Origin: Acidimicrobiia bacterium
GTDB lineage: Bacteria > Actinomycetota > Acidimicrobiia > Spongiisociales > JAHEDJ01
Reading direction: 5' to 3'
DNA length: 48,581 nt
Assembly (NCBI GenBank): GCA_035471805.1
Contig: DATIPS010000017.1
Coordinates: forward strand, 1 to 48,581
Positions 1 through 48,581 of this stretch are shown piece by piece. A program made the position numbers and the translations under genes. Below the pieces are notes generated by a model. It was not told the origin of the DNA. It made no database searches and worked only from the letters and a program-made list of their open reading frames with translations. Each line of letters starts with the position of its first letter. Position 1 is the stretch's first letter.

Positions 1-2
1 TG

Positions 3-131
3 TGCGAGGACGTACCCGACCATCTCGGACCGCACTTCAGTCACAAAGCCGACTTCGTGCCGGGATGGTCCCCCTACGAGGAGTGGAACGACGGAGACAT
101 GGACGCCTTCCGGCTACGACCCCCGCCGTAG
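3..131 (+). CDS. C-terminal fragment of an unrecognised protein (5' truncated by window edge)
   Basis: An open frame enters from the left edge and ends at a TAG at 129-131, giving the last 42 residues of a protein rich in acidic and aromatic residues and ending in Arg-Leu-Arg-Pro-Pro-Pro. Ordinary-looking composition (DxxDHLG, GWSPYEEW) argues for a real coding end rather than a shadow frame, but there is no motif I can assign. The rest of the gene lies outside the window. The next 107 bases to the convergent DUF805 gene show no feature. Confidence 0.45.
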   Translation, partial: CEDVPDHLGPHFSHKADFVPGWSPYEEWNDGDMDAFRLRPPP

Positions 132-238
132 GGCTATCTACCGATTGGACCAGACCAAAGCGACATCATCGAGGATGTGGCCGAGCGATCGATGGCCGCC
201 GCGCCCGGAAGACATCCGTCGGACACTGACCCAGACGG

Positions 239-739
239 CTACGCAGCCACAGTGAGCGGGTCGGATCCGTAGACATTCGGTCCGACCGTTCCGCGCAGGA
301 ATCCAACCTCGATCAATACCCAGAACCCGGCAAATGGGATCAGGGCGATCAGCAGGAACCATCCCGATCTGCCTCGGTCGTGGAGGCGCTTCACGTTGGA
401 TGCCAGAACGATCCACATCGTGGCGAGCCACAACATCATGAAGATGCCGGCGAAGAGGCCCTGCGTCTCCAGGGCCGGGCTCGCGATGATGCTGAGCAGG
501 ATCACGCCGCCGATGGCCATCGAGTAGATGGTCCACCATTCACTTCGCCTGATCCGTCCGGAGAACGAGAAGTACCACTTGAAATCTCTGACAGGAGTGG
601 GCCGGATCGACCCACCGTTCAGATGTGCCGCCTTGTCCTGCCATTCGGCCAGCCAGGTCTGCCCGTCCCACCAGCGCAACTTGCCCGGCTGTTGCGGATC
701 GTCGTACCAGCCGGCCGGCGGGAGTGGGCGTTCGGGCAT
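239..739 (-). CDS. DUF2510/DUF805 membrane protein
   Basis: A 166-residue protein with two recognisable parts. Residues about 8-33 are a DUF2510 module (PAGWYDDP, then LRWWDGQTW), a short Trp-rich motif common at the N terminus of actinobacterial membrane proteins. Residues about 52-150 are a DUF805 membrane domain: a WYFSFSGR/RRSEWW entry motif, three to four hydrophobic helices, and the family VKRLHDRGRSGW loop. The ATG at 739 is preceded by a GAGAGGA site; the frame stays open much further upstream, but that extension is low-complexity Arg/Pro sequence and is not supported. The role of DUF805 proteins is unknown; location is the cytoplasmic membrane. Confidence 0.9.
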   Translation of the reverse strand: MPERPLPPAGWYDDPQQPGKLRWWDGQTWLAEWQDKAAHLNGGSIRPTPVRDFKWYFSFSGRIRRSEWWTIYSMAIGGVILLSIIASPALETQGLFAGIFMMLWLATMWIVLASNVKRLHDRGRSGWFLLIALIPFAGFWVLIEVGFLRGTVGPNVYGSDPLTVAA

Positions 740-846
740 TTCAGTGAATCCTCTCAGGACGGACCGGAGCGAGGATAGGGGTTGAACGAGCTGCCTGTTA
801 GGACCGTCGCGTCTCAACTGGGTCGGCTCGGGACCTGACAAATAGC

Positions 847-878
847 ACGAGCGCCCTTCCGTCTGGAAAGACGCTCGT
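847..878. terminator. Stem-loop between the DUF805 and excisionase-like genes
   Basis: Arms ACGAGCG (847-853) and CGCTCGT (872-878) are perfect inverted repeats; inside them TTCC/GGAA pair around a GTCT loop, with a symmetric 3x3 internal loop. It sits between two minus-strand genes, just below the stop of the excisionase-like gene, so a factor-independent stop is the simplest reading, although neither strand has a U-tract. A recombinase-related structural site is an alternative. Confidence 0.4.
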
Positions 879-892
879 TGTAGCGCTCGCCT

Positions 893-906
893 GTTGTGCT
901 CACAAC
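893..906. repeat. Short perfect inverted repeat
   Basis: GTTGTG (893-898) and CACAAC (901-906) are separated by only CT. It lies 15 bases below the second hairpin arm and 30 bases below the stop codon of the excisionase-like gene on the minus strand. It may be a protein-binding palindrome belonging to the recombination module; no function can be assigned from sequence alone. Confidence 0.35.
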
Positions 907-935
907 GTATCACGGGGTCGATCGAACCGGAAGGT

Positions 936-1142
936 TCAGGACGGCAACCGGCCGCTTGCTCTTCCCCATTTCTGTACGTCGGGCCAGTACCAGATGAAGG
1001 CCTTCTGGAGCCGGACAACCGGTTCAGGGAAGTTGGAGTACCGGCGGCGCCATGCGTGGACGGTTTGGGCCTGTGCGAGCCCGAATCGTTCTGCGATTTC
1101 GGCTGCGCCGACCAGCAGCGAGGCATCGACTTTGCGGCCCAT
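936..1142 (-). CDS. Excisionase/AlpA-like small HTH protein
   Basis: A 68-residue basic protein. Residues about 8-35 (LVGAAEIAERFGLA then TVHAWRRRY) form a winged-helix/MerR-like helix-turn-helix typical of Xis/AlpA DNA-bending proteins, followed by a wing-like segment that ends in WPDVQKWGR, the family way of closing the fold. ATG at 1142 is preceded by AGGGTG at good spacing; a GTG two codons upstream is less well placed. It is divergent from the tyrosine recombinase at 1227 with an 18-bp palindrome in between. Inference: recombination directionality factor and/or repressor of the divergent promoter. A plain transcriptional regulator is possible. Confidence 0.75.
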   Translation of the reverse strand: MGRKVDASLLVGAAEIAERFGLAQAQTVHAWRRRYSNFPEPVVRLQKAFIWYWPDVQKWGRASGRLPS

Positions 1143-1188
1143 CGGCACACCCTAGAGCCAGTGTTGAAGCGATCGGCGGATCTCCGTG

Positions 1189-1206
1189 TGCATACACATG
1201 TATGCA
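1189..1206. promoter_or_regulatory. 18-bp palindromic operator between divergent recombinase and HTH genes
   Basis: TGCATACACATGTATGCA is an inverted repeat with 8 of 8 pairs and one mismatch at the centre. It covers the expected -35 region of the recombinase promoter (its -10 is at 1215-1220) and lies 47 bases upstream of the excisionase-like ATG. Position and symmetry fit an operator for a dimeric HTH protein, the adjacent small HTH protein being the obvious candidate. The binding partner is inferred. Confidence 0.55.
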
Positions 1207-1214
1207 AACTGGAT

Positions 1215-1220
1215 TATGAT
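1215..1220 (+). promoter_or_regulatory. -10 box of a leaderless recombinase promoter
   Basis: TATGAT ends six bases before the recombinase ATG at 1227, so transcription would begin at or within a base or two of the start codon, giving a leaderless mRNA; no Shine-Dalgarno sequence is present. Leaderless starts are common in actinobacteria. No good -35 hexamer is seen; the 18-bp palindrome occupies that position. Confidence 0.5.
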
Positions 1221-1226
1221 TGTCAC

Positions 1227-1847
1227 ATGAGTGCGACCGGAATGTCGAAACCTCCTGCCAACAAGGGAAAACGCTATCCGGTCGAGATCCTGACGCCGGA
1301 CGAGGTCAAGGCGCTGATCCGAGCATGTCCGGAATCCACCGCCACAGGGATACGGAATCGTGCGCTCATCACTCTGCTCTACCGCACGGGCCTCCGCTGC
1401 TCAGAGGCCCTCCAATTGATCCCGAAGGATGTCGACCGCTGGATGGGCGCAGTTTCTGTACTTCACGGCAAGGGTGATCGCCGTCGGACCGTCGGCATCG
1501 ACGGGGGAGCGCTTGAAGTCCTCGAGGAGTGGAACGTCCAACGTGCGGCGCTCGGCGTGAACGGGCACGCACCTCTGTTCTGCAGTCTCAAGGGGCGGCC
1601 ATTGGCCGGTTCCTATGTGCGTACTCTGCTTCCCCGGCTGGCCGAAGCAGCCGGCATCGCGAAGCGAGTTCATCCGCATGGTTTGCGGCACACCCACGCA
1701 TTTGAGCTATTGCACGAGGGGGTTCCGCTGCCGATCATCCAGCGCCAGCTCGGACATTTGTCCCTTCAGACCACCGACACCTATTTGTCGCACTTCGCTC
1801 CGATCGACGTGATAAACAGAATCAGAGAACGTCAGTGGTCGGTATAG
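1227..1847 (+). CDS. Short (catalytic-domain-only) tyrosine recombinase
   Basis: A 206-residue site-specific recombinase with the full catalytic set: Arg57 (TGLRCSEAL), Lys82 in the beta-hairpin (HGKGDRRR), His151-x-x-Arg154 (HPHGLRH), His177 (LGH) and the nucleophile Tyr186 (TTDTYLSH). The usual 80-100-residue core-binding domain is missing: only about 20 residues precede the catalytic fold. Phage and transposon integrases are usually 300-400 residues; FimB/FimE-type inversion enzymes are about 200. The frame is open upstream to 894, but that sequence overlaps the antisense HTH gene and has no integrase-like content. ATG 1227 with a leaderless -10 is chosen. Convergent with the zinc-ribbon HTH gene. 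Confidence 0.9.
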   Translation: MSATGMSKPPANKGKRYPVEILTPDEVKALIRACPESTATGIRNRALITLLYRTGLRCSEALQLIPKDVDRWMGAVSVLHGKGDRRRTVGIDGGALEVLEEWNVQRAALGVNGHAPLFCSLKGRPLAGSYVRTLLPRLAEAAGIAKRVHPHGLRHTHAFELLHEGVPLPIIQRQLGHLSLQTTDTYLSHFAPIDVINRIRERQWSV

Positions 1848-1879
1848 CTGGGTCCCGATAATGCCGATTCGAGTTCGGG

Positions 1880-2461
1880 TCATCGGCCTCCTCGTTGTTC
1901 TCTCATCAGCCTCTTCTCCTCCTGCTGCCGCTCCATCTCAGCCACAGCTGCGGCCTCCCGGATCTTCCGTTTCTCATCAAGGGATGCGAAACGGGCGTAG
2001 AGGTCCTCTCGAAGCTGCTCGGCGCTGCGGTCGCGGCCTTCAGCCGTTTGATCGATGATCCGCTTGAGCCCGTGCTCGGGCATTCGCTCGGCGAATTTGA
2101 GTTCCAGTTCCAGAACATTGAGCTGTTCACGGAAGAAATCTCGAGCCATCCGCAGATCACCGGCCCCCAACGCGAGACCCATCAATAGCCGTGCCTGGTT
2201 GTAGAGGCGGTCGAGTTCGTCTCCAACCTGAGTCACGGCGGCACCATCTGTGACGATCTTGTTGGCCAAGTTGGGGATCGTGTGGTTGTTCAGGTGCCGT
2301 GACACAGCCGACGGGTGGATCCCCAGCGATGCTGCGATCGCCGACTGAGTACGACGCCGACAGATCAGATCGTCGTCCAACTGCTGCCGGTCCGGGTGTC
2401 CGCACATCACACAGCGCGATTGCGGTGCCGGCACGAATGTGCCCTCTTTGCGGTCGCTCAT
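1880..2461 (-). CDS. Zinc-ribbon helix-turn-helix protein, phage-like
   Basis: A 193-residue DNA-binding protein. Residues 17-20 are CVMC, the start of a short zinc-ribbon-like head; residues about 38-60 (TQSAIAASLGIHPSAVSRHLNNH) form a clear HTH. The remainder is a long charged, probably coiled helix ending in a Gln/Glu/Arg-rich tail. This head-HTH-helix arrangement recalls small proteins of phage and mobile elements, but I cannot name a family. ATG 2461 has AGGAGG six bases upstream and is preferred over an upstream TTG at 2476 that would overlap that site. It ends 32 bases from the convergent recombinase stop and probably belongs to the same island. Confidence 0.75.
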   Translation of the reverse strand: MSDRKEGTFVPAPQSRCVMCGHPDRQQLDDDLICRRRTQSAIAASLGIHPSAVSRHLNNHTIPNLANKIVTDGAAVTQVGDELDRLYNQARLLMGLALGAGDLRMARDFFREQLNVLELELKFAERMPEHGLKRIIDQTAEGRDRSAEQLREDLYARFASLDEKRKIREAAAVAEMERQQEEKRLMREQRGGR

Positions 2462-2535
2462 GCGCAACCTCCTCAAAACGAGGCGAGCGCCTGGCTCGCC
2501 GGCCGGGCGCTCTGGGCACTCGTTTACTTGGCAGC

Positions 2536-2571
2536 ATTATCACATATTCGGCCGGGGAACTGGTGACGCTT
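2536..2571 (-). promoter_or_regulatory. Candidate promoter and repeat box upstream of the zinc-ribbon HTH gene
   Basis: Read on the minus strand, TGTGATAAT (2544-2536) is an extended -10 element (TG-n-GATAAT) about 75 bases before the ATG at 2461. At the -35 position lies CTGGTGACGCTT (2560-2571, plus-strand reading), a 12-mer that recurs as both arms of the hairpin at 2625-2658. The arrangement suggests an operator bound by the HTH protein or the recombinase; this is inferred. Confidence 0.35.
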
Positions 2572-2624
2572 CCCGCCCGTTGCGCAACCTGTGCGGTCGG
2601 AAACATGCTCTGACCAGGGGTTTT

Positions 2625-2658
2625 GCTGGTGACGCTTTGATGGCAAAGCGTCACCAGC
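2625..2658. repeat. Perfect 15-bp inverted repeat (stem-loop)
   Basis: GCTGGTGACGCTTTG (2625-2639) and its exact complement CAAAGCGTCACCAGC (2644-2658) flank ATGG. The core 12-mer CTGGTGACGCTT also occurs at 2560-2571 in direct orientation. The stem lies between the 3' end of the protease gene (minus strand, 83 bases away) and the promoter of the zinc-ribbon HTH gene. It could stop protease transcription, but the 3' flank is A-rich rather than U-rich on either strand. A recombinase or regulator binding site is an equally good reading. Confidence 0.6.
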
Positions 2659-2740
2659 AGAAAAGCCGCTCCCTACCGTTGCCGGCGTGCACCCGTGTGC
2701 TCTATCGACACGGCTTGTTCGACGAGGGCCGGTATCCGGC

Positions 2741-4576
2741 CTATTCCGACGTCGACGCCTCTATACCGTCCCACACCAGCAGCGGGTCGCTGTCGGTCAC
2801 GTTCTTGATGACGATGCTGTAGGTCTCACTTACCGCCCGTCGGATCGTGAACGATGTTTGGCCCGAAGCGTCGGTTGTGTCGGTGAGGTCGGCAAAGACA
2901 CGGCCGGGCCGGGAGATCGAGGCAGTGACGGACGCACCTTCCACCGGCGCCCCGGCGGCGGTCTTGATGGTTGCCGTGAAGACCACGTTCTCCCAGCGTC
3001 CCTGGGATGTCCTTTCAACGGTGATCGACGTAACGCCGTAAGTTACAAACTCTGCACCCTCGGCAAGCGCCGTTATGACGATGGTGTCACTTGCGGAGTA
3101 CTGGTCGGTCGTGTCCCTCTCCGTGACAGTCAGCTGCAGCGTGTAGGTGCCCGCTAGGTCCGGAGTAAAGGTTGTGTCCGCGGTGGACGCAATCAGTGTC
3201 GCGCCCGACCCGACGGGAGCATTCTGCACCGTCCATGAGAATTCGAGTAGGTCGCCGTTTGCATCGGTGGCGGTTCCGCTCAAGTTCACGGATACGGGAA
3301 GCACAACCGTCTGGTCGGCGCCCGCATCGACCACCGGCGGCAGATTCCCCATATTGTTGCCTGATGGAAGACCCAGGGAGAAGGCGACGTCGAGAAGGCC
3401 GGCGCCCATCTGGGCCGTCGTTAGCCCGATATCCTCGGCGCTGCCCGTCAGTACCGCTCTGGCGTCGGCGGACGGCGAAGCCCCGATGACCAGAGCAGCC
3501 GCCCCGGCGACGTGCGGAGCAGACATCGACGTGCCGCTCATGTGGACGTAGCCGCCGTCCTTGCTCGTCGAGTAGATGCTGCTGCCGGGAGCCGCCAGGT
3601 CACTTGCGGTCAACCCGACGCTGCTGAAGCTCGAAAGCGTGTCGTCTACCGTCGTCGAGGACACGGCGATCACGTGCGGGTATGCGGCGGGATAGCCCAC
3701 CGGACCGCCGCTGTCGTTTCCTGCCGAGGCCACGAGGGTCATTCCCTTGTTCTTCAACAACAGGAGGGCACTACTTTCAGCGGTCGATGACTGGCTGCTG
3801 CCGAAGCTCATGCTCACAACGTCGACCGAACCCGTCTCGAGACCGAGGAGATAGTCGAAGGCGGCAAGGATCGCCTCGTCGGTGATGCGGCTGCCCTTTG
3901 AAACCTGAATCGGGAGGATCGTCGCATCGGGTGCGACACCTACGACACCAGTGCCGTCATCCGCGGCGCCCACGATTCCTGCGGTGTGGGTGCCGTGGCC
4001 GTTCTTGTCGCTGACGTCGCTCGACGGGTTACGCCCCGCAAAGGACATCCGCCGGTCGTCGATACGGCCGGTGAACTCGGGGTGGTCGAGATCGATGCCC
4101 GTGTCGACCACCGCCACCACGACGCCGTCGCCCTTCTCACCGCTCCACGTCGCACCGGTCGACGTCGTACCGGCCACGTGTGCGATTTCCGCGTCTACCC
4201 GGTTGACACCCCATTGCAACTCGTCGGCCGGGCCTGTTGTGGCGTGATCGTGGAAGGAGATGTCATCGCGAGCCCGCTCGACGCTGACCACTCCCGGGCG
4301 GTTACTCAAGGCCGCCAGCGCCGGCTCGGGGAGCGACACGGTGAGGACGTTGATGTTCTCCAGCCTTCTCCCGACCTGACCGCCGAGGCCGGCGACAAGC
4401 GCTTCGTCGCTCGCGTTGGGGGTGTGATCCAACAGCACGATCGCGTCGACAATCCGACCCTGCGCGTCGACAATCCGAGTCTGCTGATCTGCGCCTACCG
4501 GCGCGGCAAACACCAGAGCAAGAAGGAGCGTTGCAAGAGCCGCTGCGGACAGCCGCAGTGAGTAAGTAGCTTTCAT
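2741..4576 (-). CDS. Secreted subtilisin-like serine protease (S8) with PKD and Ig-like domains
   Basis: A 611-residue exported protease. Residues 1-29 are a signal peptide (MKATYS, hydrophobic core, APVGA). Residues about 45-105 are an I9-type propeptide. The S8 domain spans about 120-410 with Asp158 (VVDTGID), His194 (NGHGTH), oxyanion Asn287 (SAGN) and Ser350 (GTSMSAPHVAGAA). A PKD domain follows at about 424-515 (VDAGADQTV, SGTATDANGD), then a C-terminal Ig-like domain of about 90 residues with no membrane anchor. The ATG at 4576 has GGGGGAGGA just upstream; a frame extension to 4606 lacks a site. It is probably released to the medium and degrades extracellular protein. Confidence 0.95.
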   Translation of the reverse strand: MKATYSLRLSAAALATLLLALVFAAPVGADQQTRIVDAQGRIVDAIVLLDHTPNASDEALVAGLGGQVGRRLENINVLTVSLPEPALAALSNRPGVVSVERARDDISFHDHATTGPADELQWGVNRVDAEIAHVAGTTSTGATWSGEKGDGVVVAVVDTGIDLDHPEFTGRIDDRRMSFAGRNPSSDVSDKNGHGTHTAGIVGAADDGTGVVGVAPDATILPIQVSKGSRITDEAILAAFDYLLGLETGSVDVVSMSFGSSQSSTAESSALLLLKNKGMTLVASAGNDSGGPVGYPAAYPHVIAVSSTTVDDTLSSFSSVGLTASDLAAPGSSIYSTSKDGGYVHMSGTSMSAPHVAGAAALVIGASPSADARAVLTGSAEDIGLTTAQMGAGLLDVAFSLGLPSGNNMGNLPPVVDAGADQTVVLPVSVNLSGTATDANGDLLEFSWTVQNAPVGSGATLIASTADTTFTPDLAGTYTLQLTVTERDTTDQYSASDTIVITALAEGAEFVTYGVTSITVERTSQGRWENVVFTATIKTAAGAPVEGASVTASISRPGRVFADLTDTTDASGQTSFTIRRAVSETYSIVIKNVTDSDPLLVWDGIEASTSE

Positions 4577-4754
4577 TCGTTTGTCCTCCCCCAACATTGA
4601 GACCACGACTCGAGTGGTCGGCCGCTATTAGACCACGGAATCAGACCTATGTCTCCAAGAAATCTGCCAGAACCGTCGAAATCGAGCCACCGGCGGATAG
4701 TCCGATCCGGCTTCGAGAAAGGGTGGTTTGAGGAGCCGCTCGGAGGTTCGAGGC

Positions 4755-5273
4755 ATGCTCCGTCAGGCCCGGCGGTCGCACACCGGACGGGACGCGCGCC
4801 CGGCGCGTTGGCTAGCGTTGCTGCCACACGGAGACCCCTTCGGCGGCGGGCAACCGGCTCCGCCGCTCACGGACGTCGAGAACCAGGCATGGGGAGTGGT
4901 CTTGTCGCGCGAGGTAACGGTTCGAGTTCCGCTGAACGAGTCGCTGGATCTGCTCGAACGCCCTGCCCGCGCTTGCGTCGGCTTCATCAGCGGGGGAGGC
5001 CCTCGGATCGAGCCGGCTCGCCTGCGATACGAAGACGGCCGGTACCTGATCGGCATCGAACCGGACAACCAGGCCCCTGATCCGTCCACCGAGGTGGTGT
5101 TGATCGTTGACGATGGTGTGCTGTTCTTCGAGCTTCGTGCCGTGTATGTGCGGGGCATTGCGCGTCCGCTCCCGCCGTCTTCACGGGAGAACCTGCACTG
5201 GTTTGAAGTGGACCCGTCTCTGGTGTCGAGCTGGAACTACGGGCGCATGAGGTGGAAACGTGATAGCGGCTGA
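4755..5273 (+). CDS. PPOX-like split-barrel protein, first gene of an overlapping pair
   Basis: A 172-residue protein. After a basic, poorly ordered N terminus of about 45 residues, the sequence shows a beta-rich domain (RVPLNESLDLLERPARACVG, ARLRYEDGRYLIGIE, STEVVLIVDDG, LRAVYVRGIARPL) with the pattern of pyridoxamine-phosphate-oxidase-like split barrels that bind FMN or F420. The exact family is not certain. ATG 4755 follows GGAGG by eight bases; a TTG at 4728 in the same frame lacks a site. The 3' end overlaps the next split-barrel gene by 14 bases, so the two are translationally coupled and may form a heteromer (inference). Confidence 0.6.
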   Translation: MLRQARRSHTGRDARPARWLALLPHGDPFGGGQPAPPLTDVENQAWGVVLSREVTVRVPLNESLDLLERPARACVGFISGGGPRIEPARLRYEDGRYLIGIEPDNQAPDPSTEVVLIVDDGVLFFELRAVYVRGIARPLPPSSRENLHWFEVDPSLVSSWNYGRMRWKRDSG

Positions 5274-5745
5274 TCGGGTCGTCCAGCACCTGTTGGAGCG
5301 TGCCATGGTTGCCCGCATGGCCACCGTATCGCGGTCGGGCCGGCCCCACGTCAACCCCAACTACTTCGTAGTCGATGGTTCGCGTCTCTGGCTGGGGACG
5401 ATGACAGGGACACTGGCCGCTCGCAATGTGGCGGTGAACCCGGCTGTTCAGCTGCTGTTCGAGATCGAGCAGAACCCGACCGACTCCCGGCTGGTGAGGA
5501 TCACCGGTACCGCGTCGATCAGAACCGAGCCCGACCTGCTCTCGGAGTACAAGCGTCGTGATGCCCGCAAGTACTTCCGCTCACTGCCGGGACTGCTCAT
5601 GAGCCTCAGACACCTGCACCGGTTGTTCCTGACGAGCAGGTACCTGTCCACCGCCGACCCGGCCAGTCGTCACTGTGTCATCGAAGTCGAACCGACCGGA
5701 ATCGAGATACTGGACCGCGGCACCCGCCATTCCACCGGATCGTGA
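5260..5745 (+). CDS. PPOX-class split-barrel oxidoreductase (FMN/F420-dependent)
   Basis: A 161-residue protein of the pyridoxamine 5'-phosphate oxidase-like superfamily. The N-terminal helix MVARMATVSRSGRPHVNPNYFV and the following LWLGTMTGTLAARNVAVNPAVQLLFE are the hallmark of the actinobacterial PPOX/F420 group: a small split barrel that binds flavin or F420 at a dimer interface. The middle carries VRITGTASI, the typical central strand. GTG 5260 lies inside the end of the preceding gene with a GAGGTGG site. Substrate is unknown. Confidence 0.85.
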   Translation: MIAADRVVQHLLERAMVARMATVSRSGRPHVNPNYFVVDGSRLWLGTMTGTLAARNVAVNPAVQLLFEIEQNPTDSRLVRITGTASIRTEPDLLSEYKRRDARKYFRSLPGLLMSLRHLHRLFLTSRYLSTADPASRHCVIEVEPTGIEILDRGTRHSTGS

Positions 5746-5837
5746 CACCGGGCCGGCAGATCAACCCGGATGACCGTTCGCCACCAAGCTCCCGGTAGCG
5801 CTCTCCGCCGGCCGGCCGGGTCCGGGCAACCGGCAGA

Positions 5838-6413
5838 TCAGCGGTCGCGGAAGCCCTTTCCGTCCAGTATCTTCCCCGCGTACTTCTCCACCCGTGCCGC
5901 GCGCGTCTGAGATTGCCTGGCATCCGAGAAGTAGAGGTTGTACTCGCGCTGCCGGCCGGGGGTCAGCGACTCGAAAGCAGCCTTGAACGCCGGGTCCTGG
6001 TCGAGGCGATCCTGAAGCTCCTCGGCAACGACAAGTTCGGGTGCCGGACCCATCTCCAGGCCCGCCTCCTCGACCTCGATGGCCTCGCGGATAAAGGCCT
6101 CGACGGTATCGCCGAGCCGGGCCACATCCTCTGCCGAAGTGAAAGGAATGCGGCGAGCCGACCTCGAGTTCGGTCCCTGCTGCTCGAGCACACCTTCTGA
6201 GTCTCTCAGCAAGGCACCCTTGAAGAACATGAGGGCGAGGAACTCCTTCATCTCCTGGAGGATGACGATGTTGCTGCCCTCATGGCTGTAGCAGGGTTTG
6301 CCCCACTTGAACTCCTCGGTCAGCCCGCAACCCAGCAGGATCGACCGCAGGCCCAACATCTCCTCCGGCCACTTCTCCGACCGGCTGATGTAGTCGTCGA
6401 CCTTTGGGTTCAC
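5838..6413 (-). CDS. YdeI-type DUF1801/OmpD-associated family protein
   Basis: A 191-residue protein of the YdeI/YdhG type. It opens with NPKVDDYISRSEKWPEEMLGLRSIL, contains the DUF1801 strand pattern EEFKWGKPCYSHEGSNIVILQEMKEFLALMFFKGALL, and ends in an Arg/Lys-rich bacteriocin-protection-type tail (TPGRQREYNLYFSDARQSQTRAARVEKY). GTG 6413 with GGGAG upstream is the likely start; the ORF is open to 6551 but the added residues are unlike the family. Cytoplasmic; biochemical activity of the family is not settled. Confidence 0.85.
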   Translation of the reverse strand: MNPKVDDYISRSEKWPEEMLGLRSILLGCGLTEEFKWGKPCYSHEGSNIVILQEMKEFLALMFFKGALLRDSEGVLEQQGPNSRSARRIPFTSAEDVARLGDTVEAFIREAIEVEEAGLEMGPAPELVVAEELQDRLDQDPAFKAAFESLTPGRQREYNLYFSDARQSQTRAARVEKYAGKILDGKGFRDR

Positions 6414-6643
6414 CAATACTCCCGTCAGCGTGCCACCGTCTGCGGCGCCCGGCGCAACAATACAGTCGGCGAGTGGTTCGACCCTCGAGAACCGTGCGTC
6501 GCCCGGCCCGTCGGGCTGCTGCGTCGCGCCGGCCGAGGATCCGGAACGCACGGAGAGTCCTCCGGCGCGCCGGCAGGCGACTCCGACCGTTCAGCTTCAT
6601 TGCGCCGGAATGGACGGTCGGGACGAGCCTCCCTTGTGTCATG

Positions 6644-6667
6644 TATAGTCAAACTCGAGGCGCCTCG
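6644..6667 (+). promoter_or_regulatory. Candidate promoter and palindrome of the TelA/vWA operon
   Basis: TATAGT at 6644-6649 is a plausible -10 box. Seven bases below, CGAGGCGCCTCG (6656-6667) is a perfect 12-bp palindrome placed exactly at the expected transcription start, where a repressor would block initiation. No convincing -35 is seen. The first gene of the operon begins at 6759 (or 6684). Functional meaning is inferred from position. Confidence 0.3.
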
Positions 6668-6758
6668 GGGGATGAGGAGACTCATGACAACCTCCCGCGG
6701 TGGGCGGTGCCGAGGCGAGGCATCGCTCCAGAAGCGGCGCTGTGAGGGGAGTGCGCTC

Positions 6759-7514
6759 GTGAAGAGCTGGTGGAAGGCTGTGCTGGCCTACCCACCCACT
6801 TGGGTGGCCATCGTCGCCGTTCTCGTCGCCGAATGGGCGATCTTCAGCTGGTTTCAACCCCCGGCAGTGCTCGTCGGAATACTGATAGCGCTGGGAGTTG
6901 TGGCGATCATGGTGTGGCCCATCACGATGTCGGCAACCGGAACCCTCTCCCGACTCCAGTTTGAGATTCCCAAGCTCAGCGAAGTCGACCAAATGGAGAT
7001 GGCAAAACTCGAGAAGGAGCTCGCCGCGCTCGAGGACACCAGACCGGGCTATCAACTGAGGGCCCTCCAGGAGAAGCGTGACAATCTGGCCGAGGTACTC
7101 GGCCGGCGACTCGACTCCGGAGAGTTGACGTATGCCCGCTATCTGACGACGGCGCAGCAGGTCTATCTGTCGGCGCTCGACAACCTCCGAGAAGTCGCAA
7201 TCAGCCTGAAGAGCATCAGCACCATCGATGACGGCTACATCGAGAGCCGGCTCGAGGAACTCGTCCTGAACGGCAGCGGCGAGTCAACCGAAAGAGAACG
7301 GTCCTCGCTGGAGGGCAGAAGAGCTCTCCGCCAGGCCCAGGTGAGGAAGGTGGCCGACCTGCTCAGCCAGAACGAGTCGGCCATGACCGCAATGGACAAG
7401 ACCGCTACTGCACTGGCGGACGCCCCGATCGGAAGGACACCCGAGGACGCAGAAGCCTCCATGGCGGCATTGGAGGAACTGGCCCAGCGGGCCTCGAAGT
7501 ACGCGACCGGTTAG
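6759..7514 (+). CDS. XpaC-like membrane coiled-coil protein of the TelA operon
   Basis: A 251-residue protein with two N-terminal membrane helices (about residues 10-27 and 35-55) followed by a long, charged, coiled-coil cytoplasmic region (about 70-245) with no enzymatic motif. Its place directly before a TelA-family gene and its two-helix plus coil layout match XpaC in the xpaC-yaaN pair of Bacillus; the assignment rests on layout and neighbourhood more than on residue identity. GTG 6759 follows AGGGGA at eight bases; an ATG at 6684 also has a GAGGAG site but would add an unlikely Arg/Cys/Gly-rich leader. Inference: membrane partner of the TelA-like protein. Confidence 0.65.
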   Translation: MKSWWKAVLAYPPTWVAIVAVLVAEWAIFSWFQPPAVLVGILIALGVVAIMVWPITMSATGTLSRLQFEIPKLSEVDQMEMAKLEKELAALEDTRPGYQLRALQEKRDNLAEVLGRRLDSGELTYARYLTTAQQVYLSALDNLREVAISLKSISTIDDGYIESRLEELVLNGSGESTERERSSLEGRRALRQAQVRKVADLLSQNESAMTAMDKTATALADAPIGRTPEDAEASMAALEELAQRASKYATG

Positions 7515-7564
7515 AACCAGCGGAGGGCAGGCGGAACCCGGCAACCGCCAGGAGGAGGAGAACC

Positions 7565-8764
7565 ATGAGCGACTCGGACCACAAAGCCGCTGAACTGCGT
7601 TCAGCCCTCAGCCTCGATCTGAATGTCGAGGCCACCAAGGCAGAGTTGGCGCTGCCCGAACCGGATCCCACCGAAGAACTCCGAGAGCGCGCACGGCAGT
7701 TTGCCGACCAGCTCGTCGCGTTCGACCCCGCAGACCAGTCATCGCGTGATACGAACCGGACAGCCGTCGACGTCATGGGTCGCGACCTCCAGCGTCGAGC
7801 CGCCACCAGAAGTCGCATGCTCCAGGCTCCGGTCAAGGACCTCGTAAGAGGAACCGAGGACGGCGGGCCGATCGCCAACTCGCTGGCCGATCTTCGAATC
7901 GAAGTCGAAAAGCTCGACCCGGCCTCGGTTGACTTCAGCCCCGGATGGTTCACAAGGGTCTTGGGCAGCATCCCCGGCATCGGAACACCCTTGAAGCGCT
8001 ACTTCATGCGCTACGAGAGCACACAGACGGTGATCGATTCGATCATCAACTCTCTGGAGAAGGGCCGAGATGAGCTCAAACGGGACAACGTGACTCTCAG
8101 CGAAGATCAGAAGCAGATGAGAGAACTCACCTTGTCATTGGCGGAGCAGGCGGCTCTCGGGCAGGCGTTGGACGAGGCAATCCAGTACAAGCTCAGCCGT
8201 GAAATCTCGCCCGACGATCCACGCCGTCAGTTCATAGAGGAAGAGATTCTGTTCGGCCTTCGACAACGCACTATGGACCTGCAACAGCAACTCGCCGTCA
8301 ATCAGCAGGGTGTCCTGGCAACCGAACTCATTGTGCGCAACAACCGCGAGCTGATTCGGGGCGTGGATCGTGCGGTCGACGTTACGGTGAGCGCACTCCA
8401 GGTTGCCGTCACGGTGGCCCTCGCCCTGGCCCATCAGAAGATAGTCCTCGACAAGGTCGAGGCGATCAACCGGACCACATCCGACCTGATCGCAGGAACC
8501 GCCGAACGTTTGAAGACCCAGGGGACGGAGATACATCGGCAGGCGGCAGGAACCATGCTCGATATGGATTCTCTTCGCTCCGCGTTCGAGGACATCAATA
8601 TCGCTCTTGGTGAGATCTCCAGGTATCGCAAGGAGGCTCTGCCGCAGATGGCCAATACCATTCTCGAGCTCGACCGGCTGACCGCTGAGGGCGAGGCCGC
8701 CATCGGTCGCCTGGAGGAAGGGCAATCAGCGAGTCCCTCGATCGAACTCGAGGCCGGCGGATGA
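7565..8764 (+). CDS. TelA-family toxic-anion-resistance protein
   Basis: A 399-residue, mostly helical protein of the TelA family (PF05816). Family landmarks: an N-terminal helical arm, VKDL..VEKLDPASVDF, a short glycine segment IPGIGTPLKRYFMRYESTQTVIDSII, a LSEDQKQMRELT helix, and RTMDLQQQLAVNQQGVLATELIVRNNRELIRGVDRAVDVTVSALQVAV, the strongest signature. Despite the family name, tellurite resistance is rarely the true role; related genes sit in envelope-stress and vWA/Ter-type clusters. A strong AGGAGGAG site precedes the ATG. The 3' end overlaps the vWA gene by four bases (ATGA). Confidence 0.92.
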   Translation: MSDSDHKAAELRSALSLDLNVEATKAELALPEPDPTEELRERARQFADQLVAFDPADQSSRDTNRTAVDVMGRDLQRRAATRSRMLQAPVKDLVRGTEDGGPIANSLADLRIEVEKLDPASVDFSPGWFTRVLGSIPGIGTPLKRYFMRYESTQTVIDSIINSLEKGRDELKRDNVTLSEDQKQMRELTLSLAEQAALGQALDEAIQYKLSREISPDDPRRQFIEEEILFGLRQRTMDLQQQLAVNQQGVLATELIVRNNRELIRGVDRAVDVTVSALQVAVTVALALAHQKIVLDKVEAINRTTSDLIAGTAERLKTQGTEIHRQAAGTMLDMDSLRSAFEDINIALGEISRYRKEALPQMANTILELDRLTAEGEAAIGRLEEGQSASPSIELEAGG

Positions 8765-10470
8765 GAACTCCACAACCGCGCAAGGTGCGGGACCGGAGGG
8801 CGAGGCGAATCCTCGCAGTCATTTCCGCACTCATGATGCTGGTCGCATCGTGTGGCGGTGACGCCGAACCACTCGATCCGATCGAGGCGGCGGACAGACT
8901 GCAAGAACTGGTCGGCGAGATCGGCTGGCAGAACTCCCCTGTCACCCGCAAAGCCAACGTCCCGCCACCGACCCTCGAACTCGAAGACACTCTTCCGCCG
9001 ATCGACGAGTTTCCGCTGGTCGTAACGGCCGCCCGGGGTTCGGACAGAGTCGTTGCGGAGATCTTCGCGTCGACCGAGAAATCCGGAGACGGTACGGACA
9101 GGTGGATGGTCGAGGTCGCCGAGTCGTTCAACGATGCCAGCCTGGCTCTGGCGGACGGGAGAGTCGCCCGCGTCGAAATCCGCAAGATCGCCTCCGGTAC
9201 GGGTTATCAGTTCATCTCGGCCGGACGGAATCTTCCAGCCGGTTTCAGCCCCTCCAACCATCTCTGGATCGAGATGGCGAAGGTCCATCGCCCGATGACG
9301 GCCGTCAGCGACCGGCTGGTTCCGAACGTAGCCGGGATTGTCATGAAGTCGGAAACCGCCGAGGAGCTCCGTTCGACCTACGGGGATCTGACCGCTTCGA
9401 ACCTGATCGATGCGGTGATAGCCGGCGACGTGGTGATGGGCTACACGGATCCCTTCGCCTCCAGCACGGGCCTCAACTTCTTGCTGACTGTTCTCGATGA
9501 GTTCGCCGGTGGGCAGGAGGATCGGCTCGTTGCCCCCGACGTTGCAAGCGTGTTCGAACAATTCCAACAACAGGTGCCATTTGTGGCGCTGACCACGCTG
9601 CAGATTCGCGAATCGGTCGAAAAGGAGGCGGGAACCCTCGATGCGTTCGTCATGGAGTATCAAACCTTCGTCAACACGGATTCGTTGAAGAGCGGTTTCG
9701 AGTTCATCCCGTTCGGCGTCGGCCACGACAATCCGCTCTACGCCGTCGGCGATCTTCCACCCGAGCAGCTCGAGGTTCTGGAGCTGTTTGCGGACTTCGC
9801 CGGTGAGTCTGAGTTCATGAAGGAAGCGGCGGACTTCGGTTTCGATCCTCCAGCGTACGACTCGACGGTTGCGATTCCTTCTGGAGCGACGTTGATCCAG
9901 GCACAGAAACTCTGGAAGGACAAGAAGGACGGAGGCAAACCCGTAGCTGCCGTCTTCGTCACGGACGTGAGCGGGTCGATGGCCGGCAGCCGCCTCTCGG
10001 CGGTGCGGAGGGCGCTGCGCTCTGCACGGGAGTTCATCAGCCCTGAGAGCTCGGTCGGCATGGTCGAGTTCAGTGACGTGACCACGCTACGGCTCCCGAT
10101 CGCGCCATTTGATCTCAACCAACAAGGGCGGTTCGTGGCAGCCGTCGAAGACATGAACCCGGCCGGTGGGACCGCGATGTACGACGGCATCACCCTCGGC
10201 CTGTCGATGCTCCTCGACCACAAAGCCTCCAACCCCGACTCGAAACTGCTTCTCATCGTCCTCACCGACGGTGCTACCAACGAAGGTCTGACACTCGGCG
10301 AAACAGAAGAGATGATCGGCGGCCTGAGAATCCCGATCTACACGGTCGGTTTCGAAGCCGATCTCGATGAGCTCGGTAAACTGGCGTCGCTGGTCGAAGC
10401 GGCCAGCATCAATGCCAGCGAGGATGATGTGGAATTCAAGATCGCTTCGTTGTTCAACGCCGGGATCTAG
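8761..10470 (+). CDS. Lipoprotein with periplasmic-binding-like and vWA domains
   Basis: A 569-residue lipoprotein. The lipobox LVAS-Cys31 ends a basic signal peptide. Residues about 80-370 resemble an extracellular solute-binding fold (FPLVVTAARGSDRV, IDAVIAGDVVMGYTDPFASSTGLNF, VALTTLQIRES). Residues about 395-565 are a von Willebrand A domain with an intact MIDAS: Asp402-x-Ser404-x-Ser406 (DVSGS), a Thr in GGTAMYDGI and Asp in LTDGA. It starts inside the TelA stop codon (ATGA). Known family knowledge: binding-protein/vWA fusions occur widely in actinobacteria. Inference: an outer-surface ligand or metal-dependent sensor arm of the TelA/XpaC membrane complex. Confidence 0.9.
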   Translation: MRTPQPRKVRDRRARRILAVISALMMLVASCGGDAEPLDPIEAADRLQELVGEIGWQNSPVTRKANVPPPTLELEDTLPPIDEFPLVVTAARGSDRVVAEIFASTEKSGDGTDRWMVEVAESFNDASLALADGRVARVEIRKIASGTGYQFISAGRNLPAGFSPSNHLWIEMAKVHRPMTAVSDRLVPNVAGIVMKSETAEELRSTYGDLTASNLIDAVIAGDVVMGYTDPFASSTGLNFLLTVLDEFAGGQEDRLVAPDVASVFEQFQQQVPFVALTTLQIRESVEKEAGTLDAFVMEYQTFVNTDSLKSGFEFIPFGVGHDNPLYAVGDLPPEQLEVLELFADFAGESEFMKEAADFGFDPPAYDSTVAIPSGATLIQAQKLWKDKKDGGKPVAAVFVTDVSGSMAGSRLSAVRRALRSAREFISPESSVGMVEFSDVTTLRLPIAPFDLNQQGRFVAAVEDMNPAGGTAMYDGITLGLSMLLDHKASNPDSKLLLIVLTDGATNEGLTLGETEEMIGGLRIPIYTVGFEADLDELGKLASLVEAASINASEDDVEFKIASLFNAGI

Positions 10471-10475
10471 GAGAA

Positions 10476-10874
10476 GTGAAGCCGCTCGCCATCTGGCTGG
10501 CCGGGTTCGTCGTCGTGTTCGGTGCTTTCGCGCTCATCACGAACTCAACTCGCGGAACCGACCGCGTGTTCGTCGTCGTCGACAGCTCGTTCTCTATGAC
10601 CCCGGTGTGGAATCGGGTTCCTGCCGAGCTGGATGCCCTGGACGATGAGCGGTTCACGGAGTTTGCCCTCGCCACCGAGAAGAACCTTGTGCACACGTGG
10701 AGTTCCGGCCTGTCGCTCGCCGGAATCAACCCGTTCGCACCGTGTGGATTCGGACGGATAGAAGGCTATCCGGAGTTCGCCGAGGCGGACGAACTCGTCC
10801 TGATCACAACAGAGGGATCGTGCGAGACCCAGTCGCTGGCAGGCGACTGGACCGTCATCAAGCTCTCGCCCTGA
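10476..10874 (+). CDS. Small membrane-anchored protein with vWA-like MIDAS motif
   Basis: A 132-residue protein with one N-terminal membrane helix (LAIWLAGFVVVFGAFALI) followed directly by VFVVVDSSFSM, a DxSxS MIDAS-like motif at the end of a hydrophobic strand. The rest is short for a vWA domain (about 100 residues instead of 170) and contains two Cys (APCGFG and GSCETQ) that could form a disulfide. GTG 10476 starts five bases after the vWA lipoprotein stop, with AGGAGA overlapping that stop, so it is the last gene of the operon. It reads as a trimmed vWA partner of the preceding protein; function unknown. Confidence 0.65.
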   Translation: MKPLAIWLAGFVVVFGAFALITNSTRGTDRVFVVVDSSFSMTPVWNRVPAELDALDDERFTEFALATEKNLVHTWSSGLSLAGINPFAPCGFGRIEGYPEFAEADELVLITTEGSCETQSLAGDWTVIKLSP

Positions 10875-10959
10875 GCGTATAACGCCGGTTCCCTGCCGAG
10901 TTCGAGAGCGGTCCGGCATGACGATCAGCCCGGGCCGGGTCTCCGGGAGCCGTGCTCCT

Positions 10960-12201
10960 TCAGTCGTCGCCGACGATGAGCCGTGCGCTTCGCCCGTGAG
11001 TGAGATACGACCTGGCCCATTCGAGCAGCACCACCAACCGGTTGCGGAATCCGATGAGGAACACGAGGTGAACGAACAGCCAGGCGAGCCAGGCGGGGAA
11101 ACCCGACAAGCTGATCCGGTGGATCTGGGCGATGGCGGCGCTCCGCCCCAGTGTCGCCATAGTCCCCCGATCGACGTATCGGAACGGTCCCGGAGTGTCC
11201 CCGTTGAGCCGGGCGGTGACGGACCGGGCGGCGTGGCGCCCCATCTGTATGGCAGCCGGCGCCACTCCGGCCACCGGCCGGCCGTCCTGTTCGACGTTGG
11301 CCAGGTCTCCGATGACGAAGACGTGCGGATGACCCGGAATAGAAAGATCGTCGGTCACCAGCACTCTTCCCATCTCGTCGACGGGCACATCCAGCTTCGC
11401 TCCGAGCGGTGACGCCTCAACCCCCGCCGCCCACAGGACGGTGCCGGCATCTATCCGCCGATCGCCTATCGACACGCCGTGCTCGTCGATGTCGGTCACC
11501 GGACTACCTGTGAGGACCTCGACACCCAGCTTCTCGAGCTGAGTACGGGCCTTGGCGGACAGGGCCGGCCGGTAGGACGAGAGAATCCGATCGGAACCCT
11601 CGATCAGCATGACCCTGGCCCGGCCGGGATCGATTCTGCGGAACTCGCCCATGAAGGTGTGCCGGGAAATCTCGGCTATCGCCCCGGCCAACTCCGCCCC
11701 GGTAGCGCCGCCACCGATGATCACGAAGGTCAGCAGAGCCGCTCGCCTAGTTTCGTCCGGCTCCACCTCTGCCCGTTCGAAAGCCGTGAGGAGGCGATGG
11801 CGGATGGCAAGGGCGTCGTCGACACTCTTCAAACCCGGCGCGTGTTCCGCCCACTCCTCATGCCCGAAGTAGGCATCCCGCACGCCGGTCGCCAGGATCA
11901 GGAAGTCGAACGGCACCGACTGCTGGCCGGTTGCCATCACGACCCGCCGCTCCAGGTCGATACCACTCACCTCGCCCATCAGCACCGTGGCGTTGCCCTG
12001 CTTTCGCAGGACCCGCCGGATCGGTTCGGCGATCTCGATGGCGCTCAAACCGGCCGTAGCGACCTGGTAGAGCAGCGGTTGGAACGTGTGGTGGTTGCGG
12101 CGGTCGATCAGCACAACTTCGACCGGGGCCGTTGCCAGCGCCTTGGCGGCGTGGAGGCCACCGAAACCGCCACCGACTATCACCACCCGGGGTTTCTCCA
12201 T
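10960..12201 (-). CDS. ndh: Type II NADH dehydrogenase (NDH-2)
   Basis: A 413-residue FAD enzyme that oxidises NADH and reduces quinone at the membrane without proton pumping. N-terminal FAD fold VVIVGGGFGGLHAAKAL, the RNHHTFQPLLYQVATAGLS segment typical of NDH-2, a second dinucleotide fold FVIIGGGATGAELAGAIAE, the third FAD motif VFVIGDLA, and a hydrophobic C-terminal region (LAWLFVHLVFLIGFRNRLVV) for membrane attachment. ATG 12201; the longer open frame to 12327 is unlike the family. Only a weak ribosome site is visible. The next upstream gene starts 1.2 kb away but its stop is 46 bases off, so cotranscription is possible. Confidence 0.95.
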   Translation of the reverse strand: MEKPRVVIVGGGFGGLHAAKALATAPVEVVLIDRRNHHTFQPLLYQVATAGLSAIEIAEPIRRVLRKQGNATVLMGEVSGIDLERRVVMATGQQSVPFDFLILATGVRDAYFGHEEWAEHAPGLKSVDDALAIRHRLLTAFERAEVEPDETRRAALLTFVIIGGGATGAELAGAIAEISRHTFMGEFRRIDPGRARVMLIEGSDRILSSYRPALSAKARTQLEKLGVEVLTGSPVTDIDEHGVSIGDRRIDAGTVLWAAGVEASPLGAKLDVPVDEMGRVLVTDDLSIPGHPHVFVIGDLANVEQDGRPVAGVAPAAIQMGRHAARSVTARLNGDTPGPFRYVDRGTMATLGRSAAIAQIHRISLSGFPAWLAWLFVHLVFLIGFRNRLVVLLEWARSYLTHGRSARLIVGDD

Positions 12202-12247
12202 CAGCCTGAGGCTACTTATCAGGCAACTCTCGTTCGTCGCTCCCAGG

Positions 12248-13378
12248 TCATGCGAGGACCCGCGCCAGGGCATCGACGTCCCCCTCGTCGTTGTAGCCGG
12301 CCAGCGACACCCGAATCCGCCCTCCACGTGTTCCGCACACGATGCCGGCCGCTCGCAGCCGGGCCACGCTCCCGGCGACCGGTCGGTCCGGATGGCCCAA
12401 TGAGATTATGTGAGAAGAGGCGGACGGATCGTCCAGATCCCGAAAGGGCCGCCAGCCGTGAGCTGCGACGGTCCCAACGAGCCGCCGGGCCAGCCGGCTT
12501 GCGTGTTCGCCCACAGCTTCACGGCCGAGCGGAAGCAACTGATCCAGTGCAGTCGAGAGGCCCACCACCGAGACGTAGGACATGGTCGACTGCGTATACC
12601 GCCGGGCGTCGTCGGCGAGGGGCATTCGTCTGGCGTCGAAGTCGAATGGATCGGGAGCGCCCATCCAACCCGGTAGCGGCGGGGTCCGCTCCAGTATCGA
12701 AGGCTCAATGGCTCCGATCGCAACGCCCCCATGACCGCCCAGCCACTTGTATCCGCTGCCGACCACGATGTCGGCATCCCAGTCTGCGACGTTTGTCTCT
12801 ATCGCACCGGCGCCCTGAGTAGCGTCGACGACGAGCCTCGCCCCGACCGCTCTGGTTGCCAATCGGAGCCGGGGAACATCGACCAGGCTGCCGGTCGCAT
12901 ACTGGACGGAACCGACGGCCACCAGCGACGTTCGGTCGTTGATCGCCGCAACGATGTCTGCAGTCAGATCTGTGGCCGGGTCGTCTTCGACGAACCGGAG
13001 CCGGCACTCGTCCCGCTCGACCAGGCGCAGCCAGGGGCGTGTCACAGCCGGAAAGTCACTGCCAACCACTATCACTTCGGCCCCGGCGGGCGGCGGCAGC
13101 AGGTATGGAATCTGACCGAGCAGTTCGCCGGCGCTGGAGAGAATGGCGATCCGGCCCGGTTCGGTTCGCCACAGCCGTGCGGCCCGCGCACGCAGAACAC
13201 TGAGGAAGGCTGCCTCATCGTCATCGGACATGTGCAGGTTGCCGTGGCGTCCAACATCGTCGAGAAACGAATGCATAGAGGCGACCGTCGTGTTGCTCAG
13301 CAGGCCGAGGGCCGCCTGGTTGAGATAGATGCCTTCCGAGAGCGTCTGGTAATCGGAGCGGTCGAAGACGGATGCCAT
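12248..13378 (-). CDS. Class V aminotransferase (PLP-dependent, SufS/IscS-like fold)
   Basis: A 376-residue fold-type I PLP enzyme. The N terminus YLNQAALGLLSNTTVASM is the class V opening, VVDATQGAGA supplies the PLP-pyridine Asp, and SGYKWLGGHGGVAIG contains the Schiff-base Lys. The C-terminal part (SSHIISLGHPDRPVAGSVARLRAAGIVCGTRGGRIRVSLAGYN) is the small domain with the substrate-carboxylate Arg. There is no desulfurase Cys loop of SufS type, so a cysteine desulfurase is unlikely; substrate unknown. ATG 13378 has GAGGT upstream. Confidence 0.9.
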   Translation of the reverse strand: MASVFDRSDYQTLSEGIYLNQAALGLLSNTTVASMHSFLDDVGRHGNLHMSDDDEAAFLSVLRARAARLWRTEPGRIAILSSAGELLGQIPYLLPPPAGAEVIVVGSDFPAVTRPWLRLVERDECRLRFVEDDPATDLTADIVAAINDRTSLVAVGSVQYATGSLVDVPRLRLATRAVGARLVVDATQGAGAIETNVADWDADIVVGSGYKWLGGHGGVAIGAIEPSILERTPPLPGWMGAPDPFDFDARRMPLADDARRYTQSTMSYVSVVGLSTALDQLLPLGREAVGEHASRLARRLVGTVAAHGWRPFRDLDDPSASSHIISLGHPDRPVAGSVARLRAAGIVCGTRGGRIRVSLAGYNDEGDVDALARVLA

Positions 13379-13426
13379 TGGTACCTCGATCGGAGAGTGG
13401 GCCGCGCGGTGAGAGTCAAGCTACAC

Positions 13427-13465
13427 CGTGCTTTGCGCTCGCCGGTTGTGCGAGCGCAAAGCACG
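13427..13465. terminator. Perfect 16-bp stem-loop below the sigma/anti-sigma operon
   Basis: CGTGCTTTGCGCTCGC (13427-13442) and its exact complement (13450-13465) enclose a seven-base loop. It lies between the anti-sigma stop (13531) and the aminotransferase start (13378), both on the minus strand, so the likely role is to end the sigma/anti-sigma transcript. There is no U-tract on either side. Confidence 0.6.
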
Positions 13466-13530
13466 ATCGGCCCGACTCCCTCACCCGTCGTGTCACGCGC
13501 AGCTCGAGTGCCGGCTCACTCGCCGTTCCG

Positions 13531-14646
13531 TCACCTTCCGCACACCGGCCGCAGCCAGTTATAGAAGTCGACTGCCAGGACCCGCCCGTCCTTGCTGTCG
13601 GACCGGTCGATGAACTTGAGGATCTCATCTGTCGGTCCGGTGACTACCAGGCTCTCCACTTGCGGGTCGTTGTCGGCCAGGTAGGCGGCAACCCGCTGCA
13701 CCGATTCTTCAACTCCACCTTCGAGGAGGCGGGCTGCCACGTCCGGGTTCTCGGCGAGATGGTCGACCGAGCGCCGCACCTCTTGCAGAGCGTTGCGTAC
13801 CGATGGGCCGCTGATCCCGAAGTCACCGCCCGCACTGCCCGAGGAGCCGCCGAAGACACTACGGGGGATGCGGTCGGTCCCGACGCAGGTCGAGTATCCG
13901 AGCATGCGAAGCGGATCGGAAGCGGCAACTTCCGGAGCGGCCTCGGTGACCAGGAATCCCGCCCACACCACGCTCACGTCCGCGCCCGGAGAGTCTGCCA
14001 GAAGCTGTGCCTGGTCTATCGGGATGGCCGGGTAGAAGTCGACTGATACGGTGGCGACCGTTCCGCCACCCAATCGGCCGAGCAGTTCTTGCGCGGACCC
14101 CACCCTCGGGTCGGATTCGGCGAATGGCCAGATCGTCTCCCCTTCGGATCCGAAGAGACCGATTCGCGACGAGACGGTGCCGAGGTCGGCCTGGGCCGCG
14201 CCGATCGGCATCTGGACTGTGGCGGTGAAGGTCCGGTCCAGGACCCCGGAATCGACGGTGAACTTGTCCACGAATGCCCCCGGGTTGAACATGCCGGCAA
14301 CGTCGAATGTTGCACGGGCAACTGCTTCCGCCCGGTCGCCCCTGTTCATGAGAAGGGGATGAACCACGAAGTTCGAGATTATGAACAGGCTCAGACCGAG
14401 GGCGATGAGCATGACGGCCGCGTCGATCACGGTGCGCCAGAGCGCCCGCCGGACCGAGCGGCGCAGAGTCCGTTCGTCGACATCGGCGGTACCCAACGCT
14501 TCCAGATTCACGGGTGCGACTCCGTCCATGATCGCCCGGCAGTCGGGACATTCTTGGAGATGATTCTCGAGTTGGTCGCGTGCGGGTGGGTCGAGTTGCC
14601 CATCGGCGTAGCTCTCGAGGAGTTCCTGGGCTTCTTCGTGATTCAT
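13531..14646 (-). CDS. Anti-sigma factor with zinc finger, transmembrane helix and sensor domain
   Basis: A 371-residue membrane protein. Residues 1-45 form a ZAS-type anti-sigma domain with His29-x3-Cys33-x2-Cys36 (NHLQECPDC), which would hold the sigma factor encoded just upstream. One membrane helix lies at about 71-95. The large extracytoplasmic part (about 100-371) resembles Sigma_reg_N/Sigma_reg_C sensor regions: a TVQMPIGAAQADLG strand, an ASVVWAGFLVT-like core and an C-terminal VESLVVTGPTDEILKFI segment. The start codon overlaps the sigma stop (ATGA), coupling translation so that both are made in balance. The signal sensed is unknown. Confidence 0.9.
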   Translation of the reverse strand: MNHEEAQELLESYADGQLDPPARDQLENHLQECPDCRAIMDGVAPVNLEALGTADVDERTLRRSVRRALWRTVIDAAVMLIALGLSLFIISNFVVHPLLMNRGDRAEAVARATFDVAGMFNPGAFVDKFTVDSGVLDRTFTATVQMPIGAAQADLGTVSSRIGLFGSEGETIWPFAESDPRVGSAQELLGRLGGGTVATVSVDFYPAIPIDQAQLLADSPGADVSVVWAGFLVTEAAPEVAASDPLRMLGYSTCVGTDRIPRSVFGGSSGSAGGDFGISGPSVRNALQEVRRSVDHLAENPDVAARLLEGGVEESVQRVAAYLADNDPQVESLVVTGPTDEILKFIDRSDSKDGRVLAVDFYNWLRPVCGR

Positions 14647-15131
14647 TGGCTGGTCTCCGTGTAATGGGCCCGGAATGACATCCTGGCCCGATGGATCAGT
14701 ACTTTGACGGCCGCGATCGAGCAGCCGAGCACATCGGCCACCTCGGCGTAGCTGAGCCCCGAGAGGTCGGTCAGGAGGAGCGCCGTGCGCTGTCGTTCCG
14801 GAAGTCTCGATAGGGACCTGTCGATGAGCATGAGTTCGGTAACGTCGGTGTCCCTGGTTGCCGGATCGTCGATCTCCTCGACCGGTACGGGGCGACGGCG
14901 CCGCGTGTCATCGATGAAGACCGACCGGGCAATCGAGAACAGCCACGACCGGGGATTCCCGCCCCGATAGCCGCCCATAGACCTGGTGGCCTTGACGAAA
15001 GTGTCCTGCATCAGGTCCTCCGCCCAGACCGGGTCGCGGCACAGGGATACCAGGAACGCGTATACCGCGTTCGAGTGAGCCCGGTAGAAGCCTTCGATTG
15101 GGTTGAGTTCGATTGGATTGACAGTAGCCAC
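14643..15131 (-). CDS. ECF-family RNA polymerase sigma factor
   Basis: A 162-residue ECF sigma factor. Region 2 is at about 12-80 (FYRAHSNAVYAFLVSLCRDPVWAEDLMQDTFVKATRSM, the core-binding and -10-reading part), region 4 at about 102-155 (LPERQRTALLLTDLSGLSYAEVADVLGCSIAAVKVLIHRAR, the -35-reading HTH). GTG 15131 has AGGA five bases upstream; the frame is open to 15368, but the extension is Arg/Pro-rich with no sigma content. It overlaps the anti-sigma gene by four bases. An ECF-like promoter sits about 45 bases upstream, suggesting autoregulation. Confidence 0.95.
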   Translation of the reverse strand: MATVNPIELNPIEGFYRAHSNAVYAFLVSLCRDPVWAEDLMQDTFVKATRSMGGYRGGNPRSWLFSIARSVFIDDTRRRRPVPVEEIDDPATRDTDVTELMLIDRSLSRLPERQRTALLLTDLSGLSYAEVADVLGCSIAAVKVLIHRARMSFRAHYTETSQ

Positions 15132-15673
15132 ACGTTTCCTGGTCTCCTTTGAAAGTCTCGATCTTCTCGAGGGAGACGAGATAGGAGGCACCAGAGTTTC
15201 GGTGGCGGGCGGAACTTTCCGGCGGCGGGGGAAGGGTCGGGCCATTCGAGTTCGGCGATTGGCCCGGTCGGAAGGCGAGATCAGGCCCTGGGGCCGTCCA
15301 TGATCAAACGGATTGCCGCTCCCGCAGAGAAGAATGCTTTTCGTGATCCGGCAGGACCATTTCCCCACATTCGGCAGTCCTGCCAGGAAGCCCTGCCTAT
15401 ATCACCGTCGAGCTCACTCCCGCGGTTCCGGCGCGGAGACTCAGCGCAGTAGTTCGGGGGGCTCCGCTCCGGTCAGGACGCGGCAAGTGCTACCGAGGCC
15501 GGCACGGTCCTTCCCGGCGGTCGGATCGGTTTGCTTCTGAGGCGGACGTTTCGACACCGGAGGCTGCTCGGCCGCTGCCTCACCAACAGGGCAGTCTGCC
15601 TCGCGGCCCGTTCGGCTTCGGATGAGGACGGCGACAACCGCATCGCGTCCCGGGCGTCGAGGATCGGCCGACG
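15132..15673. other. 542-base intergenic stretch upstream of the ECF sigma gene
   Basis: No frame in this stretch has convincing coding character on either strand. It holds the candidate ECF promoter (15175-15200), a short palindrome GGAA/TTCC around 15211-15220, and an 8-bp inverted repeat GGCAGGAC/GTCCTGCC at 15350-15357 and 15377-15384. The remainder shows nothing I can name. The GYD gene to the right is also on the minus strand and ends at 15674, so part of this stretch is its 3' region. Confidence 0.5.
15175..15200 (-). promoter_or_regulatory. Candidate ECF-type promoter of the sigma/anti-sigma operon
   Basis: On the minus strand GAAACT (15200-15195) and CGTC (15178-15175) are separated by 16 bases, the arrangement expected of ECF promoters (GAAC-like -35 and CGTC -10). 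It ends 43 bases before the sigma start codon. ECF sigma operons commonly drive themselves, which makes the location meaningful; the match is short and could be chance. Confidence 0.35.
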
Positions 15674-16003
15674 TTAGTTGGGCGGGACGTAGGCCTCCAG
15701 CGCCGTCTTGGCCGCCGCAATTATTGCGGCCTGCTGGCCGTGGTCGAAGATCTCATGCGATTCGATTTTGGTGATGGCTCCGGTGCTCGCTACGGCCGCA
15801 GCCAGCGCGCTTGCGCTCACACTGTCCGGAAGGTCACTGACGACGAACCCATCGTGATCCCCCTGCATCCAGTAGAACGCCTCTACGGTTCCATCCAATG
15901 CCTCGATCAATGCTGTTGCAGCAGCAGACCGATCGCTGGGATGGTGGATCATGGCCTTTACGGCATCTGCCGAGTACGAGAAGAACGTGATGTACTTCGC
16001 CAC
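15674..16003 (-). CDS. GYD-domain protein
   Basis: A 109-residue protein of the GYD family (dimeric alpha/beta-barrel type). It begins AKYITFFSYSADAVKAMIHHPSDRSAAATALIEALDGTVEAFYWMQGDHDGFVVSDLPD, which carries the family YITFxxY opening and the GDHDGF turn; the Gly-Tyr-Asp signature is here Asp-Gly-Phe. GTG 16003 follows AGGGGA by seven bases. It is a single gene; activity of the family is unknown. Confidence 0.88.
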   Translation of the reverse strand: MAKYITFFSYSADAVKAMIHHPSDRSAAATALIEALDGTVEAFYWMQGDHDGFVVSDLPDSVSASALAAAVASTGAITKIESHEIFDHGQQAAIIAAAKTALEAYVPPN

Positions 16004-16189
16004 TGGTGCGTCCCCTTTTCTAGTCAGCGCAACATCGATTCTATGCGGTCTCCACGGGATGTGCCGGGCGACCGGTGGGAGATGTCGGCGGGGGTCTTCT
16101 TGGAGCTGCCGGGGCGGTCGTGCCGATCGTTCGGTCGGCGCGAGCCGTCTTGATCAATCCACCTGTGATCGGGAGTGTCACGGCGGGTT

Positions 16190-16600
16190 TCACCCGATTT
16201 GCCTCACCTCGGCAACCACCCCGGCCGACCCGATCGGCGCCACCTCGTGTCCGAACGGGGTCAGGGCGGCACCTGCCAGCTTCAGATGTGCGACGGAGAA
16301 GGGGATTCCAATGATCGTTATGGCGTTGATGAGCGCGGCGAGAAGGTGGCCGAGTGCCAGCCAGACTCCTGCGATCAGCATCCAGACCAGATTGGCGAGC
16401 CCGGACCCGACCCCGGCGCCCGGTTTGCGGACCAGCACCCGTCCGAACGGCCACAACGCGTATCCGGCCAAACGGAATGACGCCACTCCGAACGGGATGG
16501 TGAAGATCAATGCGAAAGAAATGAGACCGGCCAGTGCGTAGCCGATGGCAAGCTCCACACCGCCGAGTAGCAGCCACAGTATGTTGCCGATGAGTTTCAC
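16190..16600 (-). CDS. yccF: YccF-family inner membrane protein
   Basis: A 136-residue membrane protein made of two copies of the YccF unit: a hydrophobic helix followed by IPFGVASFRLAGYALWPFGR (residues about 35-54) and IPFSVAHLKLAGAALTPFGHEV (about 100-120). These paired IPFxxxxxKLAxxxxxPFG motifs define the family (DUF307). The entry begins LIGNILWLLLGGVELAIGYALAGL, the usual start. GTG 16600 has a very good GGAGGAG site. Function of the family is unknown. Confidence 0.92.
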   Translation of the reverse strand: MKLIGNILWLLLGGVELAIGYALAGLISFALIFTIPFGVASFRLAGYALWPFGRVLVRKPGAGVGSGLANLVWMLIAGVWLALGHLLAALINAITIIGIPFSVAHLKLAGAALTPFGHEVAPIGSAGVVAEVRQIG

Positions 16601-16788
16601 TTGTGCTCCTCCGGAATCTCGATCCCAGGCTACCGGGGAGCTGTGGTCGATCGCCCGGCCGACTCTCGATTCAGTACCTCCGCCGCGTCCATCGTGGTCC
16701 CGGGCTTTGGCGACCGCTCCCCAACCTCGACGTGAGGTGTCCGGGGCCTGTACGGTGAGGACGCAGCGCGGTGCCCGGAAGGCTGAAC

Positions 16789-17157
16789 ATGCGCGAGAAG
16801 AGCTCGCAGATGATGTTGCTTGCAGTTGCCTTGGCCGTCTCGGCATGCGCCGGCTCACCCGGTGAGTCGTCTGTTCGAGTCGTGGTTGCCGGCGACCAGG
16901 AGGCCGGCCACTCTCTCGCGCCGGGAGACCCCCTGGCAGGTGGGATCGTCCGGTTGTTCGATGGCGACGTTCTGGTGCTGGAGGTGAGGCTCGACGACGA
17001 CGGTCGAGCCTCTGTCGATCCAGCGGCCGGGAGCTACGACGTGCAGGCATTCCTCGAGAGCGACGATTCGGGCTGTTTCTGGGGAGACACGATCTACGAC
17101 GTCGGTTTCCCGCGCAGAACGCTCTTGATTGAAGCCTTTCAGATCTGTTCAGGTTGA
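16789..17157 (+). CDS. Small secreted lipoprotein, function unknown
   Basis: A 122-residue protein with a short signal peptide ending in a lipobox (AVSA-Cys) and then a single beta-rich domain: GGIVRLFDGDVLVLEVRLDDDGRASVDPAAGSYDVQAFLESDD, a pattern like small transthyretin/CNA-B-type folds in which a Gly-Ser-Tyr-Asp-Val strand closes the sheet. Two more Cys (CFWGD and ICSG) may form a disulfide. ATG 16789 has GGAAGG six bases upstream; a GTG at 16771 is less suitable. No family recognised. Confidence 0.75.
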   Translation: MREKSSQMMLLAVALAVSACAGSPGESSVRVVVAGDQEAGHSLAPGDPLAGGIVRLFDGDVLVLEVRLDDDGRASVDPAAGSYDVQAFLESDDSGCFWGDTIYDVGFPRRTLLIEAFQICSG

Positions 17158-17342
17158 CACGGACGGCTCCTCGTGGCGAGCACCTGTAGAACCGTCCAAC
17201 CGGGTCACGAGAGCTCTTGGAGAGGGTGCGTCGATTCTGTTTGCGGCCGCCGCGCAGGACGGGACCACAAACCCCGGACCGGCAGATCCCGGCGATTCCG
17301 CGGCCGGTGTAGGTTTAGCCGTACCAGGCTCAGGAGGAGGAG

Positions 17343-17519
17343 TTGTTACGCAAGGGCACCAGGGTCAAGGAACTCACCAAGAAGACCGGGCAGAAGCCGA
17401 GAACCGGCAAGGTGGTCGGATTCCATCACGACTCGGTAGAGGTGCAATGGGACGATGGGCATCGATCTTCTCTCTCGGGCGCACTGCTCGTCCCTCGTGA
17501 GAAGTCGAAAACGGGCTGA
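17343..17519 (+). CDS. 58-residue DUF1918-like small beta-barrel protein (TTG start)
   Basis: A short frame with TTG start preceded by AGGAGGAGGAG. The 58 residues read RKGTRVKEL, TGKVVGF, VEVQWDDGHRSSLSGALLVP: the sequence of an SH3-like barrel of the DUF1918 kind, in which a G-K-V strand is followed by V-x-W-D-D-G-H. The tail is Lys-rich. It ends 93 bases before the next lipoprotein gene and may be transcribed with it. Family match is by pattern only. Confidence 0.7.
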   Translation: MLRKGTRVKELTKKTGQKPRTGKVVGFHHDSVEVQWDDGHRSSLSGALLVPREKSKTG

Positions 17520-17612
17520 ACCCGTCGCCGCGTGTCGGGCCGGGGTTGCACTGGACGGGCGCGGTTGGGAAACCAGAGCGTAGGCTCGACAGAACCAGCT
17601 GGAGGAGGGTTG

Positions 17613-18119
17613 ATGAAGAGCGTGGCTTTGATGATCGGGTTCGTCCTCCTAACCGGCTGCCAGGCTTCGGCGAACCAACCCGGCAATCCCGGGTCCGCCC
17701 CTGTCGACGCCAACGGCCCGACGACCACGTCCCCCGCTGCGCCGACGACCACGTCGACCGCTGCACCGACGACATCATCGGCCTCAGTGTCTCTGGACGG
17801 ACCACTTGCCGACCTCCGGGATCTGGCTTTCGCCTATTGGGAAGCTTTCAACGCCTACGACACCGAGAGCGTGCTCGCCTACCTGGAGACCGGCTACCGG
17901 CTCGAACGGGAAGGTGAGATCCGGGACGACATCGGCCGGCTGAGCACATTCGGAGTGAAGCTCGGGATCAGTGAGCTGAGCCCACCAGAAATGCTGGCAT
18001 CCGACCGTGCCGAGATGTACCTCGAGATGAGCGAACCGCTCGGCAAGAGGACGATACGAATGGGGTTCCTTCTCGCGGAGGGCGCCTGGGTGATCGACTT
18101 CGCCGAGGAATCAGGGTGA
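17613..18119 (+). CDS. Lipoprotein with Thr/Ala-rich linker and NTF2-like domain
   Basis: A 168-residue lipoprotein: signal peptide ending LLTG-Cys, a 45-residue linker dominated by Thr, Ala, Pro and Ser (PTTTSPAAPTTTS), then about 100 residues starting with LAFAYWEAFNAYDTESVLAYLETGYRLEREGEI, the helical entry typical of SnoaL/NTF2-like domains, followed by strands ending in GAWVIDFAEE. ATG 17613 has GGAGGAG upstream. The linker would lift the domain through the cell wall. Function unknown. Confidence 0.8.
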   Translation: MKSVALMIGFVLLTGCQASANQPGNPGSAPVDANGPTTTSPAAPTTTSTAAPTTSSASVSLDGPLADLRDLAFAYWEAFNAYDTESVLAYLETGYRLEREGEIRDDIGRLSTFGVKLGISELSPPEMLASDRAEMYLEMSEPLGKRTIRMGFLLAEGAWVIDFAEESG

Positions 18120-18458
18120 CTTGCCGCGCCATGAGGTCTTGTCGGATGGGGCTTGGCGATCGCCCTTTCTGATTGAAACCCCCTTTGCGGGGGTGCCGGC
18201 CCCCTGGACGTTGGTCCCGAACGAGCCACCCCCCGAACCGGTGTCACGGGCGGGGATGCGGGATCCGGGTACCCGGCTACCGCATAGGTAGTGCCCGGAC
18301 CCGCCGGTCCGGGCATCAACCCCCTGGCTTCGTCGCCGCGGAACGGCCGGCTTATGGGGCCGGTCCCGGAAAAGAGTCACACGGCAGAATCTCTGCGAAA
18401 CGCCACTACCTAGCCTCTCCCGCATGGTTACTCTGCGGCGAGACGAGGAGGACTGCAG
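18120..18458 (+). other. 339-base GC-rich intergenic stretch with several strong stem-loops
   Basis: No coding frame is convincing. It holds at least three stems: ACCCCC/GGGGGT with a TTTGC loop (18178-18194); a longer one, ATGCGG (18256-18261) with CCGCAT (18280-18285), enclosing the perfect palindrome CCGGGTACCCGG (18265-18276); and GCCCGGACC/GGTCCGGGC with a CGCC loop (18293-18314). The last may end the lipoprotein transcript. The stems follow one another with little spacer, as in a structured RNA or leader; the next gene starts at 18459. A cis-regulatory or small RNA is possible but unproven. Confidence 0.45.
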
Positions 18459-18743
18459 ATGATTCTCTCCATGGCCCATGCGGAGATCCCGAAGGCCGAT
18501 CATGACAATCTCGTCGGGGAATGGTCCGATCTCGTGGTCGGAGACCGCCCCGCCGGTCTGGTGGCGGCCTACCTGTTGACGGACGGCGACTACCTGCGTG
18601 TTGCGGCAGTCTGGAAAACCATTGAAGACCACGACAGGGCTCTCAACGAGGAGAAGACCCATCCGGCATTCCAGGTTTTCGAAGCCGCCGGAGCAGATCC
18701 GCATCATGTCGTTATGAGGGTGATGGGATCAATCGGCGCCTGA
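18459..18743 (+). CDS. ABM-like dimeric alpha/beta-barrel protein
   Basis: A 94-residue protein with the layout of antibiotic-biosynthesis-monooxygenase-like (ferredoxin-fold) proteins: opening strand MILSMAHAEI, helix PKADHDNLVGEWSDLV, then LVAAYLLTDGDYLRVAAVWKTIEDHDRALNEEKTHPAFQVFEAAG and a closing strand HHVVMRVMGSI. GAGGAGGA precedes ATG 18459 by about six bases. Such proteins act on small aromatic or haem-like substrates or are simple binding proteins; none can be named here. Confidence 0.8.
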   Translation: MILSMAHAEIPKADHDNLVGEWSDLVVGDRPAGLVAAYLLTDGDYLRVAAVWKTIEDHDRALNEEKTHPAFQVFEAAGADPHHVVMRVMGSIGA

Positions 18744-18765
18744 GCACTCACGGTTCAGGCCCGGT

Positions 18766-20235
18766 CTATTCGAAGTGACGGACGTCTTCCCAGATTTCCG
18801 CCAACTGCCGCTCGGGAGCCAGGCAGAGAAACAGCGGTAACCCGGCTTCTTCGTTCTCGACTCCGTACGGATTCGAAATCTTGCCTACCTCGGCCGTGTC
18901 CGGGCAGATGCGCCGCAGCACGTCCCCGACCCAGCCGACCCCGATCACCGGGCCGTGCCGGTCGGGAGGGCCCCACAGCCAGTAGTTGTTGTGGCCGCTC
19001 ACCGCCGGCGGAAGCCCCGCGTCCGGCCCCAGGACGTCGACGGCACCGGCTTCACCATACGACCCGGTGAAGATCGCAACCTCGCCGCGCTGTTCGGCCG
19101 GGATCGACCGGTGGACGGCTGCTACCTGGTCGACCAGCTCGGGCCAGCCGATCGTTTCCCCCAGTTCTCCCGTCGCGTCGAGTGCCGACATAGAGGAGGG
19201 CGGGAGCAGCGGCAAGGCAATGAACAAACCGATGATGATGCCGGCTGCACCGGCGCCCGCCATCACCCGCTTGCCCGTCCCCTGCAACTGCTCGAACCAC
19301 AGAGCACCGGCGGCCAGCAGAGCCGGGAACAGGGGAGCGACGTAGTACGACTTGCCGCCGGTGAGGAGAAAGAACACGAAGAGCAGTCCGAATGTCGATG
19401 CAAGCGGCTGCCACCGGCGCAGGTCTGGTGAACGGGCCAGGCGCCACAGTCCGACGGCCGCCGGCACCGCCAGCGTTATCGACAGAATGCCGACCTGCTC
19501 GAGCACGAACGCCACCGGGCCGTCGCTGCGGTTTGCGAGTGCACGAGCCATCTCCAACTGCGGCCAGTCGTTGGCTGCCTGCCAGATCAGATTGGGCAAC
19601 GCCAGCAGTGCCGCCGCACCGGCACCCATCCACGGCCACCGGCCGGCCAGCAGCCTGCGCTGTTTCGAAGCCACGACGGCGATCAGGACGGCCACTGCGA
19701 GCAATCCGATCAGATGCTTGTTCTGCAGGCCGATACCCACGACCAGCCCGAGAACCAGCCACTCGCGTTGATCTCCGCCGTCCAACAATCGGATGAGCAT
19801 CCAGACGGCGAGCGTCCAGAGGAAGTAGTCGAACGTGGCAGTGCTCAGCAAGTGCCCGACCGCCAATGCCACCCCGGCACCGCCGGCGGTCACTCCGGCG
19901 AAGATCTGAGCAACCGGTCCGCCACCGAACCGCCGGGCCATCGATCCGGCCAGGAGCACCACACCGCCGATGGCCAGGGCCGACAGGAAACGGAGGGCGA
20001 ATGGGGACGTCCCGCCGACGGTCTCGGCCAGTCGGGCGATCGCCGGAGTGAGCGGCGGCTGATCGACGAATCCCCAGTCGAGCCTTCGCCCGGCGACGAT
20101 GAAGTACAGCTCGTCGCGGTGGAACCCGTAGCGACCGGCCATGGACAGCAACAAGACGATCACACCGCCGGATGTCCACCACAGCGGACGCGGCAGCCGG
20201 CTGGAGGGCGCATCGGACGGCGGTCGGTATTCCAT
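18766..20235 (-). CDS. GT39-type membrane glycosyltransferase (ArnT/PMT-like)
   Basis: A 489-residue integral membrane protein with about ten to eleven helices and the GT39/ArnT-type lumenal motif in the first loop, YGFHRDELYFIVAGRRLDWGFVDQPPLTP, where Asp-Glu is the expected catalytic pair. Later SYYVAPLFPALLAAGA is the usual family segment. The last 130 residues are a soluble C-terminal domain (IFTGSYGEAGAVD, SGHNNYWLWGP). Such enzymes move sugars from polyprenyl-phosphate carriers to lipid or protein on the outer face. ATG 20235 is the best family-length start; a second ATG at 20277 lacks a ribosome site. Confidence 0.88.
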   Translation of the reverse strand: MEYRPPSDAPSSRLPRPLWWTSGGVIVLLLSMAGRYGFHRDELYFIVAGRRLDWGFVDQPPLTPAIARLAETVGGTSPFALRFLSALAIGGVVLLAGSMARRFGGGPVAQIFAGVTAGGAGVALAVGHLLSTATFDYFLWTLAVWMLIRLLDGGDQREWLVLGLVVGIGLQNKHLIGLLAVAVLIAVVASKQRRLLAGRWPWMGAGAAALLALPNLIWQAANDWPQLEMARALANRSDGPVAFVLEQVGILSITLAVPAAVGLWRLARSPDLRRWQPLASTFGLLFVFFLLTGGKSYYVAPLFPALLAAGALWFEQLQGTGKRVMAGAGAAGIIIGLFIALPLLPPSSMSALDATGELGETIGWPELVDQVAAVHRSIPAEQRGEVAIFTGSYGEAGAVDVLGPDAGLPPAVSGHNNYWLWGPPDRHGPVIGVGWVGDVLRRICPDTAEVGKISNPYGVENEEAGLPLFLCLAPERQLAEIWEDVRHFE

Positions 20236-20415
20236 CAGCTCTGATCCCTTCGACAGGGCCGCCGCGAACAGGAACATCGAATGCCACCGCGGCCGGTTCG
20301 ACAGTAGCGCGGCCGCCGGACGGTCGCCGTCGTTCCGGGCTCGCAGTTGCCCGGGGCCCAGGTTTCAAACCCCCGGCCTACCGACCACCGACCGGAAGAG
20401 GGGGAGCTATTCGAC

Positions 20416-21192
20416 CTACCTCGTTGCTCCTCGGGCGGAATTTCTCAGAATGAACTCGAGCACGCGTTGCCAGGCATCGGCCGACTCGGCGGCGAACTCT
20501 TCCTGGCTCCGGTCGAAGAACGAATGTGGTGCTGCCGGATAGGTGATCACTTCATGCTCGACGCCCGCCGCAGCCAGAGCTTCCTGGAAGGCGGCGATCG
20601 ACTCTGCCGGAATCCCCGGATCATCGCCACCCATCAGCCCGAGCACCGGGCAGCTCATTTCGGGGACGCGGTCGATCACCGTCCCTGCACCGGCGGGGAA
20701 CTCCCGGTTCGGGACCCCGTAGAAGCCGATCGCGCCGGACAAACCGTGGCCGTTGGCCGCCTGATGCCAGGAGTTGCCGCCTCCGAAACAAAACCCGACC
20801 GTGAATAGTTTCCGGTCGGGATTCCCGGCCCGAAGGTGAGCCACAGCCGCCGCAACATCTCTTCTCACCCCATCGGCCGTAGTGCGGGGAATGTGCTCCA
20901 TGTAATCGAAAGCCTCGTCGCGTACCCCGACTCCGGCGGTCCGGCCGAAATAGTCGATGGCGATCGAGTCGTAGCCGACCTCGGCGAACCGTTCGGCCAG
21001 TTCCTGATAGAAGCCGAAGAGTCCTCGAACATCGGGCAGCACGATCACTGCTGCATCGCCGGGTTCGTCGGCATATGCCTCGAATGCGGCAAACCGGTTC
21101 CCGTCCGAGGACTCCAGGACCAGGTCCCGATGGTTGACGGATGCGCCCGACACAGGGCGAATTGGAGGCGTGGCGTTGGCATCGACACACAT
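20416..21192 (-). CDS. Dienelactone hydrolase family protein
   Basis: A 258-residue alpha/beta hydrolase of the dienelactone hydrolase family. The catalytic triad is visible: nucleophile Cys135 in GFCFGGG, Asp190/191 in MGGDDPGIP, His223 in APHSFFDR. DVRGLFGFYQELAERFAEVGYDSIAIDYFGRTAG is the family opening. Cytoplasmic, acting on small cyclic esters or related compounds. ATG 21192 has GGAG ten bases upstream. The same frame continues open to 22191 on this strand, but that part is antisense to the acyltransferase gene and is not coding. Confidence 0.93.
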   Translation of the reverse strand: MCVDANATPPIRPVSGASVNHRDLVLESSDGNRFAAFEAYADEPGDAAVIVLPDVRGLFGFYQELAERFAEVGYDSIAIDYFGRTAGVGVRDEAFDYMEHIPRTTADGVRRDVAAAVAHLRAGNPDRKLFTVGFCFGGGNSWHQAANGHGLSGAIGFYGVPNREFPAGAGTVIDRVPEMSCPVLGLMGGDDPGIPAESIAAFQEALAAAGVEHEVITYPAAPHSFFDRSQEEFAAESADAWQRVLEFILRNSARGATR

Positions 21193-21285
21193 GAGGCAGG
21201 GCTCCCCTTCGTCTGATTGCGCAACGATACCCGCCCGCACGTTCCGGCTGCCCGATAATGGGGATACATCCCGGAGGAGACGGAC

Positions 21286-22611
21286 ACGAAGAAGTATCTC
21301 GCCTACACGGCGCGCCTGGCGGCCGGGACTCCGGCCAGCCGGAACCGGACGGTCGATTTCTGGCGCGCTCTGGCGATTCTGGTTGTCATGTTCGGTCACT
21401 GGCTGGCCGCCTCGATCTGGTTGCGACCGGACGGTGAGATTGCCCTCCTCAACTCTCTCGAGTGGATTCCCTACTCCGGCTGGGTCACCTGGGTGGTTCA
21501 GGTCATGCCGATCTTCTTCCTGGCCGGCGGCTACGCCAACGCCCGGGGCCTTCGCAAGGTAATCGCCGGCGAGGAGCTCGGCCGTGACTGGATCACGGCA
21601 CGCGCCCGGCGCATGTTCACACCGGTCATACCCCTGCTGATTGTGTGGGTGGCGTTGATAACGGCCATGCGAACCTTCGCCCCACCGGAGGTCGTGTACG
21701 CCGGGGCGATGTCGGCCACGGTGCCGCTCTGGTTCCTGGCCGTCTACATCACCCTCACCGCCATGGCTCCGCTCACCCATGCCTGGTGGCGCCGGTTCGG
21801 GCCGGTCACAATTCTGGTTCCGGCGGTCGCCGCGATCGGGGTCGACGTGGCCCGGTTCAGATTCGAGGTGCCGGGTGTCGCCTGGGTCAACTTCCTGTTC
21901 GTGTGGGCGACCGTTCATCAGATCGGCTACTGGTGGGCGGCCAAGGATGAGGCCGGGGGAGTACCGGCTCGCACCGGTTGGACGATGGCAGGGGCGGTGC
22001 TCGCCGCCCTGATCGCCGTCACCTGGGCCGGTTGGTATCCGGTGGCGATGGTCGGTGTGCCCGGAGCCGGGGTCACCAACATGACGCCACCCACGTTCGC
22101 CATCGCCATGCTGGGCATGATTCAGCTGGGGATCATCCTCGGCGCTCAGCCGGCCGTGCGCCGCCTCACCGCCCGGGCCAGGGCCTGGCACGCCGTTGTG
22201 GCCGTCTCAGGCGTGATAATGACGCTCTATCTGTGGCACCTTTCGGCGATGTCTCTGGTAGCAGCCGCCGGGTTGTTCACCTTCGACGGGGCGATTTTCA
22301 AGATCGAACCGGGAACCGGGCTCTGGTGGATCACGCGCCCGGTCTGGCTGATGATCCTGGCCGCAGTTGCACTGGTCCTGGTGGCGGTGTTCGCCCGGTT
22401 CGAGTGGCGGATCAGCGACGCACCGTTCCCCCACACGCGACGGGTGGTGACCATCGGCGTTTTGCTGCTGGCCGGTTCGGCGGCGGCGGTGGCCCAGATC
22501 GGGATCGCCACGTCTGAAGCCGTCGTGCGGTGGAGCATCCCCGGAGCGGCTATTGCCGGCGCGCTGATGCTGGGAGCGCTGCCGGCCGCCAGGAAGGGTG
22601 GCCGGAGATGA
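21286..22611 (+). CDS. Acyltransferase-3 family membrane protein with apparent ACG start
   Basis: A membrane acyltransferase of the OafA/acyltransferase-3 type, about ten helices. The family opening RTVDFWRALAILVVMFGHWLAA (with the conserved Arg-Ala-Leu-Ala and His) begins well upstream of the first ATG (21388), so that ATG cannot be the true start. Going upstream, the frame closes with a TAA at 21256-21258 and has no ATG, GTG or TTG. GGAGGAG at 21273-21279 is six bases before ACG 21286, so an ACG start (441 residues) is the simplest reading; CTG 21316 is an alternative. Its stop overlaps the next gene (ATGA). Such enzymes acylate surface glycans or lipids. Confidence 0.82.
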   Translation, partial: TKKYLAYTARLAAGTPASRNRTVDFWRALAILVVMFGHWLAASIWLRPDGEIALLNSLEWIPYSGWVTWVVQVMPIFFLAGGYANARGLRKVIAGEELGRDWITARARRMFTPVIPLLIVWVALITAMRTFAPPEVVYAGAMSATVPLWFLAVYITLTAMAPLTHAWWRRFGPVTILVPAVAAIGVDVARFRFEVPGVAWVNFLFVWATVHQIGYWWAAKDEAGGVPARTGWTMAGAVLAALIAVTWAGWYPVAMVGVPGAGVTNMTPPTFAIAMLGMIQLGIILGAQPAVRRLTARARAWHAVVAVSGVIMTLYLWHLSAMSLVAAAGLFTFDGAIFKIEPGTGLWWITRPVWLMILAAVALVLVAVFARFEWRISDAPFPHTRRVVTIGVLLLAGSAAAVAQIGIATSEAVVRWSIPGAAIAGALMLGALPAARKGGRR

Positions 22612-23426
22612 CCGCGTCGGGTCCCGCCGGGCGCCAGGGGCCGGTCCGTCGCCCGCCGCCCCCGTTCCGCCGGGTGACGGTGAGACGGACGGAATCTCTG
22701 TCGCCGCGGATGGTCCGGGTCACCTTGGGCGGGTCGGAACTCGACGGCCTGGTCGTAGACGAGCCGGGAGCGAGCGTTCGCCTGTTGCTACCTTCGCCGG
22801 GAAAGGGAGAGCTGATCATTCCGGAATGGAACGGCAACGAGTTCCTCCTTCCCGACGGTATTCGGCCGGTGATCAGAACCTTCACGCCGCGGCGCGTTGA
22901 TCCCGTGAACCTCGAACTGGACCTCGACATCGTATTGCACGAAGGTGGAATCGCGTCGGGGTGGGCAGAATCGGCGACGGCGGGTGCCCCCGCCGCGATA
23001 TCCGGTCCCGGCCGTGGCTACGTCCCCGATGAAGAGGCAGAGTCTTTCCTACTCGGCGGCGACGAGAGCGCCATCCCGGCGATCAGTCAGCTGCTCGAGG
23101 CCATCCCGCAACGGACACCGGTCGTAGTGCACATCGAGATCGTCGATCCGGATGCCCGGCTGGCGCTGCCCGACCATCCGAAGGTATCGGTGTCCTGGCA
23201 CCCGGCGGTCACCGGTGGGCGCCCGGGAGATGCTCTCGTCGCGGCAATCGAAGGCACCGGGATCGCTCCGGGAACCCGCATCTGGGTAGCGGGTGAAGCA
23301 GCGGCCGTCCACCGCATTCGTCGCAACCTATTCGAGCAGCGCGGGATCCCCCGCTCGCAGGCAACGGTCCGGGGCTACTGGAAACACACCGGCGACGACG
23401 CCGGCCTTGCTCCGCCTGCTCCGTGA
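22608..23426 (+). CDS. Siderophore-interacting FAD-binding reductase
   Basis: A 272-residue flavoprotein of the siderophore-interacting protein family, which releases iron from ferric siderophores using NAD(P)H. It shows VRRTESLSPRMVRVTLGG (first strand of the FAD barrel), the FAD signature IRPVIRTFTPRRVD, the pyrophosphate loop SGPGRGYVP, LLGGDESAIPAISQLLEAIP and the late GTRIWVAGEAAAVHRIRRNLFEQRGIPRSQATVRGYWKHTGDD block that is diagnostic. ATG 22608 overlaps the acyltransferase stop, so the two are one operon. The probable selenoprotein starts 55 bases downstream on the same strand. Confidence 0.93.
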   Translation: MTASGPAGRQGPVRRPPPPFRRVTVRRTESLSPRMVRVTLGGSELDGLVVDEPGASVRLLLPSPGKGELIIPEWNGNEFLLPDGIRPVIRTFTPRRVDPVNLELDLDIVLHEGGIASGWAESATAGAPAAISGPGRGYVPDEEAESFLLGGDESAIPAISQLLEAIPQRTPVVVHIEIVDPDARLALPDHPKVSVSWHPAVTGGRPGDALVAAIEGTGIAPGTRIWVAGEAAAVHRIRRNLFEQRGIPRSQATVRGYWKHTGDDAGLAPPAP

Positions 23427-23481
23427 TGTTCCTATCGGCAGGAATTGTCCATAGTCGAGAATCCGCGCCAGACTCCCATCC

Positions 23482-24027
23482 ATGAAGTTCGACGTCGACG
23501 CCCTAGCTGATCAGCTCCTCGCTGGCCCAGACGGTGACGAGCACCGTCTCGGGGACCTCTGGGCCGAGCATCCCGAGGTGATCCTGTTTCTCCGCCACTT
23601 CGGCTGACTGACTTGTCGGGAGCGGGCCGGTCAGGTCCGTGAGAGATACGACGAGATTCTCGACACCGGTGCGGGTGTCACCGCCATCGGCACCGGCGGT
23701 CGGCGCTACGCCCAGGCTTTCATCGAAGACGAACAGGTTCCGTTCCGTGTCCTGCTCGACGAAGAGGGAACCGCGGCCGAAATAGCGGGCACGAAGAAGC
23801 TGGGAGTCGGAACGATCGTCTCCCCGTCGGCCTGGGCATCGGCGGCGAGGAGCTTCGCCAAGGGACATCGTCAGGGGCGCACGGGCCGCCGGCCGTTTCA
23901 ACTCGGCGCAACGCTCGTCATCGGCCCCGGGAATCAGCTCCTCTACGCCGACTACGAAGACCACGCCGGCGACCATGCCGACATCGACGAGGTGCTGTCG
24001 GCCATCCTCGCGTCAAACGAGGGATAA
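23482..24027 (+). CDS. Peroxiredoxin-like (AhpC-TSA_2 / SelU-like) protein, probable selenoprotein with in-frame UGA at codon 42
   Basis: A 181-residue thioredoxin-fold protein read through an in-frame TGA at 23605-23607. Upstream of it the frame gives FLRHFG; downstream it continues TCRERAGQVRERYDEIL and stays open for 139 codons to TAA at 24025. In this family the motif is FLRHFGCxxCRE, so the UGA sits exactly at the first redox Cys (U-L-T-C). Further landmarks: AIGTGG, AFIEDEQVPFRVLLDEEG, KGHRQGRTGRRPFQLGATLVIGPGNQLLYADYEDHAGDH and the final DEVLSAIL. A hairpin with a GGUCA loop follows the UGA. Homology to SelU/PRXL2-type proteins suggests thiol/peroxide chemistry. A nonsense-mutated gene is the alternative. 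No strong ribosome site is seen at ATG 23482. Confidence 0.85.
23623..23639 (+). promoter_or_regulatory. Candidate bacterial SECIS hairpin
   Basis: CGGGCC (23623-23628) and GGTCCG (23634-23639) form a six-pair stem (one G-U) closed by the loop GGUCA. The loop begins 21 bases after the UGA, inside the 16-37 range reported for bacterial SECIS elements, and starts with G as they do; the GGUC core equals that of the fdhF element. An overlapping alternative stem (CTGAC with GTCAG, starting right after the UGA) could also form. Confidence 0.6.
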
Positions 24028-24194
24028 CTCCTTCCCCGATCCGGCCGGGCGATCTGAGCGGATCGACGACGATTTCTGCTCTGGCGGACCCGGACCTCCC
24101 TCCGTCGGGCCGGACAAAGCGGGTTTCTCGTCCTGATTTGCTGCACGGTTCCGTCGATCCGCCCTCGGTCAACCAGGATGATCTCTTGAGGCGA

Positions 24195-24515
24195 TCACGC
24201 GCCCAGGGCGCGACTCAGAATGCCGAGCCGCGCCGGGATCGGCCGGTAGTAGACCCACCTGCCACGTTTCTCACTCTCGACGAGTCCTGCCGAGCGCAGG
24301 ACTTTCAAATGGTGACTCACAGTGGGTTGGGAAACCCCGAGAGGGTCGACCAGATCACACGCAGCGCAGGCTTCGCCGGTCGCCGCGATCAGGCTGAGCA
24401 GCCTGAGCCTGGTCGGGTCGGCGAGTACACCGAACCATTCGGCAAGCATCCCCGCTTCCTCCGGTGCCAGAGGCTCGTCGAGTAGAGGGGCGCAGCATTC
24501 GATGACGGTTTGCAT
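24195..24515 (-). CDS. ArsR-family metal-responsive repressor
   Basis: A 106-residue winged-helix repressor. WFGVLADPTRLRLLSLIA is the classical ArsR opening, GEACAACDLVDPLGVSQPTVSHHLKVLRSAGLVESEKRGRWVYYRP is the HTH and wing. Cys at CAACDL sits where ArsR/CadC members place metal ligands in helix 3, with a further CC at residues 7-8, pointing to thiol-metal sensing. ATG 24515 has AGGA upstream. It lies 28 bases below the permease gene on the same strand and is presumably its repressor. Confidence 0.92.
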   Translation of the reverse strand: MQTVIECCAPLLDEPLAPEEAGMLAEWFGVLADPTRLRLLSLIAATGEACAACDLVDPLGVSQPTVSHHLKVLRSAGLVESEKRGRWVYYRPIPARLGILSRALGA

Positions 24516-24543
24516 GTCGGGGTCCTTTCGAGTTTGCGCCTAA

Positions 24544-25521
24544 TCAGAGCAGGAGCTGACCGAGCCATCCCATTGCGAGTGCTCCCGCGAACAGTAGTGC
24601 CACCACCAGACCGACTACCCGCTTGCGGGCGATGATGAACAATCCGCTGATCGCCCCCAGGCTGGTGCCGGCTCCGGTGACGAGGAAGGCAAGAGCCGGG
24701 CCGGCCCCCATGCCACCGTCCATCAGAGCAGTCAGCAAGGGCAGCGACGCTTCGGTGCTGAGGTAGGCCGGGATGCCGATCAACGCGGCCAGCGGCACGG
24801 CCAGCAGCGAGTCTCCGCCGAGGTATTCGGTGATCCACTCGGTGGGGATCGCTTCGATGACGAGATATCCGGCGGCCGTGAACCCGAGGAAGAAGATGAG
24901 GAGTTTGCGGCCGACCGTGCGCAACTCGAGGAGCAGTTCATCGAGTTTCCAGCGCCGGCGCAGCGAGGGGAACTCCATTGTGGAGGCTGCCCCCGGTCCG
25001 ATGCTCGCAGCGACCGGTTCCGTGATCGCGCAAGAGCTGGACGTGCAGGCTTCTCCGTCTGCTGCCCGGACGCGGGCCTGGCCCTTCAGCCAACCGGCTT
25101 TGTCGAGGACTGCTGCGACGCCGCCGGAGGCGAAGCCGAGCACGATGGTTCCTGTGAAGAACAGAATCGCGAAGGGCCATCCGAGGAGGCCTGCAGAGAA
25201 AAACAGTTCCGAAGGGCTGGTCAGAGGGGAGGCGACCATGAATGCCACCAGCGGCGCCCACGGTGCCGAACTGGCCAGCATCCCCAACAACACGGCGGTT
25301 GTGCCGCAGGAGCAGAACGGGGTCAGGGTCGCCACCAGCACTGCTCCACCGACCGCGATGGCGGTGCGTCGGCTCAGCATCCGGGAGGCGCGATCGGTAC
25401 CGACGTACACGGAGATCATCGCCGCAGCGATCACGGAGATCGCCAGAAACGGCCACACGCGACCGAGCGTGGTCAAGACATCGCCCAGCACACGTCCTAA
25501 GAGTTCGGGCAACCAGTTCAT
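24544..25521 (-). CDS. ArsP/SO_0444-type metal efflux permease
   Basis: A 325-residue membrane permease of the ArsP_1 family (PF03773). Eight or so helices in two halves; the family motif TPFCSCGTTAVLLGML near residue 67 carries Cys-x-Cys, and the middle cytoplasmic loop holds EACTSSSC, a metal-binding Cys pair typical of SO_0444-type Cu/Zn or arsenical exporters. The second half has the mirrored GIPAYLSTEASLPLL and FLVTGAGTSLGAI segments. Two adjacent ATGs (25524 and 25521) follow AAGGA; the second has better spacing. First gene of an operon with the ArsR repressor. Confidence 0.88.
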   Translation of the reverse strand: MNWLPELLGRVLGDVLTTLGRVWPFLAISVIAAAMISVYVGTDRASRMLSRRTAIAVGGAVLVATLTPFCSCGTTAVLLGMLASSAPWAPLVAFMVASPLTSPSELFFSAGLLGWPFAILFFTGTIVLGFASGGVAAVLDKAGWLKGQARVRAADGEACTSSSCAITEPVAASIGPGAASTMEFPSLRRRWKLDELLLELRTVGRKLLIFFLGFTAAGYLVIEAIPTEWITEYLGGDSLLAVPLAALIGIPAYLSTEASLPLLTALMDGGMGAGPALAFLVTGAGTSLGAISGLFIIARKRVVGLVVALLFAGALAMGWLGQLLL

Positions 25522-25557
25522 CATGACGTCCTTTATATATTGATGGCTATCGATGCG

Positions 25558-25586
25558 ATCATCCCACATATATAGATAGATGTCAA
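25558..25586 (-). promoter_or_regulatory. Promoter of the permease-arsR operon
   Basis: On the minus strand a perfect TTGACA (25586-25581) and GATGAT (25563-25558) are 17 bases apart. The region from 25530 to 25590 is markedly AT-rich for this genome and contains CATAT/ATATG and ATTGAT/ATCGAT half-site pairs around the expected transcription start near 25551, where an ArsR dimer would sit. The operator itself cannot be fixed by eye. Confidence 0.55.
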
Positions 25587-25703
25587 TATGTTGTTCTGCG
25601 GACCGAACCCCCTCAGTGATGCCCCAATGAGAGCCCGAGGACGGGTCGGCGTACCAGCGGTGAAGGGATGACGCCGTCCCGTCGGTGGCGTACGATCTAG
25701 GGC

Positions 25704-26723
25704 ATGCTTACCACCACCATCGCAGGAAGCCTTCCAAAACCCTCCTGGCTCGCCCCACCCCGGGAACTGTGGGCGCCGTGGCGCCTCGAAGGTCACGAGC
25801 TAACCGAGGGACAGCACGACGCCGTGAGCATCGTCGTCCGCGATCAAGAACAGGCAGGGATCGACATCGTCAGCGATGGAGAGCAGACCCGTCGCCACTT
25901 CGTCACGACCTTCATCGAGGGCCTGGATGGAGTGGATTTCGAGCATCGGGCCACCGTGAAGATCCGCCAACGGTACGACGCGTCCGTTCCGAGAGTGGTG
26001 GCCCCGGTCGCCAGGACCGCACCGGTCTACGTGGAGGATGCCCGGTTTCTTCGAACGCAGACCGAACGGCCGATCAAGTTCACGCTTCCCGGCCCGATGA
26101 CCATGGTCGATACCCTGGCCGACGAGTACTACCGGGACCGTGAGCAGCTGGCCATGGCGTTTGCAGAGATCCTCAATGCTGAGGCCCTCGAGCTGGAAGC
26201 GGCCGGCGTCGACGTGGTCCAGTTCGACGAACCCGCCTTCAACGTATACATGGATGATGTGCAGGCATGGGGAGTGGCGGCACTCGAGCGCGCCGCCGCC
26301 GGGATAGAGGCGAAAACGGCGGTGCACATCTGTTACGGATACGGGATAAAGGCCAACATCGACTGGAAGGGCTCCCTGGGCGAGGAGTGGCGCCAGTATG
26401 AGGACATATTCCCGGTGCTCGCCGCTTCGGCCATCGACCAGGTCTCTCTGGAGGTTGCCAACTCGCACGTCCCCGTCGAACTCCTCGGACTGCTCGAAGG
26501 CAAGGACCTGCTCGTCGGTGTTATCGATGTTGCGACGGATGTGATCGAGACGCCGGACCAGGTGGCGGCAGTCATCCGCACCGCCTTGCAGTACGCGCCG
26601 CCGGACCGGATCTTCCCGTGCACCAACTGTGGGATGGTCCCGCTGAGCCGTGAGGTTTCCCGCGGCAAGCTCCGGGCACTCGGCGCCGGCGCCGGGATCG
26701 TGCGCCGAGAACTCAACGGCTGA
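25704..26723 (+). CDS. Core-MetE-type cobalamin-independent methionine synthase-like protein
   Basis: A 339-residue protein equal to only the catalytic C-terminal half of MetE. The zinc ligands are in place: His208-x-Cys210 (VHICYG), Glu250 (VSLE) and Cys309 (TNCGM); DEPA at 175-178 is the homocysteine-binding motif, and IAGSLPKP is the usual opening. Full MetE is about 750 residues; core-MetE proteins of this size use a methyl donor other than methyltetrahydrofolate polyglutamate in archaea and some bacteria. The donor here is unknown. A TACGAT -10 box ten bases before ATG and no ribosome site suggest a leaderless or near-leaderless start. Confidence 0.88.
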   Translation: MLTTTIAGSLPKPSWLAPPRELWAPWRLEGHELTEGQHDAVSIVVRDQEQAGIDIVSDGEQTRRHFVTTFIEGLDGVDFEHRATVKIRQRYDASVPRVVAPVARTAPVYVEDARFLRTQTERPIKFTLPGPMTMVDTLADEYYRDREQLAMAFAEILNAEALELEAAGVDVVQFDEPAFNVYMDDVQAWGVAALERAAAGIEAKTAVHICYGYGIKANIDWKGSLGEEWRQYEDIFPVLAASAIDQVSLEVANSHVPVELLGLLEGKDLLVGVIDVATDVIETPDQVAAVIRTALQYAPPDRIFPCTNCGMVPLSREVSRGKLRALGAGAGIVRRELNG

Positions 26724-26769
26724 AGACCACTGTGTCTGCCGATGGGGGTAGACGATTGCCGGAGGGCGT

Positions 26770-27375
26770 CTACAGCAGTCCGTTCCTGGTTGCCCAGACG
26801 ATTGCCTCGGTCCGACTCGTGACGCCGATCCGCTGGTACATCCGCGCGAGTATTCGAAACATCTCGCGCTCCGAGTAGCCGGCCCGGCTTGCGATCTCGG
26901 GAACGGTGACCCCCTCCGTCAGGGCGCGCAGCCATCCCAGTTCGGCTTCGTCAACCCATGCCCCCGGATCGGTCGGTGGTGGAACCCGGGCCGCCATGGC
27001 CCTGGCTATCTCCGCGGGAAGCACCGCCAGCCCCTCCATGGCCCCCTCCAGGGCGTTGACGAGGTGCTCCGTTGGATCCTCCTCTCCCACCGCCGTTATC
27101 GCGCCGAGACGGATCACCTCGGCGATTGCTCCAACGTCGGGATCCGGCGAAATGCCGACGACGGGGATGTGGGGGTGCTCATCGCAGAACGTCCGCACTG
27201 CATCCTTCATAGCGTCGTCCCGAACGACCACGACGATACCGGCACCACCGACTCCGGGCGTCCACGCCTCCAGGTCATCGATCGGGACCGGCTTGAAGCC
27301 GGCGTCCTCCAGAACGGAGATGAGCCCTCGCTGAACCGTCGGGGTTCTCGCTACTACTCCGATTCGCTTCTGCAT
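26770..27375 (-). CDS. LuxR-family DNA-binding response regulator
   Basis: A 201-residue regulator. Residues 1-120 have a receiver-like fold (IGVVARTPTVQRGLISVLEDAGF, VVVVRDDAMKDAV, IPVVGISPDPDVGAIAEVIRLGAITAVGE) but the acidic phospho-acceptor pocket is not obvious: the strand end reads VVRDD rather than a clean D-M/L-x-M-P. Residues about 140-201 are a LuxR-type HTH (ELGWLRALTEGVTVPEIASRAGYSEREMFRILARMYQRIGVTSRTEAIVWATRNGLL). No kinase gene is adjacent. ATG 27375; no ribosome site. Confidence 0.85.
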   Translation of the reverse strand: MQKRIGVVARTPTVQRGLISVLEDAGFKPVPIDDLEAWTPGVGGAGIVVVVRDDAMKDAVRTFCDEHPHIPVVGISPDPDVGAIAEVIRLGAITAVGEEDPTEHLVNALEGAMEGLAVLPAEIARAMAARVPPPTDPGAWVDEAELGWLRALTEGVTVPEIASRAGYSEREMFRILARMYQRIGVTSRTEAIVWATRNGLL

Positions 27376-27521
27376 GGAGGCAGCGTACCTGCGCAGCAGG
27401 GCCCTGCCGGGCGAAAGGCGGGACCCTGCCAAATGTGGGCAGGCCACCCCGATCGTCTGTCGTGGACCGGCGGACTCCGCGCAGGGGATGATCCCGTCAG
27501 CGCCTCGACGAGTCGGGGCTG

Positions 27522-27537
27522 GTGACCGGGAGGTCAC
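27522..27537. promoter_or_regulatory. Small palindrome upstream of the repeat-protein gene
   Basis: GTGACC (27522-27527) and GGTCAC (27532-27537) flank GGGA, 50 bases before the ATG at 27587 and in the likely promoter zone. A regulator site is possible; nothing else in the 211-base intergenic stretch is distinctive. Confidence 0.3.
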
Positions 27538-27586
27538 GCGGGTTCGATAGTCGTAACCCCGCATGCTCGAATAGAGGAGGAGCAAC

Positions 27587-28408
27587 ATGTCCGATCAAGG
27601 TCTTGGATCCCGGGTGCAGAACGGTATCACCGGGTTGCTGAATGGAACGGGAAGCATCGTCAAGGGTGCCGCGGATGTGGCGCGGGATGCAATCGTGACC
27701 ACCGTCAAGGGTGTTGGAGACATCGGTGGAAGTCTCTCCGGGACCGTCGGCCAGGTACTCGGCGGCGCACTCGATGCCGTCGGCGAAGTAGGCACCGGGC
27801 TGGTTCGTACGGTGAAGGGTGTCGTCGTCGGCGTCGTTCAGGGTGTCGGTGAAGTGGCAACGGTCACAGTCGGTGTGGTCTCCGACACTGTGCGGGCTGC
27901 CATCAAGGGAACAGGCGCCATAGGCTCGGATGTCGCCAGAACAGCCTCGGCAATCGCCGAAGGCGTGATCACCGCCACCAAAGACACCGGTGTAGGGCTC
28001 GCGGAGGGTGCGGTCGCCCTCGGCCGTTCGGCCATCGGAGGCGTCAAGGAGATAGGCGGAGACGTCATTGCCACCGCCAAGGGAACGGTGTCCGGCGCAG
28101 TGACCGGCGCAGCCGAGGTCGGAGGCGACGTACTCGATGCAGTCCGCAGCACGGCCAGAGGCCTGGTCCAGGGTGCGGGCGAAGTTGGGGCCGACGTTGT
28201 CGACGTCACGACCGGCGCAATCACCGGCGCCATCGAAGGGGCCAAGTCCATCGGCATCAGTGCTGAGGAAGCCGCTCAGGCAGCCGCCGCAGGTGCCCTC
28301 GAAGCTGCTGAGGAAATCGGCGAAAAGGCGGTTCACGCAGTCACCGATGTTGCAGCCGGCGGTGTCGGCGGCGTGAAGAACATTCTCAAGGGCGGTTCGG
28401 AAGCGTAG
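27587..28408 (+). CDS. Protein of twelve 22-residue amphipathic repeats
   Basis: A 273-residue protein of Gly, Ala, Val, Thr with scattered Asp/Glu/Lys and no signal peptide, Cys or aromatic residue. From residue 22 it is built on a strict 22-residue period: the box Gly/Lys/Ala-Glu/Asp-Ile/Val-Gly returns at 44, 66, 88, 110, 132, 154, 176, 198, 220, 242 and (KNIL) 264, usually followed by x-Asp-Val. The C-terminal repeats turn Ala/Glu-rich. Twenty-two residues equal two 11-mers, the period of amphipathic helices that lie on lipid surfaces or of LEA-type protectants. A very strong GAGGAGGAG site precedes the ATG, suggesting high expression. Function unknown; a surface-coating or desiccation role is inference. 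Confidence 0.85.
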   Translation: MSDQGLGSRVQNGITGLLNGTGSIVKGAADVARDAIVTTVKGVGDIGGSLSGTVGQVLGGALDAVGEVGTGLVRTVKGVVVGVVQGVGEVATVTVGVVSDTVRAAIKGTGAIGSDVARTASAIAEGVITATKDTGVGLAEGAVALGRSAIGGVKEIGGDVIATAKGTVSGAVTGAAEVGGDVLDAVRSTARGLVQGAGEVGADVVDVTTGAITGAIEGAKSIGISAEEAAQAAAAGALEAAEEIGEKAVHAVTDVAAGGVGGVKNILKGGSEA

Positions 28409-28436
28409 GTAGTCCGGCCACCCGGAACGCCGATCG

Positions 28437-28468
28437 GGATGGATCCTCCTACAGTGGGGGATCCATCC
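28437..28468. terminator. Stem-loop after the repeat-protein gene
   Basis: GGATGGATCC (28437-28446) pairs perfectly with GGATCCATCC (28459-28468) around a 12-base loop. It lies 28 bases after the stop of the repeat protein and 50 before the RimK-like gene on the same strand, so it would separate their transcription. No U-tract follows. Confidence 0.55.
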
Positions 28469-28517
28469 GCGATTGCACAAAACCGCCGCTGGCGGCAATG
28501 ACCCACTTAGGAGCCAG

Positions 28518-29723
28518 ATGAAACTCGCCATCCTCTCCCGGGCGCCGGGCGCCTACAGCACGCAGCGCCTCGTGGCCGCTGCCGAGGACCGGGGACATGA
28601 GGTCAGGGTGTTGAACACACTGCGGTTTGCCATCGACCTCGCAGGCGACGAACCCGACCTCCAGTACCGCGGCAAACCAATCAGCGACTACGACGCGGTG
28701 CTCCCCCGGATAGGTGCCTCGATCACTTTCTTCGGACTGGCGGTAGTGAGGCAGTTCGAGCAGATGGACGTCTATACGCCGAACACTGCGCACGGCATCG
28801 CCAATTCACGTGACAAGCTCCGGTCCATTCAGATTCTCTCCCGTCACGACATCGGCATCCCGGCCACGACGTTCGTCCGGGACCGCGCCGATGTGCTGGC
28901 GGCGATCGATCGTGTCGGCGGTGCCCCGGTGGTGATCAAGCTCCTCGAAGGCACGCAGGGGATCGGGGTGATCCTCGCCCCGGACAAGAGGGTCGCCGAG
29001 GCAGTCATCGAGACGCTGCAGAGCGCCAAGCAGAACGTACTCATCCAGCGGTTCGTCTCAGAGAGCAAGGGCCGGGACATCCGGGCTCTCGTGGTGGGCG
29101 ACCGCGTTGTCGGCGCAATGCGACGCACCGCCATCGGTGATGAGTTTCGTTCCAACGTTCACCGCGGTGGAACGGCTCGGGCCATCGAGATCGATCCAGA
29201 GTACGAGCGGGTCGCGGTTCAGGCCGCCCAGATCATGGGACTGCGGGTGGCCGGAGTGGACATGCTGGAGAGCAAAGACGGACCGCTGGTGATGGAGGTC
29301 AACTCGTCCCCCGGCCTCGAAGGGATCGAGGGCTCGACCGGGCTTGATATCGCAGGTGCCATCGTCGACTACATATCCACCCAGGTGAACTTCCCCGAAC
29401 TCGACATTCGCCAGAGGCTCACCGTTTCCACCGGGTACGGGGTGTCCGAGATACACGTGAGAGAGGGCGCCGACATCCTCGGCAAGGCCATCAACGACTC
29501 GGGTCTGCGTGAGAGAGACATTGTGATCCTCACACTGACGAAGGGAACGAGGGTGATTCCGAATCCGCGAGGCGAGCGCGTGCTGGAAGCAGACGACCGA
29601 TTGCTTTGCTTCGGGAAGCTCGAGTCGATGAAGGAACTGGTCCCCGCCCGGCGCCGCCGCCGCTCCCAGCCGAAGGTGCAGCCGTTGCCGGACGATCCGC
29701 TGCACGAGCACGAAGCAGTCTGA
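28518..29723 (+). CDS. RimK-family ATP-grasp ligase fused to an RCK_C domain
   Basis: A 401-residue enzyme. Residues 1-300 are an ATP-grasp glutamate ligase of RimK type: KLAILSRAPGAYSTQRLVAAAEDRGHEV opening, SRDKLRSIQILSRHDIGIPATTFV, VVIKLLEGTQGIGVILA (ATP loop), VLIQRFVSESKGRDIRALVVGD and VMEVNSSPGLEGIEG (metal ligands). Residues about 310-395 form a TrkA-C/RCK_C ligand-binding domain (VREGADILGKAINDSGLRERDIVILTLTKGTRVIPNPRGERVLEADDRLLCFGKLE). RimK proteins add glutamate or similar residues to protein or small acceptors. ATG 28518 follows AGGAG. It overlaps the next gene by one base (TGATG), forming a two-gene operon. Confidence 0.93.
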   Translation: MKLAILSRAPGAYSTQRLVAAAEDRGHEVRVLNTLRFAIDLAGDEPDLQYRGKPISDYDAVLPRIGASITFFGLAVVRQFEQMDVYTPNTAHGIANSRDKLRSIQILSRHDIGIPATTFVRDRADVLAAIDRVGGAPVVIKLLEGTQGIGVILAPDKRVAEAVIETLQSAKQNVLIQRFVSESKGRDIRALVVGDRVVGAMRRTAIGDEFRSNVHRGGTARAIEIDPEYERVAVQAAQIMGLRVAGVDMLESKDGPLVMEVNSSPGLEGIEGSTGLDIAGAIVDYISTQVNFPELDIRQRLTVSTGYGVSEIHVREGADILGKAINDSGLRERDIVILTLTKGTRVIPNPRGERVLEADDRLLCFGKLESMKELVPARRRRRSQPKVQPLPDDPLHEHEAV

Positions 29724-30685
29724 TGCCTCCGAAACGAGCACCCTTCAAGATCGCCGGTCACCAGGTGAGCGGCGGTCGTCGGAAGAAGATCGAGATTCCG
29801 ATCGCCAAGCTGATGTCGGGTACTTCGGTCTCGCTGCCGATAATCGTCTGGCACGGGAAGACCAAGGGGCCGACTGCCTGGATCAGTGCCGCCGTCCACG
29901 GAGACGAGATCGAAGGTGTCGAGATCATCCGCAGGGTCGCCAATCGGATAAGCGCCCAGCGGATGCGGGGAACCGTCATCGCGATCCCGGTAGTCAACGT
30001 GCACGGTTTCAACACCGGAGATCGCTACTTGCCGGATCGTCGAGACCTCAACCGCTCCTTCCCCGGTTCCAGACGCGGGTCGCTCGCCTCCCGCCTCGCT
30101 CACCTCGTGATGGATCAGGTCGTGAGTCGGTGCGACTACGGGATCGATCTTCACACCGGATCGGATCACCGCACGAATCTCCCGCAGATCCGTGCGGACC
30201 TCGACGACTCCGTGACCCTCCGGCTTGCCCAGGCCTTCGGTGCACCGATCGCGCTGCACTCGATGACGAGGGATGGTTCGCTGCGCCAGGCCGCCACCGA
30301 GAGAGGCGCCAAGGTACTCCTCTACGAAGGTGGGGAGGCGTGGCGATTCGACGACAACTCGATCAAGGCAGGCGCCGCCGGGGTCCTGCGGGTACTGGCC
30401 GCCACCGGATTCATCGATCCCGTCGCTCCCGATGTCGAGCCTTCGCTCGTGGCGAGATCGTCGAAGTGGATCCGTTGCGGGCGGAGCGGCATCATTCAGC
30501 GCGATGTCGAGCTCGGGGAGCGGGTAACAGCGGGCGAGGTTGTCGCCCGCATTCATGACACCTTCGGAAAGAAGCTGGGGGAAGTCAAGTCGGGAACCAC
30601 CGGATTGGTGATCGGTCACACGCAGCACCCGCTCGTCAATCGCGGAGACGCGATCGTGCATGTGGCGGAGGTCGAACCGGCGTGA
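29723..30685 (+). CDS. Succinylglutamate desuccinylase/aspartoacylase-family zinc hydrolase
   Basis: A 320-residue M14-like deacylase. Zinc ligands His59-x-x-Glu62 (AVHGDEIEG) and His144 (IDLHTGSDHR) are present, with PDRRDLNRSFPG supplying the substrate Arg residues. The C-terminal beta domain (GIIQRDVELGERVTAGEVVARI, TGLVIGHTQHPLVNRGDAIVHV) is typical. The start codon shares a base with the RimK stop, so the pair is translationally coupled; RimK-like ligase plus AstE-like hydrolase is a recurring pair in bacteria, consistent with making and trimming or recycling an amide-linked acidic residue. The substrate is unknown. Confidence 0.92.
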   Translation: MPPKRAPFKIAGHQVSGGRRKKIEIPIAKLMSGTSVSLPIIVWHGKTKGPTAWISAAVHGDEIEGVEIIRRVANRISAQRMRGTVIAIPVVNVHGFNTGDRYLPDRRDLNRSFPGSRRGSLASRLAHLVMDQVVSRCDYGIDLHTGSDHRTNLPQIRADLDDSVTLRLAQAFGAPIALHSMTRDGSLRQAATERGAKVLLYEGGEAWRFDDNSIKAGAAGVLRVLAATGFIDPVAPDVEPSLVARSSKWIRCGRSGIIQRDVELGERVTAGEVVARIHDTFGKKLGEVKSGTTGLVIGHTQHPLVNRGDAIVHVAEVEPA

Positions 30686-31018
30686 ACCAGGCCCGTCGAT
30701 CCGTGTGAAACCGCCTCTCGCGGGTTCACGCCGCCGGCCCGCGACGCATTCGCAACGCCATCTTCCGTCGCGACACCGCTGCCCCGGCAATGTTCGGCCT
30801 GCCCGAACCACCGTCCTCCCCGGCATCCGGAATCAGGGTGGCCTCATGCGCCCCACGGCGATGGGCGGGACTCCTTGCGGCGACTGCACCCGGATTGAGG
30901 TTGCCCGGGCCGTTCGGACATTCGAATGTAACGGTTTCGTTACCCGCCCGTGACCTCCACGAGACCCCGTGGAGAGATGATGGGGTTGCATCTCATAGGC
31001 GATGGAAAGAGACCTGCC
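30686..31018 (+). other. 333-base intergenic stretch before the GerMN lipoprotein gene
   Basis: No frame looks coding. The only clear structure is GTAACG-GTTT-CGTTAC (30928-30943), a 6-bp palindrome about 75 bases before the lipoprotein ATG, well placed for a regulator of that gene. An inverted GTGAAACC/GGGTTCAC-like pair near 30708-30730 just after the aspartoacylase stop could weakly end that transcript. Nothing else is distinctive. Confidence 0.4.
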
Positions 31019-31675
31019 ATGAAGAAAACCCGGTCTGCTCTCGTAATGACGGTCGCCCTCGTGGTTGCCGGGTGTTCATCGGCGCCGGATGCGGACACAG
31101 GGGCGTCCGGGACCGTGTTGCCGGCCTCGACGACTTCCACTGCGCTCACGACCACCGTCGTCGAGTCATCGGTGACTACGACTACCCGGGCATCCGATCC
31201 CGCCGACGGCGTGGCCGTGACGACGTCGCCACCGCCCGGACAAGTAGCCACGGTCGAAGTGCTGGTCTACCTGCTCGGAGGACCCGACGCCGACCCGGAC
31301 GGCTTCGACTGCGCGGCCGTCTCTCCCGTCGTGCGCAACGTCCGCCCGCCGGCGTTGCTGAGGGGGGCCTTCGAAGCCCTCCTTGCCGGACCGACCGACG
31401 AGGAGCGGGAGGCGGGCTACGACAGCTGGTTCTCCTCCGACACGGGCTGGTCGCTCGGGTCGGTGACGATCGTGGACGGTGTTGCCCGGATCGACTTCAG
31501 CGAGGATTCCCCACTCATCAACAACGCCTCGACCTCCTGCGGGAGCGCAGGCTTCCTGGCCCAGCTGGACTCGACGGCACTGCAGTTCCCGACCGTCGAT
31601 GAGGTCGTCTACTCGTTCGGCGGCGACCCCGCTCCCTTCTACGAGTGGCTGCAAAGGGATCCGCCGGAGGCCTGA
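31019..31675 (+). CDS. GerMN-domain lipoprotein
   Basis: A 218-residue lipoprotein: signal peptide with lipobox VVAG-Cys, a Thr/Ser-rich linker of about 60 residues, and a C-terminal GerMN (sporulation/germination-type) domain beginning TVEVLVYLLGG and containing LLRGAFEALLAGPTDEEREAGY, WSLGSVTIVDGVARIDFSED and LAQLDSTALQFPTVDEVVYSFGG. GerMN domains occur on envelope proteins such as LpqB and are thought to bind cell-wall or protein partners. Two domain Cys may pair. ATG 31019 starts the signal peptide; an upstream ATG pair would add an unlikely leader. Confidence 0.88.
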   Translation: MKKTRSALVMTVALVVAGCSSAPDADTGASGTVLPASTTSTALTTTVVESSVTTTTRASDPADGVAVTTSPPPGQVATVEVLVYLLGGPDADPDGFDCAAVSPVVRNVRPPALLRGAFEALLAGPTDEEREAGYDSWFSSDTGWSLGSVTIVDGVARIDFSEDSPLINNASTSCGSAGFLAQLDSTALQFPTVDEVVYSFGGDPAPFYEWLQRDPPEA

Positions 31676-31726
31676 AGCCCGGATGACGTCCCGGAACGGT
31701 CATCCGCGCCGGGCCGGGAGAAGGTC

Positions 31727-33199
31727 CTAGCCGGAGTCGGGCAGCTGCTCTTTTCCTCGCTGCTCAGCAGCGCGGGCGATCTTTCGTGCCATCTGCCTGA
31801 AGATCGTCGAGTGAAACGGCAACATCGAATACCAGTACAGCCGGCCGGTGACACCACGCGGAGCGAATCGGGCGGACTGGATCAGACTCGAGCCTTCCGG
31901 TGTCTCTTCGATCGACCATCCGAGCCAGGCGGTGCCGGGCACTTTCATTTCGGCTTGCAGCAGGAGCCTGCCTCGCTCGGCGTCGACTTCCGCTACCCGA
32001 AAGAAGTCGACCGTCTCCGCCGGTCGAAGCTCCTCCGGATCGCGGCGACCCCGCCGCAAGCCGACGCCTCCGATCAGCTGGTCGAACCAACCACGAATCG
32101 TCCAAGCCCAGTTCATCGTGTAATAGCCCACATCTCCACCGATACGGCTGACCGCCCAGAACAGATCGGCTTTGGAAGCCGTCGACGCAACGACTCGCCG
32201 ATCGATTTCCATCCTTGCTCCGGACCAGGCCGGATCGTTCGGCATCGGCGCGGCCGGAGTGGTCACAGCATCCGACCAGCGAGTCTCGACCTCGGCATGC
32301 GAGACTCTCTCCAATGCCCGCCGGACTGCTTCTCGATAGGGGAGAAGCGTGGACGGCTCGAATCCGGGCGGCGAGTCATGCGTAACCACCACGTTGTTCA
32401 GCAGGCTATCGATGAGCGAGCTGCTGATCCCGGAGGGAAGCGGAGTCGCGAGAGCAACGAACAGTGAGGAGAGGCGGGCACTGAAGATGGGGAGCGGAAT
32501 CACAACGCGCTTCCTCAGACCCGCAACTACTGCGTATCCCTGCATCAGTTCCTCGTAGGTGAGGATGTCCGGTCCGCCCACGTCGTAGACACGGTCGACC
32601 GGCTCCGGCTCGTCGATCACCGAGACCAGTATTTCGAGAACGTTGCGGACTGCGATCGGCTGACAGCGCGACCGCATCCAGCGAGGTCGCATGATCACAG
32701 GAAGGATCTCCGTGAGATGCCGGATCATTTCGAACGAGACCGATCCGGAGCCGATGATCACCGCTGCACGAATCTCGGTTACCGGCGTACCCCCGGAAGC
32801 GAGTATCTGCCCTACTTCCTGGCGGCTGGCGAGATGGGCCGACAGTATGTCCGCGTCGGAGCCGAGGCCCCCCAGATAGACGATCCTTTTCAGGCCGGCC
32901 GTTTCCGCCGCCTCAGCGAAGTTCCGGGCCGCCTGCCGGTCCAGCTCGGCGAACCGGCCGGCCGAAATGCCCATGGCGTGAATGAGGTAGAAGGCCGCAT
33001 CACATCCTGCAAGAGCAGATTCGAGGGTGTGGGGAGCAAGCGCATCCGCCGCCACGACCTCGACCCGATCCCGCCAGGGGTCGAGGGTCAGCTGGTCCGG
33101 GTCGCGGGTCATGCAGCGGACCTCGAACCCTCCGTCGAGGAGCCGGGGGACCAACCGACCGCCGATGTAGCCGGTCGCACCGGTGACCAGAACCTTCAT
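31727..33199 (-). CDS. NAD(P)-binding SDR epimerase-like protein with C-terminal DUF2867
   Basis: A 490-residue two-domain protein. Residues 1-290 are an atypical extended SDR: MKVLVTGATGYIGGRLVPRLLDGGFEVRC gives the GxxGxxG NAD(P) site and YLIHAMG, RIVYLGGLGSD, VIIGSGSVSFEMIRHLTEILPVIMRPRWM follow. Residues about 320-490 are DUF2867 (FWAVSRIGGDVGYYTMNWAWTIRGWFDQLIGGVGLRRGRRDPEEL, VDFFRVAEVD, MKVPGTAWLGWSI, RGVTGRLYWYSMLPFHSTIFRQMARKIA). The fusion is common in bacteria; no reaction is firmly known. ATG 33199 has no clear ribosome site. Confidence 0.92.
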   Translation of the reverse strand: MKVLVTGATGYIGGRLVPRLLDGGFEVRCMTRDPDQLTLDPWRDRVEVVAADALAPHTLESALAGCDAAFYLIHAMGISAGRFAELDRQAARNFAEAAETAGLKRIVYLGGLGSDADILSAHLASRQEVGQILASGGTPVTEIRAAVIIGSGSVSFEMIRHLTEILPVIMRPRWMRSRCQPIAVRNVLEILVSVIDEPEPVDRVYDVGGPDILTYEELMQGYAVVAGLRKRVVIPLPIFSARLSSLFVALATPLPSGISSSLIDSLLNNVVVTHDSPPGFEPSTLLPYREAVRRALERVSHAEVETRWSDAVTTPAAPMPNDPAWSGARMEIDRRVVASTASKADLFWAVSRIGGDVGYYTMNWAWTIRGWFDQLIGGVGLRRGRRDPEELRPAETVDFFRVAEVDAERGRLLLQAEMKVPGTAWLGWSIEETPEGSSLIQSARFAPRGVTGRLYWYSMLPFHSTIFRQMARKIARAAEQRGKEQLPDSG

Positions 33200-33269
33200 G
33201 AAAGGAAACTACCGGGAGCACAGACTCCCGGCACCCTGTCCGCCGGGATTCCTCTCCGATGGCCGTCGG

Positions 33270-34412
33270 CTAAAGACCCAGGGACCGCCCGATCAGCTCC
33301 TTCATGATCTCGGTCGTGCCGCCGTAGATCGTCTGAACACGGCTGTCGGCGAACATCCTGCTGATCGGATACTCCGTCATGTAGCCGTAGCCGCCGTGGA
33401 GTTGCAGGCACCGGTCCATCACCTTCACCTGCAGTTCGGTTGTCCACCATTTGGCCATTGCGGCGGTGTCTGCACCAAGCCTGCCTTCGTTGAGTTCGGT
33501 GATACAGCGGTCGACGAAGTTCTGCCCGATCTCGAGCTCGGTGGCCATCTCGGCCATCATGAACCGGTTGTGCTGGAACTTCCCGATGGGCCGCCCGAAC
33601 GCCCGGCGCTCCTTTATGTAGTCCATCGTCACCTCGAAACCTCGCCGCACCGCGGCCATCGCCATCACGGCGATCACGAGCCGTTCCTGCGGAAGGTTCT
33701 GAACCAGATAGAAGAACCCGGCGCCCTCGGCGCCCAGCAAGTTGCGGGCCGGTACCCGCACATCCGTGAAGAACAACTCGGACGTGTCCTGTGCTTTGAG
33801 GCCGAGCTTTTCGAGGTTGCGGCCCCTCTCGAAACCTTCCATTCCGCGTTCGACCACGAGCAGGCTCAACCCGCCGTGCGGATCATCAGACGTGCGGGCA
33901 ACGACGATGACCAGATCGGCGAGTTGACCGTTGGTGATGAAGGTCTTTGCCCCGTTGATGACGTAGTCGTCGCCGTCTCGCACGGCTCTCGTGCGGATGG
34001 CGGCCAGATCGGAGCCGGTGCCCGGCTCCGTCATGGCGATCGCTCCGATCGTCGTGCCTGCCACCATCGCCGGGAGCCAGCGTCCCATCTGCTCCTCGGT
34101 ACCGAGCGCGGTCAGATATGGAACCACTATGTCGGAGTGAACACTGAAACCGGGTCCGCTGGCCAGCACCCGGGCCTGCTCCTCGATGAGAACCGCCGGG
34201 AAGCGGAAGTCATCGACGGCCGGCCCACCGAACTCCTCGGGAACGGTGTGTGCGAGGTGACCCTGGGCGCCGGCCTTCTCCCACAACTCCCTGGGCACCA
34301 TTCCGGCCTTGTCCCATTCATCGTGAAACGGCGCCACTTCCTTCTCGAAGAACTCCCGGGCGGCAGCCCGGTAGAGATCGTGTTCGTCGGTGAAGATCGT
34401 GCGCGACAGCAT
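33270..34412 (-). CDS. Acyl-CoA dehydrogenase
   Basis: A 380-residue FAD enzyme that introduces a 2,3-double bond into acyl-CoA. AMTEPGTGSDLAAI is the FAD/substrate signature, VINGAKTFITNGQLADLVIVVART the central barrel, RRAFGRPIGKFQHNRFMMAEMATEL the helical domain, and QLHGGYGYMTEYPISRMFADSRVQTIYGGTTEIMKELI ends with catalytic Glu368, the position used by short- and medium-chain enzymes. ATG 34412 has GAGGATC upstream. Standing alone here without an electron-transfer flavoprotein gene; chain-length preference cannot be told from sequence. Confidence 0.95.
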   Translation of the reverse strand: MLSRTIFTDEHDLYRAAAREFFEKEVAPFHDEWDKAGMVPRELWEKAGAQGHLAHTVPEEFGGPAVDDFRFPAVLIEEQARVLASGPGFSVHSDIVVPYLTALGTEEQMGRWLPAMVAGTTIGAIAMTEPGTGSDLAAIRTRAVRDGDDYVINGAKTFITNGQLADLVIVVARTSDDPHGGLSLLVVERGMEGFERGRNLEKLGLKAQDTSELFFTDVRVPARNLLGAEGAGFFYLVQNLPQERLVIAVMAMAAVRRGFEVTMDYIKERRAFGRPIGKFQHNRFMMAEMATELEIGQNFVDRCITELNEGRLGADTAAMAKWWTTELQVKVMDRCLQLHGGYGYMTEYPISRMFADSRVQTIYGGTTEIMKELIGRSLGL

Positions 34413-34561
34413 GAGTCTGATCCTCGCAGATCCGGAGGAGTCTCGACCGCGCTCTGCCGCTCTTTGGACACAAATCGGCTCTGTGGACCTGAGCCGGCCC
34501 TCGGTTCGCCTCTATTCATCTGCGCCGGATCGTGATGCAATTGATGCAGAAGGAGTCAGAG

Positions 34562-35200
34562 GTGAGCCGCATTCGAGGTGCTCGCAAGGTTGGCTTGGGC
34601 GCCCTCCTCGTCGGCCTCGCCGTTGCCTGTACTCCGCCTCCCCCGCCCTCGGCGGCGACGGTCGCCCTGGAGGGGCGTTTGCTGACCGAGGCGGACGTCG
34701 GGAGCGGCTTCGCTGAGGAGAGCCGGGGCCGGGCCGGGGTGAGCGGGGGAATGATCTGTCCCGAGGCGGACTTCGAAACAGCGGATGTGGGAGTCGTTCG
34801 AGTCGCATTCGTTCGAGGGTCCGGCCGGGATGAGATTGGGCTGGACCAGGTGCTCCGGGTGGCAGAGCAGGGGGAACTCGACCGTCTGTTCGTCGGAATG
34901 AGAGACGCCTACGAGGCATGCTTTGGCGTGGTGTGGACCGACTACGGCGACACCCGGATGGTCGAACCCTTGATGATCCCGGAAGTCGGCGATGATCGAA
35001 TCGCGGTTCACGCCGTGCGCGGCGACCCACCGTTCGACGGGCGGCACGACGACGATCGAGGCGTGATCGTCCGATCGGGAGACATCTTGATCGAGATAAC
35101 CGTCTCGGAGGTGCACGACAGTGCTCAAACACCGCCGTCCCTGGGCGACGAGGAGTTCCTGGGGATCGTTGCGAAGGCGCTGGAGAAACTCACCGGCTGA
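34562..35200 (+). CDS. Lipoprotein of unknown function
   Basis: A 212-residue lipoprotein. Signal peptide ends LAVA-Cys, followed by a short Pro-rich spacer and about 170 residues with the flow ALEGRLLTEADVGSGFAEESRGR, ICPEADFE, VRVAFVR, LFVGMRDAYEACFGVVW, ILIEITVSE: the alternating strand pattern and paired Cys of PknH-sensor-like/LppX-like actinobacterial lipoproteins (weak resemblance). GTG 34562 has AAGGAG six bases upstream; an earlier GTG at 34532 would overlap that site. Monocistronic. Confidence 0.78.
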   Translation: MSRIRGARKVGLGALLVGLAVACTPPPPPSAATVALEGRLLTEADVGSGFAEESRGRAGVSGGMICPEADFETADVGVVRVAFVRGSGRDEIGLDQVLRVAEQGELDRLFVGMRDAYEACFGVVWTDYGDTRMVEPLMIPEVGDDRIAVHAVRGDPPFDGRHDDDRGVIVRSGDILIEITVSEVHDSAQTPPSLGDEEFLGIVAKALEKLTG

Positions 35201-35224
35201 GACCGGTGAGCCCAACGCTCTCCG

Positions 35225-35275
35225 TTTTCTCGGCAATACTGTGGTTCTCCACGCGCATCAGCATTGCTGAGAAAA
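35225..35275. repeat. Wide inverted repeat between two lipoprotein genes
   Basis: TTTTCTCGGCAAT (35225-35237) and ATTGCTGAGAAAA (35263-35275) match over 13 positions with a single G-U. The 25-base loop itself contains GTGG-TTCT-CCAC (35241-35252), so the RNA would form a nested stem. It lies 25 bases after one lipoprotein stop and 72 before the next start; terminator or leader structure both fit. Confidence 0.5.
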
Positions 35276-35317
35276 TGATCGGTGCGGAACCTCTCGCCCA
35301 TGGGCTGCGTCAAAGGG

Positions 35318-35348
35318 GGGATCAGACATAAACGAAGGGATCAGACAT
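35318..35348 (+). repeat. Tandem duplication of a ribosome-site/start-codon segment
   Basis: GGGATCAGACAT occurs at 35318-35329 and again at 35337-35348, offset by 19 bases. The second copy contains the ribosome site and the first two bases of the ATG at 35347; in the first copy the equivalent codon is ATA. This looks like a small local duplication in which one start became the working one. Confidence 0.7.
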
Positions 35349-35907
35349 GAATACTCGTTGGATTCGAGCACTCGCCCTGCTGGCGGTGCTTTCTCTTGCT
35401 CTGGTTGCTTGTGGCGACGGTACGGTCGACGAAGCACCGACCGCTTCGTTGCCGCCTGCCACCGGTGACGATCAACCACCCGCCGCCTCTGGGGCCTGTC
35501 TAGAAGGCGAACCCGATTGCGTCGATACCGGCGTCGTGAACGCTCCACCGCTTCCCCTCGAAGACGAGGAGCCGAATGTCGTTTCCGGCGGAGGCGCAGT
35601 CTCCGGCGGTATGACCGTCAACGGTGGACTCGAGGTATCCGAGGCTCTGGCGACCGACGCGGTCGGCATCATCGCCGTGCAGGGCTACCTGCTCGATGAC
35701 GGCACCGGCGCCCTGCTGTGCGAAGCCCTGGCCGAGTCGTATCCACCCCAGTGTGGAGGCGCTTCGATCCCGGTCACCGGCTACGAAGAGGCCATCGATG
35801 TTCCGCTCGCCAACGCTTCGGGCGTGACGTGGACGGATGATCGCGTGACGTTGTTCGGGGAAATCGTCGAGGGCGTCCTCGTCGTAGACCCGACCGTCGC
35901 CGGCTGA
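35347..35907 (+). CDS. Secreted acidic lipoprotein, function unknown
   Basis: A 186-residue lipoprotein. Signal peptide ends LALVA-Cys; the mature protein is acidic and low in Lys/Arg, with a Pro/Asp/Glu spacer, two Cys (GACLEGEPDC) and a C-terminal domain with VQGYLLDDGTGALLCEALAESYPPQCGG, which resembles short OB-like domains with a disulfide seen in actinobacterial lipoproteins. ATG 35347 is preceded by AGGGAT within the duplicated segment. Ends in front of a strong bidirectional hairpin. Confidence 0.78.
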   Translation: MNTRWIRALALLAVLSLALVACGDGTVDEAPTASLPPATGDDQPPAASGACLEGEPDCVDTGVVNAPPLPLEDEEPNVVSGGGAVSGGMTVNGGLEVSEALATDAVGIIAVQGYLLDDGTGALLCEALAESYPPQCGGASIPVTGYEEAIDVPLANASGVTWTDDRVTLFGEIVEGVLVVDPTVAG

Positions 35908-35919
35908 GCCCCGATTCTT

Positions 35920-35961
35920 CTCCGTGATGCGGCCGTCACTTGCGACGGCTGCATCACGGAG
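35920..35961. terminator. Strong bidirectional terminator-like hairpin
   Basis: CTCCGTGATGC-g-GCCGTC pairs with GACGGC-t-GCATCACGGAG around an ACTTGC loop: 17 pairs plus one internal G-U. It lies between the convergent stops of the lipoprotein (35907) and the cyclase (35971), 12 and 9 bases away, and would end both transcripts. U-tracts are absent on the lipoprotein side. Confidence 0.8.
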
Positions 35962-35970
35962 AGACGGTCT

Positions 35971-36798
35971 CTAGGCGCCCTCGGCCTGCCAGTCCACCTC
36001 GTACAACGGGACGGGGTCCGGAAAACCCTTCAGCCCGATGGAGCCCTGCGCCACGAACCGGTGGGTCTTCCCGATGGCGAGATCCCGCACCGGTCCCGAT
36101 ACGAGGGTCTGCCCTCCGGCCGCGTGAGCGCAGATACGGGCGGCCAGGTTGACGGATGCGCCGAACAGGTCCTCGCTGTCTTCGACCGGTTCACCTGCGC
36201 TTATACCGATCTTGATCGACATCGGTGGTCCTTCCGCCGACTGCTCGGCGCAGTTGCGCTGGATGTTGTTCGAGGCTTCTACTGCTCTCGATACCGATAC
36301 AAAGCTGGCGAGAATCCCGTCGCCCGTATGTTTCACCTCTCGACCGCCGAACCGCCCAAGGGCGGTTCGGACGAGGTCGTTGTGGCGCTGGATCAGGCCG
36401 AAAACCGCCTCGTCGCCCAGGGTCGTGCTGACGTTGGTCGAGCCCTGGATGTCGGTGAACATGATCGCCCGGAGGGCTGAATCCGGACGCCCGTCGATGA
36501 GAACACGGTCGTTACCGTCCGTTTCGGTGCCGCCCATGAACTGAGACAGGGTCGGTGCGCCGACCTCGATGACCTCATGGGGCATGAGACCGTGCGCAGC
36601 CTTGTGGCAAGCGACCAGCGAATCGACGTCCGGTGACTCAGCGAGACAGAAGGCTTTCCCTTGAGGATCCGAGAACCAGTAACTCAGGAACCGAACACCG
36701 AACTCGTCCTGCACCTGCAGGTCGTGTCGATGAGCTTCCGCAACATCCTCGGGCGTCGCGTCGCCCAGGCCGGGGTGGACATCCATGTATATCGGCAT
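35971..36798 (-). CDS. DUF4242-adenylate/guanylate cyclase fusion
   Basis: A 275-residue fusion. Residues 1-88 are DUF4242 (PIYMDVHPGLGDATPEDVAEAHRHDLQVQDEFGVRFLSYWFSDPQGKAFCLAESPD), a small ferredoxin-like, metal-associated family. Residues about 108-250 are a class III nucleotide cyclase: metal Asp116 (IMFTDIQGS) and Asp160 (HTGDG), purine-selecting Lys156 and the SVNLAARI segment with transition-state Asn and Arg. Presence of Lys and the LFG-x-SVN pattern favours cAMP. Cytoplasmic, no membrane helix. Inference: the DUF4242 head senses a ligand or metal and sets cyclase activity. Confidence 0.92.
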   Translation of the reverse strand: MPIYMDVHPGLGDATPEDVAEAHRHDLQVQDEFGVRFLSYWFSDPQGKAFCLAESPDVDSLVACHKAAHGLMPHEVIEVGAPTLSQFMGGTETDGNDRVLIDGRPDSALRAIMFTDIQGSTNVSTTLGDEAVFGLIQRHNDLVRTALGRFGGREVKHTGDGILASFVSVSRAVEASNNIQRNCAEQSAEGPPMSIKIGISAGEPVEDSEDLFGASVNLAARICAHAAGGQTLVSGPVRDLAIGKTHRFVAQGSIGLKGFPDPVPLYEVDWQAEGA

Positions 36799-36981
36799 GC
36801 GGCGATTCTAGGAGGTGGGCAGCCCTACCGGCCCGCCGGCAGTCGAACGGGGGAGGCAACGGTGGCCGGGCACGGCTCGACGCAAGCTGGTTGCCGCCGC
36901 CGGCTGCGGAGGCGCCCCCCTTGGGGGACGCACCGTCGAGGGCCGACGATCAACCTCGACCAGGCTGTAATCTGTTGCCCC

Positions 36982-37314
36982 ATGACCTCCGGAAATCTGT
37001 TCGACGCCGCCGTCAAAGCCCTTGACGATTGTGACGCGGCGCTCGGCAAACTCGACAAGCTTTGTTGTGAACCGGGCCGCAGTCCGAGCATGAAGGCTCT
37101 TGCGAGGACGCTGGCGGCGGCACGCGCCGGCCTCGATGATCCCGGCGCCGACATGGACGGCACGTTGGCTCACCTCGAGGATGCCGGCGCGCAGGTGGGG
37201 AGACTCCAGGTGGGATGTTGCACGCCGGTCCGGCTGCCTCTGTATGCGACTTTTCTGGAGGGTCTGACGACCGCGCAGCTCGCCATCAACCGGTCGATGG
37301 GCCTGGGTCACTAG
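36982..37314 (+). CDS. Small helical Cys-pair protein, leaderless
   Basis: A 110-residue soluble protein, mostly helical (NLFDAAVKALDDCDAALGKLDKL, MKALARTLAAARAGLDD, YATFLEGLTTAQLAINRSMGL), with two Cys-Cys pairs, LCCEPG and GCCTP, placed about 46 residues apart, which could bind metal or form disulfides. TAATCT ends eight bases before ATG 36982 and there is no ribosome site, so the mRNA is probably leaderless. The same frame is open to 36661 but that part is antisense to the cyclase gene. No family recognised. Confidence 0.7.
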   Translation: MTSGNLFDAAVKALDDCDAALGKLDKLCCEPGRSPSMKALARTLAAARAGLDDPGADMDGTLAHLEDAGAQVGRLQVGCCTPVRLPLYATFLEGLTTAQLAINRSMGLGH

Positions 37315-37381
37315 ACCTCTGAGAGTCCGGCGTGCCGAGACTCGGGTTTCGCTTCAGCCGTCGACCTGCCCGTCATCGTCG

Positions 37382-37906
37382 TTATGAGACGGCGATGGGA
37401 CCCTCAGTGCCGGTGACCGCCCAACCGGCATCGGACAAAGTGAGCCGGTAGGTCAGCCAGGTTCCGCACACGCCACCGCACCAGAGCGAGACGGGCACCA
37501 GTGCGTCGTCACCGTCGAACGACACCTCGCCGACACCGATGATCACTGCGCCTTCGATCGTCGGAGAGAGGTCTTCGGTCTGGAAGTCGCGGGGGTCGTC
37601 GATCCAGCGGACCGGACCGAATGGCTCGACCGCAAGCTCGACCGCCGCCCGTTCTTCGTCGGTCAGTTGGCGGGCCTCTGCACCGCCGTCCGCGGTCGGG
37701 TTACCGGCGAACGGGTCGAGGCTCGATTGGATCAGGTATTCCGTGAACGGCGGGGGACCGTCCCCGAACGTGTGGTTCTCGGTTATCAGTTCGTGTACCG
37801 CCGCGGCGAGGATCTGAGGGCTCTCGTCCGGGCGAGCATCGGACTCGCCGGAGCCGCATGCGGCAGCGAACAGGGAAAATGTCACTGCCAAAAGAAGGTA
37901 TCTCAT
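37382..37906 (-). CDS. Lipoprotein of unknown function
   Basis: A 174-residue lipoprotein: signal peptide LLLAVTFSLFAAA-Cys, then an acidic domain. VHELITENHTFGDGPPPFTEYLIQSSLDP is a helical entry; the end GDDALVPVSLWCGGVCGTWLTYRLTLSDAGWAVTGTEGPIAVS with two Cys resembles the terminal strands of NTF2-like or immune-type domains in which a W-x-V strand closes the sheet. ATG 37906 has only a weak ribosome site; the divergent MFS gene starts 66 bases away. Confidence 0.78.
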   Translation of the reverse strand: MRYLLLAVTFSLFAAACGSGESDARPDESPQILAAAVHELITENHTFGDGPPPFTEYLIQSSLDPFAGNPTADGGAEARQLTDEERAAVELAVEPFGPVRWIDDPRDFQTEDLSPTIEGAVIIGVGEVSFDGDDALVPVSLWCGGVCGTWLTYRLTLSDAGWAVTGTEGPIAVS

Positions 37907-37971
37907 GGTCTTGAGACGTACGGGCCCCACTCCAGGTTCCCACGGATCGAGCCACGGCCGGTTAGCGTCGG

Positions 37972-39147
37972 ATGGTGACCGTTGAACCAGCCACAACGGA
38001 TGACGACGAGTTCCAGACCGGCCGGGTCGTGACGATCGCCGCCGGGCACGCCCTCCACGACACTTTCACTGCTTTTCTGCCACCGTTGCTTCCCCGCTTC
38101 ATCGAAAAGCTCTCTATCTCAAACACAGCTGCCGGGGCGCTGTCGGCGTTTCTGCAGATCCCTTCACTTCTCCAGCCGTTCATCGGGCATCTCGCCGACC
38201 GGACGACCTTGCGGTGGATCGTGGTTCTGGCCCCCGGAGTCACCGCGACCGCCATGAGCATTCTCGGCTGGGCGCCCGGTTACACCCTGCTTGCCCTCCT
38301 TCTCCTGGTCGCCGGGCTTAGCGTTGCCGCTTTCCATGCCACTGCGCCCGTTGCCGTGGGCTATCTGTCCGGAACGAAACTCGGGCGCGGCATGGGGCTC
38401 TGGATGGTGGGTGGCGAGTTGGGCCGCACTCTCGGGCCGATCGTGGTGGTCAGCGCCCTCGCTTTGATGTCCCTCCAATCGATGGCGTTTCTGGCGATCG
38501 CCGGTGTTGCAACTTCGGCGATCCTCCACTTCCGTCTCCGTGATGTGCCGCTCCGCACCAAGAGCGACGGTGAGCAGATCCATTGGAAGACGGCCGTGCT
38601 GGCGATGCGGGGTGTGATGGGGCTCCTGGCAGCCCTCGTCGCAGTTCGCAGCATGATGATGATGGCGGTCACGATCTTCCTGCCCGTTTTCCTCACGGAT
38701 GAAGGAACGAACCTGTGGCTGGCCGGCGCCGCCCTGTCCATCGTCGAAGGGGCGGGTGTGGCCGGCGCCTTTGCCGGCGGATGGATGAGCGATCGGCTCG
38801 GCAGGAGGACCATCCTCCTATTCGGGCACCTGGCCGCACCGGCCGCCTTGCTGCTGTTTCTCGTCGCGGAGGGCTGGGTGCGGATCGCGTTGCTGCCCAT
38901 CATCGGGTTCACGCTGCTGGCGATTCCGCCGGTTCTGATGGCTCTGGTGCAGGAACAGTTCCCCGATTCGAGAGCGCTGGCGAACGGCGTGTTCCTGTCG
39001 GTGAACTTCGCCATTCGGTCCGTTGCCGCCGTCGTCTACGGAGCAGTTGGCGATGCTTTCGGACTCTCCACCGCCATGGTCGTCGCCGCGATCGCCGTCT
39101 TTGGAGGAGTCCCGCTGATCTGGCTCCTGCCCCGGGACCGAGCCTAG
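37972..39147 (+). CDS. MFS transporter, fosmidomycin-resistance-like
   Basis: A 391-residue transporter with 12 predicted helices. GHALHDTFTAFLPPLLPRFIEKLSISNTAAGALSAFLQIPSLLQPFIGHLADRT gives the family start and the A-loop motif (GHLADRT); GGWMSDRLGRRTILLFG is the mirrored motif in the second half; GMGLWMVGGELGRTLGPIVV is the characteristic segment of the Fsr/MdtG-like group. Substrate could be a small drug or sugar phosphate analogue; not determinable. ATG 37972 (or GTG 37975) lacks a ribosome site and may be leaderless. Confidence 0.9.
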   Translation: MVTVEPATTDDDEFQTGRVVTIAAGHALHDTFTAFLPPLLPRFIEKLSISNTAAGALSAFLQIPSLLQPFIGHLADRTTLRWIVVLAPGVTATAMSILGWAPGYTLLALLLLVAGLSVAAFHATAPVAVGYLSGTKLGRGMGLWMVGGELGRTLGPIVVVSALALMSLQSMAFLAIAGVATSAILHFRLRDVPLRTKSDGEQIHWKTAVLAMRGVMGLLAALVAVRSMMMMAVTIFLPVFLTDEGTNLWLAGAALSIVEGAGVAGAFAGGWMSDRLGRRTILLFGHLAAPAALLLFLVAEGWVRIALLPIIGFTLLAIPPVLMALVQEQFPDSRALANGVFLSVNFAIRSVAAVVYGAVGDAFGLSTAMVVAAIAVFGGVPLIWLLPRDRA

Positions 39148-39218
39148 GCGTCGCAGGTCCCGGAGAGTCCCGGCGCTCGTTCGGCCACGTCCCTGACGAT
39201 CAGGCCCCCGTTCGAGCT

Positions 39219-39671
39219 CTACGGCTCCAAGTTGCCATCTGGTACCAGGCGGATGACCGGCATGACCCTGTCGGTCTTCCGTTCATACTCACCAAAGAAC
39301 GGCATTGCGGCGACCAGCTTGGACCAGGCTGCCGATCGTTCCTCGCCTTCGAGTGTCACGGCGGTCGCGGCGTGGAACTCGGCCTTGTCCCGCACCCAGA
39401 CGTTCGGGTCGGCTGCCAGGTTCGAATACCAGGCGGGGTGGGAAGCAGCACCCCCTTTCGAACCGACAATGAGAAGGTTGCCACCGTCGCGCACCGATAC
39501 GAGGGGAACTCTCCTGATTCGTCCGGATCTCCTCCCGCGCACGTAGAGAATGATCAGGTTGTCGGCGAACGGGTGCTCCACATCGGATCCGTCACTGGCA
39601 ACATATCGCTGTGCCTGGTTGGCAACGTACTCTGACGGGCTGTCGACGGCCTGCGACTCGATATCGTGCAT
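39219..39671 (-). CDS. Deazaflavin (F420)-dependent nitroreductase (Ddn family)
   Basis: A 150-residue split-barrel protein of the Ddn family. ILYVRGRRSGRIRRVPLVSVRDGGNLLIVGSKGGAASHPAWYSNLAADPNVWVRDKAEFHAATAVTL contains the family core: TxGRxSGxxRxxPL-like strand, V-x-S-x-G-G, P-x-W-Y-x-N-L-x-A-x-P. Members bind F420H2 and reduce quinones, nitro compounds or similar. ATG 39671 has AGGAGAG. Indicates an F420-using organism, in line with the PPOX pair. Confidence 0.93.
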   Translation of the reverse strand: MHDIESQAVDSPSEYVANQAQRYVASDGSDVEHPFADNLIILYVRGRRSGRIRRVPLVSVRDGGNLLIVGSKGGAASHPAWYSNLAADPNVWVRDKAEFHAATAVTLEGEERSAAWSKLVAAMPFFGEYERKTDRVMPVIRLVPDGNLEP

Positions 39672-39797
39672 TGACTCTCCTCGTTGGCTGTATCAAGGCA
39701 AGCCGGGGTGCTTTGATTCCCTACCGAATCCACAGCCACCCCGTGTCGCCACTTTCGGGGATGAGTCTGACAGACTCGAGCGAAAGGGAGGTGTCTC

Positions 39798-40223
39798 TTG
39801 TCGATCGTTGAGGGACTCGGAGGTTTGTTCATTCAGAGTGCGGACCCGGGAGCGCTCGCCCACTGGTATGAAAGCCACCTGGGGATTCAGTTCGAAGAGC
39901 ATCCTGATGGAGGCTCCTACTACGTCGTGTTTCAGACGCGTGACGTCCAGTCCGGGGAGGTGAGAGAGAATCCGGTATTCGCCATTGAACCGGCGGCGGG
40001 CCGGCTCGCTCCACCGGAGGAGCGCGGACTCACTTTCAACCTCCGGGTCGGCGACCTCGAGGCGGTCCTGGAGCGGCTGACTGCTGCAGGGCTGGATGTG
40101 GAAGACCGGACTGTGGTGTGGGAAGGCGGCAAGCACGGCTGGATGCGGGACCTGGACGGCAATCGCGTCGAACTCTACGAGGAGATCCCGCTGCCGCCGG
40201 ACTCGCAGTACCGATCGACCTGA
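39798..40223 (+). CDS. VOC/glyoxalase-fold protein (TTG start)
   Basis: A 141-residue protein of the vicinal-oxygen-chelate superfamily: two beta-alpha-beta-beta-beta repeats. LGGLFIQSADPGALAHWYESHLGIQFEEHPDGGSYYVVF is the first half; LTFNLRVGDLEAVLERLTAAGLDV, GKHGWMRDLDGNRVELYE the second, with Glu in RVELYE as a metal ligand. TTG 39798 has AGGGAGG eight bases upstream. Substrate unknown. Confidence 0.9.
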   Translation: MSIVEGLGGLFIQSADPGALAHWYESHLGIQFEEHPDGGSYYVVFQTRDVQSGEVRENPVFAIEPAAGRLAPPEERGLTFNLRVGDLEAVLERLTAAGLDVEDRTVVWEGGKHGWMRDLDGNRVELYEEIPLPPDSQYRST

Positions 40224-40253
40224 GCCCCCCTTTTCAGACGGGGTTTGAATATG

Positions 40254-40285
40254 GTTGAGCCCCTCCCGGGCGGGAGGGGCTCAAC
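40254..40285. terminator. Perfect 14-bp terminator-like hairpin
   Basis: GTTGAGCCCCTCCC (40254-40267) pairs exactly with GGGAGGGGCTCAAC (40272-40285) around GGGC. It is flanked by the convergent stops of the VOC gene (40223, plus) and the 30-residue membrane protein (40304, minus), so it would end both. No U-tract on either strand. Confidence 0.75.
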
Positions 40286-40303
40286 GGCCGAACATGTCCG
40301 TGG

Positions 40304-40396
40304 CTATCGACGTCCCAGGCGACGGAGCACCAAGAATCCGCCTGCTCCGCCTGCGGCGGCGGCAAAGACTGCGGCAACTATCTCTATCCCGTTCAC
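40304..40396 (-). CDS. 30-residue single-helix membrane protein
   Basis: A short frame with GTG start preceded by AAGGAAG at proper spacing. It encodes a membrane helix VAAVFAAAAGGAGGFLVLRR followed by an Arg-rich end, positive side inside. The following hairpin at 40254-40285 is a fitting terminator. Small proteins of this type often pair with larger membrane complexes; the neighbouring membrane gene (40575-41105) is on the same strand. Coding is inferred from start site, composition and terminator. Confidence 0.5.
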   Translation of the reverse strand: MNGIEIVAAVFAAAAGGAGGFLVLRRLGRR

Positions 40397-40574
40397 GGTT
40401 ACTTCCTTCGATTCACGCCGAACCGGGAGGTTCCCGGATGAAAGGTCCCGTCTTTCGATGCGGACAAGACCAGACGTGAGCTACTCACTCGGCTTCGGTT
40501 GTACCCGGGAAATGCTACGACGAAACTGGATATAGGCGACAATCGGGCGGGCGGGCCGGTCACGGTCTCGGCCG

Positions 40575-41105
40575 TCAGCCGACCCCCCGGCCCATGGCGA
40601 ACAGCATCGCAGAAAGCAGAGCTGCACTGGTCGCGACCGTCACCAACCACAAACGGCGATTGATTCGGAACATCGGCGCCCCCATCAGGATGATGCTGCC
40701 GAAGAAAAGACTCACGTACGGAACAAGGACGGCGGGCACCGCAGGAGATCGAAACTCAACTTCGAGCCAGTACTCCACCACGAGCTGCATGACCACGAAG
40801 GCGTCGAAGACGGCCGGGCCGATCAGAAAGCGCCGGTCGGTACCGCGGCGGGCGAACTCGACCAGTGCAAATGTGGCAGGAACAGCAAGGCCGGCGATCG
40901 CGATGCCGGCGGCCCGCTGTATCTCATTGCCCTGAACACGACTGACGAAGCCGACCGCCTGAAGGAGGTTCACCAGGTTCACGACAACCCAAACCGTCAG
41001 GATCGCACGTCGTGGGATCTCGCCGTCCCTCTCCAGGGTCCATCTGCCGGGCACGAACTCACGATCGCACAGGCTTGCCCTGACGTCCAGATGATCCGAG
41101 CGCAT
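40575..41105 (-). CDS. Four-helix membrane protein, unknown function
   Basis: A 176-residue protein with four hydrophobic helices (about 34-54, 66-84, 101-118 and 154-172 with an additional weaker segment near 126-143) and a basic N-terminal tail. The pattern VNLVNLLQAVGFVSRV, VVMQLVVEYWLEVEFRSP and LMGAPMFRINRRLW recurs in small actinobacterial membrane proteins without known role. ATG 41105 is the start that gives a sensible N terminus; the frame is open to 41813 but is antisense to the phospholipase-like gene. Weak ribosome site; divergent from that gene with 75 bases between. Confidence 0.7.
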   Translation of the reverse strand: MRSDHLDVRASLCDREFVPGRWTLERDGEIPRRAILTVWVVVNLVNLLQAVGFVSRVQGNEIQRAAGIAIAGLAVPATFALVEFARRGTDRRFLIGPAVFDAFVVMQLVVEYWLEVEFRSPAVPAVLVPYVSLFFGSIILMGAPMFRINRRLWLVTVATSAALLSAMLFAMGRGVG

Positions 41106-41180
41106 ATAGGGCTTTCGGCCCTGCCGACCGCGAAAAGTCAATGTGAGTATTCCCGCCGGAGGACAACCTCGGGAGGAACT

Positions 41181-44159
41181 TTGGCGAGCAGATTCGCTAC
41201 GGCCTTCTTGGCCGTGCTCATCATGGCGTCCGGTTTCGTGGTCGTGACGCCGGCGCCCGCAGAAGCCTGGAAACCACCGACTCACCTGTACGGGGTATGG
41301 CTGGCGGTTCAGGATCTGCTCGACGACGGAGCGCTCGATCTGCAAGCCTCCGACGGCGCCGTGTACACAATCCCCGCCAACCCGGTGATCGAGGAAGCCC
41401 TGAAGGCGAATCTCCCGGCGTTCTACGCCGGCGCGATCGGCCCGGACGCCTATCCAGACATGCTCTTCGGTCAGGGCCTCATTCACCCCGACACTCTCAC
41501 CCACAACGGCGATCACCCCCAACTCGAAGCTGCCCCACCACCGCAGACTTCTCAGAGCTACATGTGGGCCGACCATCTCTGGAAAGCGGCCTGGGTCTCC
41601 TTCGAGTCGGCCCGAACAGAGCAAGCTCGGACGAGCGCCCTCACCAATATCGCCTTCGCGCTCGGTTACGCAGCCGGGCATTACAACGGTGACGTGTGGG
41701 CCCACACCTGGGTCAACTCCCTTGCCGGCGGTGTGTTTCCCGACTTCACCGATCTGGGCAACGCGGACATCTCGATCCGGCACGTCATCGTCGAGGGCTA
41801 CACCGACAAACACCGGCCGGGGTTCGAATCAGATGCGGGGTTCGGTGTGGACGCTCCTGAGAAGTTCATTGCCGATCAGCTGATCTTCTCCGACTTCGCA
41901 CGCGAACATGCCGACCCGATGCTGGTGATCGGCATGTTCGGGAAGATGGCCGAGAGGATCGAAAACCGGATCGAACGCTTCGAATACGACATTCGAACCC
42001 AGGACTGCATCAAGCTCACCAAAGAGGGCGAGAACTGCGTCGAGGAAGAGATACCGGGTGGCGACGGCGAAACCGGATTCGTCTGCAAGCGGCAACCGTG
42101 CGCTCCCGACCCGACGGACGCTCCCATCGACTTGATAGAACTTGCCTCGCTCAAACTGCGCCTCGAGTATTCGAAAGCCTGGCTCAAAGACATCCATACC
42201 GGGCTCGAGGAATGGGTGGGTATCTGGGACGATATAGCCCGTGAAACGTTCGCCGGTCAGAAACCCGAGTTCAGGGTTGTCAAAGAGCACATCAAGGAGT
42301 GGGTGTTCAAGCACTTCCTCTCCATGATCGGCTTGCCCGACTTCGTGGGGGGCGGTATCTACCTGGGGATCAAAGGCGTCGAGTACCTCTTAGGTTTGTG
42401 GAGCTCCGTGATGGGCTGGTTGTGGGACCAGGCCGAGAAGATCCCGGGCATCGGCGATCTCGTTCACTGGTTGCGCGAGCAGATCAACCTGGGAATCGAG
42501 AAGCTGAAGGACGGCCTCCTCAAGGTCGCCGATCGGATAACCGGGCTCCTGGTCACCGGTGCTCTCGGAATCGCCTGTCCGGCTGCGGAGCTGGGGGAGG
42601 AATACGGTTTGGTTCAAGACCCGGCACGATTCTGTCTCTCGGATGAAGTCTTCAACGCAATGGACGGCGACCAAAACGGGATACTGCTTCCAAGTGAGAT
42701 CTTCAGGGTCTTCTCCGAGCCGGAGGAGTTCATCGAGGATCGCGCCCTTTTCGTTGTGGGCACCCGTGCGATGATCGATGAGGCGATGAATCTGGCCCCC
42801 AAGTGCGCAGACTTCGACGGCGCGGGAACCGCTCGAGAGGCGTTCTGTGACTACGACCCCGCACTGTTCGGTCCCCTGGCCAACACGATCACGCTGGCCA
42901 AGCTCGGTATGCTCGACGACGTCGGCCTCAACCAGCTCGTCCGGGACATGGCCGGCGATCAGAGTCTGGCCGACGTCTATCACCCGGTGCTCGAAACGCC
43001 CATGAGGATCCCAGGCAACGTGATGCTCGGTTGGCCGAAGTCCATCGACGGCGAGTATCAGTGGCGCACAACGTCGCCCAACGATGGGCGTTCATACGGC
43101 ACGGGTGAAATGTGGCTGTGGGAAGACTGTGTGGCAAGAGAGGCCGTGTTCCGGCGACTGTTCCGCGAGCCGGTTCCCGGTGCCCCCGGATTCATGGACT
43201 TCATCGGCCCGCCCCCCGATACCCCTCCGCCGTGGAGCGTTGAGGACCCGCCCACGGGCATCGCTGACGCGATCCCGCCCGTAACCGAGATCCTGTACGG
43301 CGCTCCGCAGCGCATCGTGGATGGAGTTGTATACGTGACGTCCGGAACCGAGTTCGTTCCGATCGCTTCCGATAACCACTATCCGGGGAGTGAGATCGTT
43401 ACCTGGCTGCGCCTGTACCCGGCCGATACGCTCGCAGGAGACAAGCCGGACTTCCATCTGGCGGGAAACGAACCCGATCGGGGTCCCGTTCCCTTCAGCA
43501 TTCTGGGCGGCGACTTCGAGTGGACCCTCGAGTTCTTCTCTGTCGATGACCGCGGCCTCTGCAATGCCGAGTCGCCGCGTACTCTCGGCTATCGGTTGGA
43601 CAATACGCCACCGCAGATCTCTGTTGCCGATCCGGTCGACGGCGCCGTTCTGGGCACCGACACCACGGTGACCTTCGATTTCTCGGCGGACGACGGAACA
43701 GGTTCCGGTGTGGAAGTGCTCTACGCAACGTTCGGTGACCTCGTCGTCGAACCCGGGACGGTGGTTCCCACGTTTGGATTCGTTCCCGGCTCCTACATCC
43801 TCTCGATCACCGCTATCGACGCTCTCGGCAATGCCAGCTGGGACAACTCAACGCAAGTGACCATCGATTCGGCGCCGTCTGAACCCGATCCGACCCTGGA
43901 CCCTCCTCCGGCACTTGATCCCATTGTCCCGATCGACGTCGGCTCGGAACCCGTCGCCGGTGACGGTGGTGGCCTCGATATCGGTCCCGGATTCGACGGG
44001 AACCCCGACCTGAGTGTTGATCCGGTCATCGTTCCCCTGGCCTCCACCGGGTCGGATGGCGGATCCGCACTGGGTCCGCTGCTTGCCGGCCTCGCCGCCC
44101 TCCTGCTGGCAGCCGCAGTCTGGGCGAGCACAGTCGTGCGGAGACGAGGTCGCAGTTGA
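41181..44159 (+). CDS. Zn-dependent phospholipase-C-like surface protein with EF-hand and LAxTG anchor
   Basis: A 992-residue exported protein. Signal peptide 1-29, cleaved before WKPPTH, which is the mature N terminus of zinc-phospholipase-C-like folds (the first Trp ligates zinc). Further His/Asp ligands lie in HNGDHPQL and GYAAGHYNGDVWAHTW. Residues about 494-506 (DGDQNGILLPSE) form an EF-hand calcium loop. Two Ig-like/Big-type beta domains (about 715-895) follow, then a Pro/Gly spacer, LASTG at 953-957, a hydrophobic helix and RRRGR: a class E sortase-type (LAxTG) cell-wall anchor. TTG 41181 has GGAGG five bases upstream; the ORF start at 41091 is before any signal peptide. Substrate probably surface lipid or glycan; not proven. 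Confidence 0.85.
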   Translation: MASRFATAFLAVLIMASGFVVVTPAPAEAWKPPTHLYGVWLAVQDLLDDGALDLQASDGAVYTIPANPVIEEALKANLPAFYAGAIGPDAYPDMLFGQGLIHPDTLTHNGDHPQLEAAPPPQTSQSYMWADHLWKAAWVSFESARTEQARTSALTNIAFALGYAAGHYNGDVWAHTWVNSLAGGVFPDFTDLGNADISIRHVIVEGYTDKHRPGFESDAGFGVDAPEKFIADQLIFSDFAREHADPMLVIGMFGKMAERIENRIERFEYDIRTQDCIKLTKEGENCVEEEIPGGDGETGFVCKRQPCAPDPTDAPIDLIELASLKLRLEYSKAWLKDIHTGLEEWVGIWDDIARETFAGQKPEFRVVKEHIKEWVFKHFLSMIGLPDFVGGGIYLGIKGVEYLLGLWSSVMGWLWDQAEKIPGIGDLVHWLREQINLGIEKLKDGLLKVADRITGLLVTGALGIACPAAELGEEYGLVQDPARFCLSDEVFNAMDGDQNGILLPSEIFRVFSEPEEFIEDRALFVVGTRAMIDEAMNLAPKCADFDGAGTAREAFCDYDPALFGPLANTITLAKLGMLDDVGLNQLVRDMAGDQSLADVYHPVLETPMRIPGNVMLGWPKSIDGEYQWRTTSPNDGRSYGTGEMWLWEDCVAREAVFRRLFREPVPGAPGFMDFIGPPPDTPPPWSVEDPPTGIADAIPPVTEILYGAPQRIVDGVVYVTSGTEFVPIASDNHYPGSEIVTWLRLYPADTLAGDKPDFHLAGNEPDRGPVPFSILGGDFEWTLEFFSVDDRGLCNAESPRTLGYRLDNTPPQISVADPVDGAVLGTDTTVTFDFSADDGTGSGVEVLYATFGDLVVEPGTVVPTFGFVPGSYILSITAIDALGNASWDNSTQVTIDSAPSEPDPTLDPPPALDPIVPIDVGSEPVAGDGGGLDIGPGFDGNPDLSVDPVIVPLASTGSDGGSALGPLLAGLAALLLAAAVWASTVVRRRGRS

Positions 44160-44211
44160 GAGGCCGACGATCTTTTCCCCCTGATCGAATCAGTAGACAG
44201 AAGGAGTAGAC

Positions 44212-44391
44212 ATGTTGCGCCTGAGCGCACCAACCAGGAAGACTTTTGCGATTGCCGGGCCCGCCATCGTCCTGGGAATTCTGGCCTGGGTAGACGTACT
44301 GGATATGGGAATCTCCCCCGACGCGGCGTTCTGGTTGACCGCGGCAGGGTCGGTTCTGCTGCTGCTCGGCAACCTCTTCAATCGGCTCTAG
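44212..44391 (+). CDS. 59-residue two-helix membrane protein
   Basis: A short frame directly downstream of the surface phospholipase-like gene (52 bases), with AAGGAG five bases before ATG. Two hydrophobic helices, about 12-31 (FAIAGPAIVLGILAWVDVLD) and 39-56, are joined by a short acidic turn. Clear ribosome site, spacing and hydrophobicity make it a genuine gene; likely cotranscribed with the upstream gene. Function unknown. Confidence 0.72.
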   Translation: MLRLSAPTRKTFAIAGPAIVLGILAWVDVLDMGISPDAAFWLTAAGSVLLLLGNLFNRL

Positions 44392-44544
44392 AACTTGCCG
44401 GAATCTGCACACGTAGACTCTCAACCGGTGTAACGCCTGCACGACTTACCCTCGGTGTGCCGGGACGGACCCTGACGGTGGCCGCCCGTCGAAAGAGTGC
44501 GGGCCGGCGGCTTCCCGTCCCGAGCGGCCGGATGAGGAGTTGAC

Positions 44545-45528
44545 ATGAAAACAGTGCGCTGGGGCATCCTCAGCACCGCCCGCATCGGAACCGGCAAGGT
44601 CATTCCTGCCATCCAGCGGGCCGCCAACAGTGAGGTGGTGGCGATCGCCTCCCGCGCTCAGGGCCGGGCGACGGCAGCCGCCTCCGAGTTGGGGATTCCG
44701 CAGGCATACGGTTCCTACGAGGAGCTGATCGGGGCGACTGACGTCGATGCCGTCTACATACCGCTCCCGAACCACCTCCATCTCGAGTGGACCATCCGCG
44801 CCGCCGGCGCGGGAAAGCATGTCCTGTGCGAGAAGCCGCTGGCGCTCACCGCAGCCGACGCCCGGCGGATGGTCGACGCGTGCGCAGCTGCGGATGTGAA
44901 GTTCATGGAGGCCTTCATGTACCGGCTGCATCCCTCTTGGGTGAAGGTGAGGGACCTGGTGGCCTCCGGGGCGATCGGAGACCTGCGGGCGATCCAAACT
45001 CGTTTCGCCTACTTCAACGACGATGCTGCCAACATCCGCAATCGGCTGGAGACGGGTGGCGGTGCCCTGATGGACATCGGCTGTTACGCGGTGAACCTGG
45101 CGCGCATGCTCTACGGGAGTGAGCCGACCTCTGTCTCCTCTGCCGTCCTTCGCGACCCTCGCCTCGGCGTCGATATCGTCACTTCCGCACTGCTCGAGTT
45201 CGGTGACGGCCAGGCGGCTTTCACCGTTTCCACCCAGGCAGAACCCGATCAGCGGGTCCACTTGATGGGGACCTCCGGACGTATCGAAGTGGAGATACCG
45301 TTCAACATCCCGCCGGACCGCGAGACGCGGATCTTCGTAACGGCGGGCGGCGATCCTCCGGCGGATCCCGACACCGTAACGATCACATTCCCGGCAGTCG
45401 ATCAGTACACGATCCAGGCTGAGTTGTTTGCCCGCGCGATCCTCGACGACTCATCGGTTCCGACCCCTCCCGAAGATGGTGTCGAGAACATGAAGGTGGT
45501 CGAACGGATCTTCGCGGCAGCCGGCTAG
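44545..45528 (+). CDS. Gfo/Idh/MocA-family oxidoreductase
   Basis: A 327-residue NAD(P)-dependent dehydrogenase. VRWGILSTARIGTGKVIPAIQRA is the Rossmann opening, DVDAVYIPLPNHLHLEWTIRAAGAGKHVLCEKPLALTAADA contains the EKP motif with the catalytic Lys, and GGGALMDIGCYAVNLARMLYG holds the family GG-x-L-x-D-x-G-x-H region (here GCY instead of GxH). Such enzymes oxidise sugars, inositols or trans-dihydrodiols. GAGGAG precedes the ATG. Substrate unknown; standing alone. Confidence 0.94.
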   Translation: MKTVRWGILSTARIGTGKVIPAIQRAANSEVVAIASRAQGRATAAASELGIPQAYGSYEELIGATDVDAVYIPLPNHLHLEWTIRAAGAGKHVLCEKPLALTAADARRMVDACAAADVKFMEAFMYRLHPSWVKVRDLVASGAIGDLRAIQTRFAYFNDDAANIRNRLETGGGALMDIGCYAVNLARMLYGSEPTSVSSAVLRDPRLGVDIVTSALLEFGDGQAAFTVSTQAEPDQRVHLMGTSGRIEVEIPFNIPPDRETRIFVTAGGDPPADPDTVTITFPAVDQYTIQAELFARAILDDSSVPTPPEDGVENMKVVERIFAAAG

Positions 45529-45594
45529 AGCGCTGGGTGGAGCGGTCGCAGCGGATACAACGGACGGCAGGCGCCGGCGCTCTCGCCGCAGCGG

Positions 45595-46032
45595 TCAGTC
45601 TCCGTGGCGCGGCCCCGGGCCCAAGCCGAGTTTGGCGTGCATCTGTCCCATGCAACGATCCATGACGACGGTCATGCCGGCCCCGGCGGCCACGGCGGCG
45701 GCTTCCTCCGAGATCACGCCGATCTGCATCCAGAAGACGCTTGCACCAACGGCAACTGCGTCGCGGGCGATGTCCGGAGCTTCCTCCGACGGTCGGAACA
45801 CTTCGACCACGTCGACCGGGTCGGGTATGTCGCGCAGTGTGGCATAGGAGGTCTCGCCGAGTACCTCGGGACGGTTCGGATTGACGGGAATTACTCGATA
45901 CCCCTGTTCCTTCAGGTATCTGGGGACGAACCCGGCCGCCTTGTTGGTGTCGGGCGATGCGCCGACGACGGCGATTGTCTTCGCCTCTGCATAGATTCGC
46001 TGAAGGTCACGGAGGGTTGCCTGGGTCGCCAT
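45595..46032 (-). CDS. CoA-binding domain protein (YccU-like)
   Basis: A 145-residue Rossmann-fold protein of the CoA_binding_2/YccU group: KTIAVVGASPDTNKAAGFVPRYLKEQGYRVIPVNPNRPEVLGETSYATLRDIPDPVDVVEVFRPSEEAPDIARDAVAVGASVFWMQIGVISEEAAAVAAGAGMTVVMDRCMGQMH, the family in one piece, with VGAS as CoA loop and MDRCM at the end. It may bind CoA or nucleotide; role unknown. ATG 46032. Confidence 0.93.
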   Translation of the reverse strand: MATQATLRDLQRIYAEAKTIAVVGASPDTNKAAGFVPRYLKEQGYRVIPVNPNRPEVLGETSYATLRDIPDPVDVVEVFRPSEEAPDIARDAVAVGASVFWMQIGVISEEAAAVAAGAGMTVVMDRCMGQMHAKLGLGPGPRHGD

Positions 46033-46219
46033 AGTGGGCCGGATCCTAGTGAGTCGTGTCCCGGCGCTGCCTCTCAGGCTCCATCTGAAGGGGCGGCGGG
46101 CGGGCTGCAGCCTTCAGCACCGGGCTCATCGTCGAGTGGTTTGCATCCGAGCGGGACACGGTCTCGAGGCAAGATCAAACGAGGTTACCGGAGAGTAGAT
46201 TCGGGAGTGGAGGTATCCG

Positions 46220-47665
46220 GTGACCGGGGCTTCAACCCCAACGATCATGCCGCCTTTGTCCCGCCGCTTGGCCTTTCTCGATAGGGAGCACATAGTCGCC
46301 CGCCCCGGGTTCAACCGGTGGCTGGTGCCACCGGCCGCTCTGGCGATTCATCTGTCCATCGGCCAGGCGTACGCATACAGCGTGTTCAAACTGCCTCTCA
46401 CCAGGGCAATCGGAGTTTCCGAACCGGCGGCGGGCGACTGGACGCAGACCCAGATCGCCGTGGTGTTCACGATCTTCATCGTGTTTCTGGGCCTCTCGGC
46501 CGCCGTTTTCGGGCACTGGCTCGAAAGGGTGGGTCCGCGCTGGGCGGGGGTCGTGGCGGCAATGTGCTGGGGTGGGGGGTACCTGATCGCGGCGCTCGGC
46601 GTGGCGACCCATCAGTTGTGGCTCCTCTATCTCGGCAACGGCGTAATCGGTGGCTGCGGGCTGGGGCTCGGATACATCTCGCCCGTCTCGACGCTCATCA
46701 AATGGTTCCCCGACCGACGGGGCATGGCAACGGGTATGGCGATCATGGGATTCGGCGGTGGGGCGTTGATCGGTGCGCCTCTGGCCGATGGATTGATGAA
46801 CAGATTCTCCACACCGACCTCGGTCGGAGTCTGGCAAACCTTCGTGGTGATGGGCTTGGTCTACTTCCTCGCCATGCTTGCCGGGGCCTTTGCCTATCGG
46901 GTGCCGCCCCCCGGCTGGATGCCTCCCGGATGGAAGCCCGATGAGAAGCGAGCCGCCATGGTCACCACACGGAATGTTCACGTTCGGGAAGCCTGGAAGA
47001 CCCCTCAGTTCGCTCTCCTATGGGTGGTCCTCTGCACGAATGTCAGCGCCGGCATCGGGGTGCTGGAGCAGGCCTCGCCGATGATCCAGGAAGTGTTCGA
47101 AGGGGGCGTCGGCGCCTCGGCGGCGGCAGGGTTCGTGGGCATCCTCTCGCTGGCCAACATCGGCGGCCGGATCGGGTGGGCGAGTCTTTCGGATCGGATA
47201 GGCCGCAAGCCGACCTACTTCACGTTCTTCGCCCTGGGCATAGCGCTCTACTGCGCGGCTCCGGCGGCCGGTCGAATCGAGAGCGTGCCGTTGTTTGTCG
47301 CGATCTTCTTCGTCATCCTGACGATGTACGGAGGCGGGTTTGCGACCATTCCGGCCTATCTGGCGGACCTGTTCGGGACCCAGTACGTCGGCGCCATTCA
47401 CGGGCGGCTTCTGACCGCCTGGTCGACCGCCGGGGTGATCGGCCCGCTCTTGATCAATCGTTTGCGCCAGAGTCAGATCGACGCCGGCGTTCCTGCCGCC
47501 GATGCCTACAACAAGACGATGTATGTGCTCGCCGGGTTGCTCGTGATCGGCCTCATCTGCAACCTGTTCGTCAAGCCGGTGGCCGATCGCCATTTCATGG
47601 TGGAAGACGAATCTCCGGCTCTCCTTGCAGACAATCCGGAAGGAGGTACCGGCGGTGCTTCGTGA
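46220..47665 (+). CDS. OFA-family (oxalate/formate antiporter-like) MFS transporter
   Basis: A 481-residue transporter with 12 helices and the OFA signature: AIHLSIGQAYAYSVFKLPLTRAIG in helix 1, WTQTQIAVVFTIFIVFLGLSAAVFG, GLGLGYISPVSTLIKWFPDRRGMATGMAIMGFGGGALIGAPLAD and in the second half NIGGRIGWASLSDRIGRKPTYF and ATIPAYLADLFGTQYVGAIHGRLLTAWSTAGVIGPLLIN. OFA members carry small organic acids. GTG 46220 has GGAGG upstream. Its stop overlaps the start of the small-subunit gene. Confidence 0.93.
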   Translation: MTGASTPTIMPPLSRRLAFLDREHIVARPGFNRWLVPPAALAIHLSIGQAYAYSVFKLPLTRAIGVSEPAAGDWTQTQIAVVFTIFIVFLGLSAAVFGHWLERVGPRWAGVVAAMCWGGGYLIAALGVATHQLWLLYLGNGVIGGCGLGLGYISPVSTLIKWFPDRRGMATGMAIMGFGGGALIGAPLADGLMNRFSTPTSVGVWQTFVVMGLVYFLAMLAGAFAYRVPPPGWMPPGWKPDEKRAAMVTTRNVHVREAWKTPQFALLWVVLCTNVSAGIGVLEQASPMIQEVFEGGVGASAAAGFVGILSLANIGGRIGWASLSDRIGRKPTYFTFFALGIALYCAAPAAGRIESVPLFVAIFFVILTMYGGGFATIPAYLADLFGTQYVGAIHGRLLTAWSTAGVIGPLLINRLRQSQIDAGVPAADAYNKTMYVLAGLLVIGLICNLFVKPVADRHFMVEDESPALLADNPEGGTGGAS

Positions 47666-47783
47666 GTGGGGATCGAAGTTGTGCCGCAACTGGGTGGCGG
47701 TCCTCGCCTGGACGGCGGTCGGGGCGCCCCTGTTGTGGGGGATATTCCAGACCCTGAAGACGGCCGCCCAGCTCTTCGAGTGA
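47655..47783 (+). CDS. MFS transporter small subunit (42 residues)
   Basis: A 42-residue single-helix membrane protein starting with GTG at 47655, inside the end of the OFA gene, with AGGAGG at 47641-47646 eight bases upstream. The helix NWVAVLAWTAVGAPLLWGIFQTL is followed by a short amphipathic tail. Small proteins of exactly this kind are recognised downstream of OFA-family genes as a transporter small subunit, and the overlap couples their translation. The exact role (stability or gating) is not known. Confidence 0.82.
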   Translation: MLREWGSKLCRNWVAVLAWTAVGAPLLWGIFQTLKTAAQLFE

Positions 47784-47840
47784 CCGTTTGATGCTGTCCG
47801 GACCCGGGTTGCCAACCCCGGTCCGCCCTCGTCGGTTTCG

Positions 47841-48515
47841 TCAGTCCGCCAGTCGCTCCAGCAGCCGGTCCGTGACTTCGGTCAGGTCGGCCCCGGTCAC
47901 ATCGGGCGGGCGGTGGCCCGGTGAAAACCACTGACCCGGCCTGGCCAAGAAAGCCCCTTTGTATCCGACGCGCATCGCTCCGGCGATATCCCAGTCGTGG
48001 GCGGCGACCATCCACAACCTCGACGGACCTATGCCGAGCTCGTCGGCTGCCATCTCGTACGGTGCGGGGTGCGGCTTGAAACGCCGGGTCGGTTCGACCG
48101 ACATCACTCGATCGAACCGGTCGATGAGGCCCGTGTTGGTGAGCTGGGCGTGCACCGTGTCCGGAGGAGAGTTCGTCAATGCGGCCAGCGTGATTCCGGC
48201 GGATTTCAGCCTATCGAGCGAGGCCGCAACGTCGGGATGAGCGGGCAGTTGCACGATCATGCCCAGGATCGATGATCTGGACCGGTCGTTCAGGTTGACC
48301 CCACGCCGACCTGCCACGACCTCGAGCGCCTCTCCGGCGAGTACCCGGAAGTCCCGGTAGGTGTCGGTCGTGGAGACGACCATGCTGAGTTGGAGGAGCT
48401 GCGTGAACCATTCGCGCCGGACGCTCGCCTCGCCGAAGACCTCCTCGAAGGGGCCGTCGAGAAAACTCAAGTCCAGCAGTGTCTCGTTGACGTCGAAGAC
48501 AAGGGTGTGCGCCAT
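47841..48515 (-). CDS. Type II haloacid dehalogenase (HAD superfamily)
   Basis: A 224-residue HAD hydrolase. Motif I FDVNETLLD with nucleophile Asp (residue 8), motif II LTNSPPD (Thr/Asn/Ser), motif III Lys in FKPHPAPY and motif IV MVAAHDWDIAGAMRVGYKGAFLARPG: the type II L-2-haloacid dehalogenase pattern, which hydrolyses 2-haloalkanoic acids with inversion, or acts on phosphorylated compounds. ATG 48515 is 66 bases from the window edge; nothing is visible beyond it. Confidence 0.95.
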   Translation of the reverse strand: MAHTLVFDVNETLLDLSFLDGPFEEVFGEASVRREWFTQLLQLSMVVSTTDTYRDFRVLAGEALEVVAGRRGVNLNDRSRSSILGMIVQLPAHPDVAASLDRLKSAGITLAALTNSPPDTVHAQLTNTGLIDRFDRVMSVEPTRRFKPHPAPYEMAADELGIGPSRLWMVAAHDWDIAGAMRVGYKGAFLARPGQWFSPGHRPPDVTGADLTEVTDRLLERLAD

Positions 48516-48581
48516 TGGGCCCCATCGTAACGACCCCCGCCTCTATCCGTTTTCGCGCGACATTCGGACCCTATGGGTACC

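Follow-up and report, generated by a model that had tools for sequence, protein, structure and literature searches.

A peroxiredoxin-like selenoprotein family with a UxxS motif (cd02970/AhpC-TSA_2) is already listed in the literature (PMC13188914 Table 1; PMC9312934), in agreement with the first-pass annotation of this DNA, which had stated that selenocysteine (Sec) is known in related proteins. An inventory from 2026, covering 119 families of prokaryotic selenoproteins, contains this cd02970 UxxS family and several UxxC thioredoxin-fold forms, a PF13911/cd02970 form with UxxC is absent from it, and a different Sec motif is treated there as a distinct subfamily (PMC13188914). The bacterial SECIS model of the same work calls for a G within the first two bases of the loop, frequently with G or U next, at 16-37 nt from the UGA (PMC13188914). 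No literature on selenoproteins in Acidimicrobiia was found in a search outside which subscription journals and database annotation lie, and earlier annotation of single members is possible.

The window, which is the whole stretch of 48,581 nucleotides analysed here, belongs to a genome (G000) of 2.85 Mb that is 97% complete. It contains, on the forward strand at 23482-24027, a candidate selenoprotein gene of 181 residues with Sec at residue 42 and a predicted PF13911/PRXL2-like fold. A frame check returned the reading frame described at first pass: ATG at 23482, 41 codons, a TGA at 23605-23607 (codon 42), 139 sense codons and TAA at 24025-24027. The protein around codon 42 reads ...VILFLRHFG-U-LTCRERAGQV..., and past the UGA the protein continues to match PF13911 (about 50 bits). 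The in-frame UGA, on the forward strand, is the putative Sec codon that opens the UxxC motif, and it is aligned with the Cys of RHFGC homologues, the first of their CxxC, in line with the proposed replacement of the first catalytic Cys. The TGT codon at 23614-23616, also on the forward strand, encodes Cys45, the probable resolving partner of Sec42, which is invariant in the subfamily and aligned with C47 of human prostamide/PGF synthase (PGFS). From computation we infer, with a probability of about 0.95, that the gene encodes a functional selenoprotein with actual Sec insertion at this codon. The computed support consists of the conserved UGA, selection on either side of it, a SECIS-like RNA, a complete Sec machinery and the predicted fold, and the U-x-x-C selenoprotein of the first-pass annotation is strongly supported. 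An annotation ending at the UGA would yield a 41-residue fragment, or the downstream part alone.

A single-protein search of genome contigs gave no relatives; an alignment search recovered them. A profile search across the order, which covered 138 genomes, yielded 30 matches above 230 bits, each with a single in-frame TGA and none with Cys. They include family A, to which the gene belongs, with 26 distinct sequences at 27 orthologous places, the signature RHFGUxTCR(E/Q)RAGQV and 60-89% protein identity across the order; the other three matches belong to subfamily B (RHFGUxFCREQ). Exactly one in-frame TGA is present at 27 of 27 places of family A, at the same codon in 26 of 26 distinct sequences, although the sequences are kin and these counts are thus not independent; UGA or Cys had been the alternatives to be checked in relatives, and no place has Cys. 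The relatives with names are MAGs from Acidimicrobiia and from other Actinomycetota, and no relative was found in the viral contigs and plasmids searched. Family A forms a single clade (support 100/100) without a Cys member in the tree, which comprises 87 sequences. The gene would represent a strictly Sec-containing redox enzyme found across an uncultured actinobacterial order.

Once the TGA is translated as an amino acid, the protein matches PF13911 (AhpC-TSA_2) at 49.4 bits, above the gathering cut-off of 27 bits, with further matches to PF00578 (37.5 bits) and PF08534. An AlphaFold2 model built on 22 sequences shows a pLDDT of 85 and a pTM of 0.80, and its top solved structures in Foldseek are human PGFS (9usa, 9us9; E 1.4e-11), followed by PrxQ/BCP and ResA. 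The alignment to human PGFS is gap-free round the motif and puts U42 opposite C44 and C45 opposite C47; C44 and C47 are mutated in 9usa. The most fitting name for the product is a UxxC member of the known PRXL2/AhpC-TSA_2 superfamily. A variant of the selenoprotein reading, in which the product is a true peroxiredoxin of the PrxQ/BCP type whose peroxidatic Sec reduces H2O2 or alkyl peroxides, is unlikely: it agrees with the AhpC-TSA and Redoxin domain matches and with the high position of PrxQ/BCP structures in the fold search, but the PxxxTxxC/U motif is absent, positions -3 and -7 from Sec42 being occupied throughout family A by His39 and Leu35 in place of Thr and Pro, and PGFS is the best match by both fold and sequence. 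The first-pass term peroxiredoxin-like should not be taken to mean a true peroxiredoxin. As a PRXL2/AhpC-TSA_2 thioredoxin-fold oxidoreductase, the product would have the active site Sec42-x-x-Cys45, in which Sec42 would most likely be the nucleophile attacking a peroxide, endoperoxide or disulfide substrate, Cys45 would resolve the selenenic intermediate as a selenenylsulfide, and a thioredoxin-type donor would then reduce the selenenylsulfide. This cycle, with its direction and substrate guessed from homology, is perhaps an even bet.

The gene also has a conserved SECIS-like element, on which the first-pass annotation was silent. The predicted bacterial SECIS hairpin lies at 23622-23640 on the forward strand, with seven pairs (23622-23628 with 23634-23640) and the loop GGUCA (23629-23633). 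In family A the stem is GCGGGCC/GGUCCGC, and, counted from the base after the UGA, the hairpin starts at 14 nt and the loop at 21 nt; with this loop and distance the hairpin of the gene fits the model of PMC13188914. SelB with Sec-tRNA(Sec) would recognise this hairpin just past the UGA and put selenocysteine at residue 42. When G is required in the first two loop positions, the hairpin scores have a median of 18 in 71 Sec genes vs 9.5 in 20 Cys genes (Mann-Whitney p 1.4e-7, a test that ignores relatedness). Codon-based tests, and not the RNA-fold z-score, which is not significant for an 81-nt piece (-1.07), were used as evidence for the hairpin. Against synonymous shuffles, the hairpin is borderline when only the window sequence is considered (p 0.06). 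Codons 47-54 of family A have a pS of 0.228, compared with 0.648 for codons 56-177. Codons 49-51 (GCC GGT CAG), which coincide with the loop and inner stem of the predicted hairpin, are identical in 26 of 26 sequences, and codon 52 is GTC in 23. The residues of codons 49-51 have two to four codons in use elsewhere, and no other invariant residue of family A shows a single codon except Met, Trp and the UGA; the chance of the GGT column is 3.6e-11 if the sequences, which are kin, are assumed independent. Covariation in family A is weak, with one pair changed on both sides, because the stem barely varies, and the stems of three of the 26 sequences (L029, L032 and L062) are imperfect. The class with a distance of 25 nt (21 sequences) shows compensatory changes in five of seven stem pairs and a covariation score of 0.359, higher than all 500 shuffles and every slid control.

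The genome G000 contains a tRNA-Sec gene (selC; 75.2 bits, anticodon tca), which ARAGORN also finds as tRNA-Sec, and selA (431 bits) and selB (342 bits), both above the NCBIfam cut-offs, selA lying immediately ahead of selB in the same orientation. Its selD is itself of the Sec type, with an in-frame TGA and the motif SHGSGUACKLG. Since selA, selB, selC and selD, whose absence the first-pass annotation had named as the finding that would count against it, are all present in the same genome as the gene at 23482-24027, G000 is equipped to decode Sec. A tRNA-Sec was detected in 100 of the 138 genomes of the order, so its co-occurrence with the gene is uninformative. One well covered genome (G104) has the gene and selA with no tRNA-Sec detected; since selA is present, an assembly gap is likely. 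Bacterial readthrough products are known, and they count in favour of a UGA read without selenium, either in a reassigned code (as Trp or Gly) or by near-cognate readthrough; this is very improbable next to a SECIS-like hairpin and a full set of sel genes, and homologues outside family A have Cys at the Sec site, not Trp or Gly. Code reassignment in particular was rejected, since the SIP gene adjoining the selenoprotein gene stops normally at a TGA at 23426 and UGA is thus not globally reassigned.

Selection was estimated with Nei-Gojobori counts on 325 pairs of family A sequences. The pN/pS of family A is 0.347 in codons 1-41 and 0.356 in codons 43-177 (0.35 before and 0.36 after the UGA), so the constraint to be checked on either side is found on both, and selection is purifying and equal on the two sides. 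A UGA acting as a real stop, whether by recent nonsense mutation, by misassembly or in a pseudogene under decay, with the part behind it left untranslated, is how the standard code reads it and is compatible with the window sequence alone, but its probability is negligible given a TGA at the same codon in all orthologues of an order-wide subfamily this divergent and a constraint that continues past it, on which pseudogene and assembly error were rejected.

The selenoprotein gene has further relatives in the wider tree, whose well-supported branches require at least four Sec/Cys changes. Subfamily C (RYFGUxPC) contains L036, L037, L043, L046-L049, L115 and L116, belongs to the same order, and shows an in-frame TGA and, in most members, a hairpin at about 25 nt. 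L115 and L116, from two genomes of one genus, each carry one Sec gene of subfamily C and one of family A, about 2.3 kb apart on the same strand, at 2192-2692 and 5004-5522 in L115 and at 2221-2724 and 5001-5528 in L116; between the Sec genes lie genes for a small protein and for a large membrane protein, and a transporter-like gene precedes the pair. In L075 (G162:C130:56119-57215) two Sec genes of the family lie in tandem on one strand, and their matches are 53 bases apart. L119-L126, from Desulfobacterales and related organisms, show U-x-x-A or U-x-x-S (e.g. RHFGUMFA), without the resolving Cys. Other Sec homologues fit the SECIS model at other distances: the hairpin distance is 16-17 nt in subfamily B and the Desulfobacterales Sec genes, 20 nt in L098-L100 and 25 nt in most other actinobacterial genes and most of subfamily C, where the loop start is AGUU in most. 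For the same UGA in homologous codons, the hairpins of the superfamily have differing loops and distances (16-17, 20, 21 and 25 nt); that the SECIS was relocated with Sec retained, or that Sec was gained several times independently, is about an even bet. The Cys gene L076, whose codon is TGC, falls inside a group of Sec genes next to L080 (100/98) and is without the SECIS motif, which its Sec sister L080 retains; L076 is likely a Sec-to-Cys conversion. The superfamily offers Sec, Cys and shifted-SECIS genes as a natural series in which to study SECIS evolution inside coding sequence.

In the window, genes for a SIP-family flavoprotein and an acyltransferase are located upstream of the selenoprotein gene, and an ArsR-type regulator and an ArsP_1 permease are encoded downstream on the opposite strand. 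The latter pair occupies 24195-25569 on the reverse strand: the regulator is of the ArsR/SmtB type, and the permease has a PFCSCG motif and stays below the cut-offs of the two efflux families that it matches, SaoE and SO_0444. None of the SIP, acyltransferase, ArsR and permease genes is common to the neighbourhoods of the other genomes examined, and in the nearest relative, L102, a methionine-synthase-like gene directly follows the gene. The gene seems to form a cistron of its own. The siderophore flavoprotein noted at first pass does adjoin it; as this flavoprotein is not a conserved neighbour, a siderophore link is unsupported.

Compared with known systems, the gene shares with the listed cd02970 UxxS selenoprotein the PF13911 domain family and Sec at the first motif position, and differs in its UxxC motif with an invariant second Cys, its occurrence in Acidimicrobiia and another SECIS loop distance; the Desulfobacterales homologues probably belong with that UxxS family. 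The best-matching curated family is the SelL-related redox protein NF040769 of NCBIfam, with a full-length alignment, but the gene scores 88.8 bits, below the cut-off of 120, and is not a member by that rule, whereas the Cys homologue L132 is above it (152 bits). Human PGFS (PRXL2B, PDB 9us9/9usa) is the closest solved relative by sequence and fold, although it is a Cys enzyme with about 20% identity whose substrate is not transferable. The Prx-like thiol:disulfide oxidoreductase of PF00578 with UxxC (PMC13188914) is likewise a UxxC thioredoxin-fold selenoprotein, and PF00578 also matches the gene, but PF13911 is the stronger match here, a comparison made by domain scores. By the motif rule of PMC13188914, the UxxC motif of the gene makes it a distinct subfamily, with a mechanism of a known kind.
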